A DNA stretch of 64,000 nt. It comes from Flavobacterium sp. SUN052. Its GTDB lineage: Bacteria; Bacteroidota; Bacteroidia; Flavobacteriales; Flavobacteriaceae. The translations under genes and the position numbers were made by a program. Each line of letters begins with the position of its first letter. Position 1 is the first letter of the stretch. Of the stretch, positions 1-64,000 are shown piece by piece. The notes beneath the pieces are model-generated. The model searched no databases. It saw nothing but the letters and a program-made list of their open reading frames with translations, and was not told where the DNA came from. The stretch is taken from contig NZ_JAPQNS010000004.1 in the NCBI RefSeq assembly GCF_028867935.1, positions 390,080 to 454,079 of the forward strand. The letters are read 5' to 3'.

Positions 1-18
1 TTAATACTTATCTAAATG

Positions 19-49
19 CAAATATCTGCTATTTCTTATCAAGTTGCAA
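19..49 (-). promoter_or_regulatory. Candidate leftward promoter
   Basis: Read on the minus strand there is a TTG (47-49), a 20-nt spacer and GATATTTG (19-26). The last is 7 of 8 bases of the Bacteroidota -7 consensus TAnnTTTG. The spacing fits the known -33/-7 layout. It would drive a gene left of the window, and its -33 element overlaps the LacI-type operator. This is inference from motif matching only. Confidence 0.3.
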
Positions 50-59
50 TCGGTTGCAA
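44..59. promoter_or_regulatory. LacI-family operator candidate
   Basis: The 16-mer TTGCAATCGGTTGCAA is a near-perfect palindrome with TTGCAA arms around a central CpG. That is the hallmark of LacI/GalR-family operators. It overlaps the -33 element of the leftward promoter candidate and lies about 450 bp upstream of the LacI-family gene at 509. The likely reading is that this regulator represses a divergent gene beyond the left edge. Confidence 0.5.
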
Positions 60-342
60 TAATTTTTATTGTACGTACTAAAGTTTATTTATCCAAATAC
101 TAATAGTAACTGGAAACTGGTTCGGTGACCTACAAGATGATTGGCTCAAAATACGCCAAGATCAGGTGAGTTTTGCTCTGTTTAGGTATGAGATAGGCAC
201 CCAGCAATGGATATTGTGATGTTGGCCATCTTGACTTTTGAGTAACTCTATAGTTGTATGAATCCTGGGTTAAGGAAATTTTCTGACTAGTAAATCAGAT
301 ACAAACGAAAAAGCAGGTAACTCCGGCTACCCTGCGTCTTAC

Positions 343-350
343 TACTTTTG
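343..350 (+). promoter_or_regulatory. -7 promoter motif, possibly for the LacI-family gene
   Basis: TACTTTTG matches TAnnTTTG exactly, but no -33 TTG is seen at the usual distance. It would give the LacI-family gene a leader of about 150 nt. That leader contains TAAAGCGTTTTA (425-436), an imperfect palindrome with a central CpG that could be a weak autoregulatory site. Confidence 0.25.
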
Positions 351-508
351 CAGGTGTCGACTAACCATGATATAGATAACAACTAATTGATAATTAAGTA
401 ATTGTCGGTATGTTATTCTATACCTAAAGCGTTTTATTGAGCCTTTGGCCTGGACGACAATCAGGTACTATTATTTTTTTTGCGTTGTTTGTGTAACTGA
501 TTGCACAG

Positions 509-1552
509 ATGGAAATTAAAAAGGAAGTAACTATATACGACATCGCTCAAAAGCTGGAGCTTTCATCATCAACGGTTAGCCGTGGCTTACAGGATAACCC
601 TACTATAAATTCAAAGACCCGGGAGCGTATTCAGGAAACAGCTCGTGAGCTTGGCTACCGGCATAATACCTTTGCAAGCAGCCTTCGTAAGCAGAAGACG
701 AACACCATTGGGGTCATTGTCCACGAACTAAATAGTAACTTTATTACCTCTGTTCTGGCGGGTATCGAGAAGGTAACCTCAGAAACAGGGTATGACATCC
801 TTATTGCTCACTCATCAGAAAGCTTCGAGAAAGAAGCCGCCAATGCGCTCAACCTGTTTCACAAACGGGTTGATGGACTCATTGCTTCCCTGTCGTTTGA
901 CACAAAGAGCCTGGACCATTTTAAGCAGTTTGAAGAGAAAGGCATCCCCGTCATATTTTTTGATCGCGTGGAGGAAAAATCAGAAAGCGCGAAAGTAATT
1001 ATTGATAATTATAAGAGTGGTTATCAGGCCACGCAGCACCTGATTGACCAGGGTTGCAAGCGAATTGTATTGGTAACAGCCAGTTTGAACAGAAACGTGT
1101 ATACCCAGCGCTACAAAGGGTATCGGGATGCACTCCTGGACAATGGAAGAGTTTTTAATGACAAGTATGTTCTGATTAAAGACTTGAGCGAGCAAGGCGG
1201 TGTAGAGGCCGCTTTAGAGATATTGAAAATGAAGCCAATGCCCGATGGAGCCTTTATAACGAATGATTTCTCGGCTGCCGTTTGCATACAAACCCTAAAA
1301 GAAAATGGTGTTCGGGTGCCCGATGATGTTGCCATTGTAGGGTTCAACAATGACACCATCGGGAAAATTATTGAGCCTCAGCTCACCACGATAGATTACC
1401 CTGGTAGTAAGATAGGAGAAACCGCAGCCCGAAACTTGACCAACCACTTGTTGGGCATTTCAAATATTAAACATATTAATACGATAGTTATCCAATCTAA
1501 TCTGATCATTCGGAAATCATCGCTAAAAAAATCGGTCTTATCGGAAAAATAA
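509..1552 (+). CDS. LacI-family transcriptional regulator
   Basis: This 347-residue protein has the standard LacI/GalR layout. An N-terminal helix-turn-helix covers about residues 7-30 (VTIYDIAQKLELSSSTVSRG) and is followed by the hinge region. A periplasmic-binding-protein-like sensor domain runs from about residue 65 to 335. Family members bind a sugar or sugar-derived effector and usually repress neighbouring uptake or catabolic genes; the effector cannot be read from sequence. The length is normal. The start is preceded by an AT-rich leader without a Shine-Dalgarno sequence, which is usual for this phylum. The HAD phosphatase follows 65 bp downstream in the same direction and may be co-transcribed. 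Confidence 0.92.
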   Translation: MEIKKEVTIYDIAQKLELSSSTVSRGLQDNPTINSKTRERIQETARELGYRHNTFASSLRKQKTNTIGVIVHELNSNFITSVLAGIEKVTSETGYDILIAHSSESFEKEAANALNLFHKRVDGLIASLSFDTKSLDHFKQFEEKGIPVIFFDRVEEKSESAKVIIDNYKSGYQATQHLIDQGCKRIVLVTASLNRNVYTQRYKGYRDALLDNGRVFNDKYVLIKDLSEQGGVEAALEILKMKPMPDGAFITNDFSAAVCIQTLKENGVRVPDDVAIVGFNNDTIGKIIEPQLTTIDYPGSKIGETAARNLTNHLLGISNIKHINTIVIQSNLIIRKSSLKKSVLSEK

Positions 1553-1617
1553 TTCGATGGCTTATCGACTTGCGGTTGCCAATGGCAGTGAGCTATACAA
1601 ATTGACGTTAGTACAAC

Positions 1618-2271
1618 ATGCTTAGAAACTTGATTTTTGATCTCGGCGACGTGATCATACCCATCGACATGGGCGCGCCGATTCGCAATTTTGCCACCCT
1701 CGCGGGCCTTCCCGAAGCCGACGTTACAGCGCTCTGGAAACAGCATAATCTCTGGTATCAATACGAAACGGGAATGGTCGATGATGAAGCCTTTCGCCAA
1801 AATGTGCGCCAGTTGCTTCAAAAAAATGATTCTTCAGGAAATGGAACTGAAGCGTTGGACCGCTGGGCCGACGAAGTAATTGATACCGCCTGGAACACTA
1901 TTTTGCTTGAACTACCCGTAGAGCGGGTCGATCGTATTCTGGAATTGAAAGCAAGTGGCCAATACCGACTCTTTCTGCTTAGTAACACCAACGCTATTCA
2001 TATTCGTCAGGTTAATGCAATGTTGGCTGCGTTAGGGAAGCCATCATTGGAGAACCTGTTCGAACGAGTATTTTTATCGCATGAGGTGCGCATGGCCAAA
2101 CCCTCACCCGCTATTTACCAACATGTCCTGTCCGAAGCAGGTCTGGTAGCTGAAGAAACGGCATTTTACGACGATAATGCCGCTAATATCGAGGCTGCTT
2201 CGGCGCTTGGTATTCAGGCGGTTCATGTGGTTCCACCTAAAACGATTATTGACTATTTGCAGGGGAAATGA
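1618..2271 (+). CDS. HAD-superfamily hydrolase, YihX-like sugar-phosphatase type
   Basis: The 217-residue protein carries the HAD motifs in order. Motif I is FDLGDVI near residue 6 with the nucleophilic Asp. The motif II serine is in LLSNTN, the motif III lysine in MAKPSPAIY, and motif IV is FYDDNAANI. The Gly at the second motif I position is typical of the YihX/epoxide-hydrolase-N-terminal-like branch, which often removes phosphate from sugar phosphates. It lies directly behind the LacI-family regulator, which would suit a sugar-phosphate substrate. That link is inferred from position only. Confidence 0.8.
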   Translation: MLRNLIFDLGDVIIPIDMGAPIRNFATLAGLPEADVTALWKQHNLWYQYETGMVDDEAFRQNVRQLLQKNDSSGNGTEALDRWADEVIDTAWNTILLELPVERVDRILELKASGQYRLFLLSNTNAIHIRQVNAMLAALGKPSLENLFERVFLSHEVRMAKPSPAIYQHVLSEAGLVAEETAFYDDNAANIEAASALGIQAVHVVPPKTIIDYLQGK

Positions 2272-2328
2272 TGGGATTTCGGTCACTAGAGCCTTTTGTC
2301 TACACAACACTGAATTTTTGAAACCGAT

Positions 2329-3348
2329 ATGCCTCGACTTACCACGATCTTACTAGCTTTCGCCCTCACGTTCACACTTTCACTCGTTCGTTCGTCTGCC
2401 CAGGCACCAGCTACCACCGAACATAAGTCATACACGCAGCTTATTACTGGGAGTTCTCAGACGTACCCAATGATGGCGATTCCTGGCGGGGAGTACATGA
2501 TGGGTAGTCCTGCCGCCGAAAAAGGACGCAGCGCCGATGAGGGGCCTCAGCATAAGGTTGTGATTGAGCCGTTCTGGATGGGAAAGTTTGAAATCACCTG
2601 GGATATTTACGACCTCTTCACAACCAAAAACATCGAGAAAGAAATGGCCGTCCGTTACCCGGAAGGCGCTGATCTGAGCAAAACGGATGCCAGCACCCGC
2701 CCTAGCCCGTCGTACGTGGACATGTCGTTTGGCATGGGTCGTGAAGGATATCCGGCCATTAATATGACCCAGTATGCGGCTATTAAGTTCTGTTCGTGGC
2801 TCTACGATAAAACCGGCTTGTTTTATCGCCTGCCAACCGAAGCCGAGTGGGAATATGCCTGTCGGGCTAATACCAAAACTCCTTATTCCTTTGGGGCTGA
2901 CCCGAAGCTGTTAGGTCAGTACGCTGTTTACAAAGCCAATAGCGAAGGGGCCTACAAAAAGATAGGTACCAAGAAACCCAATCCCTGGGGGTTGAACGAT
3001 ATGCACGGTAACGTAATGGAATGGACCAAAGATCAATACATTCCAACCTATTACGCCCAAAAAGCGAGCGGTAAGGTAAACGAACCCTATGCTCCAACCA
3101 CCAAATTATACCCCAACTCAGTACGGGGCGGCTCCTGGGACGACGATGCAGCTGCTCTTCGGTCGGCGTCACGTGTTGGCTCTAGTCCGGCCTGGAAAGT
3201 GATCGACCCGCAAAGCCCCAAATCTGATTGGTGGATGACGTCAGCCTCATTCTGCGGTTTTCGCATTGTGCGCCCCTTGAAGACTCCCACTCCTGAGGAA
3301 ATCAGGGCTTATTATGATATAAAACCGATTAAGGATTTCGGGTTTTAA
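2329..3348 (+). CDS. Secreted SUMF1/FGE-sulfatase-like protein
   Basis: The first 25 residues are a typical signal peptide ending in SAQA, so the protein is exported. The rest is one formylglycine-generating-enzyme-like (SUMF1) domain with its usual landmarks: GGEYMMGSP near residue 53, YRLPTEAEWEYACR, GNVMEWTKD, VRGGSWDD and FCGFRIVRP. True FGEs use a cysteine pair or copper to oxidise a sulfatase cysteine, but most bacterial homologues in this phylum have other or unknown roles. GldK/GldJ of the gliding apparatus also share the fold, but those have a lipobox and different neighbours. No sulfatase gene is nearby, so a formylglycine role is not supported here. Confidence 0.8.
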   Translation: MPRLTTILLAFALTFTLSLVRSSAQAPATTEHKSYTQLITGSSQTYPMMAIPGGEYMMGSPAAEKGRSADEGPQHKVVIEPFWMGKFEITWDIYDLFTTKNIEKEMAVRYPEGADLSKTDASTRPSPSYVDMSFGMGREGYPAINMTQYAAIKFCSWLYDKTGLFYRLPTEAEWEYACRANTKTPYSFGADPKLLGQYAVYKANSEGAYKKIGTKKPNPWGLNDMHGNVMEWTKDQYIPTYYAQKASGKVNEPYAPTTKLYPNSVRGGSWDDDAAALRSASRVGSSPAWKVIDPQSPKSDWWMTSASFCGFRIVRPLKTPTPEEIRAYYDIKPIKDFGF

Positions 3349-3357
3349 GGAAATAAT

Positions 3358-3462
3358 GGAACGCGGATGACACGGATTAAGCGGATCAGCGCGGATTTTT
3401 TATGCTGGTCAAACAGATTTAAAATCCGTGTAAATCCGCTTAATCCGTACAATCCGCGTTCC
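3358..3462. repeat. Long inverted repeat built from CGGAT units
   Basis: The left arm (about 3358-3400) and right arm (about 3421-3462) are inverted copies of about 42 nt with mismatches only in short spacers. Each arm is itself four CGGAT (or ATCCG) words spaced every 8-10 bp and beginning or ending in GGAACG/CGTTCC. The central 20 nt would form the loop. It lies between two same-strand genes and has no T-run, so it is not a classical terminator. It looks like a dispersed intergenic repeat family, but only one copy is in this window. Confidence 0.8.
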
Positions 3463-3543
3463 TATTCGTTTCCGTATCCTAATTTTTCAAACCCATAAAA
3501 TTGAGTTTTTCCGTTGTACCCTCAGTAATAACTGAGCTATTCT

Positions 3544-3933
3544 ATGTACAACAGCCTTACAAATGGCCAATTAGCGGCCTTAGTTCTTCGTATTGGTTTA
3601 GGGGTAAACATGCTTTTGCATGGCGCGGTGAGAGTTCCCAATCTGTCGACTATCGTGGAAAAGATGGCCGCTGGATTCAATGATACCATCCTGCCCCCAC
3701 TCGTCACGAAAAGTTTTCTGTACGGGCTCACTTTCATCGAAATACTGGTGGGCCTACTGATTCTGGTGGGTGGGCCCTTTGGACGATGGGGTTATTTTGC
3801 TGGTGGAATGGTAATGACGGCACTTATGTTTGGATCATCACTTAAGATGGATTGGGATACAGTAGCCACACAGGTCGTTTACCTGATCGCTTTTTATCTG
3901 GCATTGAATCATACGCCAAATCAACGGTCATAG
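3544..3933 (+). CDS. DoxX family membrane protein
   Basis: A 129-residue, very hydrophobic protein with four predicted membrane segments (about residues 10-27, 55-78, 83-98 and 105-122). The family signature is near the start (LVLRIGLGVNMLLHGAVRV). DoxX-type proteins are inner-membrane proteins, some linked to thiol or quinone redox chemistry, and most are uncharacterised. A small hairpin CTCAGT-AATA-ACTGAG (3521-3536) ends 7 nt before the start codon. The gene runs tail-to-tail into the AI-2E family gene with a 7-bp gap. Confidence 0.85.
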   Translation: MYNSLTNGQLAALVLRIGLGVNMLLHGAVRVPNLSTIVEKMAAGFNDTILPPLVTKSFLYGLTFIEILVGLLILVGGPFGRWGYFAGGMVMTALMFGSSLKMDWDTVATQVVYLIAFYLALNHTPNQRS

Positions 3934-3940
3934 TCAGCCT

Positions 3941-5146
3941 TTATGAATTGGCCGGAGGAAAAGGTAAATCATCGGGGGGCGCTGATGGTGGGGCAAGTGT
4001 AATGGGAATCTCCGTTGGGGTGATTTCATTGCGCTGACGCCGGAACGTTATCTTTCTCTTCAGCCTGAATAAGGGTGTTCCGGCTTGTTCAGGCGTTTGA
4101 TCTCCAATAAGAATACCCCAAGGTTCCATGCCATCGACGCGGTCGAAGATCACTTTCATGATCGCAATCAATGGTATCGAAAGGAACATACCCGACACAC
4201 CCGCCAGCGCTCCACCGAGCAATACCCCAACAATTGATACCAAGGCATTAACCTGCACTTTGGAACCGATAATGAGAGGAACCAGTAAGTTGTTGTCAAT
4301 AAACTGGACTACTGTGAACACAATGGCAACTCCGGCCAGCGTACCTAGTTCAGGTTGATTAATAAAAGTAATTAGGATGGTGAGCCCTATGGCAACTATG
4401 CCACCGATATAGGGAATGAGATTGAGCACGGCCCCTACCACACCGAGCAGGATGGCGTATTTCACATTTAATAACAACAACCCAACTGAGTTTAAGGCGG
4501 CAACGCTGGCGGTTTCCAGTAAAAGGCCAACCACATAACTCTGAATAACTGACCGAATTTCACCCAACGTTTCACGTACCTTACTTGAATGCTGCTCCGC
4601 AAACAGGCAGACCACAAAATGAAGCAGCATAGTTCGGTAATACATGAGCAGAAATATATAGATTGGCAATAATAGTAAAGTGCCAAGGGGGCCGGTAATA
4701 ATACCCAACGTGCTGGCTCCCGCTCCCTGTAAGCTGTCCAGCGTTTGAGCCTGGGCTTTTGCCATGTACTTTGCCTGTTCCTGGTAACTCACATTGTATT
4801 CGCTTCGAACCCAGCGCCGTGCCTGGTTATACACATCATTAAGGTTTTCCCGGAGCTTGGGTATATCATCAGAAAAGTGAGCCAGTTGCATAGAAAGCCC
4901 TACGGCCAGCCCGGTAATAACAATAACCGCCAGCAGTAGCGCCAGACTGATGGCCACTACTTTGTGCATACCCAGCCGTCGGGTCAGCCACGACTCAACC
5001 GGACGGAGCAACACGGCCAGCAAACCCGCCAAAGCCAGTGGAACCAGAATATCCTGACCCATGTAGACGGCTACTAAGATGAGACCAATCGCCAGTAGCG
5101 AGTGTGACAAGCGATGATAAAAGGGTTTGCTGGTAGTGGTATCCAT
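3941..5146 (-). CDS. AI-2E family transporter
   Basis: The 401-residue protein has the AI-2E exporter/permease architecture. There is an N-terminal pair of helices (SLLAIGLILVAVYMGQDILV), a central soluble stretch (about residues 95-150), and a C-terminal membrane block with the family motif around PYIGGIVAIGLTILI and QFIDNNLLVPLIIG. Members include TqsA-like proteins and Na+/H+ antiporter-like permeases, and the substrate cannot be deduced. The last 50 or so residues are a polar, proline-rich tail beyond the core domain. Its coding region ends only 7 bp from the convergent DoxX gene. Confidence 0.88.
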   Translation of the reverse strand: MDTTTSKPFYHRLSHSLLAIGLILVAVYMGQDILVPLALAGLLAVLLRPVESWLTRRLGMHKVVAISLALLLAVIVITGLAVGLSMQLAHFSDDIPKLRENLNDVYNQARRWVRSEYNVSYQEQAKYMAKAQAQTLDSLQGAGASTLGIITGPLGTLLLLPIYIFLLMYYRTMLLHFVVCLFAEQHSSKVRETLGEIRSVIQSYVVGLLLETASVAALNSVGLLLLNVKYAILLGVVGAVLNLIPYIGGIVAIGLTILITFINQPELGTLAGVAIVFTVVQFIDNNLLVPLIIGSKVQVNALVSIVGVLLGGALAGVSGMFLSIPLIAIMKVIFDRVDGMEPWGILIGDQTPEQAGTPLFRLKRKITFRRQRNEITPTEIPITLAPPSAPPDDLPFPPANS

Positions 5147-5382
5147 TAGCAGATTGACTTGATGTGATGGTGAATAAATGACTAACCGTTTTTAGATCAG
5201 TTCGTTTTTCAGGGTTAGCTAATGGTTAGCGTTAATACATTAAGGTGTTATATTATTTAGTATGTACGATTATTATTACTATACTTTTTGTTTGTTTATT
5301 AACTTATTATAAAATAAGCTACCGTTTAATAATTTAATTCCTTGTAGCTTATAATAAGTTTTAAGTCTAATTGGGGTTACTA

Positions 5383-5390
5383 TACATTTG
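5383..5390 (+). promoter_or_regulatory. -7 promoter motif upstream of the giant surface-protein gene
   Basis: TACATTTG matches TAnnTTTG exactly. It is 32-38 nt upstream of a 26-codon open reading frame and about 345 nt upstream of the giant gene. No -33 TTG was found at the usual spacing. Confidence 0.3.
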
Positions 5391-5428
5391 CTTCACGCAA
5401 TAGGCCACATCTATCCAAATAATTTTCT

Positions 5429-5509
5429 ATGAAACGATCTATCCCCCTCTTCGAACCTTTGTTTATTATGTTTTTTGCAAATTCTCTGTTTGTTCCGCCT
5501 GCTCCCTAA
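5429..5509 (+). CDS. Possible 26-residue leader peptide or small protein
   Basis: The open reading frame begins with MKRSIPLFEPLFIMFFANSL and ends in VPPAP. It is hydrophobic with a positively charged start, like a small membrane peptide. It begins about 38 nt after a -7-like motif and lies wholly inside the leader of the giant gene. No family is recognised, and the frame may be chance in an AT-rich region. Confidence 0.15.
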   Translation: MKRSIPLFEPLFIMFFANSLFVPPAP

Positions 5510-5734
5510 ATAGGCTATTTATCTTTCACTGTCCTAGCTCTTCGCCATCTATCTACTCAGTACGTATTCTGACTGAGTTAATTGTTATGCCTGATAACCT
5601 GATCTATCAGGTGTAGGTATCATCGTTCGCCTTACCCAATTCAGTTTTCCTGTTCCCTAATTCGTTCCAGCTGTTCGGTCACAATTGCCGTTCCAGTTCA
5701 TTTCTTCTCTTCTCTTCTTTACTTATAATACTTT

Positions 5735-8700
5735 ATGCAATCTTTTCTACAACTCCTTTTCCAAAGGATGCAGCATTGGGTCAATTCAGAAACAACCTTG
5801 TTGCCTATCTCTTCATCCTCGTCTGTTTTATTGTTTAATTGGTACCGGCTGCTCGCTCGTCCGTTGCTGCTGCGACAGCAGACTTACCTAACTTTTGCCG
5901 TGCTGGCTTTTTGGCTAGGAAGCAGTGGAGTTGTATTGGGTCAGCTTGTAACGAACACAACAACAAGCGAGTCGTTCGCGACTATTCAGGCCGCTATTGA
6001 TGATGCTGATACGCAGAACGGACATACGCTTTCGGTGGCTACCGGGACCTATAATGAACAGGTAACTATTGGAAAAAGCCTAACTATCATTGGGCAGGGA
6101 GCTAGTTCGACCGTTGATCTTACAGGTATTGTTGTTACAGGTAAACCAACTTTGTTTGATGTCTCGGCAGATGGCGTGTCTATTCAAAGCCTACATTTCA
6201 ACGTGGATCTTAGCAAGCTTCGAAGTGCAATCATTTTCAGTGGAGCCGCAATTGACAATGTAACGTTAAGGAACAATATCGTAGATGCCTACGGAACACC
6301 TGCGGGGAGCTTCGGAGATCGAAATGCGATCAGCATTAACTACGGAGGCAATCCAACCAATTACAGGACTGCAACAGGCGGAGTCAATAGCGTCTTAGCT
6401 GTAGGAAACATCATTAACGGCACTCTCCCAGGTAGTTATTTTAGAGCAGGTATTGCTGTTGATGAGGCAGGGGGAGTCTTTGATAATAATACAATTCAAA
6501 CTATCAGCCAGGATATTCATATTCGGTTTGGTAGTAACGGAGCCATTACGGTGACCAATAACACGTTTACGGGAGGTGGACTGGAACTAGCCGACCAGAA
6601 TGCAGGAGCCGGGACGCTAACTATTGCCAATAATACATTTGATGGTGCGGCTGGAGGTGTCTCCTCATTACGATTGAAGAATAACTATACGGCCCGACCA
6701 ACTATAGTTTCGGGAAATACCTTCACAGGGCATAACTGGGGAGTTAGTTTGGAAAACTATCAAGCAATAACGCTGGATAATAATACGTTTACGCCAGCTG
6801 CGAGCTCCACAACCTACCGGCACATTACCGTAAATACAAAGGAGTTTAGTTCTGCAAGCGGTTTTTATGCGCCCGTATTGTCATTAACCATGACCCGTAA
6901 TACGTTTAATGGCTCTACTGCTATCAGCAGCGGAACTGCAGTTGCTTTCTATAATCAGGATAACGACAGCCCTACGTTTGGGGCGTTTGTACTGGGAACG
7001 GCGGGTAACGAAAATGCTTTTAATAGTAACTTAGGTAATTTCATTACGCTGGACAACGGTTCGGGTAACGTTAATCCGAATGCTACAACAGCTGCTCCCT
7101 GGGGCACTGACCTGAATGCGATCAATAACAAATTTGACGTTGGAACTGGTTTGAAGCTACCCCAAACAATGACAGCCGCCGAGCGAACATCTCTGGAGGT
7201 GAAACTATTGCATAAGCCTGACGTAGCGGCTCTTGGCTTAATAACCTTCTTTTACCCCGTCAGGAACGTAACGCAAAACACGTTTTACAATACGATTCAG
7301 GTGGGTATCAACGCAGCCAATGCCAATGATGTTCTGGAACTACTCGATTACACGTTCAATGAGCGGGTAACTATAACCAAACCATTGACTGTTAGTGGGG
7401 TTAGTAAAATGCAAACTATTATTGATGGGACGGGACTTACTCCTCAAACAGCTGATCCCGGCAACAACAGCGGTTTTCTAATTGCAACCGGGGTTACGAA
7501 TGTCACGATCCGAAACCTAACCGTACAGAATTTTGCCGGTTCTACCCCTAATACAAGTGCCGGGATTTTTGCCATTGGTGGTAACAACAATCTAATCGTT
7601 ACGGACATTCAGTCGCTGAGTAATGTGGGCGGAGCTGGTTTTTACGCCAATGGGCCTGTGCAAAGCGTAACGGTCAATAGTTCCACATTCTCAGGGCACA
7701 CGAATGTAAATGGAGCCGCACGGGGTATTGTGATCTGGAATGGTTTTAAGCAGAATATTTATATCACCAACAACACCGTTACCAACAACAACTGCTGCGG
7801 TATTGAGCTACAGGACGGGACGGCCTCTGGCGTGACTATTGCCAACAATACGGTTGTCAACAACGGCGATAATGGCATTGGATTGACGGGCTTGATGAGC
7901 GGAGCCGGTCCCAATGTCATTTCAAACAACACGATAACGAACTGTGGCCGATTCGGCATTGAAGTCAAACTGCCGAATGGTACGGGAGCAACTTCGGGCG
8001 ATGGTAGCATTGTGGTTGAGAATAACCAGATAACATTCGCTGCGTCGACCACCATGAACACTCGTGACCACGCAGGCATTGCCGTTTTCCGTCGGGCCTA
8101 TTTGGTGAGCGAGAACAACGTGGATGTTCCAACAGGTGTGATAGTCCGCAACAACACAGTGGATGGCTATAAACAATTGAGCACAGCGAAGATTGAAAGC
8201 GAAGGTTTCGGTATTGTCATTGAAGGAACTAACCACACCGTTACAGGCAATACGGTCACCAACAATGACATTGGTATTCAGCAGCAGGGCGGTGCACATC
8301 CTAATCCCAACTATGTAGTGAATAATGCGGGGGATGGCAATCAGAACGATGGATCATCGGCAGGGTATTTTGGCCGTGGAAACTCACCTGTTGCCTGCGG
8401 TAACACCGTATCGGGCAACACGTTTAGTGGTAATGCTACTACTGATACTCGCAATGTGGGGCCGGGTGTGGGCCGTTCCGAAACGGTTCGGAACACAAGT
8501 ACAGGGGTGATTTTCTGCACCATCCAATCGGCGGTTGATGCGGCTACTGCTGGTCAGTTGCTCTCGGCCAGCGTAGGTACCTTCGATGAATTGGTGACAA
8601 TTCCCAAAGCCCTAACTATTATAGGGCAGGGAGCCACATCTAATGTAACGTTTACGGGAACAGTGCCGGGTGGTGCGCTGGCTTCTCTGTTTACGGTGTC

Positions 8701-11700
8701 AGCCGCCGATGTGGCGATCCAAAACTTCGGCTTTACGGTCGATTTGAGCAAGACGCACTCGGCCATTCATACAACCGGCAATGATCGAACGAATTTGCAG
8801 GTGACTGGCAACCGGATCACACCGACCGGAACGCCGATCAGCGGGCAATACACACGCCGAAACGCTATTGCTATTAATCCGAGCATTACGGTTCCTAATT
8901 ACACGCCCGATGGGGATGGATTTGGGGGCGTTGTTGTACAAAGTAACACCGTAACAATCGGGAGCAGTGGGTTAGCGAATTCGTTCAGGGCGGCTGTTCA
9001 CTTTGATTTTGGCGGAGGGACTGTCAGCGGTAATTCATTCACAGCTATCAACCATGATGTGATCAGTGTATTTGCCAATCAGGGAGACTTAACTATTCAA
9101 AATAACATTGCCGGAGGAGGGGGCATTCAGGTATCGGACCCTAATCCCAATGCGGGAGTCATCACGATTTCAGGTAATACGCTGGACGGGAACTTCGTGC
9201 AACCAACATCAGGTACGCTCGCGACGGGAGCACTCATGCGGATTCGTAACAACGGCATTTCGGGAACCAAAACACTGTTAATACAGAACAACACATTTAA
9301 TAATCAACGCTGGGGAATATCTGCAGAGAACAACAGCAGTATTACAATTAGTGGTAATACGTTCAACCCTAATATGGCTGCTACTGATTTTCGGCATATT
9401 TCGATAAACACGAAGTTGATTGCAACCAACAGTGCCTCGTTGACCGATCCGCAAATGCAGACACTCAGTGCGCGCATTACGGGTAACACGTTCAACGCGA
9501 CTTCGACACCCAACAGTGGTACAGCACTGACCTTTTTTAACCACCGTATCCAAGGGGCGCAGCTCGGTTCTTTCACAGTGGGGGCATCGAGTAGTGTGAA
9601 TACGTTTGCGGCCAACCTCAACACGTTCGTTGCGCTGGACAACAGCACCGGGGCAAGTTCGGGCTATGTTGGTACCTTTAACGACTATGCCGGTATCCCA
9701 TCTACAACGATGGGGCCGTGGACAACTGACATTGACATTCGCAATAATCAGTTCGATATAGGTTCGGGGTTGCAACTACCCAGCACTTTTAATGCAATCC
9801 AGCGGCTTACATTAGAAACAAAGCTGTTTCATAAACCCGATGATATAACCGTCGGACGGCTTCTGTATTTCTTTCCTGTTCAGAATGTAACTCAGAATCT
9901 GTTCTACGAAACAATCCAATCGGCTGTTAATGCAGCTGATGCCAACGATGTCATTCTGGCCCCCGCTGGTACATACCCAGAAAGTGTGACTATCAATAAA
10001 GCATTGACGATTCTGGGCGCGCAGACAGGGGTTGACCCGAGATCTGTACGTTCTGGAGGGGAGTCAATTGTTATTGCGAATGGAAATCAAGCCAATTTAT
10101 TTACGATTACGGCCAGTGGAGTAATTATCGATGGCTTTACAATTGACGGCGATGATCAGGCTGTAGTTGGTCCAGTAACCTTGGGAAGTGGAGGTAATAG
10201 TAATGCTTTGTACGGAATTCGTGCTATAGGAACTGTGAATAGTCTTTCTGTAGTAAATAATATTATTAAAAATGTATCGATAGGCATTCGTGGTGATGGT
10301 AGTTCTAGCGGAAACGTTGTTGCCCAAAATTCATTTGATGCAATTGGTGCATTTGATTTTGGGTATGCCATTACACTTAGGAATAACTTTTATACTAATG
10401 TCATAAATAACAAGATGACTAGAGTATGGACTGGTTTACATACGAATAATTTTAGTGGTGCAACAGGTCCTGCTTTCTGGTCATTTTCTGGTAATCAGGT
10501 TCAAAGTTATGCAGCAGGATTATGCTATTGGCTTCAATACAACGGAGCAACTGGCTTGACGGTAAACAATAACCAGTTCAGTGCGGAATCGGGTGCTGTA
10601 ACTAATAACTTCGGTATTTTGGCCGTGACTATACAGGATGCTGTTAGCCCTTCCTTCACCAATAATACGATTACAGGAACGGAGTATGGAATTGGTATTA
10701 CGGGGTCTTCTACATCAAACACGATTACGTTTGGAGCCACGAATAGTATTACGGGAACAACAAAGGCAGGGGTTTTATTAACAAATTTCTTGAACTTCAA
10801 CCCAGTTGGAACATCGAATCTTGTTTATGGTCCTTCTTTTGCGACTCCTTCCAACATTCAGATCAATGGCCTTGCTATTATACCAGTAAATGGAGTCGGT
10901 ATTCAAGTGACTGGAGCGTCAAATAGCAGTGTAAATACGACTCATACTGCAAACGCTATTGTTACCGGTAATACGCAAATAACAGGCACAGGAAACTTCA
11001 CCGCTGTATCTATTAGCGGTCCGCAAGCTACGGCCAACATAACTGCCAATGCACAGTCATTCTCCGGCACTGGTGGAGGTGTAGGAGTTGACATCAACGG
11101 TGGACAGGCAAGCGTCACACAAAACAACATTCAGAGGTTTAGTCAGGGTATTAGGGTGAGCAACGGCGGGAGACTAACAGCGGCTACCAACAACTCGATC
11201 AACGCTGGTATGGTCGGGATTGCCTATAGTGCTGATGCCAATACTACTCAAGGCGCAGTTAATGAAAACGATTTGTCGGGTAACTCTGGTACTGCCGTTG
11301 ACAATTTGCTTCCATCAACAACCATCAATGCCGAGTGTAACTGGTATGGCACCGTTATTAATATAGCCAGCAAGGTTAGCAATAAGGTTGATTTTTCGCC
11401 TTTCCTAACTACCGGCACCGATGACCAACCGGGTACCCCCGGCTTCCAGTCTGTACCTAACAGTTGCTCCTGCCCTCCACCTACGGCAATACTGAGCGGC
11501 ACGAATGCCTGTGCTGGGGGAGTAGTGAACTTGTCGGCTACGCCCGGCTTTGGCACTAGCTACACATTTGTAAATAGCTCCAATGCGGTCATTGGAACCG
11601 GAGCAAACACCACAACGGTGTCGGTGCTGACAGCAGGAACGTACAATTTCTCTGTGATTGTCGGTGATTCTAATAGCTGTACTACGTCGGTCGGGACGAG

Positions 11701-14700
11701 CGTTACGGTTGAACCACAGCCAACACTCGGAACGGTAACGGTTGCGCTGGTTTGTGAAGGAAGTCCGGCTTCGGTTACGCTAACAGGACTGATTGTCAGT
11801 ACGCAGCAATCGCTGTCGTATGTCATTGGGGGTGGGGCTTCGCGCACGGCCACGGTAATGTCGGATGCGAGTGGTCAGGCCGTGTTCATGACCGACGTGC
11901 CCATAACGGCGGCTAACGCCAGCCAACCGTTGACGGTTACGGCCATTAACCTGACGAGTACGGGTTGCGGGCAGGTGTTCAACACAGGGGCCACGCTCCA
12001 GGTTAGTCCAATACCTGTTGTGAGTGTGGGTGCAGTTGGTTCAAACACAATTACCTGCAATAACGTGGTAACGCTAACGGCCACGAGTGGTTTGACGAGC
12101 TACACGTTTACCGGGCCGGGAATGATTACGGCATCGGGTAATTCAGCTACGGTCAATCAGGGAGGCAGCTTCTCGGTAGTGGGCACTACGTCTGCCGGAT
12201 GCCCAACTACGGTAGCTACCACTACCGTACAAGCGAATACGGCTGCACCTTCGGTTGCTCTGAGCGGGACCAACGTGTGTTCGGGCCTGCCCATTGCTCT
12301 ATCAGCTACGGCGGGGTTGAGCAGCTACACGTTTGTTGCTCCTTCGCCGGGTGTAGTATCTCTCAGCGGTAACCTGGCTACGGTGACGGGCCTAACTACG
12401 AGCGGCACGTACACCTTCACGGTGCTGGTGACGGCAGCCAATGGTTGCACCACCTCGGCTACGAGGAGTATAACCGTAAATGGTAATCCGACCGTTACTG
12501 CATCTAATAACAGCCCGCTTTGCGCGCCAACCGATTTAGGCAATCCGAATTTGACGCTCTCATCATCTGCTACAGGTACAGCTTTAACCTATCTCTGGTC
12601 TGGTCCTATTTCAATTCCGAACAACACGGGTTTATTAGCAAACCTTCCCAATGGAATCAATACCTCAAGCCGGGCGGTTCTGGCCGTAGGTCCTTCTGCT
12701 ACAGGTATCTACACGGTGGTTGTAACGAGCGGACAGGGTTGTACGGCTTCAGCAACCACTTCAGCTACGGTACACCGTTCGCCAACCCCCTCGCTGGTGG
12801 CATCCAGCCTTTGTTTACAGGCCCAGCCAGTGTTGACCGCCGGAGCCACCAACACTAATCCGGGCGACAATCTGCTCTATCAACTTGCCCTGAATGGCAC
12901 GGTGATCTCGACTTCGACCACCACAGCTACCAGTCTGACGTTTGCGGCTGCATCCAGTGGAACCTATAGCCTGTCTATTACCAACCTTACAGTGGGTAAC
13001 TGTATGCGAAGCCCACTTCCGGTAATTATTCTGCCAGGCCCGGGTGCTCCAACTATTAGCAACACGACGGCTCAATTGACGGTTTGTGCCGGTCTAGGCG
13101 TGTCGGTCACGGCGGTTTGCCCGGGAGCTTCAATTATTAATCAATTGGTGCCGATAGTAAGCGGGGCGACTTCTGGAACCGGCTCTAACGGAACCACGGG
13201 GATTTATGTGTTCACCAGCCCCACAACGGCAGGTGTTTATGGATACTCGGTTATTTGCCGAAATACGCTGACAGGTTGTTTGAGCACAACGTACACGTCT
13301 GTCTCGGCAACGGTGAACGCCCGGCCTACGATCAGCAGCCTTACTAGTACCAGCATCAGTTGCGTGGGTAATACCACGGGCAGCTTCACTGTGGTGGCCA
13401 CGGGAGGAACGGCTCCTTACACCTTCTCGGCAAATGGCACAACGAACACGACCGGTATCTTCACGGGTCTTGTGGCAGGTACGTATCCCATCTCGGTGAC
13501 CAATGCCGAAGGTTGCTCGCCCACGTCGGCAACGAGTGTAACTATCAATCAGCCGGCTTCGGCACCGAGCATCAATTCGTCGGCCATTACCCAGGTGTTG
13601 TGTAACGGCGGAACGGGTAGCCTGACGGTGGTTGCTACCGGTGGCAGCGGTTTGCTCAATTATACATTGAGTCCGGGTGGCACCATCAACCCAACCGGTA
13701 TCTTCACCGGGCTTTCGGCGGGGAATTACACGGTGACAGTGGGCGATGCCAACGGCTGTCAGGTAGCCACGGGCACCTTGTCTGTCTCGCAACCGGCAGC
13801 GGCTTTAGTCATCTCGAACGTGGTGGCTGCTTCGGTGGCTTGTTCAGGAGCCGCAACGGGCACTGTCTCGGCCACGGCTGCGGGCGGCACTGCCCCCTAC
13901 AGGTTTGTGCTTGGGGGCGTTGGCAGTAGCACCCTGATAGGTTCTCCGGTAAACTTTACGGCACTTGTAGGGGGAACTTATGCGCTGACCCTGACCGATG
14001 CTAACGGTTGCTCGGCTACGCAGGCCAGTATTTCAGTTGACCAACCCTCAGCCCTGAGTCTGTCGGCGCCCACCGTAACTACCGTTTCCTGTTCGGGTGG
14101 CAATAACGGGGCCATTGCGGTTGCTGCCTCGGGCGGCACAGCGGGTTATAGCTATTCACTCAACACAGGCATGAGCAACAGCACGGGTAGTTTTACGGGT
14201 CTTTCGGCTGGGAGCTACACGGTCACAGTAGCCGATGCGAACGGATGCACAATTGCTTCGGGAGCTATTTCGGTAGCCGGAGCCGGTTCGTTGCTGAGCC
14301 TGGGGGTTGCCCCATCGGCAACCGCAGTTTGTGCAGGAACCACAGTGAGCCTCACGGCGATTGCGACGGGCGGCACAGGTGCGAAAACGTTTGTTTGGAC
14401 GGGCGGCACCAGCCCGACAAATACCTCGGTAGTATCGGCAGCTAACACACCGGGTATTGGATCTTATACGGTGGTCGTGAGCGATGCTAATGGCTGTACG
14501 GCCACGCAAACAGCGAGTGTCACGGTTAACACTATCCCAACCGCCACTCTGTCGGGCCTGCCCAGCACGACTTTGAGTTGCGCTCAACCATCGGTAACGT
14601 TAGTAGCTGGTGGCGGTATGAGTTATGTGTTCACCAACAGCAGTGGCACACCCATCTCTTCAGCGGGCAACCAGGCATTGGTATCAGCCTCTGGAACATA

Positions 14701-15313
14701 TTCGGTGATCGCCACCAGCAACGGCTGTAGTAGCACAACGAGTATTGTGATCAGCCAGAACAATGTCATCTCGTCGGTGTCGATGGGTAACCCGGCGGCA
14801 TCGTCGGCGGTGTGTGTGGGTGGGTCGGTTTCGGTGCCAGTAAGCGTGACCAACGCAACGGGTTTGCAGTGGTACAAAGACGGTGTAGTGGTGCCGGGTC
14901 AAACTTCGGCAACCCTAACGTTGGGTGGCATCCAGTCAAGTCAGGCCGGTAATTACCGGCTCGTAGCGACGGGTTTGTGCAACAGCCTGACGACCATTCC
15001 CGGTTTTACGCTGACGGTCAACCCCGAACCTACAGTAACACTTGTTTTCAACAACAGCGCAACCGTAATGGGAACAGGCATCCCAACGATCACTATACCG
15101 GCGGGCTCGGAGCAAAGCTTTCAGGTGTTGGGTGGTATAAACTTTGTTCGTACCATTATTGTGGATCGGATTGGCGGGTATGAGATTCGCCAGGTAGATC
15201 AGAGCACAACAGGTATCTTCTCAGTCACCCGGCCAGGTCTATTTACCATAATTGTAACAAATAGCAACGGCTGTAGCCGGACTGTGCAGGGAGTGATTGT
15301 GGTTACGCCCTAA
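5735..15313 (+). CDS. Giant (3192 aa) modular cell-surface protein with beta-helix and SprB-like repeats
   Basis: Residues 1-50 form an unusual polar extension ahead of a hydrophobic export signal (about 51-70, ending GVVLGQ). Four right-handed beta-helix modules follow, starting near residues 72, 507, 918 and 1380. Each opens with a pectin-lyase-like motif such as FATIQAAIDDA and then NNTF-type rungs. Modules 1 and 3 also share a closing segment with the words TSLEVKLLHKPD or LTLETKLFHKPD. From about 1911 (NSCSCPPP) there are Ig/PKD-like domains, and from about 2530 to 2850 at least four SprB-like repeats with the signature GGTAPY...FTGL.AGTY...DANGC. The C-terminus (GYEIRQVDQSTTGIF...) is not a standard T9SS domain that I recognise. 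The likely role is adhesion or polysaccharide contact at the surface, possibly with T9SS export. Confidence 0.85.
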   Translation: MQSFLQLLFQRMQHWVNSETTLLPISSSSSVLLFNWYRLLARPLLLRQQTYLTFAVLAFWLGSSGVVLGQLVTNTTTSESFATIQAAIDDADTQNGHTLSVATGTYNEQVTIGKSLTIIGQGASSTVDLTGIVVTGKPTLFDVSADGVSIQSLHFNVDLSKLRSAIIFSGAAIDNVTLRNNIVDAYGTPAGSFGDRNAISINYGGNPTNYRTATGGVNSVLAVGNIINGTLPGSYFRAGIAVDEAGGVFDNNTIQTISQDIHIRFGSNGAITVTNNTFTGGGLELADQNAGAGTLTIANNTFDGAAGGVSSLRLKNNYTARPTIVSGNTFTGHNWGVSLENYQAITLDNNTFTPAASSTTYRHITVNTKEFSSASGFYAPVLSLTMTRNTFNGSTAISSGTAVAFYNQDNDSPTFGAFVLGTAGNENAFNSNLGNFITLDNGSGNVNPNATTAAPWGTDLNAINNKFDVGTGLKLPQTMTAAERTSLEVKLLHKPDVAALGLITFFYPVRNVTQNTFYNTIQVGINAANANDVLELLDYTFNERVTITKPLTVSGVSKMQTIIDGTGLTPQTADPGNNSGFLIATGVTNVTIRNLTVQNFAGSTPNTSAGIFAIGGNNNLIVTDIQSLSNVGGAGFYANGPVQSVTVNSSTFSGHTNVNGAARGIVIWNGFKQNIYITNNTVTNNNCCGIELQDGTASGVTIANNTVVNNGDNGIGLTGLMSGAGPNVISNNTITNCGRFGIEVKLPNGTGATSGDGSIVVENNQITFAASTTMNTRDHAGIAVFRRAYLVSENNVDVPTGVIVRNNTVDGYKQLSTAKIESEGFGIVIEGTNHTVTGNTVTNNDIGIQQQGGAHPNPNYVVNNAGDGNQNDGSSAGYFGRGNSPVACGNTVSGNTFSGNATTDTRNVGPGVGRSETVRNTSTGVIFCTIQSAVDAATAGQLLSASVGTFDELVTIPKALTIIGQGATSNVTFTGTVPGGALASLFTVSAADVAIQNFGFTVDLSKTHSAIHTTGNDRTNLQVTGNRITPTGTPISGQYTRRNAIAINPSITVPNYTPDGDGFGGVVVQSNTVTIGSSGLANSFRAAVHFDFGGGTVSGNSFTAINHDVISVFANQGDLTIQNNIAGGGGIQVSDPNPNAGVITISGNTLDGNFVQPTSGTLATGALMRIRNNGISGTKTLLIQNNTFNNQRWGISAENNSSITISGNTFNPNMAATDFRHISINTKLIATNSASLTDPQMQTLSARITGNTFNATSTPNSGTALTFFNHRIQGAQLGSFTVGASSSVNTFAANLNTFVALDNSTGASSGYVGTFNDYAGIPSTTMGPWTTDIDIRNNQFDIGSGLQLPSTFNAIQRLTLETKLFHKPDDITVGRLLYFFPVQNVTQNLFYETIQSAVNAADANDVILAPAGTYPESVTINKALTILGAQTGVDPRSVRSGGESIVIANGNQANLFTITASGVIIDGFTIDGDDQAVVGPVTLGSGGNSNALYGIRAIGTVNSLSVVNNIIKNVSIGIRGDGSSSGNVVAQNSFDAIGAFDFGYAITLRNNFYTNVINNKMTRVWTGLHTNNFSGATGPAFWSFSGNQVQSYAAGLCYWLQYNGATGLTVNNNQFSAESGAVTNNFGILAVTIQDAVSPSFTNNTITGTEYGIGITGSSTSNTITFGATNSITGTTKAGVLLTNFLNFNPVGTSNLVYGPSFATPSNIQINGLAIIPVNGVGIQVTGASNSSVNTTHTANAIVTGNTQITGTGNFTAVSISGPQATANITANAQSFSGTGGGVGVDINGGQASVTQNNIQRFSQGIRVSNGGRLTAATNNSINAGMVGIAYSADANTTQGAVNENDLSGNSGTAVDNLLPSTTINAECNWYGTVINIASKVSNKVDFSPFLTTGTDDQPGTPGFQSVPNSCSCPPPTAILSGTNACAGGVVNLSATPGFGTSYTFVNSSNAVIGTGANTTTVSVLTAGTYNFSVIVGDSNSCTTSVGTSVTVEPQPTLGTVTVALVCEGSPASVTLTGLIVSTQQSLSYVIGGGASRTATVMSDASGQAVFMTDVPITAANASQPLTVTAINLTSTGCGQVFNTGATLQVSPIPVVSVGAVGSNTITCNNVVTLTATSGLTSYTFTGPGMITASGNSATVNQGGSFSVVGTTSAGCPTTVATTTVQANTAAPSVALSGTNVCSGLPIALSATAGLSSYTFVAPSPGVVSLSGNLATVTGLTTSGTYTFTVLVTAANGCTTSATRSITVNGNPTVTASNNSPLCAPTDLGNPNLTLSSSATGTALTYLWSGPISIPNNTGLLANLPNGINTSSRAVLAVGPSATGIYTVVVTSGQGCTASATTSATVHRSPTPSLVASSLCLQAQPVLTAGATNTNPGDNLLYQLALNGTVISTSTTTATSLTFAAASSGTYSLSITNLTVGNCMRSPLPVIILPGPGAPTISNTTAQLTVCAGLGVSVTAVCPGASIINQLVPIVSGATSGTGSNGTTGIYVFTSPTTAGVYGYSVICRNTLTGCLSTTYTSVSATVNARPTISSLTSTSISCVGNTTGSFTVVATGGTAPYTFSANGTTNTTGIFTGLVAGTYPISVTNAEGCSPTSATSVTINQPASAPSINSSAITQVLCNGGTGSLTVVATGGSGLLNYTLSPGGTINPTGIFTGLSAGNYTVTVGDANGCQVATGTLSVSQPAAALVISNVVAASVACSGAATGTVSATAAGGTAPYRFVLGGVGSSTLIGSPVNFTALVGGTYALTLTDANGCSATQASISVDQPSALSLSAPTVTTVSCSGGNNGAIAVAASGGTAGYSYSLNTGMSNSTGSFTGLSAGSYTVTVADANGCTIASGAISVAGAGSLLSLGVAPSATAVCAGTTVSLTAIATGGTGAKTFVWTGGTSPTNTSVVSAANTPGIGSYTVVVSDANGCTATQTASVTVNTIPTATLSGLPSTTLSCAQPSVTLVAGGGMSYVFTNSSGTPISSAGNQALVSASGTYSVIATSNGCSSTTSIVISQNNVISSVSMGNPAASSAVCVGGSVSVPVSVTNATGLQWYKDGVVVPGQTSATLTLGGIQSSQAGNYRLVATGLCNSLTTIPGFTLTVNPEPTVTLVFNNSATVMGTGIPTITIPAGSEQSFQVLGGINFVRTIIVDRIGGYEIRQVDQSTTGIFSVTRPGLFTIIVTNSNGCSRTVQGVIVVTP

Positions 15314-15347
15314 TAAATCCTGAACAAGGTTGCAGATAAGTAAATTA

Positions 15348-15394
15348 AACTGCCCATTTCACTGATTCTTGTGGAAGATGGGCAGTTCAATTTT
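15348..15394 (+). terminator. Terminator of the giant surface-protein gene
   Basis: A perfect 10-bp stem (AACTGCCCAT at 15348-15357 with ATGGGCAGTT at 15378-15387) is followed by CAATTTT. It begins 35 bp after the stop codon. Confidence 0.7.
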
Positions 15395-15434
15395 AAGCCC
15401 CGTTATAATAAGTACAAACTATAAACACGAAGTT

Positions 15435-15470
15435 AAGTCGCTCTTTCAGCAATGAGAGAGCGACTTTTTT
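15435..15470 (+). terminator. Second rho-independent terminator, or attenuator of the MarR-GNAT gene
   Basis: A perfect 10-bp stem (AAGTCGCTCT at 15435-15444 with AGAGCGACTT at 15457-15466) has a 12-nt loop and runs straight into a run of T. It sits only 40 bp after the first terminator and 55 bp before the next start codon. It could be a back-up terminator, or a leader attenuator if the promoter lies between the two hairpins. Confidence 0.75.
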
Positions 15471-15492
15471 GCTTATATCTGAAAAGAATGTA

Positions 15493-15506
15493 AACTTGCG
15501 TAAGTT
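15493..15506. promoter_or_regulatory. Palindrome upstream of the MarR-GNAT gene, candidate operator
   Basis: AACTT-GCGT-AAGTT is a perfect 5+5 palindrome and partly overlaps a second one, GTAAG-TT-CTTAC (15500-15511). Both lie within 35 bp of the start of a gene whose product has a MarR-type DNA-binding domain. MarR proteins commonly repress their own gene from such sites. The assignment is inference. Confidence 0.35.
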
Positions 15507-15525
15507 CTTACATAACTACTTCTAC

Positions 15526-16488
15526 ATGACAACAATTTACGACGAAATGGGTAAAATGGCGATGGGGAGCCGACTCAGGCGGTTGGCTGAATCGTTTACT
15601 GAGGAGAACCGAGCGGTGTATACTGAAAACGGTATTCCTTTGGAACCCCGCTGGTTCCCGGTTTTATATGCACTTTGGAAAAAGACTGATGCTGCAAAAC
15701 CTGGTATGACCACCACCGAGATTGCAGAGTGGATTGGGCATAGTCACGCATCAGTCAGTCAGATTGTGAAAGAGATGACAAAAAACGAGCTGATGGAAAC
15801 CGTAAAAAGCGAAGCCGATGCTCGTTGCAGTCATTTGAGTTTATCGGCAAAGGCGCGCCAAATGCTACCCGCTCTGGAAAACCAACTGGCCGATGTAGAA
15901 GCGGCTGTGGAACAACTACAGCGCGAATCACAATTCGATTTGTTCAGGGCCATCACCGAAATGGAGTACCTGCTGGAGCAGAAAAGCCTGTTCGACCGGG
16001 TGCGGGAGCAACGCAAACTGCGCGAAAGCCGCGACGTAGTACTAATTGATTATACGCCTGAATACCACAATGATTTCCGGCAACTCAACCATGAGTGGAT
16101 TACAAAGCACTTCCGGCTCGAAGAAAGCGATCATCTAGCTCTCGATCACCCCGATGAGAAGATTCTGAAACCCGGCGGATACATTTGTTTAGCGACGTAT
16201 AGAGGAGAGGTTGTCGGGACCTGTGCCCTTATTAAACTGGGCGATGACCGCTACGAATTAGCGAAGATGGCCGTTACCGAGCGCGCCCAGGGCAAAAATA
16301 TTGGCTATTTATTAGGTTTGCACTGCTTGCAAAAAGCTCGTGAAATGGGAGGCCGCGCCGTATTTTTGGAGAGCAACACAAAGCTGAAACCCGCTATCAC
16401 CCTGTACCACAAATTAGGTTTTCAGAAAATTGTGGGACCACCATCGCCCTACGAACGAGCTAACATTCAAATGGAAGTAAGCCTGTAA
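15526..16488 (+). CDS. MarR-GNAT fusion: winged-helix regulator with acetyltransferase domain
   Basis: I place the start at the ATG at 15526 (MTTIYDEMGKMAMGSRLRRL), giving 320 residues. An upstream in-frame ATG at 15469 would begin at the base of the terminator hairpin. Residues 1-150 form a MarR-like winged helix (TTTEIAEWIGHSHASVSQIV as the recognition region). Residues 165-320 form a GNAT domain with the acetyl-CoA loop around LAKMAVTERAQGKNIGYLL and a C-terminal YHKLGFQ. Such fusions are known in several phyla, and their acetyl-acceptor is usually unknown. A second GNAT gene follows after 12 bp, so the two probably form one transcript. The RND efflux operon starts 760 bp further on and could be a regulatory target, but that is speculation. 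Confidence 0.88.
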   Translation: MTTIYDEMGKMAMGSRLRRLAESFTEENRAVYTENGIPLEPRWFPVLYALWKKTDAAKPGMTTTEIAEWIGHSHASVSQIVKEMTKNELMETVKSEADARCSHLSLSAKARQMLPALENQLADVEAAVEQLQRESQFDLFRAITEMEYLLEQKSLFDRVREQRKLRESRDVVLIDYTPEYHNDFRQLNHEWITKHFRLEESDHLALDHPDEKILKPGGYICLATYRGEVVGTCALIKLGDDRYELAKMAVTERAQGKNIGYLLGLHCLQKAREMGGRAVFLESNTKLKPAITLYHKLGFQKIVGPPSPYERANIQMEVSL

Positions 16489-16500
16489 ACCCAGTGCCCA

Positions 16501-17019
16501 ATGACACCTTCACTGACTGAAAAACGTACATTGCCTGATGTCTCAATCCGCCATGACATTCGCCCCGGCGATTTGGGAGCGGTTATTCGGTATCATGGCC
16601 TGTGGTATGCCCCTGAATTTCGATACAACTACCAGTTTGAGGGGTATGTAGCGCAGACAATCGGTGAGTTTGCTGCTGCTTACTCTCCCGACCGGGACCG
16701 CCTGTGGATTGCCGAAACTGAGGTTGAGTTTGTGGGCTCTATTGCTATTGTTGAACGGCCCAATAACCGCGCTCAACTTCGGTGGTTCTTGTTACACGAA
16801 CAACATAGAGGACAAGGTCTGGGGAAACGTATGGTCGATCTGGCGCTCGATTTTTGCCGCCAAAAAGGTTTCGACTCTGTGTATTTGCTAACCACCAGCG
16901 ATCAAAAAACGGCCCATCACCTTTACTTGCGGGTTGGTTTCGGGCTGATTGAAGAAAAAGAACCAACGATAGTTTGGGGGCAGACTATTCGAGAGCAACG
17001 CTATGAACTTACTTTTTAA
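16501..17019 (+). CDS. GNAT family N-acetyltransferase
   Basis: A 172-residue single-domain acetyltransferase. The acetyl-CoA binding loop is at LHEQHRGQGLGKRMVDLALD (around residues 98-117), followed by the family's C-terminal motif AHHLYLRVGFGLIEEKEP. It starts 12 bp after the MarR-GNAT fusion gene, so the two are probably co-transcribed and may act on the same small molecule. The substrate is unknown. The start follows the stop of the upstream gene closely and has no Shine-Dalgarno sequence. Confidence 0.88.
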   Translation: MTPSLTEKRTLPDVSIRHDIRPGDLGAVIRYHGLWYAPEFRYNYQFEGYVAQTIGEFAAAYSPDRDRLWIAETEVEFVGSIAIVERPNNRAQLRWFLLHEQHRGQGLGKRMVDLALDFCRQKGFDSVYLLTTSDQKTAHHLYLRVGFGLIEEKEPTIVWGQTIREQRYELTF

Positions 17020-17247
17020 GCAGACGACCTGTTTTTGAAAGTTCTTGATAAAAGTCAATTTTTACCAAAAATCAGATAGCTCCTCGTATTTATGGTTCGG
17101 CTAACTTGCAACCATCTTTTATAGCCTGCTGTTCAGCAACTAAAATCCCCTTCCGTTTCAATAGGCATTGTTTTATAGGCCTTTGCTTTCTCTCTATTCC
17201 GTTTTTTTAAGGTTCAGACAGTAGTCCTGTCAACCGACTAACTTGTA

Positions 17248-20200
17248 ATGGGTATGTGGATTGTTCGTTTAGCGTTAGAGAAAAAGTACACGATTGCCGT
17301 AATGGCTCTTCTGATCCTGATCATGGGGACCGTGTCGGTTTTGCAGATGCCTACGGATATTTTTCCGCGCATCAACATTCCCGTTGTGTCGGTGTTGTGG
17401 GGCTACAATGGCCTATCGGCGAAGGAGATGGAGACCATGATCACCAACTTCTCCGAAACATCCATTATCAACAACGTTGGCGATATTCAGCGGGTCGAAT
17501 CGCAGACATATAATGGAACGGCGGTAATCAAAATCTATTTTCAGCCGACGGTAAAGATTGAAGAAGCCCTGGCTCAAGTGTCGGCCATTTCGCAGACAAT
17601 CCTAGTCCGAATGCCGCCCGGCACCCAGCCACCCCTCATTGTCCGCTACAACGCCACCGACGTACCGGTTTTACAACTTGGCCTTTCGTCGGACAGCCTG
17701 AGCGAATCACAAATCACCGACTACGCTGCTACCCGTATCCGGCCTCAAATTTCGACCGTACCCGGCAGCCGACTTTCGCAGCCATTTGGTGGAAAAGCCC
17801 GTCAGATTCTGGTCGATCTAGAACCAGAGCAATTACTGGCTCACGGCGTTACGCCCGAAGATGTTGTCAATGCCGTTTCGGCCCAAAACCTGACGCTTCC
17901 CAGCGGTAACCTCCGGCTCGAAGATCGTGAGTACGCCGTGCGGCTCAACTCAAAACCCGAAGTCATTACAACACTCAATGATATTCCGGTTAAAACCATT
18001 GGTAATACCACGGTTCACATGCGCGACGTGGCCAACGTACACGACGGGGCCGCTGTGCAAACCAACGTGGTGAAACAGGATGGAAGCCGGGGTATCCTGA
18101 TGAGTATCGTGAAAACGGGTAATGCCTCCACTACGCGTATTGTTGATGAACTACGTAACCGCGTTTTTCCAACTGTTCGGGCGGCCGCTCCGGCGGGTTT
18201 GCAGGTTGTCGAGCTGTTTGATCAGTCGGTGTTTGTGCGGGCCTCCATTAAGGGCGTAGTTGTGGAAGGCTTAATTGCCGCCCTGCTCACAGCGGCAATG
18301 ATTCTGTTGTTTCTGGGAAGCTGGCGAAGCACGCTGATAGTCGCAGTTTCTATTCCACTGTCGATTCTGGCTTCCCTAACAACACTGTATTTACTGGGCG
18401 AAACGCTCAATATTATGACCCTTGGCGGGCTGGCCCTGGCCATCGGTATCCTGGTAGATGACGCGACCGTTACAATCGAAAATATCCACCGTAACGAAGA
18501 ATTAGGGTTGCCGCTTCGTCAGGCTATTTTGGACGGAGCCCAGCAAATTGCCACCCCCACACTGGTGGCAACCATGACGATCTGTATCGTATTCGTGTCA
18601 GTCTTATTTCTGGAAGGACCCGCCCGGTTCCTGTTTGGGCCCCTGGCTATGGCGGTAGTATTTGCCATGATCGCGTCTTATATTCTCTCGCGGACACTGG
18701 TGCCCATGATGGCGGATTTGATGTTGCGCGGGGAGTCGCATGGTGCATCGAGTGATGGGTATGCCCAGCACGGAGAACCTCGCCAAGTGACCAACTCATC
18801 TTCTCCGTCGTTTCTCGCTGCCTTTAACCGGGGTTTCGACCGCTTTCAGAATCGTTACATTCGGGCGCTAGACTGGTCATTGAATCACCGGAGAACGGTT
18901 TTTGCGGTATTTGTGCTGATATTGGGCGTTACCGTAGCTATGGTTCCGTTTGTTGGGCGCGACTTTTTCCCACGTGTAGATGCGGGTCAGATCAAACTTC
19001 ACCTTCGTGCCCCAGCGGGTTCCCGCTTAGAGGAAACCGAGCGAATTGCTGCCGAAACCGAAGCGATCATCCGGCGCGTTATTCCAGAAGCTGAAGTGGG
19101 ATCGGTTATCAGTAACATCGGCCTGACGGGGGAACGCTATAACTTCATTTTTACGGATAACGCATCCACCGGTTCTGCCGACGCTGAATTGTTGATTTCG
19201 CTGACCGAAGAACGATCACGTCCTACCGACGATTACGTTCGGCAGCTTCGGGAAACTCTGCGCGAAGAAATGCCCGAAGCGACGTATTTCTTTCTGGCGG
19301 CTGATATTGTGAGCCAGATTTTGAACTTCGGCCTTACATCACCCATCGATGTGCAGGTAAGTGGTTTCGACCGGGTCAATAACCTGCGCATTGCCCGCGA
19401 GATGGTGCAGCGTGTCAGTCAGATTCCCGGTGCGGTTGATGTTCACCTGCATCAGTTACTCGACGCCCCTGAACTGTATCTGGAAGTTGACCGCGAACGT
19501 GCCAGCCAGTTTGGCTTAACAGAGCAACGCGTAGCTACCAACCTGAATATTTCGCTCAGTGGTACCGCTCAGGTACGGCCCAACTTCTGGCCTGACCCGG
19601 TTACAGGTTTTCCCTATCTGATTGCCGTACAGACACCGCCATACCAGCTCGATACCTACGAGAAACTCATGCGCTTGCCCCTGGCAGCAGGATCGCCTAC
19701 CGTCGCCGGGGCCACGCCGGTTGGTAACCAGGCCGACAACGCGCTGGTGCCTCAACTGCTGAGTAATGTGGCCACGATGAAACGGTCGCTGGCCCCAGCC
19801 ATTGTTAACCGCGTGAATACCCAACCCACATACGATGTATACGCGGCTGTGGAGCGCACAGACCTTGGGTCGGTGGCTGTTGAACTGAATAAACTGGCCA
19901 AGGAATACGAAGCACAGCTAAAACCTGGAAACCGGATTTTGGTACGCGGACAGGTTGAAAGTATGGAAAGTGCCTTCAGCCGCCTGGGTATCGGTATTGC
20001 GTTTGCCGCCGTTTTGGTCTACCTGCTCATGGTGGTTAATTTCCAGTCGTTTCGGTATCCCTTCATCATTATTACAGCCCTGCCCGGTGCCTTGTGCGGC
20101 ATGGTCTGGATGCTCTTCCTGACTCATACAACCTTTAGCATTCCGTCGCTGATGGGAGCTATTATGTCGGTTGGGGTGGCAACCGCGAATAGTATTTTGA

Positions 20201-20475
20201 TGGTAAGCTTTGCCAAAGACTATCTGCCCGAAGTAAACGGCAATGCCTACGAATCGGCGCTGGAAGCTGGCCGAACGCGTTTACGCCCCATTTTGATGAC
20301 CGCCATCGCCATGATTATCGGTATGTTGCCGATGTCGCTTGGTTTGGGCGAAGGCGGAGAACAAAACGCCCCGCTGGGGCGCGCTGTGATTGGCGGTCTG
20401 TTGCTGGCAACGTTTACCACGCTACTGTTTGTACCAACCGTATTTAGTTACCTGGCAAAAAAGAACAAAGCATGA
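17248..20475 (+). CDS. RND efflux pump, inner-membrane permease
   Basis: At 1075 residues this is a full-length RND permease of the AcrB/HAE1-like superfamily. It has a hydrophobic first helix (KYTIAVMALLILIMGTVSVL), the FPRINIPVV segment, two large periplasmic loops (about 45-335 and 565-880) and two sets of membrane helices. The proton-relay acidic pair of TM4 is present (GILVDDATVTIENIH). It would export small molecules from the periplasm or inner membrane, together with the adaptor and outer-membrane channel encoded downstream. The stop codon overlaps the start of the DUF952 gene by 4 nt, so translation is likely coupled. Permease-first gene order is less common than adaptor-first. Confidence 0.93.
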   Translation: MGMWIVRLALEKKYTIAVMALLILIMGTVSVLQMPTDIFPRINIPVVSVLWGYNGLSAKEMETMITNFSETSIINNVGDIQRVESQTYNGTAVIKIYFQPTVKIEEALAQVSAISQTILVRMPPGTQPPLIVRYNATDVPVLQLGLSSDSLSESQITDYAATRIRPQISTVPGSRLSQPFGGKARQILVDLEPEQLLAHGVTPEDVVNAVSAQNLTLPSGNLRLEDREYAVRLNSKPEVITTLNDIPVKTIGNTTVHMRDVANVHDGAAVQTNVVKQDGSRGILMSIVKTGNASTTRIVDELRNRVFPTVRAAAPAGLQVVELFDQSVFVRASIKGVVVEGLIAALLTAAMILLFLGSWRSTLIVAVSIPLSILASLTTLYLLGETLNIMTLGGLALAIGILVDDATVTIENIHRNEELGLPLRQAILDGAQQIATPTLVATMTICIVFVSVLFLEGPARFLFGPLAMAVVFAMIASYILSRTLVPMMADLMLRGESHGASSDGYAQHGEPRQVTNSSSPSFLAAFNRGFDRFQNRYIRALDWSLNHRRTVFAVFVLILGVTVAMVPFVGRDFFPRVDAGQIKLHLRAPAGSRLEETERIAAETEAIIRRVIPEAEVGSVISNIGLTGERYNFIFTDNASTGSADAELLISLTEERSRPTDDYVRQLRETLREEMPEATYFFLAADIVSQILNFGLTSPIDVQVSGFDRVNNLRIAREMVQRVSQIPGAVDVHLHQLLDAPELYLEVDRERASQFGLTEQRVATNLNISLSGTAQVRPNFWPDPVTGFPYLIAVQTPPYQLDTYEKLMRLPLAAGSPTVAGATPVGNQADNALVPQLLSNVATMKRSLAPAIVNRVNTQPTYDVYAAVERTDLGSVAVELNKLAKEYEAQLKPGNRILVRGQVESMESAFSRLGIGIAFAAVLVYLLMVVNFQSFRYPFIIITALPGALCGMVWMLFLTHTTFSIPSLMGAIMSVGVATANSILMVSFAKDYLPEVNGNAYESALEAGRTRLRPILMTAIAMIIGMLPMSLGLGEGGEQNAPLGRAVIGGLLLATFTTLLFVPTVFSYLAKKNKA

Positions 20476-20771
20476 TCTATCACATTACAAACCGCGCTGA
20501 CTGGCAACGACAGGCTACCGCAGCAACGTACATAGCGGAAAGTCTTCATACCGAAGACTTCATTCATTTGTCAGAAGAGCATCAGGTAGAGGGTGTGCTG
20601 GATCGGTACTACCAAAACGCACCTGATTTGTTACTGCTTCATGTCGATCCCCGGAAACTAACGGCTGAACTTAAATACGAACTAGCTACCAATAATGAAT
20701 TATTTCCCCATCTCTACGGTCCTATCGATAAAGCGGCCATTGTGGAGGTGGAGGAATTAAAGAAAGACTGA
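20472..20771 (+). CDS. DUF952 family protein
   Basis: A 99-residue soluble protein of the DUF952 family (N-terminal MIYHITNRADW, middle EDFIHLSEEHQVEGVLDRYY, and a conserved FPHLYGPI segment). No biochemical function is established for the family. The start codon overlaps the stop of the RND permease gene (ATGA), so it is translated from the same mRNA as the pump. There is no signal peptide or membrane segment, so it stays in the cytoplasm. A long hairpin overlaps its 3' end. Confidence 0.85.
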   Translation: MIYHITNRADWQRQATAATYIAESLHTEDFIHLSEEHQVEGVLDRYYQNAPDLLLLHVDPRKLTAELKYELATNNELFPHLYGPIDKAAIVEVEELKKD

Positions 20772-20810
20772 ATAAGTGAAAGCTAGTAGGCATTCACTCA
20801 TTCAGTCTTT
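20763..20810. repeat. Intra-operon inverted repeat (17-bp arms)
   Basis: The arms at 20763-20779 and 20794-20810 pair at 16 of 17 positions (AAAGACTGAAT... with ATTCAGTCTTT), with a 14-nt loop. The stop codon of the DUF952 gene lies inside the left arm. The repeat ends in TTT but has no long T-run. It may lower downstream expression or protect the upstream mRNA end. Confidence 0.7.
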
Positions 20811-20832
20811 CGCCCTTTCACTCTTTAAAATT

Positions 20833-21936
20833 ATGAAACGTTTCCTTCTCTGGCTTGTACCTCTTGGCTTAGTGGCCTTGTTCGTGTTTGTGGGCGTGTT
20901 GCCCCGAATCCGTAATCAGCAGGAACTCAAAGCCGCTGCTGATGCCGAACGTACCCGCGAACTGGTTGTGAACGCCATTCCGTTGCGGCAAGGGTCCGAT
21001 TCGTCGGGTGTGACACTGCCCGGTCAAATTCGCCCCTTTCTGGAGTCGCCCCTTCGTGCCCGTACGCAGGGCTTTGTCAGAAAACGGCTGGTTGACATCG
21101 GCGCTACGGTTCGGCAGGGACAGTTGCTGGCCGTGCTCGATGTGCCCGAACTGGAACAGGATATTGCCCGTGCCCGCGCCGATTTACAACTGGCACAGGC
21201 TAATCTGTCCCGGATAACCAGTGTGACCCTCCCCGGTGCAGTGGCCCGGCAGGATCTTGATAGTCGCCAGGCAGCCGTATCGGTAAGTGAAGCTGGGTTG
21301 AAACGACTTCAGGAGCTACGCAGCTTGCAGGAGATTCGGGCTCCGTTTTCGGGAGTTATCACGAGTCGCGCTGTAGAGGTCGGCGACCTGATTTCGCCGA
21401 CCAGTCCTCAGCCAATGTATATGCTCTCGCAGTTGGATCGGCTCCGGGTTTTTGTTGACGTACCGCAAAATTTTTACCAGCAAATCCACGTCGGATCAGC
21501 CGCCACGGTTATCATCCCCGAACTGAAAAAGCGCGTACTCACGGGTACCGTAATTCGCAATGCCGGGTCGTTGAACAACAGTACCCGTACGTTATTAACG
21601 GAGGTAGTTATTCCCAATCCCGGGCGTTCCATTCCGTCTGGCTTGTATGCTCAGGTAACGTTTGCTCCTGCAAAAGGCCAGGCTGGCTCGATTCTATTGC
21701 CTGCCAACGCGCTGAAAATTACGTCGAAGGGTCCCATTACGGTTATTCTTGACCCTGATATGAAAGTTCGTTTCCAACCCTTGACCCTCGGTCGCGATTA
21801 TGGCACAACCATCGAAGTGACCAGCGGCCTCACCGGCAACGAGCGTGTAATTACAAACCCAAACGACCGGCTTAAGGAAGGCATGAAAGTTCGGCTTCGG
21901 CCAAGTGGCATTCCCCAAACCCCGACGAAGGCCTGA
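20833..21936 (+). CDS. RND efflux periplasmic adaptor (membrane fusion protein)
   Basis: I choose the ATG at 20833 (MKRFLLWLVPLGLVALFVFV), giving 367 residues. The GTG at 20776 lies in the hairpin, and the residues it would add do not look like a signal. An N-terminal membrane anchor is followed by the biotinyl-lipoyl-like halves (around VRKRLVDIGATVRQGQLLAV and IRAPFSGVITSRAVEVGDLI) flanking a helical hairpin (about residues 105-155), then beta-barrel and membrane-proximal domains. It connects the permease to the outer-membrane channel. Its stop overlaps the TolC-like start by one base (TGATG). Confidence 0.92.
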   Translation: MKRFLLWLVPLGLVALFVFVGVLPRIRNQQELKAAADAERTRELVVNAIPLRQGSDSSGVTLPGQIRPFLESPLRARTQGFVRKRLVDIGATVRQGQLLAVLDVPELEQDIARARADLQLAQANLSRITSVTLPGAVARQDLDSRQAAVSVSEAGLKRLQELRSLQEIRAPFSGVITSRAVEVGDLISPTSPQPMYMLSQLDRLRVFVDVPQNFYQQIHVGSAATVIIPELKKRVLTGTVIRNAGSLNNSTRTLLTEVVIPNPGRSIPSGLYAQVTFAPAKGQAGSILLPANALKITSKGPITVILDPDMKVRFQPLTLGRDYGTTIEVTSGLTGNERVITNPNDRLKEGMKVRLRPSGIPQTPTKA

Positions 21937-23387
21937 TGAAGCTAAAACTCATTCTTTTCTGGCTGCTTCCCGGTTTTTGTCTGGCGCAGACCAACCCAAC
22001 GGGTGGAGCCGTTACACTAACACCGGCATCTAACGGTACCGTACAACCCAGCACCCCGACAACAACAAATGCTGCGGTGGGTGTCTCGGCGGGTAATGCA
22101 TCTATACCAACCCCCGATTATACAGTCACTGGTTTTGCCAAATTTAATGACCCCATTCTGGAAGGACTCATTCAGAGTGGATTAACGAATAGCCCTAATC
22201 TCCGGGCTGCGCTTAGTCGTTTAGAGGAAGCCCGCATCCGGGTGCGTATTGCTGAATCGTTTCTATTACCATCCATTCGGAGTAGCGCCCTGATTACCAC
22301 CCAAAGTTTGTCGGAGCATCGTCCGGTGGCTATTCCCGTGGCTACAGATCGGTTACCCCGTTTTCAATTAAACACGTTTCAGTTATTACCCATTGATGCG
22401 AGTTACGAACTGGATCTGTTTAAACGGATTCGGTCTGGGGTAGTGGTGGCCGACTTACAGGCCCAGGCCAGCGATGCTGACTATCGGGCGTTCCGGCTGA
22501 CGCTAGCTGCCGAAATTGCCCGTACTTATTTCCTGATTCGGGGAAATGACGCTGAGCAGGCAGTATTTCGACGTAACATCGTAGCCCGCGATTCGACCGT
22601 GGGTATTGCCCGAGAGCGGTATCGGGTTGGCTTGGTCGATATTCTGGATACCCAACGGGCCGAAACCGACGTAGCTCAGTTACGCGTGCAGCTTGTGAGC
22701 TTGCAACGCGCCCGAACCGAACTGGTCAATGGATTGGCGCAGTTGGTAGCTCAGGAACCAGCTCTGTTTACGCTCGACGGCGGAAGTTTACCCGCTAGTG
22801 TTCCGTTATTCCCATTTGCCAGCGTCACGCCCGACCTGCTCCGGCGCCGTCCCGATTTGCAGCAGTTCGACCGGCAGATTCAGCTTTCCGAGGCACAAAT
22901 CGTCCTGCAACGGGCTACAACCCGGCCCCGCGTTACGGTTGTAGGATCGGGTGGGTTGTTGTCAGGACAGTTTAAATACTGGCCTGTACCAACCAGTTCT
23001 ACGTATTTATTGGGTGTCAATGCGTCTGTGCCGATTTATGAAGGTAGGCGGAACCGTGAGTTGGTGAACTTGTCGCGGCAGCAAACCCAAACGGGCCAGC
23101 AAAGCTATCAGCAAGCCCTGCAAGTGGCGCAACGCGAGGCCGAAACGGCCATTGATAACCTTGGCCTGCTTCGCCAACAACTTACAGCCCAGGAGCAGGT
23201 TTTGACCCTGGCGCGCAATACCGAACGCTACAACCGTGAACGTTATGTACGGGGTCTGACAACGTATCTGGAGGTGCTTGATACCCAGCGGACAATTCTT
23301 ACTGCGGAGCAGTTACTCGTTCAGCTTCGCGCTCAGGAAGTTCAGTATGTTGTGGCTCTGTTGCGGGCCGTTGGTGGCGATTTTTGA
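21936..23387 (+). CDS. TolC/NodT-type outer-membrane efflux channel
   Basis: A 483-residue protein with a clear signal peptide (first 18 residues, ending CLAQ) and a Thr/Pro-rich linker (about 20-55). Two OEP repeats follow, rich in long helices, with the usual motifs: SYELDLFKRIR near residue 165, and LLRRRPDLQQFDRQIQLSEAQ in the middle. It completes the tripartite pump with the upstream permease and adaptor. No lipobox cysteine follows the signal sequence, unlike many NodT-type proteins. Confidence 0.92.
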   Translation: MKLKLILFWLLPGFCLAQTNPTGGAVTLTPASNGTVQPSTPTTTNAAVGVSAGNASIPTPDYTVTGFAKFNDPILEGLIQSGLTNSPNLRAALSRLEEARIRVRIAESFLLPSIRSSALITTQSLSEHRPVAIPVATDRLPRFQLNTFQLLPIDASYELDLFKRIRSGVVVADLQAQASDADYRAFRLTLAAEIARTYFLIRGNDAEQAVFRRNIVARDSTVGIARERYRVGLVDILDTQRAETDVAQLRVQLVSLQRARTELVNGLAQLVAQEPALFTLDGGSLPASVPLFPFASVTPDLLRRRPDLQQFDRQIQLSEAQIVLQRATTRPRVTVVGSGGLLSGQFKYWPVPTSSTYLLGVNASVPIYEGRRNRELVNLSRQQTQTGQQSYQQALQVAQREAETAIDNLGLLRQQLTAQEQVLTLARNTERYNRERYVRGLTTYLEVLDTQRTILTAEQLLVQLRAQEVQYVVALLRAVGGDF

Positions 23388-23471
23388 GATACAACCGGGT
23401 ATTTTATTAGTTTCTTGTTCTTTACGATACAGATCAGAGGAACTGATTACTAACTCTATCCGTCTAAGCTC

Positions 23472-24821
23472 ATGGCTACTAATCTAACTAATACAGCTGC
23501 TAACCGGCGCGACTTTCTGAAAGCGTCAGGCCTTTTTACAGGAGGGGCCCTTTTAAGTCAACTTCCTTTCGGCGCGCGCGCTGTGGGTTACCACACATCT
23601 GTCGATGACACGATCAAAGTTGCGTTGATCGGTTGCGGTGGCCGTGGAAGGGGGGCGGCACAACAAGCGCTCAATACCAAGCAAAACGTTAAGATTGTTG
23701 CCATTGCCGATGCGTTTCAGGATCGGGTCGATATGGCGTACAATACTCTGATGCAGCGCCCCGACGCAGCCAAAAAAGTCGACCTGCCTAAAGAGCGGCA
23801 GTTTGTTGGTTTAGATGCCTATAAGCAGGCTATGGCCCTGGCTGACGTAGTTATTCTGGCTACACCTCCGGGTTTCCGTCCTGGCCATTTTGAAGAGGCT
23901 GTACGGCAAAGCAAGCAAATTTTTATGGAGAAGCCTGTGGCTACCGACGCTCCCGGCATCCGGCGCGTATTGGCTGCTGCCGAAGAGGCTAAAAAGAAAA
24001 AACTCAATGTTGTGGTTGGTTTGCAGCGGCACTACCAGCCTAACTACCGGGAAGCCATCAAACGTATCCACGACGGAGCCATTGGCGATATTGTTGGTGG
24101 TAGCGTGTACTGGATCAGCGGGGGCGTATGGATGAACCCTCGCAAGCCTGACCAAACGGAACTCGAATACCAGATGCGTAACTGGTATTATTTTAACTGG
24201 CTCTGTGGTGATCACATTACCGAACAACACGTGCACAACATCGACGTAGCCAACTGGGTGAAGAAAGGGTATCCCGTATCGGCTCAGGGAACAGGCGGTC
24301 GTCAGGTGCGGAATAGTAAGGATCACGGTGAGATTTTCGATCACCACATCGTTGACTTTACGTATGCCGATGGTACCGTAATCAACAGCCAATGCCGCCA
24401 CTACGAAGGTACATACAGCAAAGTTGACGAACAGTTTCTAGGGACAAAAGGCCGAATCGACTCGTTTGGCAAAAACACGAGTCTGAAGCCATATAAAGGC
24501 GCTGCCATGTATACGCATCCAAACGATCCGAAAAAACCGGATGGCGACCCGTACCAGCTCGAACACGATGAGCTGTTTGCGGCCATTGCGAAGGGGGAAT
24601 ATAAGTTTGCTGATGCCGAAAATGGCGCAAAAAGCACCATGACATCCATCATGGGTCGTATGGCTACTTACTCAGGTAAGCTGATCAAGTGGGACGATGC
24701 GATGAATTCACAAATCGACTTGTTCCCCGAAACATTGGCCTGGGATGCCAAGCCCAAATTGCTCCCTGGTCCGGATGGCTATTATCCAATAGCTGTTCCC
24801 GGAAAAACAGTGACGGTATAA
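23472..24821 (+). CDS. Tat-exported Gfo/Idh/MocA family oxidoreductase
   Basis: The N-terminus has a twin-arginine signal (NRRDFLKASG) followed by a hydrophobic stretch, so the folded enzyme is exported with its cofactor. The Rossmann NAD(P)-binding motif VALIGCGGRGRGAAQ is near residue 50. The catalytic-lysine motif of the family is at MEKPVATD, and the C-terminal substrate domain runs from about residue 185 to 430. These enzymes oxidise or epimerise sugars and related polyols. Exported Tat-type members are abundant in Planctomycetes and Cytophagales, and most have no known substrate. It stands alone on the plus strand and converges on an ApbE gene across a 32-bp inverted repeat. Confidence 0.9.
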   Translation: MATNLTNTAANRRDFLKASGLFTGGALLSQLPFGARAVGYHTSVDDTIKVALIGCGGRGRGAAQQALNTKQNVKIVAIADAFQDRVDMAYNTLMQRPDAAKKVDLPKERQFVGLDAYKQAMALADVVILATPPGFRPGHFEEAVRQSKQIFMEKPVATDAPGIRRVLAAAEEAKKKKLNVVVGLQRHYQPNYREAIKRIHDGAIGDIVGGSVYWISGGVWMNPRKPDQTELEYQMRNWYYFNWLCGDHITEQHVHNIDVANWVKKGYPVSAQGTGGRQVRNSKDHGEIFDHHIVDFTYADGTVINSQCRHYEGTYSKVDEQFLGTKGRIDSFGKNTSLKPYKGAAMYTHPNDPKKPDGDPYQLEHDELFAAIAKGEYKFADAENGAKSTMTSIMGRMATYSGKLIKWDDAMNSQIDLFPETLAWDAKPKLLPGPDGYYPIAVPGKTVTV

Positions 24822-24828
24822 AGGAAGT

Positions 24829-24907
24829 AGTGATTAAAATAGATGGGGGTAAATGGGTAACCGGAGTAAAATCCATTACCTATTTACCCCCATCTATTTT
24901 AATCACT
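24829..24907. repeat. 32-bp inverted repeat between convergent genes
   Basis: The arms at 24829-24860 and 24876-24907 match at 31 of 32 positions, with a 15-nt loop. The right arm covers the stop codon of the minus-strand ApbE gene, and the left arm begins 7 nt after the plus-strand stop. It most likely acts as a bidirectional terminator. The outer ends contain ATTAAAAT, giving short T-runs on both strands. Confidence 0.8.
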
Positions 24908-25924
24908 ATTCCATTTTCGTAATCGACCATTTTTGTTTTCAAGAATCCAGACTCGCATTCCCGGAAATTGCTTAACTAATTGTTCGCTTTTTCGCCATCT
25001 GAATGGCCAGCTCCGGGCTACACTGAATACCTTGGTAAACGCATCGGCTTGATAGCCCTCGGGTGCCAGCACCGTTGTCCGCACAAAATACCGAAGGCCT
25101 AAACCTGAACGCGGATTCATAATGTGAGAATATCGCCGAGAGCCAATATCTAAATGGCGATACGTGTCTCCTGATGTTGTAATGGCCGCATTCTTTAACA
25201 AAACTACTAGTGTATCAGCGGGGTCAGAACGGCTATTAGTTCCTGAACCAACGTCGATGCGCCAGCCTTCGGGGCGGTCGGGTGGGGGAGAGCTCGCCAG
25301 TACATCACCCCCTATATCCAGCAAAAACGAGTGAATACCTAGTTTGTGAAGAACTATAGCCGCTTCGTCAACGGCATACCCCTGCCCGATTCCGCCAACG
25401 TCTAAGCGCATGTTAGGGTGCAGCAACCGAATAGATCGCGTTGTTGAATCAAACTCCATAAAACGATACCCAACAGCCCGTCTTGCCCGTCGACGCTCCC
25501 TTGCCGATGGAAACGTTCGCTGCCGGACAGCGCGTCGCCAAAGCTGAGACAATGGCCCAATTGTTGGATCGAACCGCCCCCCCGACAGGTGGGCAATAGC
25601 ATAGGCTTTACGGAGAACATCAAAGAGCGGAACAGAAACAGGTACCCACTTGCCCGTACCACTAGATTGCGAGAGCCGATTGATTTCAGAGCCATCCAAA
25701 TAGTCGCTCATAATTTGGTTGAGCGTGTCCATTCGGGCCGATACCTGCCCATACGCGCGTTGGGCTGACAGACTGTCGGATGTATAGAGCGTAACGGTAA
25801 ATTGAGTGCCCATCAGGCCCCGTTTAAATTGAAACCGTTGGGGCGATTGAGCATTACAGAAAGATGTTGTTAAGAGACTGTAAACCAATAATAATGTGTA
25901 CAAGAACCGAATTTGAACGTGCAT
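24899..25924 (-). CDS. FAD:protein FMN transferase (ApbE family)
   Basis: This 341-residue protein has a signal peptide (residues 1-25, ending NAQ) and an ApbE domain. Recognisable parts are GTQFTVTLYT near residue 39, SDYLDGSEINRLSQS, FDPTIGPLSQLWR, LDVGGIGQGYAVDEAA and SGDTYRHLDIG...SHIMNPRSG. ApbE transfers FMN from FAD to a threonine or serine of exported redox proteins. No FMN-binding target domain is encoded beside it. A second ApbE-domain gene lies at 42584. The last codons sit inside the inverted repeat shared with the convergent oxidoreductase gene. Confidence 0.9.
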   Translation of the reverse strand: MHVQIRFLYTLLLVYSLLTTSFCNAQSPQRFQFKRGLMGTQFTVTLYTSDSLSAQRAYGQVSARMDTLNQIMSDYLDGSEINRLSQSSGTGKWVPVSVPLFDVLRKAYAIAHLSGGRFDPTIGPLSQLWRRAVRQRTFPSARERRRARRAVGYRFMEFDSTTRSIRLLHPNMRLDVGGIGQGYAVDEAAIVLHKLGIHSFLLDIGGDVLASSPPPDRPEGWRIDVGSGTNSRSDPADTLVVLLKNAAITTSGDTYRHLDIGSRRYSHIMNPRSGLGLRYFVRTTVLAPEGYQADAFTKVFSVARSWPFRWRKSEQLVKQFPGMRVWILENKNGRLRKWNSD

Positions 25925-26290
25925 GAGAAAGCGGTAAGAACTATCAAAGGCGTGGGCCAGAGATAGCTTATCAATAAATAAGTTAAAAATTTACATCCGT
26001 TCCTTAAACGTTTACGTATATAGTAACGTCTAATTTGAGTTGCTCTGGAAAGTGCAAATTTTTCTAAAAATCAGGCATTTAACATTTTCTTGTCATAATT
26101 TTCGTTAACTTCAACAAACAGAATTTTATACAAGTAAATGTTTGGTTTGAAAAATATTTTTAGCCAACTCTTGCGTGGTACGTTATTTGTTGGTTACTTT
26201 GATACAGTATTTTAACATTCTCTACAAAAAATCTAAACCGGCACACACTATCGAGAGAACGCTCTACGTTACCTAATTGTCTTACTGAAA
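25925..26290. other. AT-rich divergent intergenic region
   Basis: The region separates the ApbE gene (minus) and the ECF sigma gene (plus) and must hold both promoters. No full promoter could be fitted. It contains a perfect 10-bp palindrome TAAACGTTTA at 26005-26014, of the kind bound by LacI-type regulators, and TTACTTTG near 26196, one base away from the -7 consensus. Nothing else was seen. Confidence 0.4.
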
Positions 26291-26890
26291 ATGGAAAAAG
26301 CCCAGGTAACAGACAGTGAGCTGATTTCTCTGTACATCCGTGGTAGTGAAAGTGCCTTTGCCAAATTAGTACACCGACATAAGTCGAAAATCTACACAAC
26401 TATTTACTTGATTGTTAAAGATCAGTATGTAGCAGAAGACCTGATGCAGGACACGTTTATTAAAGCCGTGGACACCATCAAGTCGGGTAGGTACAATGAA
26501 GAAGGCAAATTTCTCCCCTGGATTATCCGAATTGCTCACAACTTGGCCATTGACTATTTCCGAAAGGATAAACGCTACCCCAATGTGGTGTTTGAAGACG
26601 GAAGCAATGTGTTCAACACGTTAGAATTTGCAGAAGACTCTGTAGAGTCACTCCAGATTCGGCAGGAAACACACGAGCATTTGCGCGAACTGATCCAGCG
26701 GCTGCCAGATCAGCAGCGGCAGGTACTTATCATGCGGCACTACGAGGAAATGAGTTTCCAAGAGATTGCCGATGCTACCGGTGTCAGCATAAACACAGCT
26801 TTGGGACGTATGCGTTACGCGCTGATTAATCTGCGCAAACAACTGAGCAAACGTTCGCCGAGCTATGATAAAAACTTTTACCTACGATGA
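26291..26890 (+). CDS. ECF-type RNA polymerase sigma factor
   Basis: A 199-residue sigma-70 family protein with only regions 2 and 4. Region 2 covers about residues 20-95, including QYVAEDLMQDTFIKAVDTI and PWIIRIAHNLAIDYFRKD. Region 4 covers about 135-185, with RLPDQQRQVLIMRHYEEMSF and a helix-turn-helix in IADATGVSINTALGRMRYAL. It directs RNA polymerase to a small set of stress or envelope promoters. The last 26 nt overlap the start of the next gene, so the two products are translationally coupled. That is typical of sigma/anti-sigma pairs. Confidence 0.93.
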   Translation: MEKAQVTDSELISLYIRGSESAFAKLVHRHKSKIYTTIYLIVKDQYVAEDLMQDTFIKAVDTIKSGRYNEEGKFLPWIIRIAHNLAIDYFRKDKRYPNVVFEDGSNVFNTLEFAEDSVESLQIRQETHEHLRELIQRLPDQQRQVLIMRHYEEMSFQEIADATGVSINTALGRMRYALINLRKQLSKRSPSYDKNFYLR

Positions 26891-27113
26891 TGTAATACGG
26901 TATGTCTATGAGGAGACCTCTATGGAGGAAAACCTCTTCATTGAAGACGCCATGATGTCGGACCCTGAGTTGATGACTCAATTCCTTGATACGCTCGAAC
27001 TTCGATCGTTGATGGACAAAATTGAGCGGCAACCCCGACAATCAACCCTCGATAACATTCTTAATTATTCTCGTTCGTACCCGCCGAACCCGACGTCGCG
27101 CTTGCTGGCTTAG
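26865..27113 (+). CDS. Small protein overlapping the sigma gene, putative minimal anti-sigma factor
   Basis: The 82-residue product is acidic and mostly helical. Its first 50 residues (DDVIRYVYEETSMEENLFIE, then ...MMSDPELMTQFL) resemble the N-terminal sigma-binding helices of anti-sigma factors. It lacks the zinc ligands (HxxxCxxC) and has no membrane segment, unlike most ECF anti-sigmas. The gene overlaps the sigma gene by 26 nt, and both end at one terminator. No named family is recognised with certainty. The anti-sigma role is inferred from layout and from this resemblance. Confidence 0.55.
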   Translation: MIKTFTYDDVIRYVYEETSMEENLFIEDAMMSDPELMTQFLDTLELRSLMDKIERQPRQSTLDNILNYSRSYPPNPTSRLLA

Positions 27114-27139
27114 GCCACTTGCTTCGCACGTCGGGTTTT
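27087..27139 (+). terminator. Terminator of the sigma factor operon
   Basis: The 10-bp stem AACCCGACGT (27087-27096) with ACGTCGGGTT (27128-27137) is extended by GCG/CGC and followed by TT. The left arm lies within the last codons of the small gene. Confidence 0.65.
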
Positions 27140-27151
27140 GCTGTATCTTTG
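27119..27151 (+). promoter_or_regulatory. Promoter of the endonuclease III gene
   Basis: TTG at 27119-27121, a 22-nt spacer and TATCTTTG at 27144-27151 match the Bacteroidota -33/-7 layout with an exact -7 element. Transcription would begin around 27155-27158, inside the left arm of the 37-bp inverted repeat. Confidence 0.5.
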
Positions 27152-27231
27152 GTTCTAGCAACCGATTTTCGATAGAGATGACATCTTTCTAAACAAGATG
27201 TCATCTCTATCGAAAATCGGTTGCTAGAACC
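27151..27231. repeat. Perfect 37-bp inverted repeat in the nth leader
   Basis: The arms 27151-27187 and 27195-27231 are exactly complementary over 37 bp, with a 7-nt loop TCTAAAC. The left arm begins at the last base of the -7 element, and the right arm ends 10 nt before the nth start codon. Almost the whole 5' untranslated region would therefore fold into one hairpin. Confidence 0.9.
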
Positions 27232-27241
27232 TTTATTGTTT

Positions 27242-27886
27242 ATGCTGAAAAAAGAGCGATTCCGCCGTTTCTTAGACTACTTCACCACGCATTATCCTGA
27301 AGTACAAACCGAACTGAACTTTTCCAATCCATTCGAATTATTAGTAGCCGTAATTCTGTCAGCTCAATGTACTGACAAACGGATTAATCAGATTTCGCCT
27401 GCCTTGTTCGCTCGTTTTCCAGAGCCAGAGTCGATGGCCGCAGCGTCGGTTGAAGAAGTTTTTACTTATATCCGATCCGTATCGTATCCGAATAATAAGG
27501 CGAAACACTTGGTTGGAATGGCGCGAATGCTGATGACTGATTTTGGGGGGGAGATTCCGGCTACGCTGGCTGATTTGCAAAAATTACCGGGAGTTGGGCG
27601 GAAAACGGCCCATGTGATTCTGTCGGTGGTGTATAACGAACCGACAATGGCGGTAGATACGCACGTGTTTCGGGTATCGCACCGGTTGGGGTTAGCACCC
27701 CTTACTACTACTACGCCTTTAGCCGTTGAGAAAGCGCTCATGGCTCATATTCCAAAGGCGTTGGTGCCACAGGCGCACCATTGGCTGATTCTGCACGGAC
27801 GCTATATATGCGTGGCTCGTTCGCCTAAATGTGCCATCTGCCCATTAACAGACTTCTGCAAGTACTACGAGAAGGTAGTTCTGTAA
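27242..27886 (+). CDS. nth: Endonuclease III (base-excision DNA glycosylase/AP lyase)
   Basis: With the ATG at 27242 (MLKKERFRRF) the protein has 214 residues, the usual Nth length. An upstream in-frame TTG lies inside the hairpin. The helix-hairpin-helix LQKLPGVGRKTAHVILSV is followed by the catalytic Asp in AVDTHVFRVSHRLGL; the catalytic Lys of the family lies in the hairpin segment (GRKTA). The C-terminal iron-sulfur cluster ligands are present (CVARSPKCAICPLTDFC). It removes oxidised pyrimidines from DNA and cleaves the abasic site. Its own promoter lies immediately after the sigma-operon terminator, so it is a separate unit. Confidence 0.95.
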   Translation: MLKKERFRRFLDYFTTHYPEVQTELNFSNPFELLVAVILSAQCTDKRINQISPALFARFPEPESMAAASVEEVFTYIRSVSYPNNKAKHLVGMARMLMTDFGGEIPATLADLQKLPGVGRKTAHVILSVVYNEPTMAVDTHVFRVSHRLGLAPLTTTTPLAVEKALMAHIPKALVPQAHHWLILHGRYICVARSPKCAICPLTDFCKYYEKVVL

Positions 27887-27890
27887 AAGA

Positions 27891-28124
27891 TTACTCGGCA
27901 TTATTTTGCTTAAACCAACTCCAAACTGCTGCTGTGGTTACCACAGTAGTTTTAACGTAGGTTGTTGCTGTACACCAGGGTGAATTGCCCCGCGTCTGAC
28001 TCATGGCAGTATGTTTGGCTTTTATATGTTTACGAGCCGCAAACATATTGTGTGGATGGCCCATAGCTGCCGCCTGAAGACTCATGCCTACCACTAAAAG
28101 TAATGTTACCAGTTTCGCTTTCAT
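27891..28124 (-). CDS. Small exported protein of unknown function
   Basis: I place the start at 28124 because a signal peptide begins there (MKAKLVTLLLVVGMSLQAAA) and a GAGG sequence precedes it. The product is 77 residues. The mature part of about 57 residues is basic and His-rich (GHPHNMFAARKHIKAKH), with one cysteine and no recognisable domain. It has its own well-formed promoter (28158-28189). It lies only 4 bp from the end of nth, tail to tail. The longer frame upstream would read through that promoter and is not credible. Confidence 0.6.
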   Translation of the reverse strand: MKAKLVTLLLVVGMSLQAAAMGHPHNMFAARKHIKAKHTAMSQTRGNSPWCTATTYVKTTVVTTAAVWSWFKQNNAE

Positions 28125-28157
28125 GACCTCTGTTTCTATCTGTTGTTCTTGTTGACA

Positions 28158-28189
28158 CAAAGATATAGGTTTACTTTGGTATCTTGCAA
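28158..28189 (-). promoter_or_regulatory. Promoter of the small exported protein gene
   Basis: On the minus strand TTG (28187-28189), a 21-nt spacer and TATCTTTG (28158-28165) fit the Bacteroidota consensus exactly at the -7 element. The predicted transcription start is about 27-30 nt upstream of the start codon. Confidence 0.55.
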
Positions 28190-28211
28190 TACAAAGTACT
28201 AAATTTTTTTT

Positions 28212-28248
28212 CAAAACCTGCCAGATTTTTCTCGTCTGGCAGGTTTTG
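28212..28248 (-). terminator. Hairpin terminator after the T9SS cargo gene
   Basis: A perfect 14-bp stem (28212-28225 with 28235-28248, core CCTGCCAGA/TCTGGCAGG) ends in A-T pairs. It lies 22 bp beyond the stop codon of the minus-strand gene at 28270. There is no free T-run on the minus strand, so termination would rely on the stem. Confidence 0.55.
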
Positions 28249-28269
28249 TCAGTATAAGTCTATACTATA

Positions 28270-29022
28270 TTACTCCACGACTACTCGTTTAACCGCTCCG
28301 TCTTCATTCTGGGTGACGGTAACGAAATAAACGCCGGGTGTAACTTTTTTGCCGAGGTCAATTTGCCCAACGTACTCGCCCGAAAAATCTTTGATTTCCC
28401 GGCGGGACACTTCTTTACCTTTCGCAGTTGTAACGATGATGTCGATATCGCCTTTCGCGGGCGCTGTGAACCGGATATTGAGCTGGTCTTTGTCGGGGTT
28501 GTTGGGAAACACATCCAAACTGCGAATTGTGGATGATTTTACCTTGCCATTGTACGTACTCGACCAGCCATCGAATACGCGATTAAGACCTGGCTCAAAG
28601 TTATACTTGAAGAATCGATCCACTTTTCCGGCAACGGAATCAACATTGGTGCGGAAATCATATTCCCACTGTGGAACTGAATATGGCCGACGGGCATACA
28701 CGTCGCCCTGGCCAAATTGCTGACGGATACGGTTTCCTTCGCCCTCGTCGATGATAATGGTCACCTGCCGTTTGCTCTCGTTTGGATGAGCCGCCTTAAG
28801 GGAGTCAACCAGTTTCATGGCAATCTTGTCGCGATCATCATTGCTGTCCAAGCGATAGGTTCGGTTGGTTTCGCGGACTTCGCTCCCGTTGCGTTCGATG
28901 ATCTTGATAGTAACCTCGCCTTTGTTTTTTGGAGTTTGCTGAGCCAGAACAGGCGATACTGCCAGGCTGAAGAATAGGGCTGAAAGCCAAAACCCTTGCG
29001 CAGAAAGTCGTGTTGTTTTCAT
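28270..29022 (-). CDS. Secreted protein with a type IX secretion (type A) sorting domain
   Basis: The 250-residue protein starts with a signal peptide (to about residue 27, SPVLAQ). It has no known catalytic domain in the middle, which is charged and mostly beta. It ends with a clear T9SS type A sorting domain of about 80 residues: SLDVFPNNPDKDQLNIRF, the GEYVGQIDLG core and a final GVYFVTVTQNEDGAVKRVVV. It should be secreted through the T9SS pore and anchored to the cell surface. It is divergent from a histidine kinase gene across 180 bp, and such pairs are often co-regulated. The function of the middle part is unknown. Confidence 0.8.
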   Translation of the reverse strand: MKTTRLSAQGFWLSALFFSLAVSPVLAQQTPKNKGEVTIKIIERNGSEVRETNRTYRLDSNDDRDKIAMKLVDSLKAAHPNESKRQVTIIIDEGEGNRIRQQFGQGDVYARRPYSVPQWEYDFRTNVDSVAGKVDRFFKYNFEPGLNRVFDGWSSTYNGKVKSSTIRSLDVFPNNPDKDQLNIRFTAPAKGDIDIIVTTAKGKEVSRREIKDFSGEYVGQIDLGKKVTPGVYFVTVTQNEDGAVKRVVVE

Positions 29023-29202
29023 TGTTTTTGTCGTTGTGTAAAGGAATGAATTTGGGATCTAACAAGCTGTTTGAAAGCTGTTAAAGTTTGTTAATGCGAA
29101 CCAGCCAGGGGCTACGTTTCGTTAGTTTTACGGATAAGACCAGGCTGAAAAACAGTCTAATGATGCTCACTATAGGCAGAAGGTTGCATTGAACGAGAGA
29201 AA

Positions 29203-31083
29203 ATGTCGAAACAACGCATACGCTGGATTGTCGCGCTGATGACGGTGGGGCTGTTGGGCCTGGTTGGCCTACAGGGATACTACATCACAAGTGCATGGCG
29301 ATTACAACGCGAACAGTTTGATTATAAAGTGACTGACGCATTGCAGGATGTGGTCCGCACCCTGGAACGGCGGGAGATTATGGATCTTAGCCGTCAGCGA
29401 ATCCGTGCTCAACAACAGCAACAGCGGCTGATGGCCATTTCACGCAAATCGGATTCCAATCCAGTATTCACGCGAAAAAATCAGGCTGCCACACCACCTG
29501 TTAACGATCGCATTGCTCAGCGTATCCGTAAAAGACAGGCGGGGGCTACCGGTCTTGAAATGCCATCGACCGTTGTGATTCAGTCGGACGTGCTGCATTC
29601 GCAAACTCAACCTATTACTCCCGAGCAGGCAGTTGTTGTCGCTACTTTTTTTGAACAGCAGGAAATGCTGGCAGCAGCGGGTGAATGGCAGGCGCAGGCC
29701 GAACAGCAGCGGCAGTTTGAAGAATGGGCCAATCGGGAACTGGTAGGCCAGATGAACCAGTTCAACGATGAGCTGAGCCGGGCTTATTTAAAAGCCGATT
29801 CGCTCCAGCGACGTCAACTAACTGCACGACGCAATCAACGCCAGCGCCTTAAAGCTGCTCAGAAGTTTGCTCAGGCGAAACGTGCTACTGCCTCTGATAG
29901 TCAATCAATTGGAAAGCGTGCCGAAGAGCAGACCCAGATGGTGAAAGGTGTGTTGAAAGAGCTTTTGCTTTCGGAACGGCCCATTGCCGAACGATTGGAT
30001 CGGATGACGCTGGATACCCTGCTCCGCGAATCGCTGTCTGAACGAAGCATTTCGCTGCCATTTGCCTATGGAGTTCGGAGTGACCGCACCAGCAGCGGTA
30101 AACCTCAATTTTTGTTTGCGACGTACAACACCGATGCAACGCGGATGCTTCAGATGGGATATCGGGCAGTATTGTTCCCCAATAACCTGATCGATACAGG
30201 CAACCATTTGTACGTGTATTTTCCGACCCGGAAAGAGTTTATCTGGAGCCAGATGGGCTTTACACTGGCAGCCTCAGCCCTGCTGATTCTGACGATTCTG
30301 GCTTGTTTTTACATTGCTATTACCACCATTATTCGGCAGAAGAAAATGGCTGATATCAAGAACGACTTTATCAACAACATGACTCACGAGTTCAAGACAC
30401 CCATTTCGACTATCTCGTTAGCTGTAGAAATGGCAGAAGGGATGGGTTCAGGAGCCGGGCAACGAGCATGGATTTCTGGACAAGAGGAGCCCGAATCGGC
30501 CGGGCGAATGGCGCGGTATCTGGGTATCATTCGCGACGAAACCCGCCGGCTGGGGTCGCACGTAGAGAAAGTACTCCAGATGGCCCTGCTCGACCGGGGA
30601 ACCGTGAAATTGACACTCGTTCCGGTTAACATACACGATGTTGTAGAGAAGGTGCTGAACAGCATTGGCCTGCAGATTGAACAACGCGGGGGCGAACTGG
30701 TACTTGATTTCGAAGCGGATAACGAAATAGTGGAAGCCGACGAAGTTCACCTGACAAACATCGTGTATAACCTGGTTGACAATGCCATCAAGTATTCGCC
30801 CGATAAACCCCACATTACCATCCGTACGCAAAGCCTGCCCGAGGGGGTAAGTCTGACCGTAGCTGACCGGGGGCTAGGTCTGTCGAAAGAGCAGCAAGGG
30901 CGTATTTTCGAAACTTTTTATCGCGTTCCTACTGGCAACCTGCACGATGTTAAAGGCTTTGGCTTAGGCCTTAGCTATGTGCGCAAAATGGTGGATGTTC
31001 ATCATGGACGTATCACTGTGGAGAGTGAACTTGGGAAGGGCAGCGCGTTTGAGGTGTTAATTCCGTATAAGCAAGACATCTGA
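29203..31083 (+). CDS. Membrane sensor histidine kinase
   Basis: The 626-residue kinase has two membrane helices (about residues 8-28 and 348-372) enclosing a 320-residue periplasmic region that is Gln/Arg-rich and coiled-coil-like in parts. The HisKA domain has its phosphoacceptor at His395 (NNMTHEFKTPIST). The HATPase domain contains NLVDNAIKYSP, ADRGLGLS and GFGLGLSYVRKMVD. It phosphorylates the OmpR-type regulator encoded directly downstream. The signal it senses is unknown; the unusual Gln-rich sensor region matches nothing I recognise. It is divergent from the T9SS cargo gene. Confidence 0.92.
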   Translation: MSKQRIRWIVALMTVGLLGLVGLQGYYITSAWRLQREQFDYKVTDALQDVVRTLERREIMDLSRQRIRAQQQQQRLMAISRKSDSNPVFTRKNQAATPPVNDRIAQRIRKRQAGATGLEMPSTVVIQSDVLHSQTQPITPEQAVVVATFFEQQEMLAAAGEWQAQAEQQRQFEEWANRELVGQMNQFNDELSRAYLKADSLQRRQLTARRNQRQRLKAAQKFAQAKRATASDSQSIGKRAEEQTQMVKGVLKELLLSERPIAERLDRMTLDTLLRESLSERSISLPFAYGVRSDRTSSGKPQFLFATYNTDATRMLQMGYRAVLFPNNLIDTGNHLYVYFPTRKEFIWSQMGFTLAASALLILTILACFYIAITTIIRQKKMADIKNDFINNMTHEFKTPISTISLAVEMAEGMGSGAGQRAWISGQEEPESAGRMARYLGIIRDETRRLGSHVEKVLQMALLDRGTVKLTLVPVNIHDVVEKVLNSIGLQIEQRGGELVLDFEADNEIVEADEVHLTNIVYNLVDNAIKYSPDKPHITIRTQSLPEGVSLTVADRGLGLSKEQQGRIFETFYRVPTGNLHDVKGFGLGLSYVRKMVDVHHGRITVESELGKGSAFEVLIPYKQDI

Positions 31084-31148
31084 CATTGGATTTTAGACCT
31101 TGGGTAAGTTGCTTTACCAATGTCCAATATCCAGAATCTAAAATCCAA
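31082..31148. repeat. Nested, mutually exclusive inverted repeats before the response regulator gene
   Basis: A 12-bp perfect pair (TTGGATTTTAGA at 31086-31097 with TCTAAAATCCAA at 31137-31148) competes with an 8-bp perfect pair (GACATTGG at 31082-31089 with CCAATGTC at 31117-31124), because both use the same TTGG. The outer structure ends 7 nt before the start codon at 31156. Confidence 0.6.
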
Positions 31149-31155
31149 AACCTTA

Positions 31156-31851
31156 ATGGCAACAATCCTATTGGCAGAAGACGACCCTAATCTGGGACAA
31201 TTGGTACAGGAATACCTGACTTTAAAGGGGTTCACGACAGATCGGGCGACCGATGGGAACAAAGCGCTTGACCTGTTTACACAAGGTCAGTATGACCTTT
31301 GCATTTTCGATGTCATGATGCCAAAAAAAGATGGATTCACGCTGGCCCGCGATGTGCGCATGACGGGTCGCGATGTGCCCATTATTTTTCTGACGGCCAA
31401 GTCGATGAAGGAAGACACCATCCAGGGGTTTAAGGTTGGGGCTGATGATTACATGACTAAGCCCTTCAGTATGGAGGAGTTGCTGTTACGCATTCAGGCC
31501 ATCTTGCGCCGATACCAGCGGGGGGCTACCGATCTCGAACCAAGCGTTTATACGATTGGCTCGTTTGCGTTTGATTATCCTCACCAGTTGCTGAGCCGCC
31601 CGGTTAGCGGGGGGGAGCCATTCAGCCAGAAACTCACCAGTAAAGAATCTGAACTCCTAAAGTTGTTTGCTCAGAACCTCAATCAGCCGTTAAGCCGTAG
31701 CTTTGCATTGAAAATGGTCTGGGGCGACGATTCATATTTCAACGCCCGGAGCATGGACGTGTACATTACCAAACTGCGGAAATACCTTCGTGAAGACGAA
31801 CGCGTTCAACTGGTAAATGTGCACGGAGAAGGATTTAAGTTAATTGTTTGA
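31156..31851 (+). CDS. OmpR-family response regulator
   Basis: Starting at the ATG at 31156 (MATILLAEDDPNLGQLVQEY) gives 231 residues. An earlier ATG at 31120 would start inside the inverted repeat. The receiver domain has acidic residues in AEDDPN, the phosphoacceptor Asp52 in CIFDVMMPKKDG and the conserved Lys in DDYMTKPFSMEEL. The C-terminal winged helix covers about residues 130-230 (LTSKESELLKLFAQN and ARSMDVYITKLRKYL). It is the partner of the upstream histidine kinase and probably binds DNA in the divergent region at 29023-29202. Confidence 0.93.
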   Translation: MATILLAEDDPNLGQLVQEYLTLKGFTTDRATDGNKALDLFTQGQYDLCIFDVMMPKKDGFTLARDVRMTGRDVPIIFLTAKSMKEDTIQGFKVGADDYMTKPFSMEELLLRIQAILRRYQRGATDLEPSVYTIGSFAFDYPHQLLSRPVSGGEPFSQKLTSKESELLKLFAQNLNQPLSRSFALKMVWGDDSYFNARSMDVYITKLRKYLREDERVQLVNVHGEGFKLIV

Positions 31852-31855
31852 TAAA

Positions 31856-31929
31856 CGTCATTGATGGTCATTAGTAGTCATTGATTGCTGCTTAATACGA
31901 TCAATGACTGCTAACGACCATCAATAACG
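31856..31929. repeat. 30-bp inverted repeat before hemB
   Basis: The arms 31856-31885 and 31900-31929 match at 27 of 30 positions, and the mismatches are G-U compatible. The loop is 14 nt. The left arm itself repeats the word GTCATTGAT-like. The right arm ends 8 nt before the hemB start codon. Confidence 0.75.
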
Positions 31930-31937
31930 CGAAGCAA

Positions 31938-32912
31938 ATGACTATTATAAAACGTCCCCGGCGCAACCGCTCTTCTGCCGTGATCCGGGATTTAGTGCAG
32001 GAAACCCGCCTGACAGTTCACGATTTTATTCTGCCCGTTTTTGTCATGGAAGGCCAAAAACTTCGCACAGAAGTAGCGTCCATGCCCGGCGTTTACCGCT
32101 TTTCGCCTGATTTACTGATGGATGAAATTGCGGAGTGCGTTGACCTCGGCATTCGGGCATTCGATGTGTTTCCGAACCTGCCCGAATCCAAAAAGGATAA
32201 ATATGCTACGGAAAGCACCAACGCCGACGGGTTATATTTACAGACGATTCGAGCTATTAAAGATCGTTTTCCGGACGTATGCGTGATGACCGATGTGGCT
32301 ATGGACCCGTATAGCTCCGACGGACACGATGGTCTGGTTGAAAATGGTCAGATTTTGAACGACCCTACCCTTGAAATTTTGGGTCGGATGGCCGTGGCGC
32401 AGGCGCAGGCCGGGGCCGATATTCTGGGACCATCGGATATGATGGATGGGCGTGTAGGACATATTCGCACCGCGCTCGATTCGGCTGGCTTCACCAACGT
32501 AGCCATTATGTCGTATGCGGCTAAATACGCCAGCGCCTTCTACGGTCCCTTCCGCGACGCACTGGATTCGGCTCCCAAATTTGGCGATAAGAAAACCTAT
32601 CAGATGAATCCCGCTAACAGCCGCGAAGCGCTGATTGAAGCCGAGCTTGATATTGCCGAAGGCGCTGACATGCTCATGGTGAAGCCCGCTTTGGCGTATC
32701 TGGACATCATCAAATTGCTGCGCGATAATGTGAATTTGCCGATCACGGCATACAACGTCAGTGGTGAGTATGCAATGATTAAAGCAGCCGCCCGCAACGG
32801 CTGGCTCGATGGCGAACGAGCCATGATGGAGTCGTTACTGTCGATCAAACGCGCCGGTGCCGACGTAATTTTGACGTACTTTGCCAAAGAAGCGGCTAAA
32901 CTACTTTCATGA
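31938..32912 (+). CDS. hemB: Porphobilinogen synthase (delta-aminolevulinic acid dehydratase)
   Basis: A 324-residue HemB of normal length. It condenses two 5-aminolevulinate molecules to porphobilinogen in heme synthesis. The two Schiff-base lysines are Lys196 (SYAAKYASAFYGPFRD) and Lys249 (MVKPALAYLDII). The metal region reads TDVAMDPYSSDGHDGL, with Asp in place of the zinc-binding cysteines, so it belongs to the magnesium-type enzymes. The last four nt overlap the dihydroorotase start (ATGA), so the two genes are co-translated. Heme demand would be consistent with the cytochrome-like genes elsewhere in the window. Confidence 0.96.
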   Translation: MTIIKRPRRNRSSAVIRDLVQETRLTVHDFILPVFVMEGQKLRTEVASMPGVYRFSPDLLMDEIAECVDLGIRAFDVFPNLPESKKDKYATESTNADGLYLQTIRAIKDRFPDVCVMTDVAMDPYSSDGHDGLVENGQILNDPTLEILGRMAVAQAQAGADILGPSDMMDGRVGHIRTALDSAGFTNVAIMSYAAKYASAFYGPFRDALDSAPKFGDKKTYQMNPANSREALIEAELDIAEGADMLMVKPALAYLDIIKLLRDNVNLPITAYNVSGEYAMIKAAARNGWLDGERAMMESLLSIKRAGADVILTYFAKEAAKLLS

Positions 32913-34243
32913 AACTCCTGATTCTAAACGCCAATCTTGTCAACGAAGGACAGATTACCCCAACCGATGTACTCGTTGAAAATGGTTTTATCGCCCTGAT
33001 TGGCCCGAACTTATCAGGGCGGGAAGCTGATAAAGTAATTGATGCGAATGGGCAGTACCTGCTGCCAGGCGTGATCGACGATCAGGTTCATTTCCGGGAG
33101 CCGGGATTGACCCACAAAGCCACTATCTGGTCGGAGTCGCGGGCAGGTGTGGCTGGTGGCACAACTACCTTCATGGAGATGCCCAACACGGTTCCCAATG
33201 CGTTAACGCAGGCTCTGTTGCAGGATAAATACGATATTGCCGCCCGCACCGCGATGGCAAACTACTCGTTTTTTATGGGTGTCTCGAACGACAACATCGC
33301 GGAGGCATTGCAGACCGATCCCCAGACTGTTTGTGGCCTGAAGGTGTTTATGGGTTCATCAACGGGGAGTATGCTCGTTGATGACGAACACGTATTGAAT
33401 GAGCTTTTTCGCGAAAGCCCACTGCTGATTGCGACTCACTGCGAAGATGAAGCGACAGTTCGGGCCAATAATGAACGCTACAAAGCGGAGTATGGCAAAA
33501 CGGCCACAGCCGCCCTGCATCCTTTGATTCGGAACGAAGAGGCTTGCCTGAAATCTTCGTCACTAGCGGTGGAACTGGCAAAGCGGCACAATACCCGCTT
33601 ACACATTCTGCATATCTCGACTGCTGACGAGTTGGGCCTATTCAGCAACGCACTTCCGCTTGCCGAAAAGCGAATTACGGCTGAAGTATGCGTGCATCAC
33701 CTTTGGTTTGATGCGAACGATTACGAGCGTTTAGGCAATCAGATTAAGTGCAACCCGGCTATAAAAGGGCCACGCCACCGCCCCGAATTATTGGCTGCTT
33801 TGCTCAATGATCGGCTGGATATTATCGCGACCGACCATGCTCCCCACACTTGGGCTGAGAAGCAGCAAAACTATTGGCAGGCTCCGTCGGGCTTGCCGCT
33901 GATTCAGCATTCGTTGCTAATGATGCTCGACTTTGTGCAGCAGGGTAAAATGAACATCGAAACAGTCGTTCGGAAAATGTGTCACGCCCCGACCGACTGT
34001 TTTCAAATCGACCGGCGGGGGTACGTTCGCGAGGGGTACTGGGCCGATTTAGTGCTGGTTGACCCAAATGCTACAACTCATGTGAGCAACGAAAATGTAC
34101 TTTACCAGTGTGGCTGGACCCCACTGGCGGGGCAGCAGTTCACTAATGCTGTAACGCACACTATTGTATCGGGTGAGTTGGTGTACGAACGAGGTCAGTT
34201 TCTAACCGATCGAGCTGGTAAACGGGTGCTGTTCAACCGATAA
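32909..34243 (+). CDS. Dihydroorotase / amidohydrolase family protein
   Basis: The 444-residue protein is a class I type dihydroorotase-like amidohydrolase. Landmarks are LPGVIDDQVHFREPG, the likely carbamylated lysine region GLKVFMGSSTGS, the His motifs ATHCED and LHILHIST, and ATDHAPHTWAEKQ for the catalytic Asp. It would close carbamoyl-aspartate to dihydroorotate in pyrimidine synthesis. The usual HxH metal pair is Q59-V-H61 here, so one metal ligand is replaced. I believe this is shared by Bacteroidota homologues. The gene overlaps hemB by 4 nt. A different amidohydrolase activity cannot be excluded. Confidence 0.85.
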   Translation: MKLLILNANLVNEGQITPTDVLVENGFIALIGPNLSGREADKVIDANGQYLLPGVIDDQVHFREPGLTHKATIWSESRAGVAGGTTTFMEMPNTVPNALTQALLQDKYDIAARTAMANYSFFMGVSNDNIAEALQTDPQTVCGLKVFMGSSTGSMLVDDEHVLNELFRESPLLIATHCEDEATVRANNERYKAEYGKTATAALHPLIRNEEACLKSSSLAVELAKRHNTRLHILHISTADELGLFSNALPLAEKRITAEVCVHHLWFDANDYERLGNQIKCNPAIKGPRHRPELLAALLNDRLDIIATDHAPHTWAEKQQNYWQAPSGLPLIQHSLLMMLDFVQQGKMNIETVVRKMCHAPTDCFQIDRRGYVREGYWADLVLVDPNATTHVSNENVLYQCGWTPLAGQQFTNAVTHTIVSGELVYERGQFLTDRAGKRVLFNR

Positions 34244-34246
34244 TGT

Positions 34247-34271
34247 AAAAAGCCCCCGGTTAGGAGGGCTT
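34247..34271 (-). terminator. Terminator of the small minus-strand gene
   Basis: On the minus strand the hairpin AGCCCTC-CTAACC-GGGGGCT forms a 7-bp stem (one G-U pair) followed by TTTTT. It lies about 30 bp beyond the stop codon of the small gene and 3 bp after the convergent dihydroorotase stop, so it may insulate both. Confidence 0.6.
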
Positions 34272-34299
34272 AGTCACGTTGTGTCAATAAGTAGTTGGT

Positions 34300-34509
34300 T
34301 TAAGAGAACCGAACGCGTGAGAAACAGCGGTTTAAAACGGAGCGATACATCTTACCAAACTGGTCGTAACACCACGATTTTAACTGCTTCACTTCTTCAG
34401 GTAAGAGGGACTGAATGGCTTTCAGGAGTTCTTTTTCAAACAGAGTTTTGTCAAAGCTAACCTTTTGCAAGATTGTTTTGAGGTACTCCAACATTGAGGC
34501 CATACGCAT
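34300..34509 (-). CDS. Small cytoplasmic protein of unknown function
   Basis: The 69-residue product is charged and mostly helical (LEYLKTILQKVSFDKTLFEK, PEEVKQLKSWCYDQFGKMY). It has two cysteines, no signal peptide and no membrane segment. I recognise no named family, although short proteins of this kind next to core genes occur in related genomes. The terminator directly downstream on the same strand supports a real gene. The start could be at residue 1, 3 or 6, since three Met codons are clustered and no ribosome binding site decides. Confidence 0.55.
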   Translation of the reverse strand: MRMASMLEYLKTILQKVSFDKTLFEKELLKAIQSLLPEEVKQLKSWCYDQFGKMYRSVLNRCFSRVRFS

Positions 34510-34612
34510 ACTCGTTAAGAGGTTAAAAAAAAGACTATGGATCGATAGGTGGCACTAAATACTCGTTAAAAAACAACGGCAGTTAGCTGATATTTGTTGT
34601 AACAAAGTAAAA

Positions 34613-36187
34613 ATGAAAATTATAATATTTCAAAATTTTCTTGCATTATTTTTTTGTATGTCATTGATAGCTAAAGGACAACAAAATGATAATGATGTTA
34701 CTATCGAATTGAGTGCTACAACGTTTTCTATCGAACGGCCCTTCACTATTTCGGTACTGGTTCCAACGAGTGATAACCGCCCCGTTATTGCCTTTCCCGA
34801 CATTGTTGGATTAACCAAACGAGGTACCTCGACAAGTATTGCCAACACCGGCTCAGAGGGCGAATCGATCACTACCCAGATTATAACCCAGACCTACGTC
34901 GCTAACCAGCCGGGCACGTTTCGGCTTCTCCCCTTTAGCATTACGGTTAACGGAATGACTGCCCGTTCAGAGGGGGCTGTACTAATGGTCCGGCCTGCCA
35001 GTGTAACCACATTCAGCGAAGCGGGTGGTGAAGTAATAAGTGCCCCTACCGAAAGTGGAGCGGCTTTTTTGACACTTAGAACCAGCAAGGTAAGCGTTTT
35101 TGTTGGAGAAGGTTTTGCCCTACGGTTGTCCTTGTTTGTATCAGATACATACCCGTTTGAGCTTCGGTTCGATGGGGTAGATGCACAACTGCAAACCGTA
35201 TTGAAACAGTTGCGGCCAACTAACACCTGGGAGGAAGATGCGGGGATCAAGGAGTTAAAAGGGGTTCCCGTTGTCCTGAACAACCGGAAATTTACGGAGT
35301 ATGTAATTTTTCAGGGCGTCTACTTCCCGCTCTCCGACAAGCCTATCTCCATTCCATCGATAGCCTTGAATTTGATTCGTGTAAAACAGGATGGGCGGTC
35401 AACAGATCCAAGTACAACCGTGTCGGGCACGGCATCGGCAACCGTTGCCAGCACCGCCGGATTGACAGCCACAAAACGCCCGACAACAACCAAAGCACCA
35501 GCCCAAACTAACGTCGCCGAAGCTACTGAGCGGGTGAACTTTCAGGCCCGCCCATTGGCAATAACCGTACGACCCTTACCACCACATCCGCTTCGGGGTC
35601 AGGTAGCGGTTGGTGTTTACCAGTTGGTCGAAAGTATCGATCGGGTGCGGGTGCCAGCGGGCAAAAGCACCCGGTACAGCGTCCGGGTTGAAGGCGAGGG
35701 CAATGTGGCGTCGATACAGGCACCGTTGTGGAGTAACCTGAACAGTACAACAAACGTAGCGGTGGCGACACCCGCTACAGAGACGGGTGTAGAGACATTG
35801 CCCACTGGAACAAACCAGCAGATTGACCGGACGGGCGAACGGATACTTGGCTCCAAAACATTCAACTATTTTCTGGTTCCCCGACGAGGTGGCGAGATAG
35901 ATTTATCGACAGTGTTCGGCTTTGTGTATTTCAACCTACAGACGGCTCGATATGATACCCTAAAGTCACGAATCCGGTTGCGGGTTGGCGAAACAGAGCC
36001 CATCGGGGCAGCTGCAGTAGCTGGTACTCCCCAAACCAATGGCGTAGATGAGCTATATGTGGGGCTGAACCAGATGGACAGTACCAAGAAACCGCTCAAT
36101 CTAACTGCCCTGACCCGAGCTGTAGCCAACGTGCTTTTGGTGTTGATGATTCTCGGAATGATCTTTGTGTTTTTAAGAAAACAATAA
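34613..36187 (+). CDS. BatD-like membrane-anchored protein
   Basis: The 524-residue protein has a signal peptide (to about residue 22) and a BatD N-terminal domain with FSIERPFTISVLVPTSDNRP and QTYVANQPGTFRLLPFSI. A long Ig-like region follows with a Thr/Ala-rich linker (about residues 268-305), and there is one C-terminal membrane helix (VLLVLMILGMIFVFLRK). BatD normally works with the MoxR ATPase and the vWA proteins BatA/BatB in envelope stress and oxygen tolerance. None of those partners is encoded here, so this is a stand-alone copy. The start is in an AT-rich context without a Shine-Dalgarno sequence. Confidence 0.8.
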   Translation: MKIIIFQNFLALFFCMSLIAKGQQNDNDVTIELSATTFSIERPFTISVLVPTSDNRPVIAFPDIVGLTKRGTSTSIANTGSEGESITTQIITQTYVANQPGTFRLLPFSITVNGMTARSEGAVLMVRPASVTTFSEAGGEVISAPTESGAAFLTLRTSKVSVFVGEGFALRLSLFVSDTYPFELRFDGVDAQLQTVLKQLRPTNTWEEDAGIKELKGVPVVLNNRKFTEYVIFQGVYFPLSDKPISIPSIALNLIRVKQDGRSTDPSTTVSGTASATVASTAGLTATKRPTTTKAPAQTNVAEATERVNFQARPLAITVRPLPPHPLRGQVAVGVYQLVESIDRVRVPAGKSTRYSVRVEGEGNVASIQAPLWSNLNSTTNVAVATPATETGVETLPTGTNQQIDRTGERILGSKTFNYFLVPRRGGEIDLSTVFGFVYFNLQTARYDTLKSRIRLRVGETEPIGAAAVAGTPQTNGVDELYVGLNQMDSTKKPLNLTALTRAVANVLLVLMILGMIFVFLRKQ

Positions 36188-36188
36188 C

Positions 36189-36214
36189 CAGTGAGCAGTG
36201 ATCACTGCTCACTG
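36189..36214. repeat. 26-bp perfect palindrome before aroC
   Basis: CAGTGAGCAGTGA-TCACTGCTCACTG is a perfect uninterrupted palindrome. It begins 1 nt after the BatD-like stop codon and ends 11 nt before the aroC start codon. It has no loop and no T-run, so it resembles a protein-binding site or cruciform more than a terminator. Confidence 0.75.
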
Positions 36215-36225
36215 CTCGCTGATAC

Positions 36226-37305
36226 ATGAGTAGTACCTACGGAACCCTTTTCAAAATTGCCACTTTCGGCGAATCGCATGGCCCAGCTCTTGGTGTTACC
36301 ATCGACGGTTGCCCCGCTGGCCTTCCTTTCGACACTGAATTTATTCAACACGAACTTGACCGGCGCAAACCCGGTCAGTCGCGCATAACCACCCAACGGC
36401 GCGAGGCCGACGAATTTGAGGTGCTTTCGGGCGTTTTTGAAGGCGTAACCCAGGGAACGCCCATTGCACTGGTCATTCGCAACACCGATCAGCGGAGCAA
36501 AGACTATGGCCACATTTCTGAGCAGTTCCGCCCCTCACACGCCGACTATACATACATGGCCAAATACGGCACCCGCGACTACCGGGGTGGTGGCCGTTCG
36601 TCGGCCCGGGAAACGGCAGCACGCGTGGCGGCAGGAGCCGTAGCTAAAATGTTGCTCAAGCGATTGGGTGTGTCTGTACAGGCTTATGTGTCAGCAGTGG
36701 GCAAAATGCGGCTCGAAACACCCTATCAGGAACTCGACCTGGCCCTGGCCGAAGAGAATGCCGTTCGCTGCCCCGACCCTGCTCTGGCTGAGCAAATGTT
36801 TACGTATATTGACGAAACCCGGAAGAAAGGTGATTCAATTGGGGGGATCGTGAGTTGCGTAGTCACGGGCGTTCCGGCAGGCTGGGGTGAACCAGTATTC
36901 GATAAACTCCATGCCGAACTAGGCAAAGCTATGTTAGGGATCAACGCTGTGAAAGGCTTTGAATACGGCAGTGGTTTTGCGGGAGTTGAGGAATATGGTT
37001 CGGAGCATAACGATGCCATCTATACGGACGACGAAGGCCGCGTTCGAACGCGTACCAACAAGTCGGGGGGTATTCAGGGGGGAATTAGCAACGGCGAGGA
37101 TATTTACTTCCGGGTGGCGTTCAAACCGGTTGCGACCATCATGCAGGATCAGGAAAGTGTAGATGTACATGGCCAACCCGTAACAGTGTCGGGTAAGGGT
37201 CGGCACGATCCGTGTGTCGTACCGCGTGCCGTACCAATTGTAGAAGCTATGGCTGCGCTTGTTCTGGTTGATATGTGGTTACGGAGTCGAAACTCACTTT
37301 TATGA
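36226..37305 (+). CDS. aroC: Chorismate synthase
   Basis: The 359-residue enzyme is full length. It makes chorismate from 5-enolpyruvylshikimate-3-phosphate, using reduced FMN without net redox change, at the end of the shikimate pathway. Signatures include the N-terminal [20 protein letters not shown], the basic [18 protein letters not shown], the [20 protein letters not shown] block and the late motif [19 protein letters not shown]. It follows the BatD-like gene by 38 bp containing a perfect palindrome. No other aro gene is adjacent. Confidence 0.97.
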
Positions 37306-37348
37306 AAGTATCACGATGTTTTAACTTCCGGTAATCCGGTATGATCGT

Positions 37349-37390
37349 TATATTTGGGCCTAACCCATTGATGATGCTTTACTTAGGCCC
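37349..37390 (+). promoter_or_regulatory. -7 element joined to a leader hairpin upstream of the TPR kinase gene
   Basis: TATATTTG (37349-37356) matches the -7 consensus. Its last base is also the first base of a perfect 8-bp hairpin, GGGCCTAA (37356-37363) with TTAGGCCC (37383-37390), which ends 2 nt before the start codon. The layout is like that of the nth leader. No clear -33 element is seen. Confidence 0.4.
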
Positions 37391-37392
37391 TT

Positions 37393-39465
37393 ATGAACGT
37401 ACGTTGGTTAATCGGATTGATGATTGGCTGGATAGCCATCGTCCCCACCGGCATGGCCCAGCGCGCCATATTACCCGATTTCAATTACGACCGTCGCAAC
37501 GAGAGAGCCTATGTAGATAGCCTGTTGGTGGTGGGTCACGCTACCCTGAATCAGGCCCGAAAAAACCGGCGTTCTCCTGCCAATGATACATTACATTTAG
37601 AAGCGATTCGCTTTTTGACCCGTGTGTTCAAACAGGCGCGCACGGCCAACCGGGATAGTAGCTACTATTACGCCCGCCAACTGTCGGAGCAGGCCCGGCA
37701 CTATAGCAACAATCTCTATCAGGTATTTGGCCTGATTCAGGAAGAATATTACCTCCGAATGGTTCGGAATGACTTCCTGACCGCTTTATCGCTCAATCAG
37801 AAAGCGTCGGCTCTTTCTGTAAAGCAGCGCCCTGATATTTACCCGTTCTGGCAAATCCACATGAACATGGGCGATATTTATCTGCTCATGAAAGAGTATA
37901 CCAGTGCGCTAACCAATTACCAGTTGGCGCTAACTCTGTTGCCCGCTTACCGATTGCCCGCCTACCGGAACAAGCGCCTGCTGGTCGCCCAACTAACCAC
38001 GCAAATTGGCGAAGTGTATAATGCACAAGGCCGCTACAATGAGGCCCGAAAGCAGTTTGAAGCATCCCGCCGAATTGCGGTTGAAACTAAAAGCCAAGCC
38101 AATATAGCGTATGCCAATGAGCGGCTGGGCGATTTTTTGTTAAATCAAAAACAGTATCCTCAAGCCGTTACGGTGTATGAGGAAGCTCTAAATGTCTGGA
38201 ATACGTTAGGCGACGAAGGCGGAAAAGCATCGGTATGGGCGCGCTTGTCCGAAGGGTATTTCCTGACGAACCACCTTCCCGAAGCCATCGAGCTTGGTGA
38301 GCAGGCCTTGGTCATCGGCCAGAAGCGGGGCAATGCCCGAATTGTACAAATTGCTTCATCGGCGCTTTATCGGGCTTACAAGGCTAAGGGGCAAACGGGC
38401 CGTGCGCTAACCATGCATGAGGTTTTTGTGGCCGTTCGCGATTCACTCTCCGACCGTAAGCAGGTGGAGGAGATGACCGTGCTCCAGCAGCAGTTTGAAA
38501 CAAAAGCCTTGCGGACTGAAGCCGAACGGAGCCGGATAGAACAACGAACTCGTATCGCGGCCCTAAACCGTGATATGGACCGGCAGAATTTGTTGCGAGC
38601 GGAGTTGATTGGTGGCCTACTTATTTTGCTTGTATTCGTTGGAATTCTGTACCGCCGAAACGGCCTGATCAGGCAGCAACGTGGGCAGATTGAACAACTC
38701 AACCTGGGTTTAGAAGATAAAGTACGCCAGCGAACAACCGAACTTGAAGGGGCTAACGAACAGCTTCGGGCTAAAAACCAGGAGATAGAGGAGGCTCTAT
38801 TAAAAGGGCAAACTCAGGAGCGTAAGCGGGTGGCTGCCGACCTGCACGATAATCTTGGGGGACTTATTTCAGCGATTCGGATGAGTTTGTCGGCGCTAAA
38901 TCCGGGCAGTTTGAATAAGCGCGAACAACAGGTGTATCAGAATCTGTTGCACATGACCAAAGAGGCTTATGCCGAAGTGCGGCACCTTTCGCATAATTTG
39001 CAACCCGACGAACTAGAGAAACAGGGACTAGGTTACGCCCTGAACCGCTTGTGCGAGAACCTTAATCAGGGTAAGTCCATTGCGTTTCAACTCGAACTGG
39101 ATGAGCTTCCCCGATTGGACAAAGGTGTCGAGTTTCACCTGTATTCGATTTGCCTAGAGCTCTGCAACAACATTCTGAAACACTCAGGAGGCACCAAAGC
39201 AACTATTCAGTTTCGGCGGTTTGAGCGGGAGCTGAACATGATTGTGAAGGACAACGGACGCGGTATGGAAACCATACAGGCTGCCGATGCGCTACCAGGA
39301 CCAAAAACGACGCTGGGCATGGGTTTACGCAATATTCAGGCTCGCACCGAAGCCATGCAGGGCCGCCTGGAGGTGTACTCGGAGCCGGGTGAAGGAACAA
39401 CGTTCTTCTTTATCTTGCCGCTGACAGCTACCTTCGCAGTAACATCGCAAGAAACAACTCAATGA
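37393..39465 (+). CDS. TPR-containing sensor histidine kinase (NarL/NreB-type)
   Basis: The 690-residue protein has a signal peptide, a periplasmic region of about 370 residues with tetratricopeptide repeats (ANIAYANERLGDFLLNQKQY, QAVTVYEEALNVWNTLGDEG) and one membrane helix near residues 412-430 (LIGGLLILLVFVGILY). A coiled coil follows, then a HisKA_3 dimerisation domain with His485 (VAADLHDNLGGLISA) and a HATPase domain (LELCNNILKHSGGT, DNGRGM, GMGLRNIQARTEAM). Its partner should be a LuxR/NarL-type response regulator, but none is encoded next to it. The stop overlaps the ferredoxin-like gene by 4 nt. Confidence 0.9.
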   Translation: MNVRWLIGLMIGWIAIVPTGMAQRAILPDFNYDRRNERAYVDSLLVVGHATLNQARKNRRSPANDTLHLEAIRFLTRVFKQARTANRDSSYYYARQLSEQARHYSNNLYQVFGLIQEEYYLRMVRNDFLTALSLNQKASALSVKQRPDIYPFWQIHMNMGDIYLLMKEYTSALTNYQLALTLLPAYRLPAYRNKRLLVAQLTTQIGEVYNAQGRYNEARKQFEASRRIAVETKSQANIAYANERLGDFLLNQKQYPQAVTVYEEALNVWNTLGDEGGKASVWARLSEGYFLTNHLPEAIELGEQALVIGQKRGNARIVQIASSALYRAYKAKGQTGRALTMHEVFVAVRDSLSDRKQVEEMTVLQQQFETKALRTEAERSRIEQRTRIAALNRDMDRQNLLRAELIGGLLILLVFVGILYRRNGLIRQQRGQIEQLNLGLEDKVRQRTTELEGANEQLRAKNQEIEEALLKGQTQERKRVAADLHDNLGGLISAIRMSLSALNPGSLNKREQQVYQNLLHMTKEAYAEVRHLSHNLQPDELEKQGLGYALNRLCENLNQGKSIAFQLELDELPRLDKGVEFHLYSICLELCNNILKHSGGTKATIQFRRFERELNMIVKDNGRGMETIQAADALPGPKTTLGMGLRNIQARTEAMQGRLEVYSEPGEGTTFFFILPLTATFAVTSQETTQ

Positions 39466-39767
39466 AATTTCAGAAACACGTTTTTATCTGCGCAAATCAG
39501 AAAGATGCTCCCAAGAAAAGCTGTGGTACCGAACATGGCCTGGCACTGATAGAAGCATTCAAACAGGAACTCACGGCTCGCGGCCTGCAAAAAGGCATCC
39601 GGGCCCAGCGGGCGGGCTGTCTCGATGCCTGTGCATTTGGTCCAACCGTAGTTGTTTACCCCGAAGGCACCTACTACGGCAATGTTCAGGTTGCTGATGT
39701 GGCCGAGATCGTTGAAAAACATTTGGTAGGAAATGAAGAAGTGGAACGGTTGAAGCTGGATGTATAA
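39462..39767 (+). CDS. Thioredoxin-like [2Fe-2S] ferredoxin
   Basis: A 101-residue protein with four cysteines at positions 10, 21, 53 and 57 (FICANQ, KKSCGTEHG, AGCLDACAFGP). This is the pattern of the thioredoxin-fold [2Fe-2S] ferredoxins related to the NuoE C-terminal domain. It is cytoplasmic and would carry one electron. The redox partner is not evident, since the FAD oxidoreductase two genes downstream is exported. The gene overlaps the histidine kinase upstream by 4 nt and the nucleotidase downstream by 8 nt. Confidence 0.85.
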   Translation: MKFQKHVFICANQKDAPKKSCGTEHGLALIEAFKQELTARGLQKGIRAQRAGCLDACAFGPTVVVYPEGTYYGNVQVADVAEIVEKHLVGNEEVERLKLDV

Positions 39768-40452
39768 ACACCTTTTTTTTGACCTTGACCACACCCTTTG
39801 GGATTTCGACCGGAACTCAGCGGAGTCGATAGCCGAGTTGTATGAACAGCATCGGCTGGCGGATTTGGGTGTGCCTTCTGCAGAAGACTTTAGCGAGAAA
39901 TTCATTGAGGTAAACCGGCGGCTCTGGCGTGCATTCGACCTGAACGAGCTTACGCACGCATACATCCGGGAAAATCGCTTTCCGATGGTTTTAGACGCCT
40001 TAGGGATTACCGACAGTATCGGCTTCCCCGACCTTAACGAAGGTTACTTAAGCCTACTTCCCCGCAAAGCGCACCTTACTGAAGCCGCCCGTGACCTGCT
40101 CGACTATTTGCATGGGCGTTACGACATGCACATTATCACGAACGGGTTCGATGATATTCAGGCGCTGAAGTTAGTCAGTTCAGACATTGCGCATTACTTC
40201 ACCCATGTGGTCACGAATGAGAAGTCAGGGGGCTACAAAAAGCCCGATCCCCGTATTTTTGAATTTGCGCTAAACATTGCCGGGGCTAATGTGAAGGAAA
40301 GCCTGATGATCGGCGATAATTACGAAGCCGATATTCGGGGGGCGCAGTCGGTGGGCTTAGATACCGTTTTCTACAATCCCAAAGGCGAAGTCGTAGAGAT
40401 ACCGGCTACGCACGATATTCGGCACTGGCAGGAGCTAATAGAGCTGCTATAA
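39760..40452 (+). CDS. YjjG-family noncanonical pyrimidine nucleotidase
   Basis: This 230-residue HAD hydrolase has motif I FFDLDHTLWDFDRNS, the YjjG-type signature with two aspartates. The motif II Thr is in MHIITNGFDDIQ, the motif III Lys in GYKKPDPRIFE, and motif IV is MIGDNYEADIRGAQ. Family members dephosphorylate noncanonical or damaged pyrimidine nucleoside monophosphates and so keep the nucleotide pool clean. It is translated in overlap with the ferredoxin-like gene and lies 10 bp before the FAD oxidoreductase gene. Confidence 0.9.
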   Translation: MYKHLFFDLDHTLWDFDRNSAESIAELYEQHRLADLGVPSAEDFSEKFIEVNRRLWRAFDLNELTHAYIRENRFPMVLDALGITDSIGFPDLNEGYLSLLPRKAHLTEAARDLLDYLHGRYDMHIITNGFDDIQALKLVSSDIAHYFTHVVTNEKSGGYKKPDPRIFEFALNIAGANVKESLMIGDNYEADIRGAQSVGLDTVFYNPKGEVVEIPATHDIRHWQELIELL

Positions 40453-40462
40453 ACCGCGTTGA

Positions 40463-42463
40463 ATGAAAACTATCCTCTTCCTTTTCCTCTCTCTCCCTGT
40501 TTTCGCTCAATCCTACGACATCTGCGTGTATGGCGGCACGTCGGCAGGGGTAATGGCAGCTGTTACGGCCAAACGAGCTGGTAAAACAGTAATTCTCATT
40601 GAACCGTCGAAACATCTTGGCGGACTCTCGGCAGGAGGGCTCGGCGCAACGGATATTGGAAACAAGTTCGCGATCACGGGACTAGCGCGGGACTTTTACC
40701 GACGTATTGGGAAGCATTACGGGAGACTGGAACAATGGACGTTTGAGCCACACGTAGCCGAAAACTTATTCAATAAATACCTCAACGAAGCCGGGATTGA
40801 GCCTCTATTGATGCATCAGCTTGTTTCTGTTCAAAAACAGAGGGGGCAGATTGAGTCAATAACGGTTGAGTCATCTGAACGTACTGGACAAAGTAAGCGG
40901 AAGACTATTACTGCCAGCCAGTTTCTTGATTGTTCCTACGAAGGCGATCTAATGGCTCAGGCGGATGTGTCGTTCACCGTTGGCCGGGAAGCAAACAGCC
41001 AATACAGTGAGACCCGGAATGGAGTTCAATTGATGGATAAACACCAGTTTGCCGATGGCGTTGATCCCTATAAGGTTCCCGGCAAGCCTGAAAGTGGCCT
41101 GATTTGGGGTGTAAGCACTGCCAAACTACTATCCAATGGTTCGGGCGACAAGTCTGTTCAGGCCTACAACTACCGGATGTGCCTGACCGATGACCCGGCC
41201 AATCGCATCCCCATTACCCGCCCTGATGGGTACGACTCCACCAAATATGAGTTGTTACTACGTCAGATTGCCGCGAGCAAAAAAGTGCCTGATGTACTGA
41301 CGTGGAACCTGATGCACTTTGTGCCGATGCCCAACCGCAAAACCGACATTAACAATTGCGGGGGCTTTTCTACGGACATGATCGGGGCCAATTTCGACTA
41401 CCCCAACGCCAGCCCGGCCCGACGGGCGGAGATCATCCGCGAACACGAAACCTATACCAAAGGGCTGTTTTATTTCATCGGTCACGACCCTCGAATGCCC
41501 AAACATCTCCGCGACGAAATGCTACAGTGGGGCTACCCCAAAGATGAGTATACTGATAACGGACACTTTTCGCACCAGCTTTACATTCGAGAAGCCCGCC
41601 GAATGGTGGGTGAATATGTAATGACGCAAGCCAATTGCGAAGGTAAAACAGTGGTGACCGACGGCGTTGGAATGGCTGCGTATACCATGGATTCGCATAA
41701 TTGCCAGCGCCTGGTTATTGAAAAAGATGGCCGGATGATGGTCAAAAACGAGGGCGATGTACAGGTGGGAGGTTTCCCGCCGTACCCAGTCAGTTACCGC
41801 TCTTTAGTACCCAAACGGAACGAGTGTACTAATCTGATTGTACCAGTTTGTTTGTCAGCCAGTCACATTGCTTATGGGTCAATTCGGATGGAGCCGGTAT
41901 TTATGGTGCTGGCTCAATCGGCGGCTCTGGCAGCTTGCCACGCCATCGACGAGCAAAAATCCGTACAAGACATCGACATCAAAAAACTACAGGCCCGTTT
42001 GGCCAATGACCCCTTGCTGGATGGTCGCGCCCCCGAAGTATTAATCGATAACGACGATACCACACGCGTTACCACTACCGGTGTTTGGGAACGCCTGACA
42101 ACCGGTGGTAAATATGGAACTTCGCTTCTGCTGGCTCCAGCCGGTCAGAAAGCCAGTATCACCTTCAAGCCGGGGGCCATACGGCCGGGCAAATACACCA
42201 TCTACGTGTATAATCCGACGTGGCAGGGCGGGGGAGGCAACCCCGACCAAATTGGTGTTCAAACGTACAAATCGCCCAGGGTGATGGCATGGCTAAAGGA
42301 TGATCGGAAAAACCGAGCGCTGAAGGTGAATCAGCAGCAGCAAAACAACGATTGGATCAGCCTCGGCGAACACACGCTGGGTGGGTCGACCTCACTGACG
42401 CTGACTGACGACAGTCCAGCACCAATGGTGGCGGATGCGGTGTTATTTGTACCCGTGAAATAG
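40463..42463 (+). CDS. Exported FAD-dependent oxidoreductase with C-terminal carbohydrate-binding-like domain
   Basis: The 666-residue protein starts with a short signal peptide (MKTILFLFLSLPVFAQ) directly followed by the FAD-binding Rossmann motif YGGTSAGVMAAVTAKRAGK. The central FAD domain is of the FAD_oxidored type common in Bacteroidota and Planctomycetes (GGLSAGGLGATDIGN, DCSYEGDLMAQADVSF). From about residue 525 a beta-sandwich domain like that of xanthan-lyase or golvesin C-termini follows (GVWERLTTGGKYG, IYVYNPTWQGG). The combination suggests oxidation of a polysaccharide-derived substrate in the periplasm or at the surface. The substrate is unknown. Confidence 0.82.
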   Translation: MKTILFLFLSLPVFAQSYDICVYGGTSAGVMAAVTAKRAGKTVILIEPSKHLGGLSAGGLGATDIGNKFAITGLARDFYRRIGKHYGRLEQWTFEPHVAENLFNKYLNEAGIEPLLMHQLVSVQKQRGQIESITVESSERTGQSKRKTITASQFLDCSYEGDLMAQADVSFTVGREANSQYSETRNGVQLMDKHQFADGVDPYKVPGKPESGLIWGVSTAKLLSNGSGDKSVQAYNYRMCLTDDPANRIPITRPDGYDSTKYELLLRQIAASKKVPDVLTWNLMHFVPMPNRKTDINNCGGFSTDMIGANFDYPNASPARRAEIIREHETYTKGLFYFIGHDPRMPKHLRDEMLQWGYPKDEYTDNGHFSHQLYIREARRMVGEYVMTQANCEGKTVVTDGVGMAAYTMDSHNCQRLVIEKDGRMMVKNEGDVQVGGFPPYPVSYRSLVPKRNECTNLIVPVCLSASHIAYGSIRMEPVFMVLAQSAALAACHAIDEQKSVQDIDIKKLQARLANDPLLDGRAPEVLIDNDDTTRVTTTGVWERLTTGGKYGTSLLLAPAGQKASITFKPGAIRPGKYTIYVYNPTWQGGGGNPDQIGVQTYKSPRVMAWLKDDRKNRALKVNQQQQNNDWISLGEHTLGGSTSLTLTDDSPAPMVADAVLFVPVK

Positions 42464-42583
42464 GCATTCGGTGGAATAAACGGCCGATTTGTCAGGCTAT
42501 TTCGGGCATTAAACGTTATTCTTTTTCAGGGCTAATGATCGGTTAACATCTTTGTTGCCTGTAGAATAGTAAACTGTACTTTC

Positions 42584-44158
42584 ATGAGCGTATTGCATTC
42601 ATCACTTATCCCACTGGCGCTGGTAATGCCCGCTTTGCCAACCGAGGCAGCATCCACTGCGGCAGCGTCCACTGGGTCAGCAGCCGATGCCAACGGCTTG
42701 TTTATTTCCCACCTTGAAAATGTGCTGGGAACTTCCTTTGATTTAAAACTGGTAGCTCGTTCCTATGCGGTTGCTCGACAATCTGAAACAGTAGCCTTAG
42801 CCGAAATTAAGCGATTAAGCACTGTTCTGAGCAGTTACCAGCCCGATAGTGAGTTTAATCGCTGGTTGGCTTCGTCGGGTCCAACTCCAGTTTCTGATGA
42901 TTTGACGGCTGTTTTGAGCGGATTTGATCATTGGAAACAACAGACCGGTGGCGTAATTGAAGCGGCTGCTGAGTCGATCAATCAACTCTGGCAGCGGGCT
43001 GCTCAGTCACAAACACTGCCCTCGGCGTCCGAACGGGCTGAAGTTGTTTCGGAGGTGCAACAACAGCACTGGCTGCTCGACGCAGAAGAACAAACAGCAA
43101 CCCGCCTGACTCAGACCCCCCTGCGTTTGCATACGTTTGCCAAAAGCTACATACTCGACCAGGCTGCCGAAAAAGCATTGGCAGTAGAGGGTGTTCAGGG
43201 GGTGGTGATGAATATTGGTGGTGACCTGGTAGTTCGGGGAAACAGAACGGAATCGGTTCATGTGGCAAACCCCCGGGCCGATGCCGAAAATGACGAGCCA
43301 ATAGCCCAGTTGAACGTGCAGGGGCGAGCCGTAGCTACTAGTGGCGATTACCGAAGAGGTGTAGAAGTTGATGGAATATGGCAATCGCACATTGTTGACC
43401 CCCGCACAGGCGAGCCTGCCCGCGATGTTATCAGCGCAACGGTGGTACATCCCGATGCATCAACGGCTGGTGCGCTGGCCACAGCATTCAATGTATTGTC
43501 GCCCGCTGCTAGTGCTGCGTTGGCGGCCAGCCACCCCGGCACCGACTACCTGATTGTAACTCGCGACGGCCAGCAGATAACCAGCCCAACCTGGAACCAG
43601 TTGCTGAAGTCCAAATCATCGTCAGCATCCGGCAGTTCTGTAGCGACAACGGCTACGAATACAACCGCTCAACTGTTATCGGTTTCGGCACTGAAAGATA
43701 AACTATGGAACCCTGAGCAGGAACTGCTGATTTCACTGGAACTGAGCCAGATTCAGGGTCGATCGCACCGGCCGTTTGTGTCGGTCTGGATCGAAGATCA
43801 GAACCACGTTCCGGTTAGGCAGTTAGCTCTTTGGTACAATAAACCCCGTTGGCTACCCGAACTGCGGGCATGGTATGGCCAGCAGAACAACACCGACTTC
43901 GACGCTAAAACCATTGCCAGCGCTACCCGTTCACCCGGCGAATACTCCCTGAAATGGGACGGTAAAAACAATAAGGGTGAATATGTGAAGCAAGGGAAAT
44001 ACACCGTTTTTATCGAAGCCGCCCGTGAGCATGGCACCTACCAACTCATCAAGCAGGAGATGGATTTTAATGGTAAACTGAAGCAACAAACACTTTCTGG
44101 TAATGTCGAAATCGCGAATGCAGCCCTGGACTACCGCAAAGCGGGAAGCGGAAACTGA
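42584..44158 (+). CDS. ApbE FMN-transferase fused to a DUF2271 domain
   Basis: The 524-residue protein has an ApbE-type domain at about residues 40-330, with QPDSEFNRWLASSG, LHTFAKSYILDQAAEKAL, NIGGDLVVRGN, VATSGDYRRGVEVD and HIVDPRTGEP. A Ser/Thr/Ala linker follows, then a DUF2271 domain (about 360-500) with an FlgD-like Ig part (GEYSLKWDGKNNKGEYVKQG). The N-terminus is hydrophobic and probably an export signal. ApbE attaches FMN to exported redox proteins, and DUF2271 occurs next to PepSY and ApbE genes in extracytoplasmic flavin electron-transfer loci. The next gene, a PepSY-type membrane protein, overlaps its 3' end by 56 nt, supporting one functional unit. Confidence 0.85.
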   Translation: MSVLHSSLIPLALVMPALPTEAASTAAASTGSAADANGLFISHLENVLGTSFDLKLVARSYAVARQSETVALAEIKRLSTVLSSYQPDSEFNRWLASSGPTPVSDDLTAVLSGFDHWKQQTGGVIEAAAESINQLWQRAAQSQTLPSASERAEVVSEVQQQHWLLDAEEQTATRLTQTPLRLHTFAKSYILDQAAEKALAVEGVQGVVMNIGGDLVVRGNRTESVHVANPRADAENDEPIAQLNVQGRAVATSGDYRRGVEVDGIWQSHIVDPRTGEPARDVISATVVHPDASTAGALATAFNVLSPAASAALAASHPGTDYLIVTRDGQQITSPTWNQLLKSKSSSASGSSVATTATNTTAQLLSVSALKDKLWNPEQELLISLELSQIQGRSHRPFVSVWIEDQNHVPVRQLALWYNKPRWLPELRAWYGQQNNTDFDAKTIASATRSPGEYSLKWDGKNNKGEYVKQGKYTVFIEAAREHGTYQLIKQEMDFNGKLKQQTLSGNVEIANAALDYRKAGSGN

Positions 44159-44798
44159 GGATACCCCATCTCAATCTTCTGCATCTCGTTCCACCGGTGC
44201 CGTTCGAAACTGGCGACGGCAGACGTCTGCTCTGGCTCGCTGGCTGCACATTTACCTGTCGATGATCAGTTTCGTAATTGTGCTGTTTTTTGCCGTTACG
44301 GGCTTGACACTCAATCACGTGGATTGGTTCGAAGACCAGTCGATAACGGCTGATTATCAGGGGAAAGTTACGCTGGGTTGGGTAAATGTAACCGATACAA
44401 CCGCCATTAATAAACTGGCTATTGTGGAGCAACTCCGCACTAACCACAGCGTGAAAGGGGCCGTGAGCGATTTTCGGATTGATGATCGGGAGTGCGCTAT
44501 ATCGTTTCGGGGACCCGGTTATTCGGCTGATGCCTTTGTCGACCGATCGACTGGAGCCTACAAGCTCACCGAAACACGCATGGGGTTGGTTGCTATTCTA
44601 AACGACCTACACAAGGGGCGTGATACGGGTGGCAGTTGGTCGCTGGTGATCGATGGATCGGCCATTTTCATGACGATCATATCGGCCACGGGTCTCATTT
44701 TATTACTGTTCCTGAAAAAACGCCGTGCAATGGGTTTATTGCTGGCCGGGGTGGGGCTACTTGTAGTGTATATGGTGTATGTCTTGATGGGCCGTTAA
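44103..44798 (+). CDS. PepSY-associated membrane protein
   Basis: A 231-residue protein with a polar N-terminus of about 45 residues and a first helix ARWLHIYLSMISFVIVLFFA followed by VTGLTLNHVDWF, the PepSY_TM signature. A periplasmic domain of about 105 residues comes next, then two helices near the C-terminus (IFMTIISATGLILLLFL and GLLLAGVGLLVVYMVYV). PepSY membrane proteins are thought to pass electrons across the inner membrane, often for iron reduction. The ATG at 44103 lies inside the preceding gene; the only other Met before the first helix is five codons later, so a long overlap is unavoidable unless GTG or TTG is used. Confidence 0.85.
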   Translation: MSKSRMQPWTTAKREAETEDTPSQSSASRSTGAVRNWRRQTSALARWLHIYLSMISFVIVLFFAVTGLTLNHVDWFEDQSITADYQGKVTLGWVNVTDTTAINKLAIVEQLRTNHSVKGAVSDFRIDDRECAISFRGPGYSADAFVDRSTGAYKLTETRMGLVAILNDLHKGRDTGGSWSLVIDGSAIFMTIISATGLILLLFLKKRRAMGLLLAGVGLLVVYMVYVLMGR

Positions 44799-44809
44799 CC
44801 GGATCTGGC

Positions 44810-45787
44810 TTATTTAACGATCGGCCAGCCATCTTTGTCCCATGCCAGCTCGCGGGTAAGCAATTTTGATTTGCCACCATCGGCCGCATCATAACCGTGG
44901 TAGATCAGGTAATCGTTGCCATCGAAGGTGTAGGTCGAATTGTGGCCTACACCATACCAGTCTTTGTCACCCTGGAGCACCAGGGTGCCCCCTCCCTGGG
45001 TCATGGGTTTACCCGACTGATCGAGGTAAGGGCCGGTGATTTTGGTCGACCGGCCCACCCTGATGTTGTACGTGCTTTTGGGGCCCCGACAGCAGAAATC
45101 AAACGAGACGAAGAGATAGTAATAACCATTTTTGCGAAAGAGAAACGGAGCTTCAATAGCTCCGTTTCCTGACTCGCTCGTGTTATCGGTGCGGGGGCGG
45201 CTGGCCAACGTGTACCATTCTTCGGGTTGTGCGGGGGCGGTCAGTTGGTCGTTCAGGCGAACGAGCTTGAGGCCACCCCAAAACGAACCAAAGGAAAGCC
45301 AGCCCCGACCGGTTGAATCCAGAATCAGGTTTGGGTCGATGGCGTTCCAGTTGTCGCGACCCGGCACCGACTGAATCACCAACCCCTGATCGACCCAACG
45401 ATAATCTGGGTCTGATGCCCGCAATGTTGTGTTCGTAGCCAGCCCAATGGCCGACGAGTTCTTGCCAAATACCGACGATGAGTAATACAGGTAATACGTG
45501 CCGTTGTGGTACGAGATGTCCGGTGCCCAGAAGTCGTTGGGGCGTGTGGCCGGGTTAGCAGCCGTGGTCCACGCTGGGGCAGTCTCAAAAACTGGTTTCT
45601 CCGCTTTCCAGTGCACCCGGTCTGTCGATGACCAGGTGCGAATTCCCTTTCCTGTGGCAAAAACGTAATACGTGCTGTCCTGCCGAATCATGACAGGGTC
45701 ATGCACCGGAATGGGCGCTACGTTTTGCGCATAAGCTGACCAGCTACCTATCACCAGCAGCAAACACCAAACCTTGAAAAGCTTCAT
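44810..45787 (-). CDS. Glycoside hydrolase family 43, endo-1,5-alpha-L-arabinanase type
   Basis: The 325-residue enzyme has a signal peptide (to about residue 20) and a five-bladed propeller. The GH43 catalytic triad motifs are visible: HDPVMIRQD (general base Asp), FWAPDISYHNGTYYLYYS (pKa-modulating Asp) and GNGAIEAPFLFRKNGYY (acid Glu). It would cut arabinan into arabino-oligosaccharides outside the cytoplasm. It is the last gene of the arabinose operon, 15 bp after galM, and supplies the sugar that araBAD consume. Arabinofuranosidase activity is an alternative within the family. Confidence 0.9.
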   Translation of the reverse strand: MKLFKVWCLLLVIGSWSAYAQNVAPIPVHDPVMIRQDSTYYVFATGKGIRTWSSTDRVHWKAEKPVFETAPAWTTAANPATRPNDFWAPDISYHNGTYYLYYSSSVFGKNSSAIGLATNTTLRASDPDYRWVDQGLVIQSVPGRDNWNAIDPNLILDSTGRGWLSFGSFWGGLKLVRLNDQLTAPAQPEEWYTLASRPRTDNTSESGNGAIEAPFLFRKNGYYYLFVSFDFCCRGPKSTYNIRVGRSTKITGPYLDQSGKPMTQGGGTLVLQGDKDWYGVGHNSTYTFDGNDYLIYHGYDAADGGKSKLLTRELAWDKDGWPIVK

Positions 45788-45802
45788 CGTTGAGCAAGCA
45801 CA

Positions 45803-46957
45803 TTATTTCTTCACTGAAAACTGGTAAACAGTTGTGGTTTTGTAGGTCTGACCGGGGCGAAGCGTTGTGGTTGGAAAATTGGGTTGGTTCGGTGAATCGG
45901 GATAATGCTCCGTTTCAAGACACAGCGCAAACCGTTTTTTGTAAGGGAATCCTTCCCGGCCCGTTACCGACCCATCGAGGAAATTACCCGTATAAAACTG
46001 GACGGCTGGTTCCGTTGTCTTCACCGTCATCACACGCCCGGATGTTGGTTCAAGCACCGTGGCAATGTCCTTGAGGGTGTTGCTGCTATCGGTCAATACC
46101 CAGCAATGATCGTAGCCGATGCCATACTTGATCTGCACATCGGTCGAGTCGTCGATACGGTCGCCAATGCGGGTTGCTTTCGTGAAATCGAATGGTGTTC
46201 CACTTACCGACTTCAGTTCGCCTGTCGGAATCAGGGTCGCATTTACGGGTACAAACCGGTCGGCGTTAATGGTCAGCACGTGGTCGAGAATATCGCGTTT
46301 GGCCCCACCTGTCAGGTTGAAATACGTGTGATTGGTCAGGTTAACCACCGTTGGCTTATCGGTTGTGGCCTGGTAATCGATCTTGAGCGCGTTGTCTTTT
46401 TGAAGCGTGTAGGTCACTTCTACCGACAGATTGCCGGGGTATCCTTCTTCGCCGTCTTTGGCTGTATAAGTCAGTTTAAGCGCTGGTTCGTCGCCTTCAA
46501 CAGGCGTTGCGGTCCAGAGTACTTTATCAAAGCCAACAGTACCACCATGCAGGTGGTTGCCCATGTTGTTGGTCACGAGCGTATACGGCTTGCCATCAAG
46601 TGTGAATTTACCTTTGGCAATCCGGTTACCGTAGCGACCAATCAATGCGCCAAAAAACGGGTTGTTCTTTGTGTACGAAGCCAGTGAGTCGAAACCCAGC
46701 GTAACGTCTTCAAACTTGCCGTCTTTGTCAGGAGCCGTTAAACCGACCAGAATGCCGCCATAGGTTGTGATCTGGGCTGTCATGCCCGCTTCGTTGCGCA
46801 GTGTGTAGAGGTCAGCAGACCGACCGTCGGGGAGTTGGCCATAAGCCGATTTTTCAATACCCATTTTTTGATTTTCAGCAGATTTATTGGATGTACAGGC
46901 GGTCATTAGGCCACCTGCCAGTAAGGCCAGGCTAAGGAGTTTAGCAGCTTTTTTCAT
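45803..46957 (-). CDS. galM: Aldose 1-epimerase, exported lipoprotein form
   Basis: The 384-residue protein carries a lipoprotein signal (LALLAGGLMTAC then TSNK), so it is anchored in the envelope rather than cytoplasmic. The mutarotase landmarks are GALIGRYGNRIAKGKF, NNMGNHLHGG with the catalytic His, LTNHTYFNLTG, and a late LETEHYPDSPNQPNFP. It interconverts the anomers of aldoses, here probably L-arabinose released by the arabinanase, before uptake. It lies between araD and the GH43 gene in the arabinose operon. Confidence 0.93.
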   Translation of the reverse strand: MKKAAKLLSLALLAGGLMTACTSNKSAENQKMGIEKSAYGQLPDGRSADLYTLRNEAGMTAQITTYGGILVGLTAPDKDGKFEDVTLGFDSLASYTKNNPFFGALIGRYGNRIAKGKFTLDGKPYTLVTNNMGNHLHGGTVGFDKVLWTATPVEGDEPALKLTYTAKDGEEGYPGNLSVEVTYTLQKDNALKIDYQATTDKPTVVNLTNHTYFNLTGGAKRDILDHVLTINADRFVPVNATLIPTGELKSVSGTPFDFTKATRIGDRIDDSTDVQIKYGIGYDHCWVLTDSSNTLKDIATVLEPTSGRVMTVKTTEPAVQFYTGNFLDGSVTGREGFPYKKRFALCLETEHYPDSPNQPNFPTTTLRPGQTYKTTTVYQFSVKK

Positions 46958-47015
46958 GAATTAGTCAGGTTTAGTTTTTATAAAAGACGATCGTTGCGCA
47001 GATATATGCACTCTA

Positions 47016-47714
47016 TTAACATCCCTGCCCATAATAGGCATCTTTGCCGTGTTTGCGTTCGTAATGTTTCATCCGAAGCGTATCCTTAATTCGGGGCGTG
47101 TTGGGGTTGATTTGCAGGGTCATATAGGCCATTCGGGCAATCTCTTCCAGAACAGCCGCGTTGTACACTGATTTTTCGGCGGTTTTTCCCCAGGTGAATG
47201 GTCCGTGATTTTGCAACAACACCATCTCGACTTCGGTATGCGACAGGCCTTTCTCCCGAAACACGTCGAAGATCTGGTTACCTGTCTCGTGTTCGTAATC
47301 ACCCTGAATCATTTCGTCGGTCAGCACCGGAGCGCAGGGAATATCCTGATGCGTGTGATCGGCGTGGGTAGTTCCAAAAATCGGAATGTCCATACCCGAT
47401 TGCGCCCAGGCTACGGCGTAGGTGCTGTGCGTGTGGGTGATGCCGCCGATGTCGTTCCAGGTTTTGTAAAGCAGCGCGTGGGTCTTGGTATCCGATGAAG
47501 GACGCATGGCTCCGGCTACCACTTTGGCATCATAATCACAAATCACAATGTCGGCGGGTTTGAGTACGTCATACGACACCCCGCTCGGCTTTATAGCAAA
47601 CACGCCCCGCTCCCGGTCTACCGCGCTGACATTGCCAAAAGTGAACAGTACCAACCCCAGCTTCGGGAGCTGCATGTTAGCCTCGTAACATTCTTCCTGT
47701 AAGGTTTTGTACAT
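47016..47714 (-). CDS. araD: L-ribulose-5-phosphate 4-epimerase
   Basis: The 232-residue enzyme is a class II aldolase-fold protein of the expected length. It converts L-ribulose 5-phosphate to D-xylulose 5-phosphate, the last arabinose-specific step. The zinc ligands are in ITHTHSTYAVAWAQ and in VLLQNHGPFTWGK. The GTTHADHTHQDIPCAP segment and the C-terminal KHGKDAYYGQ are typical. The gene starts 17 bp after araA. Confidence 0.96.
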   Translation of the reverse strand: MYKTLQEECYEANMQLPKLGLVLFTFGNVSAVDRERGVFAIKPSGVSYDVLKPADIVICDYDAKVVAGAMRPSSDTKTHALLYKTWNDIGGITHTHSTYAVAWAQSGMDIPIFGTTHADHTHQDIPCAPVLTDEMIQGDYEHETGNQIFDVFREKGLSHTEVEMVLLQNHGPFTWGKTAEKSVYNAAVLEEIARMAYMTLQINPNTPRIKDTLRMKHYERKHGKDAYYGQGC

Positions 47715-47730
47715 GGTGAAAGAGGACTCT

Positions 47731-49221
47731 TTATTTATAGGCCGCTTCGCTCCAGCGGAGTTCGTTTTTCAGTTGTCGCAGATTCGTGTTTTTGTCAATT
47801 ACCACCAGTTCTACACCGAAAATGTCGGCGAAGTCATCGACGTTTTCGGTGGTTAGGTTCTGACTGAAAACCGTATGGTGGGCTCCACCCGCCAAAATCC
47901 AGGCTGCACAGCCAGTAGCCATGTCGGGCATGGGTTTCCAGAGGGCGCGGGCCACAGGAAGTTTCGGCAACGCTTCGGTTACGTCAACGGCTTCAACTTC
48001 GTTCACAAGCAGCCGGAAGCGATTACCCATGTCTATCAGCGAAACATTGATAGCCGGTCCCGCCCCCGCGTTGAACACCAGCCGGACGGGGTCTGCCTTA
48101 CCACCAATGCCGAGCGGATGCACTTCGCACGATGGTTTGCTGGCGGCAATACTGGGGCAGATTTCGAGCATGTGCGAGCCCAGAACAAGCGGGTTGGTAG
48201 GGTCGAAATGGTAGGTGTAGTCTTCCATGAACGAGTTGCCACCCGGCAAACCGGCTGCCATCACCTTCATTACGCGCACCATAGCGGCTGTTTTCCAGTC
48301 ACCCTCGCCCGCAAACCCGTAGCCCTCGGCCATAAGCCGCTGCGAAGCAACGCCGGGCAACTGTGCCATGCCGTGCAAATCTTCGAACGTATCGCTGAAT
48401 GCGCCGAAACCGCCATCCTGCAAGAACGCCCGCATCCCAATCTCGATCCGGGCCGCGTCGCGCAGCGACGAATGCTGTGCGCCACCCCGTAGCAACGACT
48501 CCATAAGCGTATAACTGTCGGCGTATTCGGTCACCAACTGATCTACATCGGCATCGGTTACCTGATTGATAACGGCCACCAGATCGCCAATACCGTGTGT
48601 ATTCACCGACATGCCAAAGGTCATTTCGGCGGCAACTTTATCACCGTCGGTTACGGCTACCTGCCGCATGTTGTCGCCAAAGCGAACCACCTTCAGCGTT
48701 TTCATCTCGTGAGCCGCCAAAGCAACCCGCGCCCAGCCTGCAATCTGCTTTATGACAGCTTCGTCTTGCCAGAAACCCACCACAATTTTTCGGTTCAGGC
48801 GCATCCGCGACATCATAAACCCAAACTCGCGGTCGCCGTGGGCCGACTGATTCAGGTTCATGAAATCCATGTCGATATTACCCCACGGAATATCCCGGTT
48901 GAACTGGGTATGCAGGTGCAACAGAGGCTTCTTCAGGATGTTTAAGCCCCGAATCCACATCTTGGCGGGCGAAAACGTGTGCATCCAGGTCACAATACCG
49001 ACGCAGGCCGGGGCTACGTTGGCAGCCTGGCAAATGGCATAAATCTCGTCGGGGGTTTTCACAACGGGTTTGAACACAACCCGCACTGGCATGGATGCGG
49101 CATTGTTCAGGAAATCGGCGATCACCTGCGAATGGGCGTCGACTTGTTGTAAGGTTTCTTCGCCGTATAAATGCTGACTTCCGGTGACGAACCAGATTTC
49201 ACTTTGTTTCAGATTAAGCAT
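47731..49221 (-). CDS. araA: L-arabinose isomerase
   Basis: I place the start at the ATG at 49221 ([20 protein letters not shown]), giving 496 residues, close to the usual 500. The longer frame would start in an AT-rich leader. It isomerises L-arabinose to L-ribulose with a manganese ion. Key segments are [36 protein letters not shown], the Glu motif TFEDLHGM and the metal His in [12 protein letters not shown]. It lies between araB and araD, and a 35-bp inverted repeat separates it from araB. Confidence 0.97.
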
Positions 49222-49254
49222 TGGGTAATGAGAAATGTGTGATAAGAAAAATAA

Positions 49255-49356
49255 CCCCACCCCCAACCCCTCCCCGTTAGGGAGGGGAGTAACACCCCGC
49301 TTACAATTTGTTGTAGAGCGGCTCCCCTCCCTAACGGGGAGGGGCCGGGGGTGGGG
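49255..49356. repeat. 35-bp GC-rich inverted repeat between araB and araA
   Basis: The arms 49255-49289 and 49322-49356 match at 33 of 35 positions (an AA/GG difference in the middle), with a 32-nt loop. The core word is CCCCTCCCCGTTAGGGAGGG, which I recall as a widespread intergenic repeat of this phylum. It starts 3 bp after the araB stop and is transcribed inside the operon. Confidence 0.8.
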
Positions 49357-49358
49357 TT

Positions 49359-51026
49359 TTATAGAACTTCTGTAACTGATGAGTTTCGGGCCGAAATGCC
49401 TTCTACGAACCCGCCTAGCTTCAGGTATTTCTGGTACAGCGTTTCATACACGGCTACCTGCTCGGGCCGAGGATGATATTCCGCATCGAAGCCTGATCCC
49501 ATAGCCTTCTGCGCCGATTCCAGCGACGGGTGAACACCAGCCGCCACGGCTGCGCACATGGCAGCACCCAGGGCACAAGCCTGATCAGCCTGCGCTACCT
49601 GAATTGGTTTGTTCAGCACATCGGCGAGGGTTTGCATCACAAACGGCGACTTTTTGGCGACGCCCCCAATGGCAATCACTTTACGGATAGGGACACCTTC
49701 GTCAACAAAGCGATCAACGATGCTCCGCGACCCAAAAGCCGTAGCTTCTACCAGTGCCTTGAATATGCGTGCCGAATCGGTGCCGAGGTTCAACCCGGTA
49801 ATGGCTCCTTTGAGTGTATGGTTGGCGTCGGGTGTCCGGCGCCCGTTGACCCAGTCCAGGGCAATCAGATCGTTATCGGTGACGGGCAAGCGGGCCGCCT
49901 GCTCCGACAGGTGCGGAATAAGTTGGCTGGACAGTGCGTCGGCAGCGTCGTTGCCTAGTAGCTCACGCACGGGGGCGGTAATGATCCGGGCAAACCAAGC
50001 GTACACGTCGCCAAATGCCGACTGACCGGCTTCCATGCCCAACATGCCCGGCGCAACCGAACCATCAACCTGCCCACAAATACCCCGGATGAGTCGGTGG
50101 CCAATTTCCTCGTTGGGAGCCATCAGAATATCACAGGTCGAGGTACCCATGATTCGTACAAAAGCGTACGGTTCAATTTCAGCGCCCACGGCACCCATGT
50201 GTGCATCGAACGCGCCGACGCCCACAACCACGTTTTCTGAAAGACCTAACTTTTGGGCCCATTCTGTCGACAAGGTACCCATTGGCTGATCGGCCGTGTA
50301 GGTATCAGTGAAAAGCCGGTCGCGCAGGCCGCTGAGAAGCGGGTCTAGCCGGGTCAGGAACTCGTCGGAGGGTAAGCCATCGAACTCGCTGTGCCAGAGT
50401 GCTTTGTGGCCAGCCGCGCACCGCGAACGACGGAGCGTCAATGGGTCTGTATTGCCCGTCAGCACGGCCGATATCCAATCGCAGTGCTCAATCCACGAAA
50501 AAGCGTGCTCACGGACAGCTTCATCTACCCGAAGGGTGCGCAACATTTTAGCCCAGTACCACTCCGATGAATAAATACCACCAACATACTTGGTATAGTC
50601 AACATCCCAGTGGTGCGCCAGGTTGTTGATTTCTTCGGCTTCGCCGTTGGCCGTGTGGTCTTTCCAGAGAATGAACATGCCATTAGGATTCTCGGCAAAG
50701 TCGGGACGAAGGGCCAGCGGAAGGCCGGTCTGATCTACGGCAACCGGGGTTGAGCCCGTGGTATCAATCGAGATGCCGGCTACCTGCTGCCGAACATCGG
50801 CCGGGGCCTGAGCCAGCGCACCGTTGATAGTTGCTTCCAGCCCTTCGAGGTAATCGAGCGGGTGTTGCCGAAACTGTGATTGTGCTGGATCGCAGAATAA
50901 TCCCTGTTTCCAGCGGGCGTATTCGTGTACGTGCGTACCAACGGTTGCTCCCGTTTGGGCATTCACCAGCAGAGCCCGCACGGAGTCGGTGCCGAAGTCG
51001 ACACCAATGACATATTGATTGTTCAT
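49359..51026 (-). CDS. araB: L-ribulokinase
   Basis: The 555-residue FGGY-family kinase is close to the usual length of AraB. It phosphorylates L-ribulose. Motifs include the N-terminal phosphate loop [17 protein letters not shown], the substrate region [26 protein letters not shown] and the C-terminal adenosine region [16 protein letters not shown]. The start codon overlaps the araR stop by 4 nt, so regulator and kinase are translated together. The stop lies directly at the base of the long GC-rich inverted repeat. Confidence 0.96.
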
Positions 51027-51733
51027 GAGGTTGTTAATTCCGCTAATTCGGGTAGGAATGTATAATAGCCATCTAAATATTTCTGGTACCGCTCGCTGTT
51101 GAGGGCGTAGAGCTGCCCCTTTTTGGTCGCCGAGTTCATGTCTTTTTCTCCTGTCGCAATCAGTAGGTCGGTAGCCATGATCTTACGGCTGAAGTTGCGC
51201 CGGTCAAGCTGAGTGCCGTAAATTGCTTCGTAGAGTTTTTGCAACTGAGGCAGGGTGAATTTCTGGGGTAATAGCTCAAAGCCAATGGGGTGCAAGGCCG
51301 CCTTATAACGCAGACGCTGAAGCGCTACACCGACCATCTGATTGTGGTCGAAAATAAGGGCGGGTTTATTGTCAAGGCTGATCCATGAGGCATTGTGTGC
51401 CTGAATTGCGCTTACGTCCTGATCGGCAATATTGACCAGCGAATAATACACAACCGAGATTGTCCGCTCAACAGGATCACGGTCAACAACGCCGAAGGTT
51501 TGTAGCTGCTCCAGGTAGTTGTTTTCCAGCCCGGTTAACTCATAGAGAATCCGTTTTGCCGCTTCCTCCAAGTCTTCGCCCTCGTTCAGAAAGCCACCCA
51601 TCAGTGACCATTTTCCAAATTCAGGTTCAAAATTTCGCTTGATCAGCAGTAACTTCAACGACTCGCCATCGAACCCGAAAATAATACAATCCAGCGCGAC
51701 CAGAATGCGGGTGCTGTGTTGGTAAACGGACAT
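51023..51733 (-). CDS. araR: Nudix-type transcriptional regulator of arabinose use (AraR)
   Basis: The 236-residue protein joins a Nudix-like domain (residues 8-145, GGFLNEGEDLEEAAKRILYE as the Nudix box) to a C-terminal winged helix (about 150-225, GFELLPQKFTLPQLQKLYEA and DRRNFSRKIMATDLL). This is the NrtR-like family, in which the Nudix domain senses a ligand. AraR of Bacteroides thetaiotaomicron has the same architecture and binds L-arabinose. Here it is the first gene of the operon and overlaps araB. A 19-bp palindrome 45 bp upstream is the probable operator. The Nudix box departs from the hydrolase consensus, consistent with a sensor. Confidence 0.88.
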   Translation of the reverse strand: MSVYQHSTRILVALDCIIFGFDGESLKLLLIKRNFEPEFGKWSLMGGFLNEGEDLEEAAKRILYELTGLENNYLEQLQTFGVVDRDPVERTISVVYYSLVNIADQDVSAIQAHNASWISLDNKPALIFDHNQMVGVALQRLRYKAALHPIGFELLPQKFTLPQLQKLYEAIYGTQLDRRNFSRKIMATDLLIATGEKDMNSATKKGQLYALNSERYQKYLDGYYTFLPELAELTTS

Positions 51734-51778
51734 AAAAGGAAGGAGGAATAGTCAGGATACTATAAATCAGTAAACGTG

Positions 51779-51797
51779 TAAAATTGACACAATTTTA
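51779..51797. promoter_or_regulatory. Candidate AraR operator, 19-bp perfect palindrome
   Basis: TAAAATTG-ACA-CAATTTTA has perfect 8-bp arms and a 3-nt spacer. It lies 45 bp upstream of the araR start, in the region shared with the divergent pirin gene. NrtR-type Nudix regulators bind palindromes of about this size. A partial copy, CAATTTTG, lies at 51831-51838. Confidence 0.55.
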
Positions 51798-51882
51798 GAA
51801 AAGCAAAACCATTTCTCCAAATAGTTCTACCAATTTTGTGGAATGGCTTGAAAGTGAGGTTATTTTGTTAGTTGTTTTGCTT

Positions 51883-51890
51883 TATTTTTG
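51883..51890 (+). promoter_or_regulatory. -7 promoter element of the pirin gene
   Basis: TATTTTTG matches TAnnTTTG. A TTTG lies 15 nt upstream (51864-51867), shorter than the preferred 19-22 nt. The element is 25 nt upstream of the start codon. Confidence 0.4.
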
Positions 51891-51915
51891 GATACTCTGA
51901 ATAGATCCCTTTCTC

Positions 51916-52836
51916 ATGCTTGATCTTGTCATCACTGCCCGGTCCGCGTCCATTGGCAATGGATTCGATGTGAAACGGATTTTGCCGTATCGGCTGCGCC
52001 GGATGCTGGGACCGTTTATTTTTATGGATCATGCAGGCCCGGTAAGCAAAACGCCTGCTGAACTGGTGAAAATGGACGTGTTGCCGCATCCCCATATCGG
52101 CCTGTCGACGGTGAGCTACCTGTTTGATGGGCAAGTAACCCACCGCGATAGTTTAGGGGTGCAACAAATTATTCGGCCGGGCGAAGTCAATTGGATGACG
52201 GCCGGGCGGGGCATTGCCCATTCCGAACGATTTGAAGACCCGGCCCTGCTGGCAGCCAATGCGTTCGAAATGGTCCAGACCTGGGTAGCACTACCGGAAA
52301 CAGCCGAAGAAAATGCGCCCACGTTTACGAATTACCAACCCGACGAACTGCCAATTTTTACCGATACGGGTGTCTGGATGCGGCTGATTGCCGGTGACGC
52401 CTACGGCTTAACCAACAGCGTAGCGACTCACTCGCCCCTTTTTTATGCGCACGTTGTTTTGCAGATCGGAGCCCGGTTTGGCCCGCCGACGGGTTTTCCT
52501 GAACGGGGGGCTTATATCGCAAAAGGTAGTGTCGAGGTCAACGGACACACGTATGGCGTGGGGCAGTTGCTGGTGTTCAGCAAGGGAGTCGATCCGGTGT
52601 TGATTGCCAAAGAACCCAGTACGCTGATGTTGCTGGGCGGTGAACCGCTGGGCGAACGCTTTATCTGGTGGAACTTCGTTTCGTCGAGCCGCGAGCGTAT
52701 TGAGCAGGCCAAAGCCGACTGGCAGGCGGGCCGTATTCCCCTGCCACCCAACGATAATGCCGAGTTTATACCATTGCCACCTGACGATAAAACCCGCCCG
52801 GCAAGTTCAAATCCGCCACCCCAAGCCTTGTCATAA
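51916..52836 (+). CDS. Pirin family protein
   Basis: The 306-residue protein is a two-domain cupin of the pirin family. The N-terminal metal site is visible: MDHAGP, then PHPHIGLSTVSYLFDGQ with two His, and AGRGIAHSERF with His and Glu. The C-terminal pirin domain begins near residue 180. Some bacterial pirins have quercetin dioxygenase activity and others bind metabolic enzymes; the function here is unknown. It is divergent from the arabinose operon and shares its regulatory region. The last 25 residues form a polar, Pro-rich tail. Confidence 0.9.
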   Translation: MLDLVITARSASIGNGFDVKRILPYRLRRMLGPFIFMDHAGPVSKTPAELVKMDVLPHPHIGLSTVSYLFDGQVTHRDSLGVQQIIRPGEVNWMTAGRGIAHSERFEDPALLAANAFEMVQTWVALPETAEENAPTFTNYQPDELPIFTDTGVWMRLIAGDAYGLTNSVATHSPLFYAHVVLQIGARFGPPTGFPERGAYIAKGSVEVNGHTYGVGQLLVFSKGVDPVLIAKEPSTLMLLGGEPLGERFIWWNFVSSSRERIEQAKADWQAGRIPLPPNDNAEFIPLPPDDKTRPASSNPPPQALS

Positions 52837-52911
52837 GCTTATTGTCGAGTTAACGTTTGCTACTTTTTTCGGGCCAAATTGTGGTGGAGCGTGTTAATCA
52901 CTTTAGATACC

Positions 52912-52930
52912 CCTGACCGCGCTGGTCAGG
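52912..52930. other. Short hairpin upstream of the transketolase gene
   Basis: CCTGACC-GCGCT-GGTCAGG is a perfect 7-bp stem with a 5-nt loop, located 38 bp before the start codon. It has no T-run, so a regulatory site is as likely as termination of the pirin transcript. Confidence 0.4.
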
Positions 52931-52967
52931 CAGTTAATTCTACGGTTAATCCTTTCCGCAACGGCTT

Positions 52968-55013
52968 ATGACTAACAACCAAACTGACCTCGATCAATTG
53001 AGTATCAACACCATTCGGCTATTGTCAGTCGACATGGTGCAGAAAGCAAATTCTGGGCACCCCGGATTACCACTGGGTGCTGCGCCAATGGCGTATGTGC
53101 TGTTTTCGCGCTTTCTGCGCTTCAACCCACAAGATCCCCATTGGCCCAACCGCGACCGCTTTGTGCTATCGGCAGGGCATGGCTCGGCTTTGTTGTATAG
53201 CCTGCTGCACCTATACGGGTACGATTTGTCGCTTGATGATCTGAAAAATTTCCGGCAAATTCATTCAAAAACGCCCGGTCACCCCGAATCTAATCTGACA
53301 GCGGGGGTTGAGGTAACCACTGGCCCGCTGGGACAAGGCTTTGCCAATGGCCTGGGTATGGCAATGGCCGAAGCATTCCTGGCCGCTCATTACAATCGCG
53401 ACGGACATAGCGTGCAGGATCATTTCACGTATTCGATTGTTAGCGATGGCGATTTAATGGAGGGTATTGCGTCCGAAGCGGCTTCGCTGGCGGGGCACCT
53501 GAAACTCGGCAAGATGATTTACCTCTACGATGATAACCATATTTCGCTTGATGGGCCAACCAGCCTGGCGTTCACTGAAGATCGTTTGGCTCGTTTTGAA
53601 GCCTATGGCTGGCATACGCAGCAGGTAGAGGATGGTAATGATCTGGAGGCAATTGACTCGGCTATCCGGGCTGCTCAGGTTGACCCGCGCCCCTCTATTA
53701 TTGCGGTGAAAACCGTAATTGGCTATGGTAGTCCGCAGCAGGGAACCAGCAAAACGCATGGCTCTCCATTAGGCGACGAAAATCTGCGTAAAGCGAAAGA
53801 ATTCTTTGGTTTCGACCCTGACAAGTCATTCGTGATTCCTGATGGCGTGCGCGAACACCTGGCCAAAGCCGGGCAGCGCGGAGCCGAACTTCAGGCCGAA
53901 TGGGAGAAAGAGTTTGGTGACTATAAGGCAGCCTTTCCCACCGAAGCTGACCAGTTTACCCGCTCGTTTGACGGTGAGTTGCCCGCTGGCTGGGATGCCA
54001 AATTGCCCTCGTTTACACCCGCTGATGGGGCAATGGCAACGCGGCAAGCATCAGGCAAAGTGCTGACAGCTTTGAAAGAAAGCGTACCCTTTTTGTTTGG
54101 TGGCTCAGCTGACCTTGCTTCGTCCAATGATATGCCGACTAAAGGCGAGGTTAGTTTTCAGCCTGGACACTACGAGGAATCTAACATCTGGTTTGGGGTG
54201 CGCGAACACGCAATGGGGGCGGCCCTCAACGGTATGGCCCAACATGGTGGTGTACGGCCCTACGGTGGTACATTTCTCAACTTCTCGGATTACATGCGTG
54301 GAGCCATTCGCCTGACAGCTCTGGCTGAGTCGGGGGCTACATTTGTTTTTACTCATGACAGCATTGGTCTGGGCGAAGATGGCCCTACGCACCAGCCGGT
54401 TGAACAGGTGGTATCGCTCCGTACCATACCCAATATTGTGGTTCTCCGGCCCGCCGATGCCAACGAAACAGCTTGGGCCTGGCGGGTTGCCATGACTAAA
54501 ACAAAGTCGCCTGTGGTGCTGATCTTGTCTCGGCAGAAGCTACCCACTCTCGACCAGGACAAATACGGGTCTGCCCAGGGAGTGGAACGGGGTGCGTATA
54601 TCCTGAGTGAGGCTAAAGGGGGCAAGCCCGAACTGATCCTCATTGCTACCGGATCGGAGGTGTCGCTGGTGATGAAAGCGCAGGATGAACTTGAAAAACA
54701 GGGCATCAAGGCGCGGGTCGTCAGTATGCCTTCGTGGGAATTGTTCGAGCAGCAGGATCAGGCGTATCATCACGAAGTCTTACCGCCATCTATCAGAAAA
54801 CGACTGGCTGTGGAAGCTGGATCACCTATTGGCTGGCATAAATACGTGACCGACGAGGGGACAACCATCAGCATGAATCGGTTCGGTCTGTCAGGTGAGG
54901 GCGAGGCTATTATGGCTTACTTCGGTTTCACCGTTGATAATGTGGTTGAACAGGCGAAAGCTGTGCTGGCTGGTCAGCCAGAAGGCATCGAGAAAAAGGA
55001 AGTCCTTTCCTGA
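52968..55013 (+). CDS. tkt: Transketolase
   Basis: The 681-residue enzyme is full length. It moves two-carbon units between sugar phosphates with thiamine diphosphate, and D-xylulose 5-phosphate from the neighbouring araBAD pathway is a donor. Recognisable parts are [20 protein letters not shown], the ThDP motif [20 protein letters not shown], the pyrimidine-domain loop [19 protein letters not shown], and [17 protein letters not shown]. The gene is tail to tail with a methyltransferase gene, 5 bp apart. Confidence 0.96.
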
Positions 55014-55018
55014 ACGCT

Positions 55019-55627
55019 CTAACTAGCTTTCCAACCGACAACACCCAGCAATGGGTCATTCCATGCCTGCGTTGTGCCCGTAATGGGTTCAATGCGGGCA
55101 TATTTTTTTGACTGTTCAAAATAACCATGTACCAGTTCCTGGTGCCCGGCATCATCGAGCGACTGCCAGATGGCCACGGCTTTTGTGGGAAACATCCGGT
55201 TCGAAAACGTTACAGCAAACGGTGCTTCCGGCTTCAGAACGCGGCCCACTTCAGCGAACACCGCCACTGGATTGGTCAGATACTGGACAGAAACCGTGCA
55301 GACACACCCATCGAACGTGGCATCGGGGTAGGGGAGAGCCGGGTTTTTATTCAAATTCTGTACGGCAAAATCAGTGAGTTGTGGATTCTGACGCATCTCT
55401 TCTGCATTCATACCCAAACCCGCAACCCGCGCAAACGGTACATCAGTGGGGAGGTGACTCCGCCAGGCGCTCATTAGATCCAGAATGACACCATTTTGGG
55501 GTAATAACTGCTTGTATAGGTTGGTAGTGGCTGCAATAGCTCCATCGTCGATGTGGGTAACTAACCGGGGCTGGACATAGAAATTCTCATCGTCCGATTC
55601 ATCAAATCGTTTAAAATACGGATTCAT
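55019..55627 (-). CDS. Class I SAM-dependent methyltransferase
   Basis: The 202-residue protein has a Rossmann-like methyltransferase core: GVILDLMSAWRSHLP (motif I, with Met-Ser-Ala in place of the usual Gly-rich loop), AGLGMNAEEM, DATFDGCVCTVSVQYL (motif IV region) and LKPEAPFAVTFSNRMFPTKA. The replaced glycines in motif I suggest a divergent member. No substrate can be inferred. It has no neighbour in the same direction and converges on the transketolase gene. Confidence 0.75.
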   Translation of the reverse strand: MNPYFKRFDESDDENFYVQPRLVTHIDDGAIAATTNLYKQLLPQNGVILDLMSAWRSHLPTDVPFARVAGLGMNAEEMRQNPQLTDFAVQNLNKNPALPYPDATFDGCVCTVSVQYLTNPVAVFAEVGRVLKPEAPFAVTFSNRMFPTKAVAIWQSLDDAGHQELVHGYFEQSKKYARIEPITGTTQAWNDPLLGVVGWKAS

Positions 55628-55682
55628 TTTGTTGAGGTTGTTTAACTGCCTGTATAACCCTCCTGTTTACGAACAAAAGCCG

Positions 55683-55690
55683 TAATTTTG
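55683..55690 (+). promoter_or_regulatory. -7 element directly before the cysteine desulfurase start
   Basis: TAATTTTG matches TAnnTTTG and ends 5 nt before the start codon at 55696. Transcription from it would begin at or just after the annotated ATG, giving a leaderless or nearly leaderless mRNA. No -33 element is seen at the proper distance. Confidence 0.4.
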
Positions 55691-55695
55691 CCCTT

Positions 55696-56910
55696 ATGAT
55701 CGCTTCATCGCCCACCCCCGTTTATCTAGACAATGCCGCCACTACCCGGCTCGATCCCGAAGTGCTGGACGCCATGCTGCCACTACTAACCGAGCAGTTT
55801 GGGAATCCTTCATCCATCCATAGTCACGGTCGTAAGGTGCGGTCGGCGATTGAGCGGGCGCGCAAAACGGTGGCCCAATTGCTCAACACCTCACCTGCCG
55901 AGATTTTCTTTACGTCGGGTGGTACCGAGGCTGACAATACAGCCCTCATGGGGAGCATCGAAACGTACGGCATTACCCATGCCATCAGTTCGCCAGTGGA
56001 ACACCATGCGGTGTTGCACACGCTTCAACATGCCGCCAAACGCGGGTTGATTCAGTTGGATCTGGTAAACATCGGGCCAGACGGAACGCTCGATTTAGGG
56101 CATTTGGAAAGCCTGCTGGCCCAAAATAAGAGTGCGCATCCCAATGGCTCGTTGGTTTCACTCATGCACGGTAACAACGAGATTGGGAACCTGCTGCCGT
56201 TGGAGCAGGTAGGAACAATGTGTCGCGAATACAAGGCGGTTTTTCACTCCGATACAGTGCAGACAATGGGCCATTACCGGCATAACCTGCAACAACTACC
56301 CATTGATTTCATTGTGGGGGCCGCTCACAAATTCCACGGCCCCAAAGGTGTTGGATTTCTCTACGCCAATGGCGATACAAAAGTTGGTCGCGGCCCTATT
56401 CACCCGTTTATTCATGGGGGAGCTCAGGAACGCAACCAGCGCGGAGGTACCGAAAATGTGTATGGTATTGTGGGCCTGGCGAAAGCACTGGAGATTGCCT
56501 ACCGCGAAATGGATGCGCACCGCCAGCACATCGAAGGATTAAAACGCCGAATGATAGACCAGCTCCGCGAGCGGTTCGACGCCAATGACATTGGACCGGT
56601 ACAGTTTAATGGAGCCTCGGGTGATGTGGACAACAGCCTGTATACTGTGCTTAACGTGAGCCTTCCCGAATCCGACATCAGCGATATGTTGTTGTTTAAC
56701 CTGGACATTGCCAAAATTTCGGCATCGGGTGGTTCAGCCTGTTCGAGTGGATCCGAGATTGGCTCGCACGTGCTGGCGGCTTTGCCCGGTCTGAATCCCA
56801 ACCGGGGGTACGTCCGGTTCTCCTTTGGTAAATACAATACCGCCGACGAAATCGACTACGCCGTTGAAACGCTGGCGGGCTTGTACCAAAAAGAAGGTGC
56901 GCTGAAATAA
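55696..56910 (+). CDS. Cysteine desulfurase, NifS/IscS type
   Basis: The 404-residue PLP enzyme has the N-terminal VYLDNAATTRLDPEV, the cofactor-binding TSGGTEADNTALMGS, HGNNEIGN, the Schiff-base lysine in GAAHKFHGPKGVGFL and the sulfur-accepting cysteine in SGGSACSSGSEIGSH. It takes sulfur from cysteine for iron-sulfur cluster or thiolation pathways. No iscU or suf genes are adjacent. The promoter element lies so close that the mRNA may be leaderless, or the true start may be one of the next in-frame codons. Confidence 0.93.
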   Translation: MIASSPTPVYLDNAATTRLDPEVLDAMLPLLTEQFGNPSSIHSHGRKVRSAIERARKTVAQLLNTSPAEIFFTSGGTEADNTALMGSIETYGITHAISSPVEHHAVLHTLQHAAKRGLIQLDLVNIGPDGTLDLGHLESLLAQNKSAHPNGSLVSLMHGNNEIGNLLPLEQVGTMCREYKAVFHSDTVQTMGHYRHNLQQLPIDFIVGAAHKFHGPKGVGFLYANGDTKVGRGPIHPFIHGGAQERNQRGGTENVYGIVGLAKALEIAYREMDAHRQHIEGLKRRMIDQLRERFDANDIGPVQFNGASGDVDNSLYTVLNVSLPESDISDMLLFNLDIAKISASGGSACSSGSEIGSHVLAALPGLNPNRGYVRFSFGKYNTADEIDYAVETLAGLYQKEGALK

Positions 56911-56918
56911 AAGGATAC

Positions 56919-56950
56919 TGGCGTGGGCAGTGTTCCCACTGCCCACGCCA
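56919..56950. terminator. Bidirectional hairpin between convergent genes
   Basis: A perfect 14-bp GC-rich stem (TGGCGTGGGCAGTG with CACTGCCCACGCCA) has a TTCC tetraloop. It lies 8 bp after the cysteine desulfurase stop and 5 bp before the end of the minus-strand gene. There is no T-run on either side. Confidence 0.65.
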
Positions 56951-56955
56951 ACGAA

Positions 56956-57294
56956 TTACTGATACTGAGCTATAATGTCTTTTTCGTAGCCAAGATCAGC
57001 AATAGCGCAGCCATCAGCCTTGATCAACAAAATGCCGAACTTGTCGGACGAACAGGAACCTAATTGTTCTCCTGTCTTAGTGTACCGAACAGCTTTCAGG
57101 TTGGTAATTTCTTTCTTGTCGTTTCGGCTGAGGACAATGATAGCCACTTTAGTGCCGTACTGCTTGAAAACCTGCTTCTCAATTTCTTTGATCTGGCGAT
57201 CAGAAGTTGTGCGTAGTACTTTGATGGGCGCTTGGGCAAAACTGGATAAACAAATAGCGACAAAGAGCGCCAGTAGCAGTGTAAATTGTTTCAT
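56956..57294 (-). CDS. Exported protein of unknown function
   Basis: A 112-residue protein with a clean signal peptide (MKQFTLLLALFVAICLSSFA). The mature part is alpha/beta with two cysteines separated by about 18 residues (GSCSSDKFG and ADGCAIADLGYE) that could form a disulfide. No domain is recognised. It stands alone between the cysteine desulfurase hairpin and a DUF3592 gene. Confidence 0.6.
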   Translation of the reverse strand: MKQFTLLLALFVAICLSSFAQAPIKVLRTTSDRQIKEIEKQVFKQYGTKVAIIVLSRNDKKEITNLKAVRYTKTGEQLGSCSSDKFGILLIKADGCAIADLGYEKDIIAQYQ

Positions 57295-57423
57295 GATGTG
57301 AACTGTTTAGGGCCAGGTAAGTGCCTGACCTTTGCAAACTAACGCAAAAAAGAGTTTGTCCGTATTTCACAAAAGAAAACAATTGGTGACCCGTCAACAT
57401 CGCGCTCATGTCTAAGTGCTTTG

Positions 57424-57885
57424 CTAGCTATGAAGCCATTCCTGGAAGGCCCCGACAGAAATGACCGCTATCGACAATACGCCAAAAGCCATTAGTACAA
57501 TACCAATAACTCCGCGTACTTGCCAGCTCAAACGCGACCCCGGAAGCGTTTCGTCCAGATCATCAGGTACGTATGTCAGTTGCGTGGTTTTGCCTTCGCT
57601 AACCTGATACCAATGTTTGGATCGTAGGCTAACCTCTACTTCCTGAAGCAGACCTGTCGGGTCCTGAAAGACACAGCGGATATAGTAGTTTTCTAGCTGC
57701 CCCAGTAAATCCTGGTCCACTTTTCTGAATTTTTCCTTCACAATAGCCGTAACCGTGCGCCCGTTGTTGCGCAGCTCGCGGCCTTCGTACCAAAGATACC
57801 AGCCGATAAGGATGAAGATAGCGCCCAGGAATAGACCACCGAAGGCGATGAGTAATGGTAGAAAGGTAGAGGATGTACTGGTCAT
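57424..57885 (-). CDS. DUF3592-like membrane protein
   Basis: The 153-residue protein has one helix near the N-terminus (LLIAFGGLFLGAIFILIGWY) and one near the C-terminus (VIGIVLMAFGVLSIAVISVG). They enclose a beta-rich domain with the DUF3592 pattern RTVTAIVKEKFRKV and YYIRCVFQDPTG. The family has no established function. The gene is monocistronic as far as can be seen. Confidence 0.7.
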   Translation of the reverse strand: MTSTSSTFLPLLIAFGGLFLGAIFILIGWYLWYEGRELRNNGRTVTAIVKEKFRKVDQDLLGQLENYYIRCVFQDPTGLLQEVEVSLRSKHWYQVSEGKTTQLTYVPDDLDETLPGSRLSWQVRGVIGIVLMAFGVLSIAVISVGAFQEWLHS

Positions 57886-58053
57886 AATGTTGGGTCGTTC
57901 TGTAAACGAATATACTGTCTATGAAGCCAGTGGGATACCCAGAGTTGATAACTGGTGGAATAGGGGAAATAATAGGTTGAAAGAGAACGATAACTGGCCG
58001 ATCCAATACCGGCCCCAGTTAATTCCCTATAAACAATAGGACGTTGCGTTCAC

Positions 58054-58617
58054 TCAGTCGACAATAAGCCGAGGGCCAACAACTTTCATGTCGTGAGCGG
58101 CAAAGATTTTGGCTACTTCTTCCTGGGTTGGTTCTTTTTCTAAAGCCGCCATGGTGACAAAAAACTCTTCCAATTTACCTGCTGGCTGAAGAATCACCGT
58201 TGTGCGGGCTTTCTCGCTGACTTGCGTCCAGGCATGGGGCACATTACGAGGCAGAAAAATGCTATCTCCTGCTTTTAATTTATGAATATCGTCGCCCACC
58301 TTGAAATGGTACTCGCCTTCCAGAATCTGAAATATTTCATCCTGATTGGGATGCACGTGTAGGGGCGTTCCCCGCTTCGGTGACAAACCTGTCTGCTCAA
58401 AAATGGCTAAATCGCCGTTCGTGTCCTTGCCCGACACTTTTACATCCAGTTGATTCGAATTAACGCCTTTCAGGCGGATATGGCCATGATAACGTCCTTC
58501 GCCAGCACTGGCTTTGAAGCCTTTACCGGGTTGAAGCATCTTTTTTAACGTCGTAAACGAAAAGGAAGTTGTTGCTACCAGGCCTGCGATGGCTGTCAAA
58601 AATCGGTTTCTGTTCAT
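58054..58617 (-). CDS. Exported cupin domain protein
   Basis: The 187-residue protein has an N-terminal export signal (NRFLTAIAGLVATTSFSFTT, with only one Arg, so not a clear Tat motif) and a single cupin barrel. Metal-binding motif 1 is PLHVHPNQDEIFQILEGEY, and motif 2 is LPRNVPHAWTQVSE. A short helical tail follows (LEKEPTQEEVAKIFAAHDM). Such small cupins bind ligands or act as dioxygenases or isomerases; the substrate is unknown. Confidence 0.8.
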   Translation of the reverse strand: MNRNRFLTAIAGLVATTSFSFTTLKKMLQPGKGFKASAGEGRYHGHIRLKGVNSNQLDVKVSGKDTNGDLAIFEQTGLSPKRGTPLHVHPNQDEIFQILEGEYHFKVGDDIHKLKAGDSIFLPRNVPHAWTQVSEKARTTVILQPAGKLEEFFVTMAALEKEPTQEEVAKIFAAHDMKVVGPRLIVD

Positions 58618-58639
58618 GGCTATACGAGCTTGTGAATAT

Positions 58640-58678
58640 GTAATGAGCTAGTTAAGTTTTTATTAACTAGCTCATTAC
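58640..58678. repeat. 16-bp perfect inverted repeat
   Basis: GTAATGAGCTAGTTAA (58640-58655) and TTAACTAGCTCATTAC (58663-58678) form a perfect stem with loop GTTTTTA. It lies between the lepB stop and the cupin start on the minus strand and is AT-rich at the loop, so it may be the lepB terminator or a leader element of the cupin gene. Confidence 0.7.
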
Positions 58679-58786
58679 GAACATGAAACGACTAATAACG
58701 CACACGTTTAAGCAGTAACTTCTTATTCTTTAGGCAACGGTAAACTCTTTCTTTTAATGCTTATACATCGTCCGTATGATAACCTA

Positions 58787-59956
58787 TCACTCAATCACCC
58801 GAAATAACCGGCTCCAGCGGATTTTGTGCCACACGTCAGCAGGAACAGGGTCAAGTGACATCCAGACAAACACCGCTTTACCAACAATGTGGTCTTCGGG
58901 TACAAAGCCCCAATAGCGTGAATCTTCGGAGTTGTGGCGGTTGTCGCCCATCATAAAGTAGTAGTCTTGCTTGAAGGTATAACTCGTGATCGGCTTCCCG
59001 TCGATTTGAACACTGGTGGGGGTTAACACTACGTTTTTGTTGTCTTCATACCGCTCGATAACCGGCCCATACACGGCAATCGTCTGCGGATTCAGACTAA
59101 CCGTAACGCCTTTTTTGGGAATTGTCAGTGGGCCATAATTGTCCTGATTCCAGGTGTGTGCTGATCCACCGTAAATGCCGGGTCCAGCTTGAGCGGGCGG
59201 TTCGGCAATGGGTTCAATGCCCTTAACCCAATCGAACGCCTTGAATTTTTGCAGGGTTTCCTGCATCATATTCACCCGGTAACCGGATAGGGTAGAGGTT
59301 TTGGTAACCTCATCATACGTCTCCACCGACTGCCAGTTAATGAATGGACCTTCGGCCGATTTGAAATCGTTGACAATATCGTATCGCCGGAAAAACCGGT
59401 CGTCGAGCACCTCAGTGGTTTTTACATAATAAAACGTTTCGGAGCGGGGCGGCACGGGGAACGCCTTGCCGTTTACGAAGACTTTTTCCTGCCGGATTTC
59501 CAGCACATCGCCGGGAATGCCAATGCACCGCTTAATGAAATTGGTTTTCAGATCGGTGGGGTAAGCTGGTTCGCCCTCTTTTTTGGGCGGATAATTAAAC
59601 ACAACGACATCGCCGTTTTTCACCTTCGTGAAACCAGGAAGCCGGTAAATAGGCAGTTGTATCACCGAGCTGAAAGAGGGGATTTCGGTGCCCCAGATTT
59701 TCTGGTGCGTCAGCGGTACTTGCAGGGGCGTTTTTGGGGTACGAATGCCGTAGTGAAGTTTGCTCACGAATAGAAAATCACCCACCATCAGGCTGTTTTC
59801 CATCGAAGGCGTCGGAATGGCGTAGGCTTCAAACGTGAAAAACCGAATCAGTGTGGCGGCTATCACCGCGAACAAAACCGAATCGAACCACTCCCGTATG
59901 GGTGACTTTTTAGGCTGGGCTGGCTTTCCAGAAGCCGTTTCTTTCTTATTGATCAT
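58787..59956 (-). CDS. lepB: Signal peptidase I
   Basis: The 389-residue protease is the long form found in Bacteroidota. One N-terminal membrane helix (about 25-45) leads into the catalytic Ser motif AIPTPSMENSLMVGDFLFV. The Lys motif is TNFIKRCIGIPGDVLEI, and the C-terminal box is MGDNRHNSEDSRYWGFVPE. About 130 extra residues lie between the Lys motif and the last box. It removes signal peptides from exported proteins. A 12-bp inverted repeat with a 42-nt loop ends 3 nt before its start codon. Confidence 0.95.
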   Translation of the reverse strand: MINKKETASGKPAQPKKSPIREWFDSVLFAVIAATLIRFFTFEAYAIPTPSMENSLMVGDFLFVSKLHYGIRTPKTPLQVPLTHQKIWGTEIPSFSSVIQLPIYRLPGFTKVKNGDVVVFNYPPKKEGEPAYPTDLKTNFIKRCIGIPGDVLEIRQEKVFVNGKAFPVPPRSETFYYVKTTEVLDDRFFRRYDIVNDFKSAEGPFINWQSVETYDEVTKTSTLSGYRVNMMQETLQKFKAFDWVKGIEPIAEPPAQAGPGIYGGSAHTWNQDNYGPLTIPKKGVTVSLNPQTIAVYGPVIERYEDNKNVVLTPTSVQIDGKPITSYTFKQDYYFMMGDNRHNSEDSRYWGFVPEDHIVGKAVFVWMSLDPVPADVWHKIRWSRLFRVIE

Positions 59957-59959
59957 GAC

Positions 59960-60025
59960 TGAGTTGCCTTTCTAATGACTAAACGAAGGGGTAATAACTC
60001 GGCTAGTTGATAAAAAGGCAACTCA
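59960..60025. repeat. Inverted repeat in the lepB leader
   Basis: TGAGTTGCCTTT (59960-59971) and AAAGGCAACTCA (60014-60025) are perfect 12-bp complements separated by 42 nt. On the minus strand the second arm reached by RNA polymerase ends 3 nt before the lepB start codon, so the ribosome-docking region would be base-paired. Confidence 0.6.
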
Positions 60026-60044
60026 TTCTACAGGAGTGGTATTA

Positions 60045-60063
60045 TAGGTTGTTGAGAAACCTA
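60045..60063 (-). terminator. Weak hairpin after the YceI gene
   Basis: TAGGTT-GTTGAGA-AACCTA forms a 6-bp stem 25 bp beyond the YceI stop codon. No T-run follows, so termination strength is doubtful. Confidence 0.25.
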
Positions 60064-60087
60064 CATCAGTTCGATCCTCAATGACTA

Positions 60088-60651
60088 TCAGGGAGCCGAT
60101 TGTTTTCTTACGTAAGGGTTGAAAACGTATTTTGATTTTACAGAAATCACCTCAGCAACTTTGGCGAATACAAGTTGAGGGACTTCAATTTTATGATCAG
60201 TTAGCTTTACGTCGAAGTTGTTTGATAACGTAATTTTCTGATTATCAACAGTAAGGTTTCCTTTTAATTCTCGTGACTGTGATACACCATGAATTGTCAG
60301 TTGGCCCTTTGCTGTAACAGCGTACGTTCCATTCTTTGTGTAGTCAATCGGTTCAAGAATTTTTCCTTTGAAGACACTGGTGGGGTACTTTTCCGATTCA
60401 ACATAATTTTCATTGAAGTGCTCCTGCATCAGTTTATTTGAGAAATCAAAGGCCATCATTTTTATACCCACCGCTATTTCATTCGTGGCCGTATTCAGCA
60501 CGGCTCCTACTGATTTATTAATAGCTGAAATGTTTTCAACGGGCGTTTCTGAAAAGAAACTGGTTTCTCCCGTTTGGGTAGAGAAAAGTTGCCCGTAAGA
60601 AGGTATTGATAGTATGCTGTACACCATCAATAAGAAGCTGAATTTTTTCAT
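60088..60651 (-). CDS. YceI family lipocalin-like protein
   Basis: The 187-residue protein has a signal peptide (MKKFSFLLMVYSILSIPSYG). The YceI fold is an extended beta-barrel lipocalin that holds isoprenoids such as quinone tails. Its typical segments are QTGETSFFSETPVENISAIN and GQLTIHGVSQSRELKGNLTV. It is the last gene of a four-gene minus-strand cluster with a DUF5777 beta-barrel protein, a Rieske protein and a heme-binding lipoprotein. A quinone-related role in that chain is inferred from the company it keeps. Confidence 0.85.
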   Translation of the reverse strand: MKKFSFLLMVYSILSIPSYGQLFSTQTGETSFFSETPVENISAINKSVGAVLNTATNEIAVGIKMMAFDFSNKLMQEHFNENYVESEKYPTSVFKGKILEPIDYTKNGTYAVTAKGQLTIHGVSQSRELKGNLTVDNQKITLSNNFDVKLTDHKIEVPQLVFAKVAEVISVKSKYVFNPYVRKQSAP

Positions 60652-60683
60652 GATAAAACTGTTTTAGTAAAGCAATGATCTTT

Positions 60684-61592
60684 CTACTGTTGTGGTTTTT
60701 TGGACTTTTTATCCAGGCTAAAACTTCTGGACATATTGAAGCCATAGAAAATGCCCCCATCGCTCCAGAGCTTTGTTGTTTGAGCAATAAACTGCCGTTC
60801 TATCATTCCCCTGGAATTTGTAAAGTGAAGTTGAAAAACATGGCCGCCTGTTTCAATGTCAAAGCCTAGTGCTAAAGAATTATGATAGGGACTGGCGCCA
60901 GACCGATTGAAATTGCTGTAATAGTATTCACCTGTGATACTAAGCCGTTTTGTTATTTTTACCCGGCCTCCAACTCCTAAAGAGACAAAATCGTTAGATA
61001 CATCAGGTGTTTCAGATTTGTTGAAATGAAGCACCGTAGGCATGAGTTGGAGAGAAATATTTTCACTGAATTTTCTGGCCAGTAAGAATTGCCCTGTGTA
61101 AGTCATGCGGTCATAATTATTATCATAATGCATAACCGTTCCTGATTCCATAGCTGTCCCCGTTATTACAGTACTTATAGCATTGCTGCCATAAACTGTA
61201 AGCGTTACAGGCATTCTATTCGATTGACGTAAAAGTTTATATTTTGCGTAAAAATCGTACACTTTTTCCTGAGAACTTCGACCAATACCAACCGTTAATT
61301 TATCAGTAATTCCATACTCTAAACCAAGACGAATACGAGCTTCATCGAGGCCGAAAAAATTATTGATGAATCCAGAGTTTAGCGCGCCAAACCGATGAGA
61401 AATCCAAAAATTCAACTGGTTTTTACCAACTGTTTCGATGGTTTGACCGTTGATTAACCGCGTACTTTTGAACGTAGCTGATTTGTAATCGATTTTACTC
61501 TTACTTTCCTCATTAAGGATATTCATTAGGTCATCCTGAGCAATTGCTGGCACTGACAGGGCGACTAATAAAAAAACTAAAAAATGCCTCAT
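60684..61592 (-). CDS. DUF5777-type outer-membrane beta-barrel protein
   Basis: The 302-residue protein has a signal peptide (to about residue 18, PAIAQ). The rest shows alternating amphipathic strands with aromatic residues, as in outer-membrane barrels (NFWISHRFGALNSGFINNFF, ITGEYYYSNFNRSGASPYHN, HVFQLHFTNSRGMIERQFIA). I match it to the DUF5777 family from these segments. Such genes commonly stand beside YceI and cytochrome or Rieske genes in this phylum. Function is unknown; it could be a pore or a scaffold for electron carriers. Codon use here is more AT-rich than in the central part of the window. Confidence 0.7.
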   Translation of the reverse strand: MRHFLVFLLVALSVPAIAQDDLMNILNEESKSKIDYKSATFKSTRLINGQTIETVGKNQLNFWISHRFGALNSGFINNFFGLDEARIRLGLEYGITDKLTVGIGRSSQEKVYDFYAKYKLLRQSNRMPVTLTVYGSNAISTVITGTAMESGTVMHYDNNYDRMTYTGQFLLARKFSENISLQLMPTVLHFNKSETPDVSNDFVSLGVGGRVKITKRLSITGEYYYSNFNRSGASPYHNSLALGFDIETGGHVFQLHFTNSRGMIERQFIAQTTKLWSDGGIFYGFNMSRSFSLDKKSKKPQQ

Positions 61593-61609
61593 AATATAGG
61601 TCAGATGGT

Positions 61610-62059
61610 TTATCGGGTAATGGTCAGAACATTACCACTTTGTGTGACTTTATAGGTTGTTAATGGCCTTGATGCTACAGAAAGGGCTTTTCCTGCGTTA
61701 TCAAACGTAGCTCCGTGAGCTGAACACATAAACTTGTTGGTAGCATATGAAATCTGCTTTTGCCCTTCGTGCGTGCATACAAGCGTTACGGCTACATAGC
61801 CATTGTCACTTGTATTTGCAATGACAATTCCATTGGTAGCATCGACAAAAAAGCCTCCTTTATTCATCAATTTGGCTAAATCTGGTTTACTCATGTCGTA
61901 GGTCAAAGGACCCGTAGTTGCCGGAGTAAGGTCGCCTTCGTTTGTACAAGAAGACATAGTAATACCGCAGTAAACCGCTATTAAACTTGCTCCAGAGAAG
62001 CCAATTCTTTTTAGGAAATTAAGCCGATTTATTTTTGCTGTCTGATCTTCTGTATTCAT
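61610..62059 (-). CDS. Rieske [2Fe-2S] protein, membrane- or lipid-anchored
   Basis: The 149-residue protein has one hydrophobic N-terminal segment (about 20-36) followed by SSC-TN, a possible lipobox at Cys38. The Rieske cluster ligands are Cys95 and His97 (VCTHEG) and Cys112 and His115 (MCSAHGATF). It lacks the disulfide cysteines of the high-potential bc1-type Rieske proteins, so a lower potential is expected. It lies 17 bp upstream of the beta-barrel gene and 8 bp after the heme lipoprotein gene, in one transcript. Confidence 0.88.
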   Translation of the reverse strand: MNTEDQTAKINRLNFLKRIGFSGASLIAVYCGITMSSCTNEGDLTPATTGPLTYDMSKPDLAKLMNKGGFFVDATNGIVIANTSDNGYVAVTLVCTHEGQKQISYATNKFMCSAHGATFDNAGKALSVASRPLTTYKVTQSGNVLTITR

Positions 62060-62067
62060 AGCCTGTT

Positions 62068-63426
62068 TTAGTTTGTTTTGTTTTTGAACTTTAGTACTAA
62101 ATCGGTATGAATGGCGTGCTGATTATTTGACTGATTCCAAACAGCGAACCCAAATTGTTGATCACTGAAATTCGAAAAGTCAATGTCCTGTTTTAGTACA
62201 TCTTTTGTTTTTAGCGCTCGTTTAAATTCAACCACCCAACCTGAGCCCGTATGTACAGCTTTGCAGGTAATATCAGCTCTACCATCAATCAAGGGTGAAG
62301 CTATATAACTTGGGATTGCTTTATTGCCTAAATTTCCCGTAACCGATTCGCCAACTCGCTGATAATCGGCATTATTTGTTGGATCGATACTGCCACCATT
62401 GTAGGATAAAATTCCCGTTGAACTTACTTTGGTAATTTTCACAGCTTTATTGGCCAATGTATCGGAGGCAAGAATAAAATAGCTACCAGTTGCATTGGGT
62501 ATAACCCACATTGGAACGGTTACAGATGTACCGGTACCATCTAATTTTAATGTTTGCCGATTGTTAATTGTACCCTGGGGTTTTGCAGTAGAATAGATAG
62601 GTCTGTTAGGCCAAACTGTTGATGTACCAGTGACGGCGATGTCATCCACATGCCGTCCGTTGGCATTACCTCCAGTGAGGTTTGTGATTGCAGGCCCTCC
62701 CGCCCAATCCTGGTAATTATCATCCATTTGGTCGAAAATTATGTCTCGACCTAAATGCCCCCACCACATATCTATTTTTTCATTTACACCATTGGTATAA
62801 TGATTACCACTGTTTGCATTAGATCGCTGCACAGCAGGCGTAACCGAATAGTCTAGATAGGGCGTAAAAACATGGCAGCTTGCATAGCAGGTTTGCGACA
62901 AAAACTTGGGTGTCGAATTATCAATATTCCACAACATTGCTATTTTGTCTTCGCCAAAACCAGGCCTTACCATGACCCCATTTTCATCAAATGTTTTACT
63001 GGTTGATTCCTGAGCCCACAATTTCGTAGTTGGATTAAAATACCAGGGTGCTACGTTTACACTTTTGCTATCATCCGCATATTCGGCTAAAAAATAAATG
63101 GATTCACCGTCATGCATTGACCGTAGGGTGACCGGTATTTTATCATTTATGTATCCCGAAAAAAGATTGTTACCTGGATCAGGTACTGAGGGGTTAATTT
63201 TTAAGGCAGGAACGCTATTCCAGGAAGCGTCAATAATTCCGTCGATTGTTGGGGCCGATCCTGTTTTGATGGAGATAAGCTCTGTTGTGGACGCTTGGTC
63301 CTGTTCGCTCGCTGGAGCAACACTCTGAGTTTTATATTCACACCCTACGTCGTAAATGAGGATGAGTGCGAATGATAAAATAATACATAGAAAGCGTAAG
63401 TTGATTAGCTTCATAATTGATGGCAT
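62068..63426 (-). CDS. Ethylbenzene-dehydrogenase-like heme-binding lipoprotein
   Basis: The 452-residue protein starts with a lipoprotein signal ending in DVGC (Cys near residue 29). The body resembles the ethylbenzene dehydrogenase gamma-like heme-binding domain, with ISIKTGSAPTIDGIIDASWN near residue 50 and FAVWNQSNNQHAIHTDLVLK at the end. An unusual heme c-like motif CYASCH (Cys180, Cys184, His185; three residues between the cysteines instead of two) lies in the middle. It should be anchored in the envelope and carry one or two hemes. It is the first gene of the redox cluster. The family call rests on overall pattern and neighbours. Confidence 0.7.
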   Translation of the reverse strand: MPSIMKLINLRFLCIILSFALILIYDVGCEYKTQSVAPASEQDQASTTELISIKTGSAPTIDGIIDASWNSVPALKINPSVPDPGNNLFSGYINDKIPVTLRSMHDGESIYFLAEYADDSKSVNVAPWYFNPTTKLWAQESTSKTFDENGVMVRPGFGEDKIAMLWNIDNSTPKFLSQTCYASCHVFTPYLDYSVTPAVQRSNANSGNHYTNGVNEKIDMWWGHLGRDIIFDQMDDNYQDWAGGPAITNLTGGNANGRHVDDIAVTGTSTVWPNRPIYSTAKPQGTINNRQTLKLDGTGTSVTVPMWVIPNATGSYFILASDTLANKAVKITKVSSTGILSYNGGSIDPTNNADYQRVGESVTGNLGNKAIPSYIASPLIDGRADITCKAVHTGSGWVVEFKRALKTKDVLKQDIDFSNFSDQQFGFAVWNQSNNQHAIHTDLVLKFKNKTN

Positions 63427-63517
63427 TTACCTGTTTTGGTTACTTTTTCTGATTGTGTAAAGGCTGTTAAGCCTGTTGGCGACTAAATGCGACTGCCATA
63501 CTATACAGTGCATGAGC

Positions 63518-63544
63518 TTCTATAGATCGATTTGATCTATAGAA
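63518..63544. promoter_or_regulatory. Candidate operator of the redox operon
   Basis: TTCTATAGATC-GATTT-GATCTATAGAA has perfect 11-bp arms and a 5-nt spacer. It lies about 92 bp upstream of the heme lipoprotein start. Size and symmetry suit a dimeric regulator. It is not an FNR/CRP consensus site. A hairpin without T-run is the alternative reading. Confidence 0.4.
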
Positions 63545-63913
63545 CTAATTATATAAAATCGCCGAATGGGGCAGCTATTTCATGCAGATTAGGTTTTATA
63601 CGGTGGAAACTGAACTGATAAATCGATTTCAATAGCACTACGGATTAATAGTCTATCAGGTTGCGTGAATAAGTAAAATTGTTGAGTAAACAGATGCGCG
63701 ATAATCTGTAGTATACGCGCTGTATACATAATAGTACAACTTTTAAATGGCAAAATATGCCTTTAGAGAGCTTTGTAATATATTGATTATCAGTAATAAA
63801 TATAAAGGTAAGTTTATTTTGTACGAGTATGTTTTCTATAAAAGTTAGTGTTTAATACTTAAGTATTTTGTTTTGGTCTAGTGCTTCTCCAATTTAGTAC
63901 GTAGATAAATGGT

Positions 63914-63921
63914 TAACTTTG
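63914..63921 (+). promoter_or_regulatory. -7 element immediately before the partial transposase gene
   Basis: TAACTTTG matches TAnnTTTG and ends 4 nt before the ATG at 63926. As with the cysteine desulfurase, the mRNA would be leaderless or the true start would lie further downstream. Confidence 0.4.
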
Positions 63922-63925
63922 CGGT

Positions 63926-64000
63926 ATGAGCCGTATCGCAACCCCGTTCGTCTTGGCAGAGCCCGATTGGATTACCTTAAAACACCTGGTCAGTACAGGT
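63926..64000 (+). CDS. Partial gene, probable IS630-family transposase N-terminus
   Basis: Twenty-five codons are visible before the window ends (MSRIATPFVLAEPDWITLKH then LVSTG). The pattern of a short basic start, Pro-Phe-Val-Leu, an acidic turn and then a helix ending LVSTG resembles the start of IS630-type transposases, where the helix-turn-helix follows. The terminal inverted repeat cannot be placed from one end. If the call is right, the AT-rich redox cluster borders an insertion sequence. Confidence 0.45.
   Translation, partial: MSRIATPFVLAEPDWITLKHLVSTG

What the first reader, a model, noticed from the sequence alone, without database searches (positions are those of the whole stretch)
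60088..63426. Four-gene envelope redox module: heme lipoprotein, Rieske protein, beta-barrel, YceI
These genes are in one direction with gaps of 8, 17 and 32 bp. All four products are exported: a heme-binding lipoprotein, a lipid- or membrane-anchored Rieske protein, an outer-membrane barrel and a quinone-tail-binding lipocalin. Together they could form a path for electrons between periplasm and outer membrane, analogous to porin-cytochrome conduits but with different parts. I know of no described system of this exact make-up. The cluster is more AT-rich than the window average and borders a probable IS630 element, so it may be acquired.
Basis: inference. Interest (0 to 1): 0.7.

Follow-up and report, generated by a model that had tools for sequence, protein, structure and literature searches.

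The report
Acquired outer-membrane redox gene cluster
Four neighbouring bacterial genes appear to encode two lipid-anchored electron carriers, a narrow outer-membrane barrel and a lipid-binding protein; they look like one mosaic, probably acquired copy of a widespread and apparently undescribed gene neighbourhood in which the carrier can be a heme, an iron-sulphur or a copper protein.

Summary
In detail: four same-strand genes, gaps 8, 17 and 32 bp, encoding an EB_dh-family heme lipoprotein, a Rieske lipoprotein, a DUF5777 barrel and a YceI protein. The cluster is AT-rich (39.9% against 50.2% GC), lies at a multicopy-element contig end, and DUF5777 rang in 0 of 36 Spirosoma-like genomes: probably acquired. 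The exact quartet is rare (this genome, an IS-split copy in Fibrella, three contigs inferred from lengths), but its parts recur. In 97 scored DUF5777 loci, 96 have YceI and/or an exported electron carrier within three genes; that carrier is a c-type cytochrome, a Rieske protein or a plastocyanin. The heme gene elsewhere goes with another DUF5777 clade, a cytochrome c and a DsrOP/NrfCD-like quinone module, so the window operon is a mosaic. The predicted barrel has 12 strands, in my judgement too narrow to sheathe a cytochrome, so the porin-cytochrome analogy is weak. Best reading: an outer-membrane redox module coupling a swappable one-electron carrier to YceI and DUF5777; substrate and direction unknown. 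No paper naming DUF5777 was found.

The parts
62068..63426 (-). EB_dh-fold (EbdC/NxrC-like) predicted c-type heme lipoprotein, 452 aa
62872..62889 (-). CYASCH: CX3CH heme-attachment-like motif, residues 180-185
   Evidence: CXnCH motif in 119 of 120 listed homologues; C180, C184, H185 invariant in 39 of 39
63340..63342 (-). Lipobox-like cysteine Cys29 of the heme protein
   Evidence: invariant in 39 of 39 aligned
61610..62059 (-). Rieske [2Fe-2S] protein, 149 aa, signal-like N-terminus with candidate lipoprotein Cys38
   Evidence: Pfam PF00355 1.4e-07; b6f-type Rieske 5cxm 3e-07
61715..61777 (-). Rieske ligands C95-T-H97 ... C112-S-A-H115, without the extra disulphide cysteines
   Evidence: sequence; 92 of 93 relatives keep CxH..Cx(2-7)H, 3 of 93 have the extra Cys pair
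60684..61592 (-). DUF5777 outer-membrane barrel, 302 aa, 12 predicted strands
60088..60651 (-). YceI-family protein, 187 aa
   Evidence: Pfam PF04264 8.1e-13
63878..64000 (+). End of a multicopy element at the contig end
   Evidence: 100% identical 122-123 bp at the ends of contigs C21, C12 and C2

Best explanation
The four genes form one operon for an outer-membrane-facing redox module. Shown: the gene order, families, ligand motifs and the neighbourhood pattern. Inferred: the Rieske protein and the EbdC/NxrC-fold heme protein are lipid-anchored one-electron carriers in the periplasm or at the outer membrane; YceI holds an isoprenoid (quinone-like) or lipid substrate; the 12-strand DUF5777 barrel sits in the outer membrane as anchor or as a narrow channel for a small molecule. 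Electrons pass from the periplasmic respiratory chain through the carrier to (or from) the YceI-bound molecule at the outer membrane. The carrier slot is chemically interchangeable: heme c, Rieske or plastocyanin. The window copy is a mosaic, probably acquired: a heme gene that normally belongs with DUF5777 clade I (with cytochrome c and an NrfCD quinone module) joined to an Arcicella-like clade II triad Rieske-DUF5777-YceI. The direction of flow and the substrate are not known.
For: Families. Phylum-wide linkage: 96 of 97 scored DUF5777 loci have YceI and/or a carrier within three genes; YceI 78, cytochrome 71, Rieske 9, cupredoxin 4; the distant-ORF control is far lower. Same order 'carrier > YceI > DUF5777' with cyt132 in 34, cupredoxin in 3 and Rieske in 2 of 97 loci. 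The four cupredoxins pass Pfam PF00127's cut-off. All 77 cyt132-labelled proteins in same-strand runs carry CXnCH. Heme gene: 73 of 74 non-edge loci have DUF5777 within the next three genes; of 61 with room, NrfC-like in 57, NrfD-like in 56, cytochrome c in 57. Mosaic: the window DUF5777 sits inside clade II with Rieske triads; 8 of 80 heme loci carry a clade-II-style YceI-DUF5777 pair directly before the heme gene, a possible bridge. Acquisition.
Against: No experiment. Heme binding by CX3CH and its second ligand are inferred; the motif region has moderate pLDDT (blocks of 75 and 67). YceI ligand untested. 11 of 71 loci with same-strand YceI show none of the three carrier families. The carriers are not strictly exclusive: 2 of those 71 loci hold two kinds, and 4 of 20 fetched Rieske loci (L251, L257, L258, L259) have a cytochrome after the Rieske-DUF5777-YceI triad. 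The window cluster has no local electron source; its genome's only NrfD lies before cytochrome oxidase genes, as in alternative complex III.
Confidence: 0.45

Rival explanations
1. Extracellular electron conduit: electrons cross the outer membrane through the DUF5777 barrel to a surface heme lipoprotein, as in porin-cytochrome systems.
For: In heme-gene relatives a chain of NrfD-like, NrfC-like, cytochrome c, small cytochrome, barrel and heme lipoprotein is encoded (NrfC 57, NrfD 56, cytochrome c 57 of 61 loci). The heme lipoprotein often starts C-T-K-x-D-Q (C-x-K-x-[DE] in 43 of 79), which resembles the Bacteroidetes surface-export signal (PMC5080379, passages). One cupredoxin partner has a T9SS tail (L132).
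Against: The predicted barrel has 12 strands and its best matches are small-molecule or peptide channels; I judge that too narrow for a folded heme or Rieske domain. The strict signal C-x-K-[DE]2 occurs in only 6 of 79 (a crude count that took some wrong cysteines) and not in the window protein (CEYKTQ). No multiheme protein in the cluster.
Confidence: 0.18
2. An antioxidant system like BcnA/LcoA: YceI carries a reduced quinone that quenches lipid peroxyl radicals, and the Rieske or heme carrier re-reduces it.
For: BcnA, a secreted lipocalin linked to cytochrome b561 LcoA, limits membrane lipid peroxidation (PMC9113575, abstract; that it is YceI-type is recalled). In 5 Spirosoma-like family loci (L252-L256), and natively in this genome, Rieske and YceI flank an apparently four-helix, His-rich membrane protein instead of DUF5777. 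ECF sigma factor genes lie within six same-strand genes of DUF5777 in 20 of 97 loci.
Against: The four-helix protein has no Pfam match over cut-off, b561 included (L252; L268, where DUF4079 is below cut-off). The idea does not explain the outer-membrane barrel or the link of clade I to NrfCD.
Confidence: 0.22
3. Outer-membrane assembly or trafficking role: YceI and DUF5777 move a lipid or polyprenyl compound, and the redox proteins only modify that compound.
For: The barrel resembles 12-strand channels (KdgM, NanC, FapF, COG4313), and YceI is a lipid-binding family (recalled; family match).
Against: Carriers of three cofactor types in one slot point to electron supply as the constant function.
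Confidence: 0.1
4. A chance assembly of unrelated exported genes in an acquired island.
For: The exact quartet is rare: heme gene in 2 of 200 family genomes; the heme-Rieske pair is seen elsewhere only in Fibrella (1 of 74 non-edge heme loci) and, by inference, on three contigs.
Against: Rieske-DUF5777 and DUF5777-YceI recur far above the distant-ORF control, the heme gene is next to a DUF5777 gene in 73 of 74 loci, and heme, Rieske and DUF5777 relatives share three longest-contig lengths.
Confidence: 0.05

Closest known systems
EbdC / NxrC (heme subunits of ethylbenzene dehydrogenase and Kuenenia nitrite oxidoreductase)
   Different: Lipoprotein, 452 residues against 214 and 292 in the solved chains, CX3CH c-type-like motif, no molybdenum subunit among the 7 proteins scanned; NxrC's Lys305 (PMC8387239, passages) aligns opposite Thr441 by my reading
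Porin-cytochrome conduits (MtrCAB and the like; recalled)
   Same: Barrel plus exported electron carriers
   Different: 12-strand barrel and single-heme or iron-sulphur carriers instead of a wide barrel around a multiheme cytochrome
BcnA/LcoA lipid-peroxyl detoxification (PMC9113575, abstract)
   Same: Lipocalin-type periplasmic protein linked to a redox protein
   Different: No cytochrome b561 seen in the window cluster; adds a barrel and Rieske/heme lipoproteins
DsrMKJOP / Qrc / NrfCD quinone modules
   Same: Downstream genes of one heme-gene relative (Emticicia) best match DsrO, DsrP, QrcC and QrcD
   Different: Below NCBIfam cut-offs and linked to DUF5777 and EB_dh; absent from the window cluster
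Archaeal CbsA-SoxL (EB_dh-type cytochrome with Rieske; recalled)
   Same: EB_dh and Rieske genes together (recalled); PF09459 rings in the S. acidocaldarius and Haloferax volcanii controls
   Different: No cytochrome b partner here, different envelope; the archaeal gene order was not checked

Membership tests
EB_dh domain family (PF09459) | Profile match over the curated cut-off | tested here: met
   79.2 bits against 33.3
DMSO reductase type II heme b subunit (TIGR03477) | NCBIfam cut-off | tested here: not met
   18.4 bits against 169.85
DMSO reductase type II heme b subunit (TIGR03477) | Met/Lys heme b ligation | tested here: inconclusive
   profile alignment puts NxrC Lys305 opposite Thr441; the Met region is not aligned
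Rieske [2Fe-2S] domain | Two Cys and two His ligands | tested here: met
   C95xH97..C112xxH115 in sequence; 92 of 93 relatives keep CxH..Cx(2-7)H
bc1/b6f Rieske subunit | NCBIfam cut-offs | tested here: not met
   15.0-22.4 bits, cut-offs 97.4-275
bc1/b6f Rieske subunit | Second cysteine pair (disulphide; recalled) | tested here: not met
   CTHEGQ..CSAHG in the window; pair in 3 of 93 relatives
DUF5777 (PF19089) | Profile match | tested here: met
   302.6 bits against 23.1
YceI (PF04264) | Profile match | tested here: met
   49.4 bits against 23.7
YceI (PF04264) | Binds an isoprenoid or quinone | not testable with these tools
   needs a binding assay
Porin-cytochrome conduit | Wide barrel enclosing the electron carrier | tested here: not met
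   12 strands in a model with pLDDT 91.1; that this is too narrow is my judgement
Porin-cytochrome conduit | Multiheme c-type cytochrome | tested here: not met
   one CXnCH motif in the heme protein, none in the other three (sequence)
BcnA/LcoA system | Linked cytochrome b561 gene | tested here: not met
   none among the 7 proteins of 57.4-63.4 kb scanned; upstream of 64000 cannot be read

The most novel reading that the evidence does not exclude
Carrier-YceI-DUF5777 is an undescribed class of outer-membrane redox machine across the phylum, with a cofactor-agnostic carrier slot (heme c, [2Fe-2S] or blue copper), and its clade I form is a complete respiratory branch from the inner-membrane quinone pool to an outer-membrane heme lipoprotein; genomes such as this one build new versions by mixing parts of both clades.
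Probability: 0.35. Interest if true: 0.85.

Novelty: new variant of a known kind. Interest (0 to 1): 0.6.

Why it matters
DUF5777 rang in 153 of 395 sampled genomes of the phylum, yet no paper in the held open-licence library names it. Finding three chemically different electron carriers in one gene slot is good comparative evidence that YceI and this barrel work with electrons, and it makes the function testable: replace one carrier by another, or remove it. If clade I is a quinone-to-outer-membrane chain, many Bacteroidota have a respiratory or protective branch for which I found no assay.

Tried and rejected
Porin-cytochrome analogue: weakened by the 12-strand model. Type II molybdenum enzyme subunit: far below the family cut-off. 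Own NrfCD partner for the window cluster: the only NrfD match in this genome lies before cytochrome c oxidase genes, as in alternative complex III, so it gives no dedicated partner. Surface-export signal: suggestive only (43 of 79 loose, 6 of 79 strict). Promoter pattern upstream of the heme gene: my simple pattern printed nothing. A 'cupredoxin' search (count 10) used a wrong seed (a T9SS-tailed, DOMON-like protein) and was discarded; the count of 4 rests. 'Anti-sigma' is my label: of two such proteins scanned, one matched only a barrel domain and one nothing. The large first search of relatives (43 of 60 genomes) was centred on the wrongly labelled genus and was not used for conclusions. Paper searches that gave nothing I could use; some searches gave listings, of which only PMC9113575 (abstract) and PMC8387239 (passages) were opened; PMC5080379 (passages) came. 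Rows dropped: 6 of 80 heme loci at contig edges; 3 of 100 DUF5777 loci (L148, L168, L193) that my ORF caller missed, later found to have YceI and cyt132 nearby. The 100 fetched loci were picked by me from a score-ordered, truncated list, so they are not a random sample; the 80 heme loci are the best 80 of 104 found with two peptide patterns; the family labels come from profiles I built from those loci. The tree used the scored DUF5777 loci, 16 of 80 heme loci and 10 of 20 Rieske loci, with a length filter.
Full report
What is there. Four complete minus-strand ORFs lie at 62068-63426, 61610-62059, 60684-61592 and 60088-60651, separated by 8, 17 and 32 bp. Pfam places them, over cut-off, in EB_dh, Rieske, DUF5777 and YceI. 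The next gene downstream is signal peptidase I (58787-59956). The window ends where its contig ends, so nothing upstream of 64000 can be read.

Which genome. The search tool labels genomes of about 2-6 Mb as 'same genus', but the neighbouring signal peptidase is 70-80% identical to three genomes of genus g59 and 41-56% over the aligned parts to three genomes of the labelled genus. The 36 held g59 genomes are 4.9-10.3 Mb. I treat the host as Spirosoma-like; that name is my inference.

Acquired. The cluster has 39.9% GC against 50.2% for the rest of the window, and 0 of 568 windows of equal length are as low. DUF5777 rings in 0 of 36 genomes of g59 (the tool warns that nothing rang there at all, but the same query rings in G000 and in Fibrella). 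The heme protein is found in 2 of 200 sampled genomes of that family: Fibrella (G427) and one whose place fits the Emticicia locus L034. The last 123 bases of the contig recur at three other contig ends. Acquisition is inferred from these together.

How common is the quartet. Fibrella has heme and Rieske followed by the start of a DUF5777 gene and a transposase (L033), and elsewhere on the same contig the same transposase followed by a 5'-truncated DUF5777 and YceI (L129): the quartet existed and was split. Three further cases are inferred only because the heme, Rieske and DUF5777 relatives have longest contigs of identical length, 14543, 4549 and 3252; their YceI was not checked. Of 20 Rieske loci that I chose, 13 have Rieske-DUF5777-YceI in a row, 5 have Rieske, another protein and YceI, 2 have Rieske and DUF5777 without YceI in view; none shows the heme gene. 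So the triad is common in that family and the quartet is rare.

Its usual company. In 80 named-genome loci (best 80 of 104), 74 are not at a contig edge; within the next three same-strand genes 73 of these have DUF5777, 69 the small CXnCH lipoprotein, 53 the cytochrome c, 1 a Rieske (Fibrella) and 0 a YceI. Of 61 with over 6.5 kb downstream, 57 have an NrfC-like, 56 an NrfD-like, 57 a cytochrome c, 53 a further membrane-protein gene and 35 a small gene. For the Emticicia representative the best NCBIfam models are DsrO, DsrP, QrcC and QrcD, below the cut-offs (Pfam). This reads as a quinone-to-outer-membrane electron chain (inference). In 8 of the 80 loci (L086, L096, L097, L099, L104, L105, L108, L110) a YceI-DUF5777 pair stands directly before the heme gene, so both kinds of cluster can lie side by side.

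DUF5777 company. PF19089 rings in 153 of 395 phylum genomes. I fetched 100 loci from that truncated list; 97 could be scored. Within three genes: YceI 78, cytochrome 71, other CXnCH 12, Rieske 9, NrfCD 6, EB_dh 5, cupredoxin 4; YceI and/or a carrier in 96. The control, ORFs four or more genes away in the same loci, gives YceI 5, cyt132 5, Rieske 0 of 442 against 80, 79 and 9 of 578 near ones. The order 'carrier > YceI > DUF5777' occurs with cyt132 (34), cupredoxin (3) and Rieske (2); of the 71 loci with same-strand YceI, 48 have cyt132 only, 7 Rieske only, 3 cupredoxin only, 2 two kinds, 11 none of these. The four cupredoxins pass the plastocyanin/azurin cut-off. This interchange is the main new result. 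It is not strict exclusion: 4 of the 20 Rieske loci (L251, L257, L258, L259) also have a cytochrome after the triad.

Mosaic. A tree of 132 DUF5777 proteins (midpoint root) puts 98, including the window and all 82 with YceI beside them, in one clade (support 0.825), and 33 of heme/NrfC context plus 1 other outside it; the window sits with Rieske-DUF5777-YceI triads. Two of those triads' contigs (G525, G560) match in length contigs named Arcicella. So a heme gene that elsewhere goes with clade I has been joined to a clade II triad.

Barrel. The model (pLDDT 91.1) has 12 strands; nearest structures are FapF, KdgM, NanC and a COG4313 channel. A shared fold shows no function, but a barrel of this size is in my judgement too narrow for a folded carrier, unlike porin-cytochrome barrels (recalled).

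Regulation and parallels. An ECF-sigma-like gene lies within six same-strand genes of DUF5777 in 20 of 97 loci (the seed passes Pfam's cut-offs). An Rrf2 regulator stands before the triad in L240; proteins with nearly the same start are seen in L241 and L248. The host also has a native run of Lipoprotein_15 protein, ECF sigma factor, Rieske, two apparently four-helix proteins and YceI (L268); five other family loci show Rieske, the four-helix protein and YceI. This resembles BcnA/LcoA, a lipocalin with cytochrome b561 that limits lipid peroxidation (PMC9113575, abstract), but no b561 Pfam match was found.

Conclusion. Observation confirmed; 'exported redox module, probably acquired' supported; 'porin-cytochrome-like conduit' not supported as such. 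Commitment: an outer-membrane redox module in which a swappable one-electron carrier serves YceI and DUF5777 (0.45), with detoxification (0.22) and true extracellular transfer (0.18) as main rivals.

Noticed in passing
whole genome G000: The kinship label of the search tool does not fit the window: its signal peptidase is 70-80% identical to Spirosoma-like genomes but 41-56% over aligned parts to genomes called 'same genus'.
   Followed up: partly
L268 (G000 contig C34): Native run of Lipoprotein_15 protein, ECF sigma factor, Rieske, two apparently four-helix His-rich proteins (the one scanned has no Pfam match over cut-off) and YceI.
   Followed up: partly
L033 8007-10754 and L129 4134-6369: Fibrella DUF5777 gene cut by an insertion element; the two parts of the cluster lie far apart on one contig beside copies of the same transposase.
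   Followed up: yes
DUF5777 loci, e.g. L120, L124, L132: A small OB-fold-like protein (tRNA_anti-like, PF12869 in L120) is encoded within six same-strand genes of DUF5777 in 27 of 97 loci.
   Followed up: no
L101: A Bacteroidota-type heme locus in a record titled Comamonas sp. MAG, probably a binning error.
   Followed up: no
G000 contigs C33 and C12: Two signal peptidase I paralogues, 63% identical.
   Followed up: no
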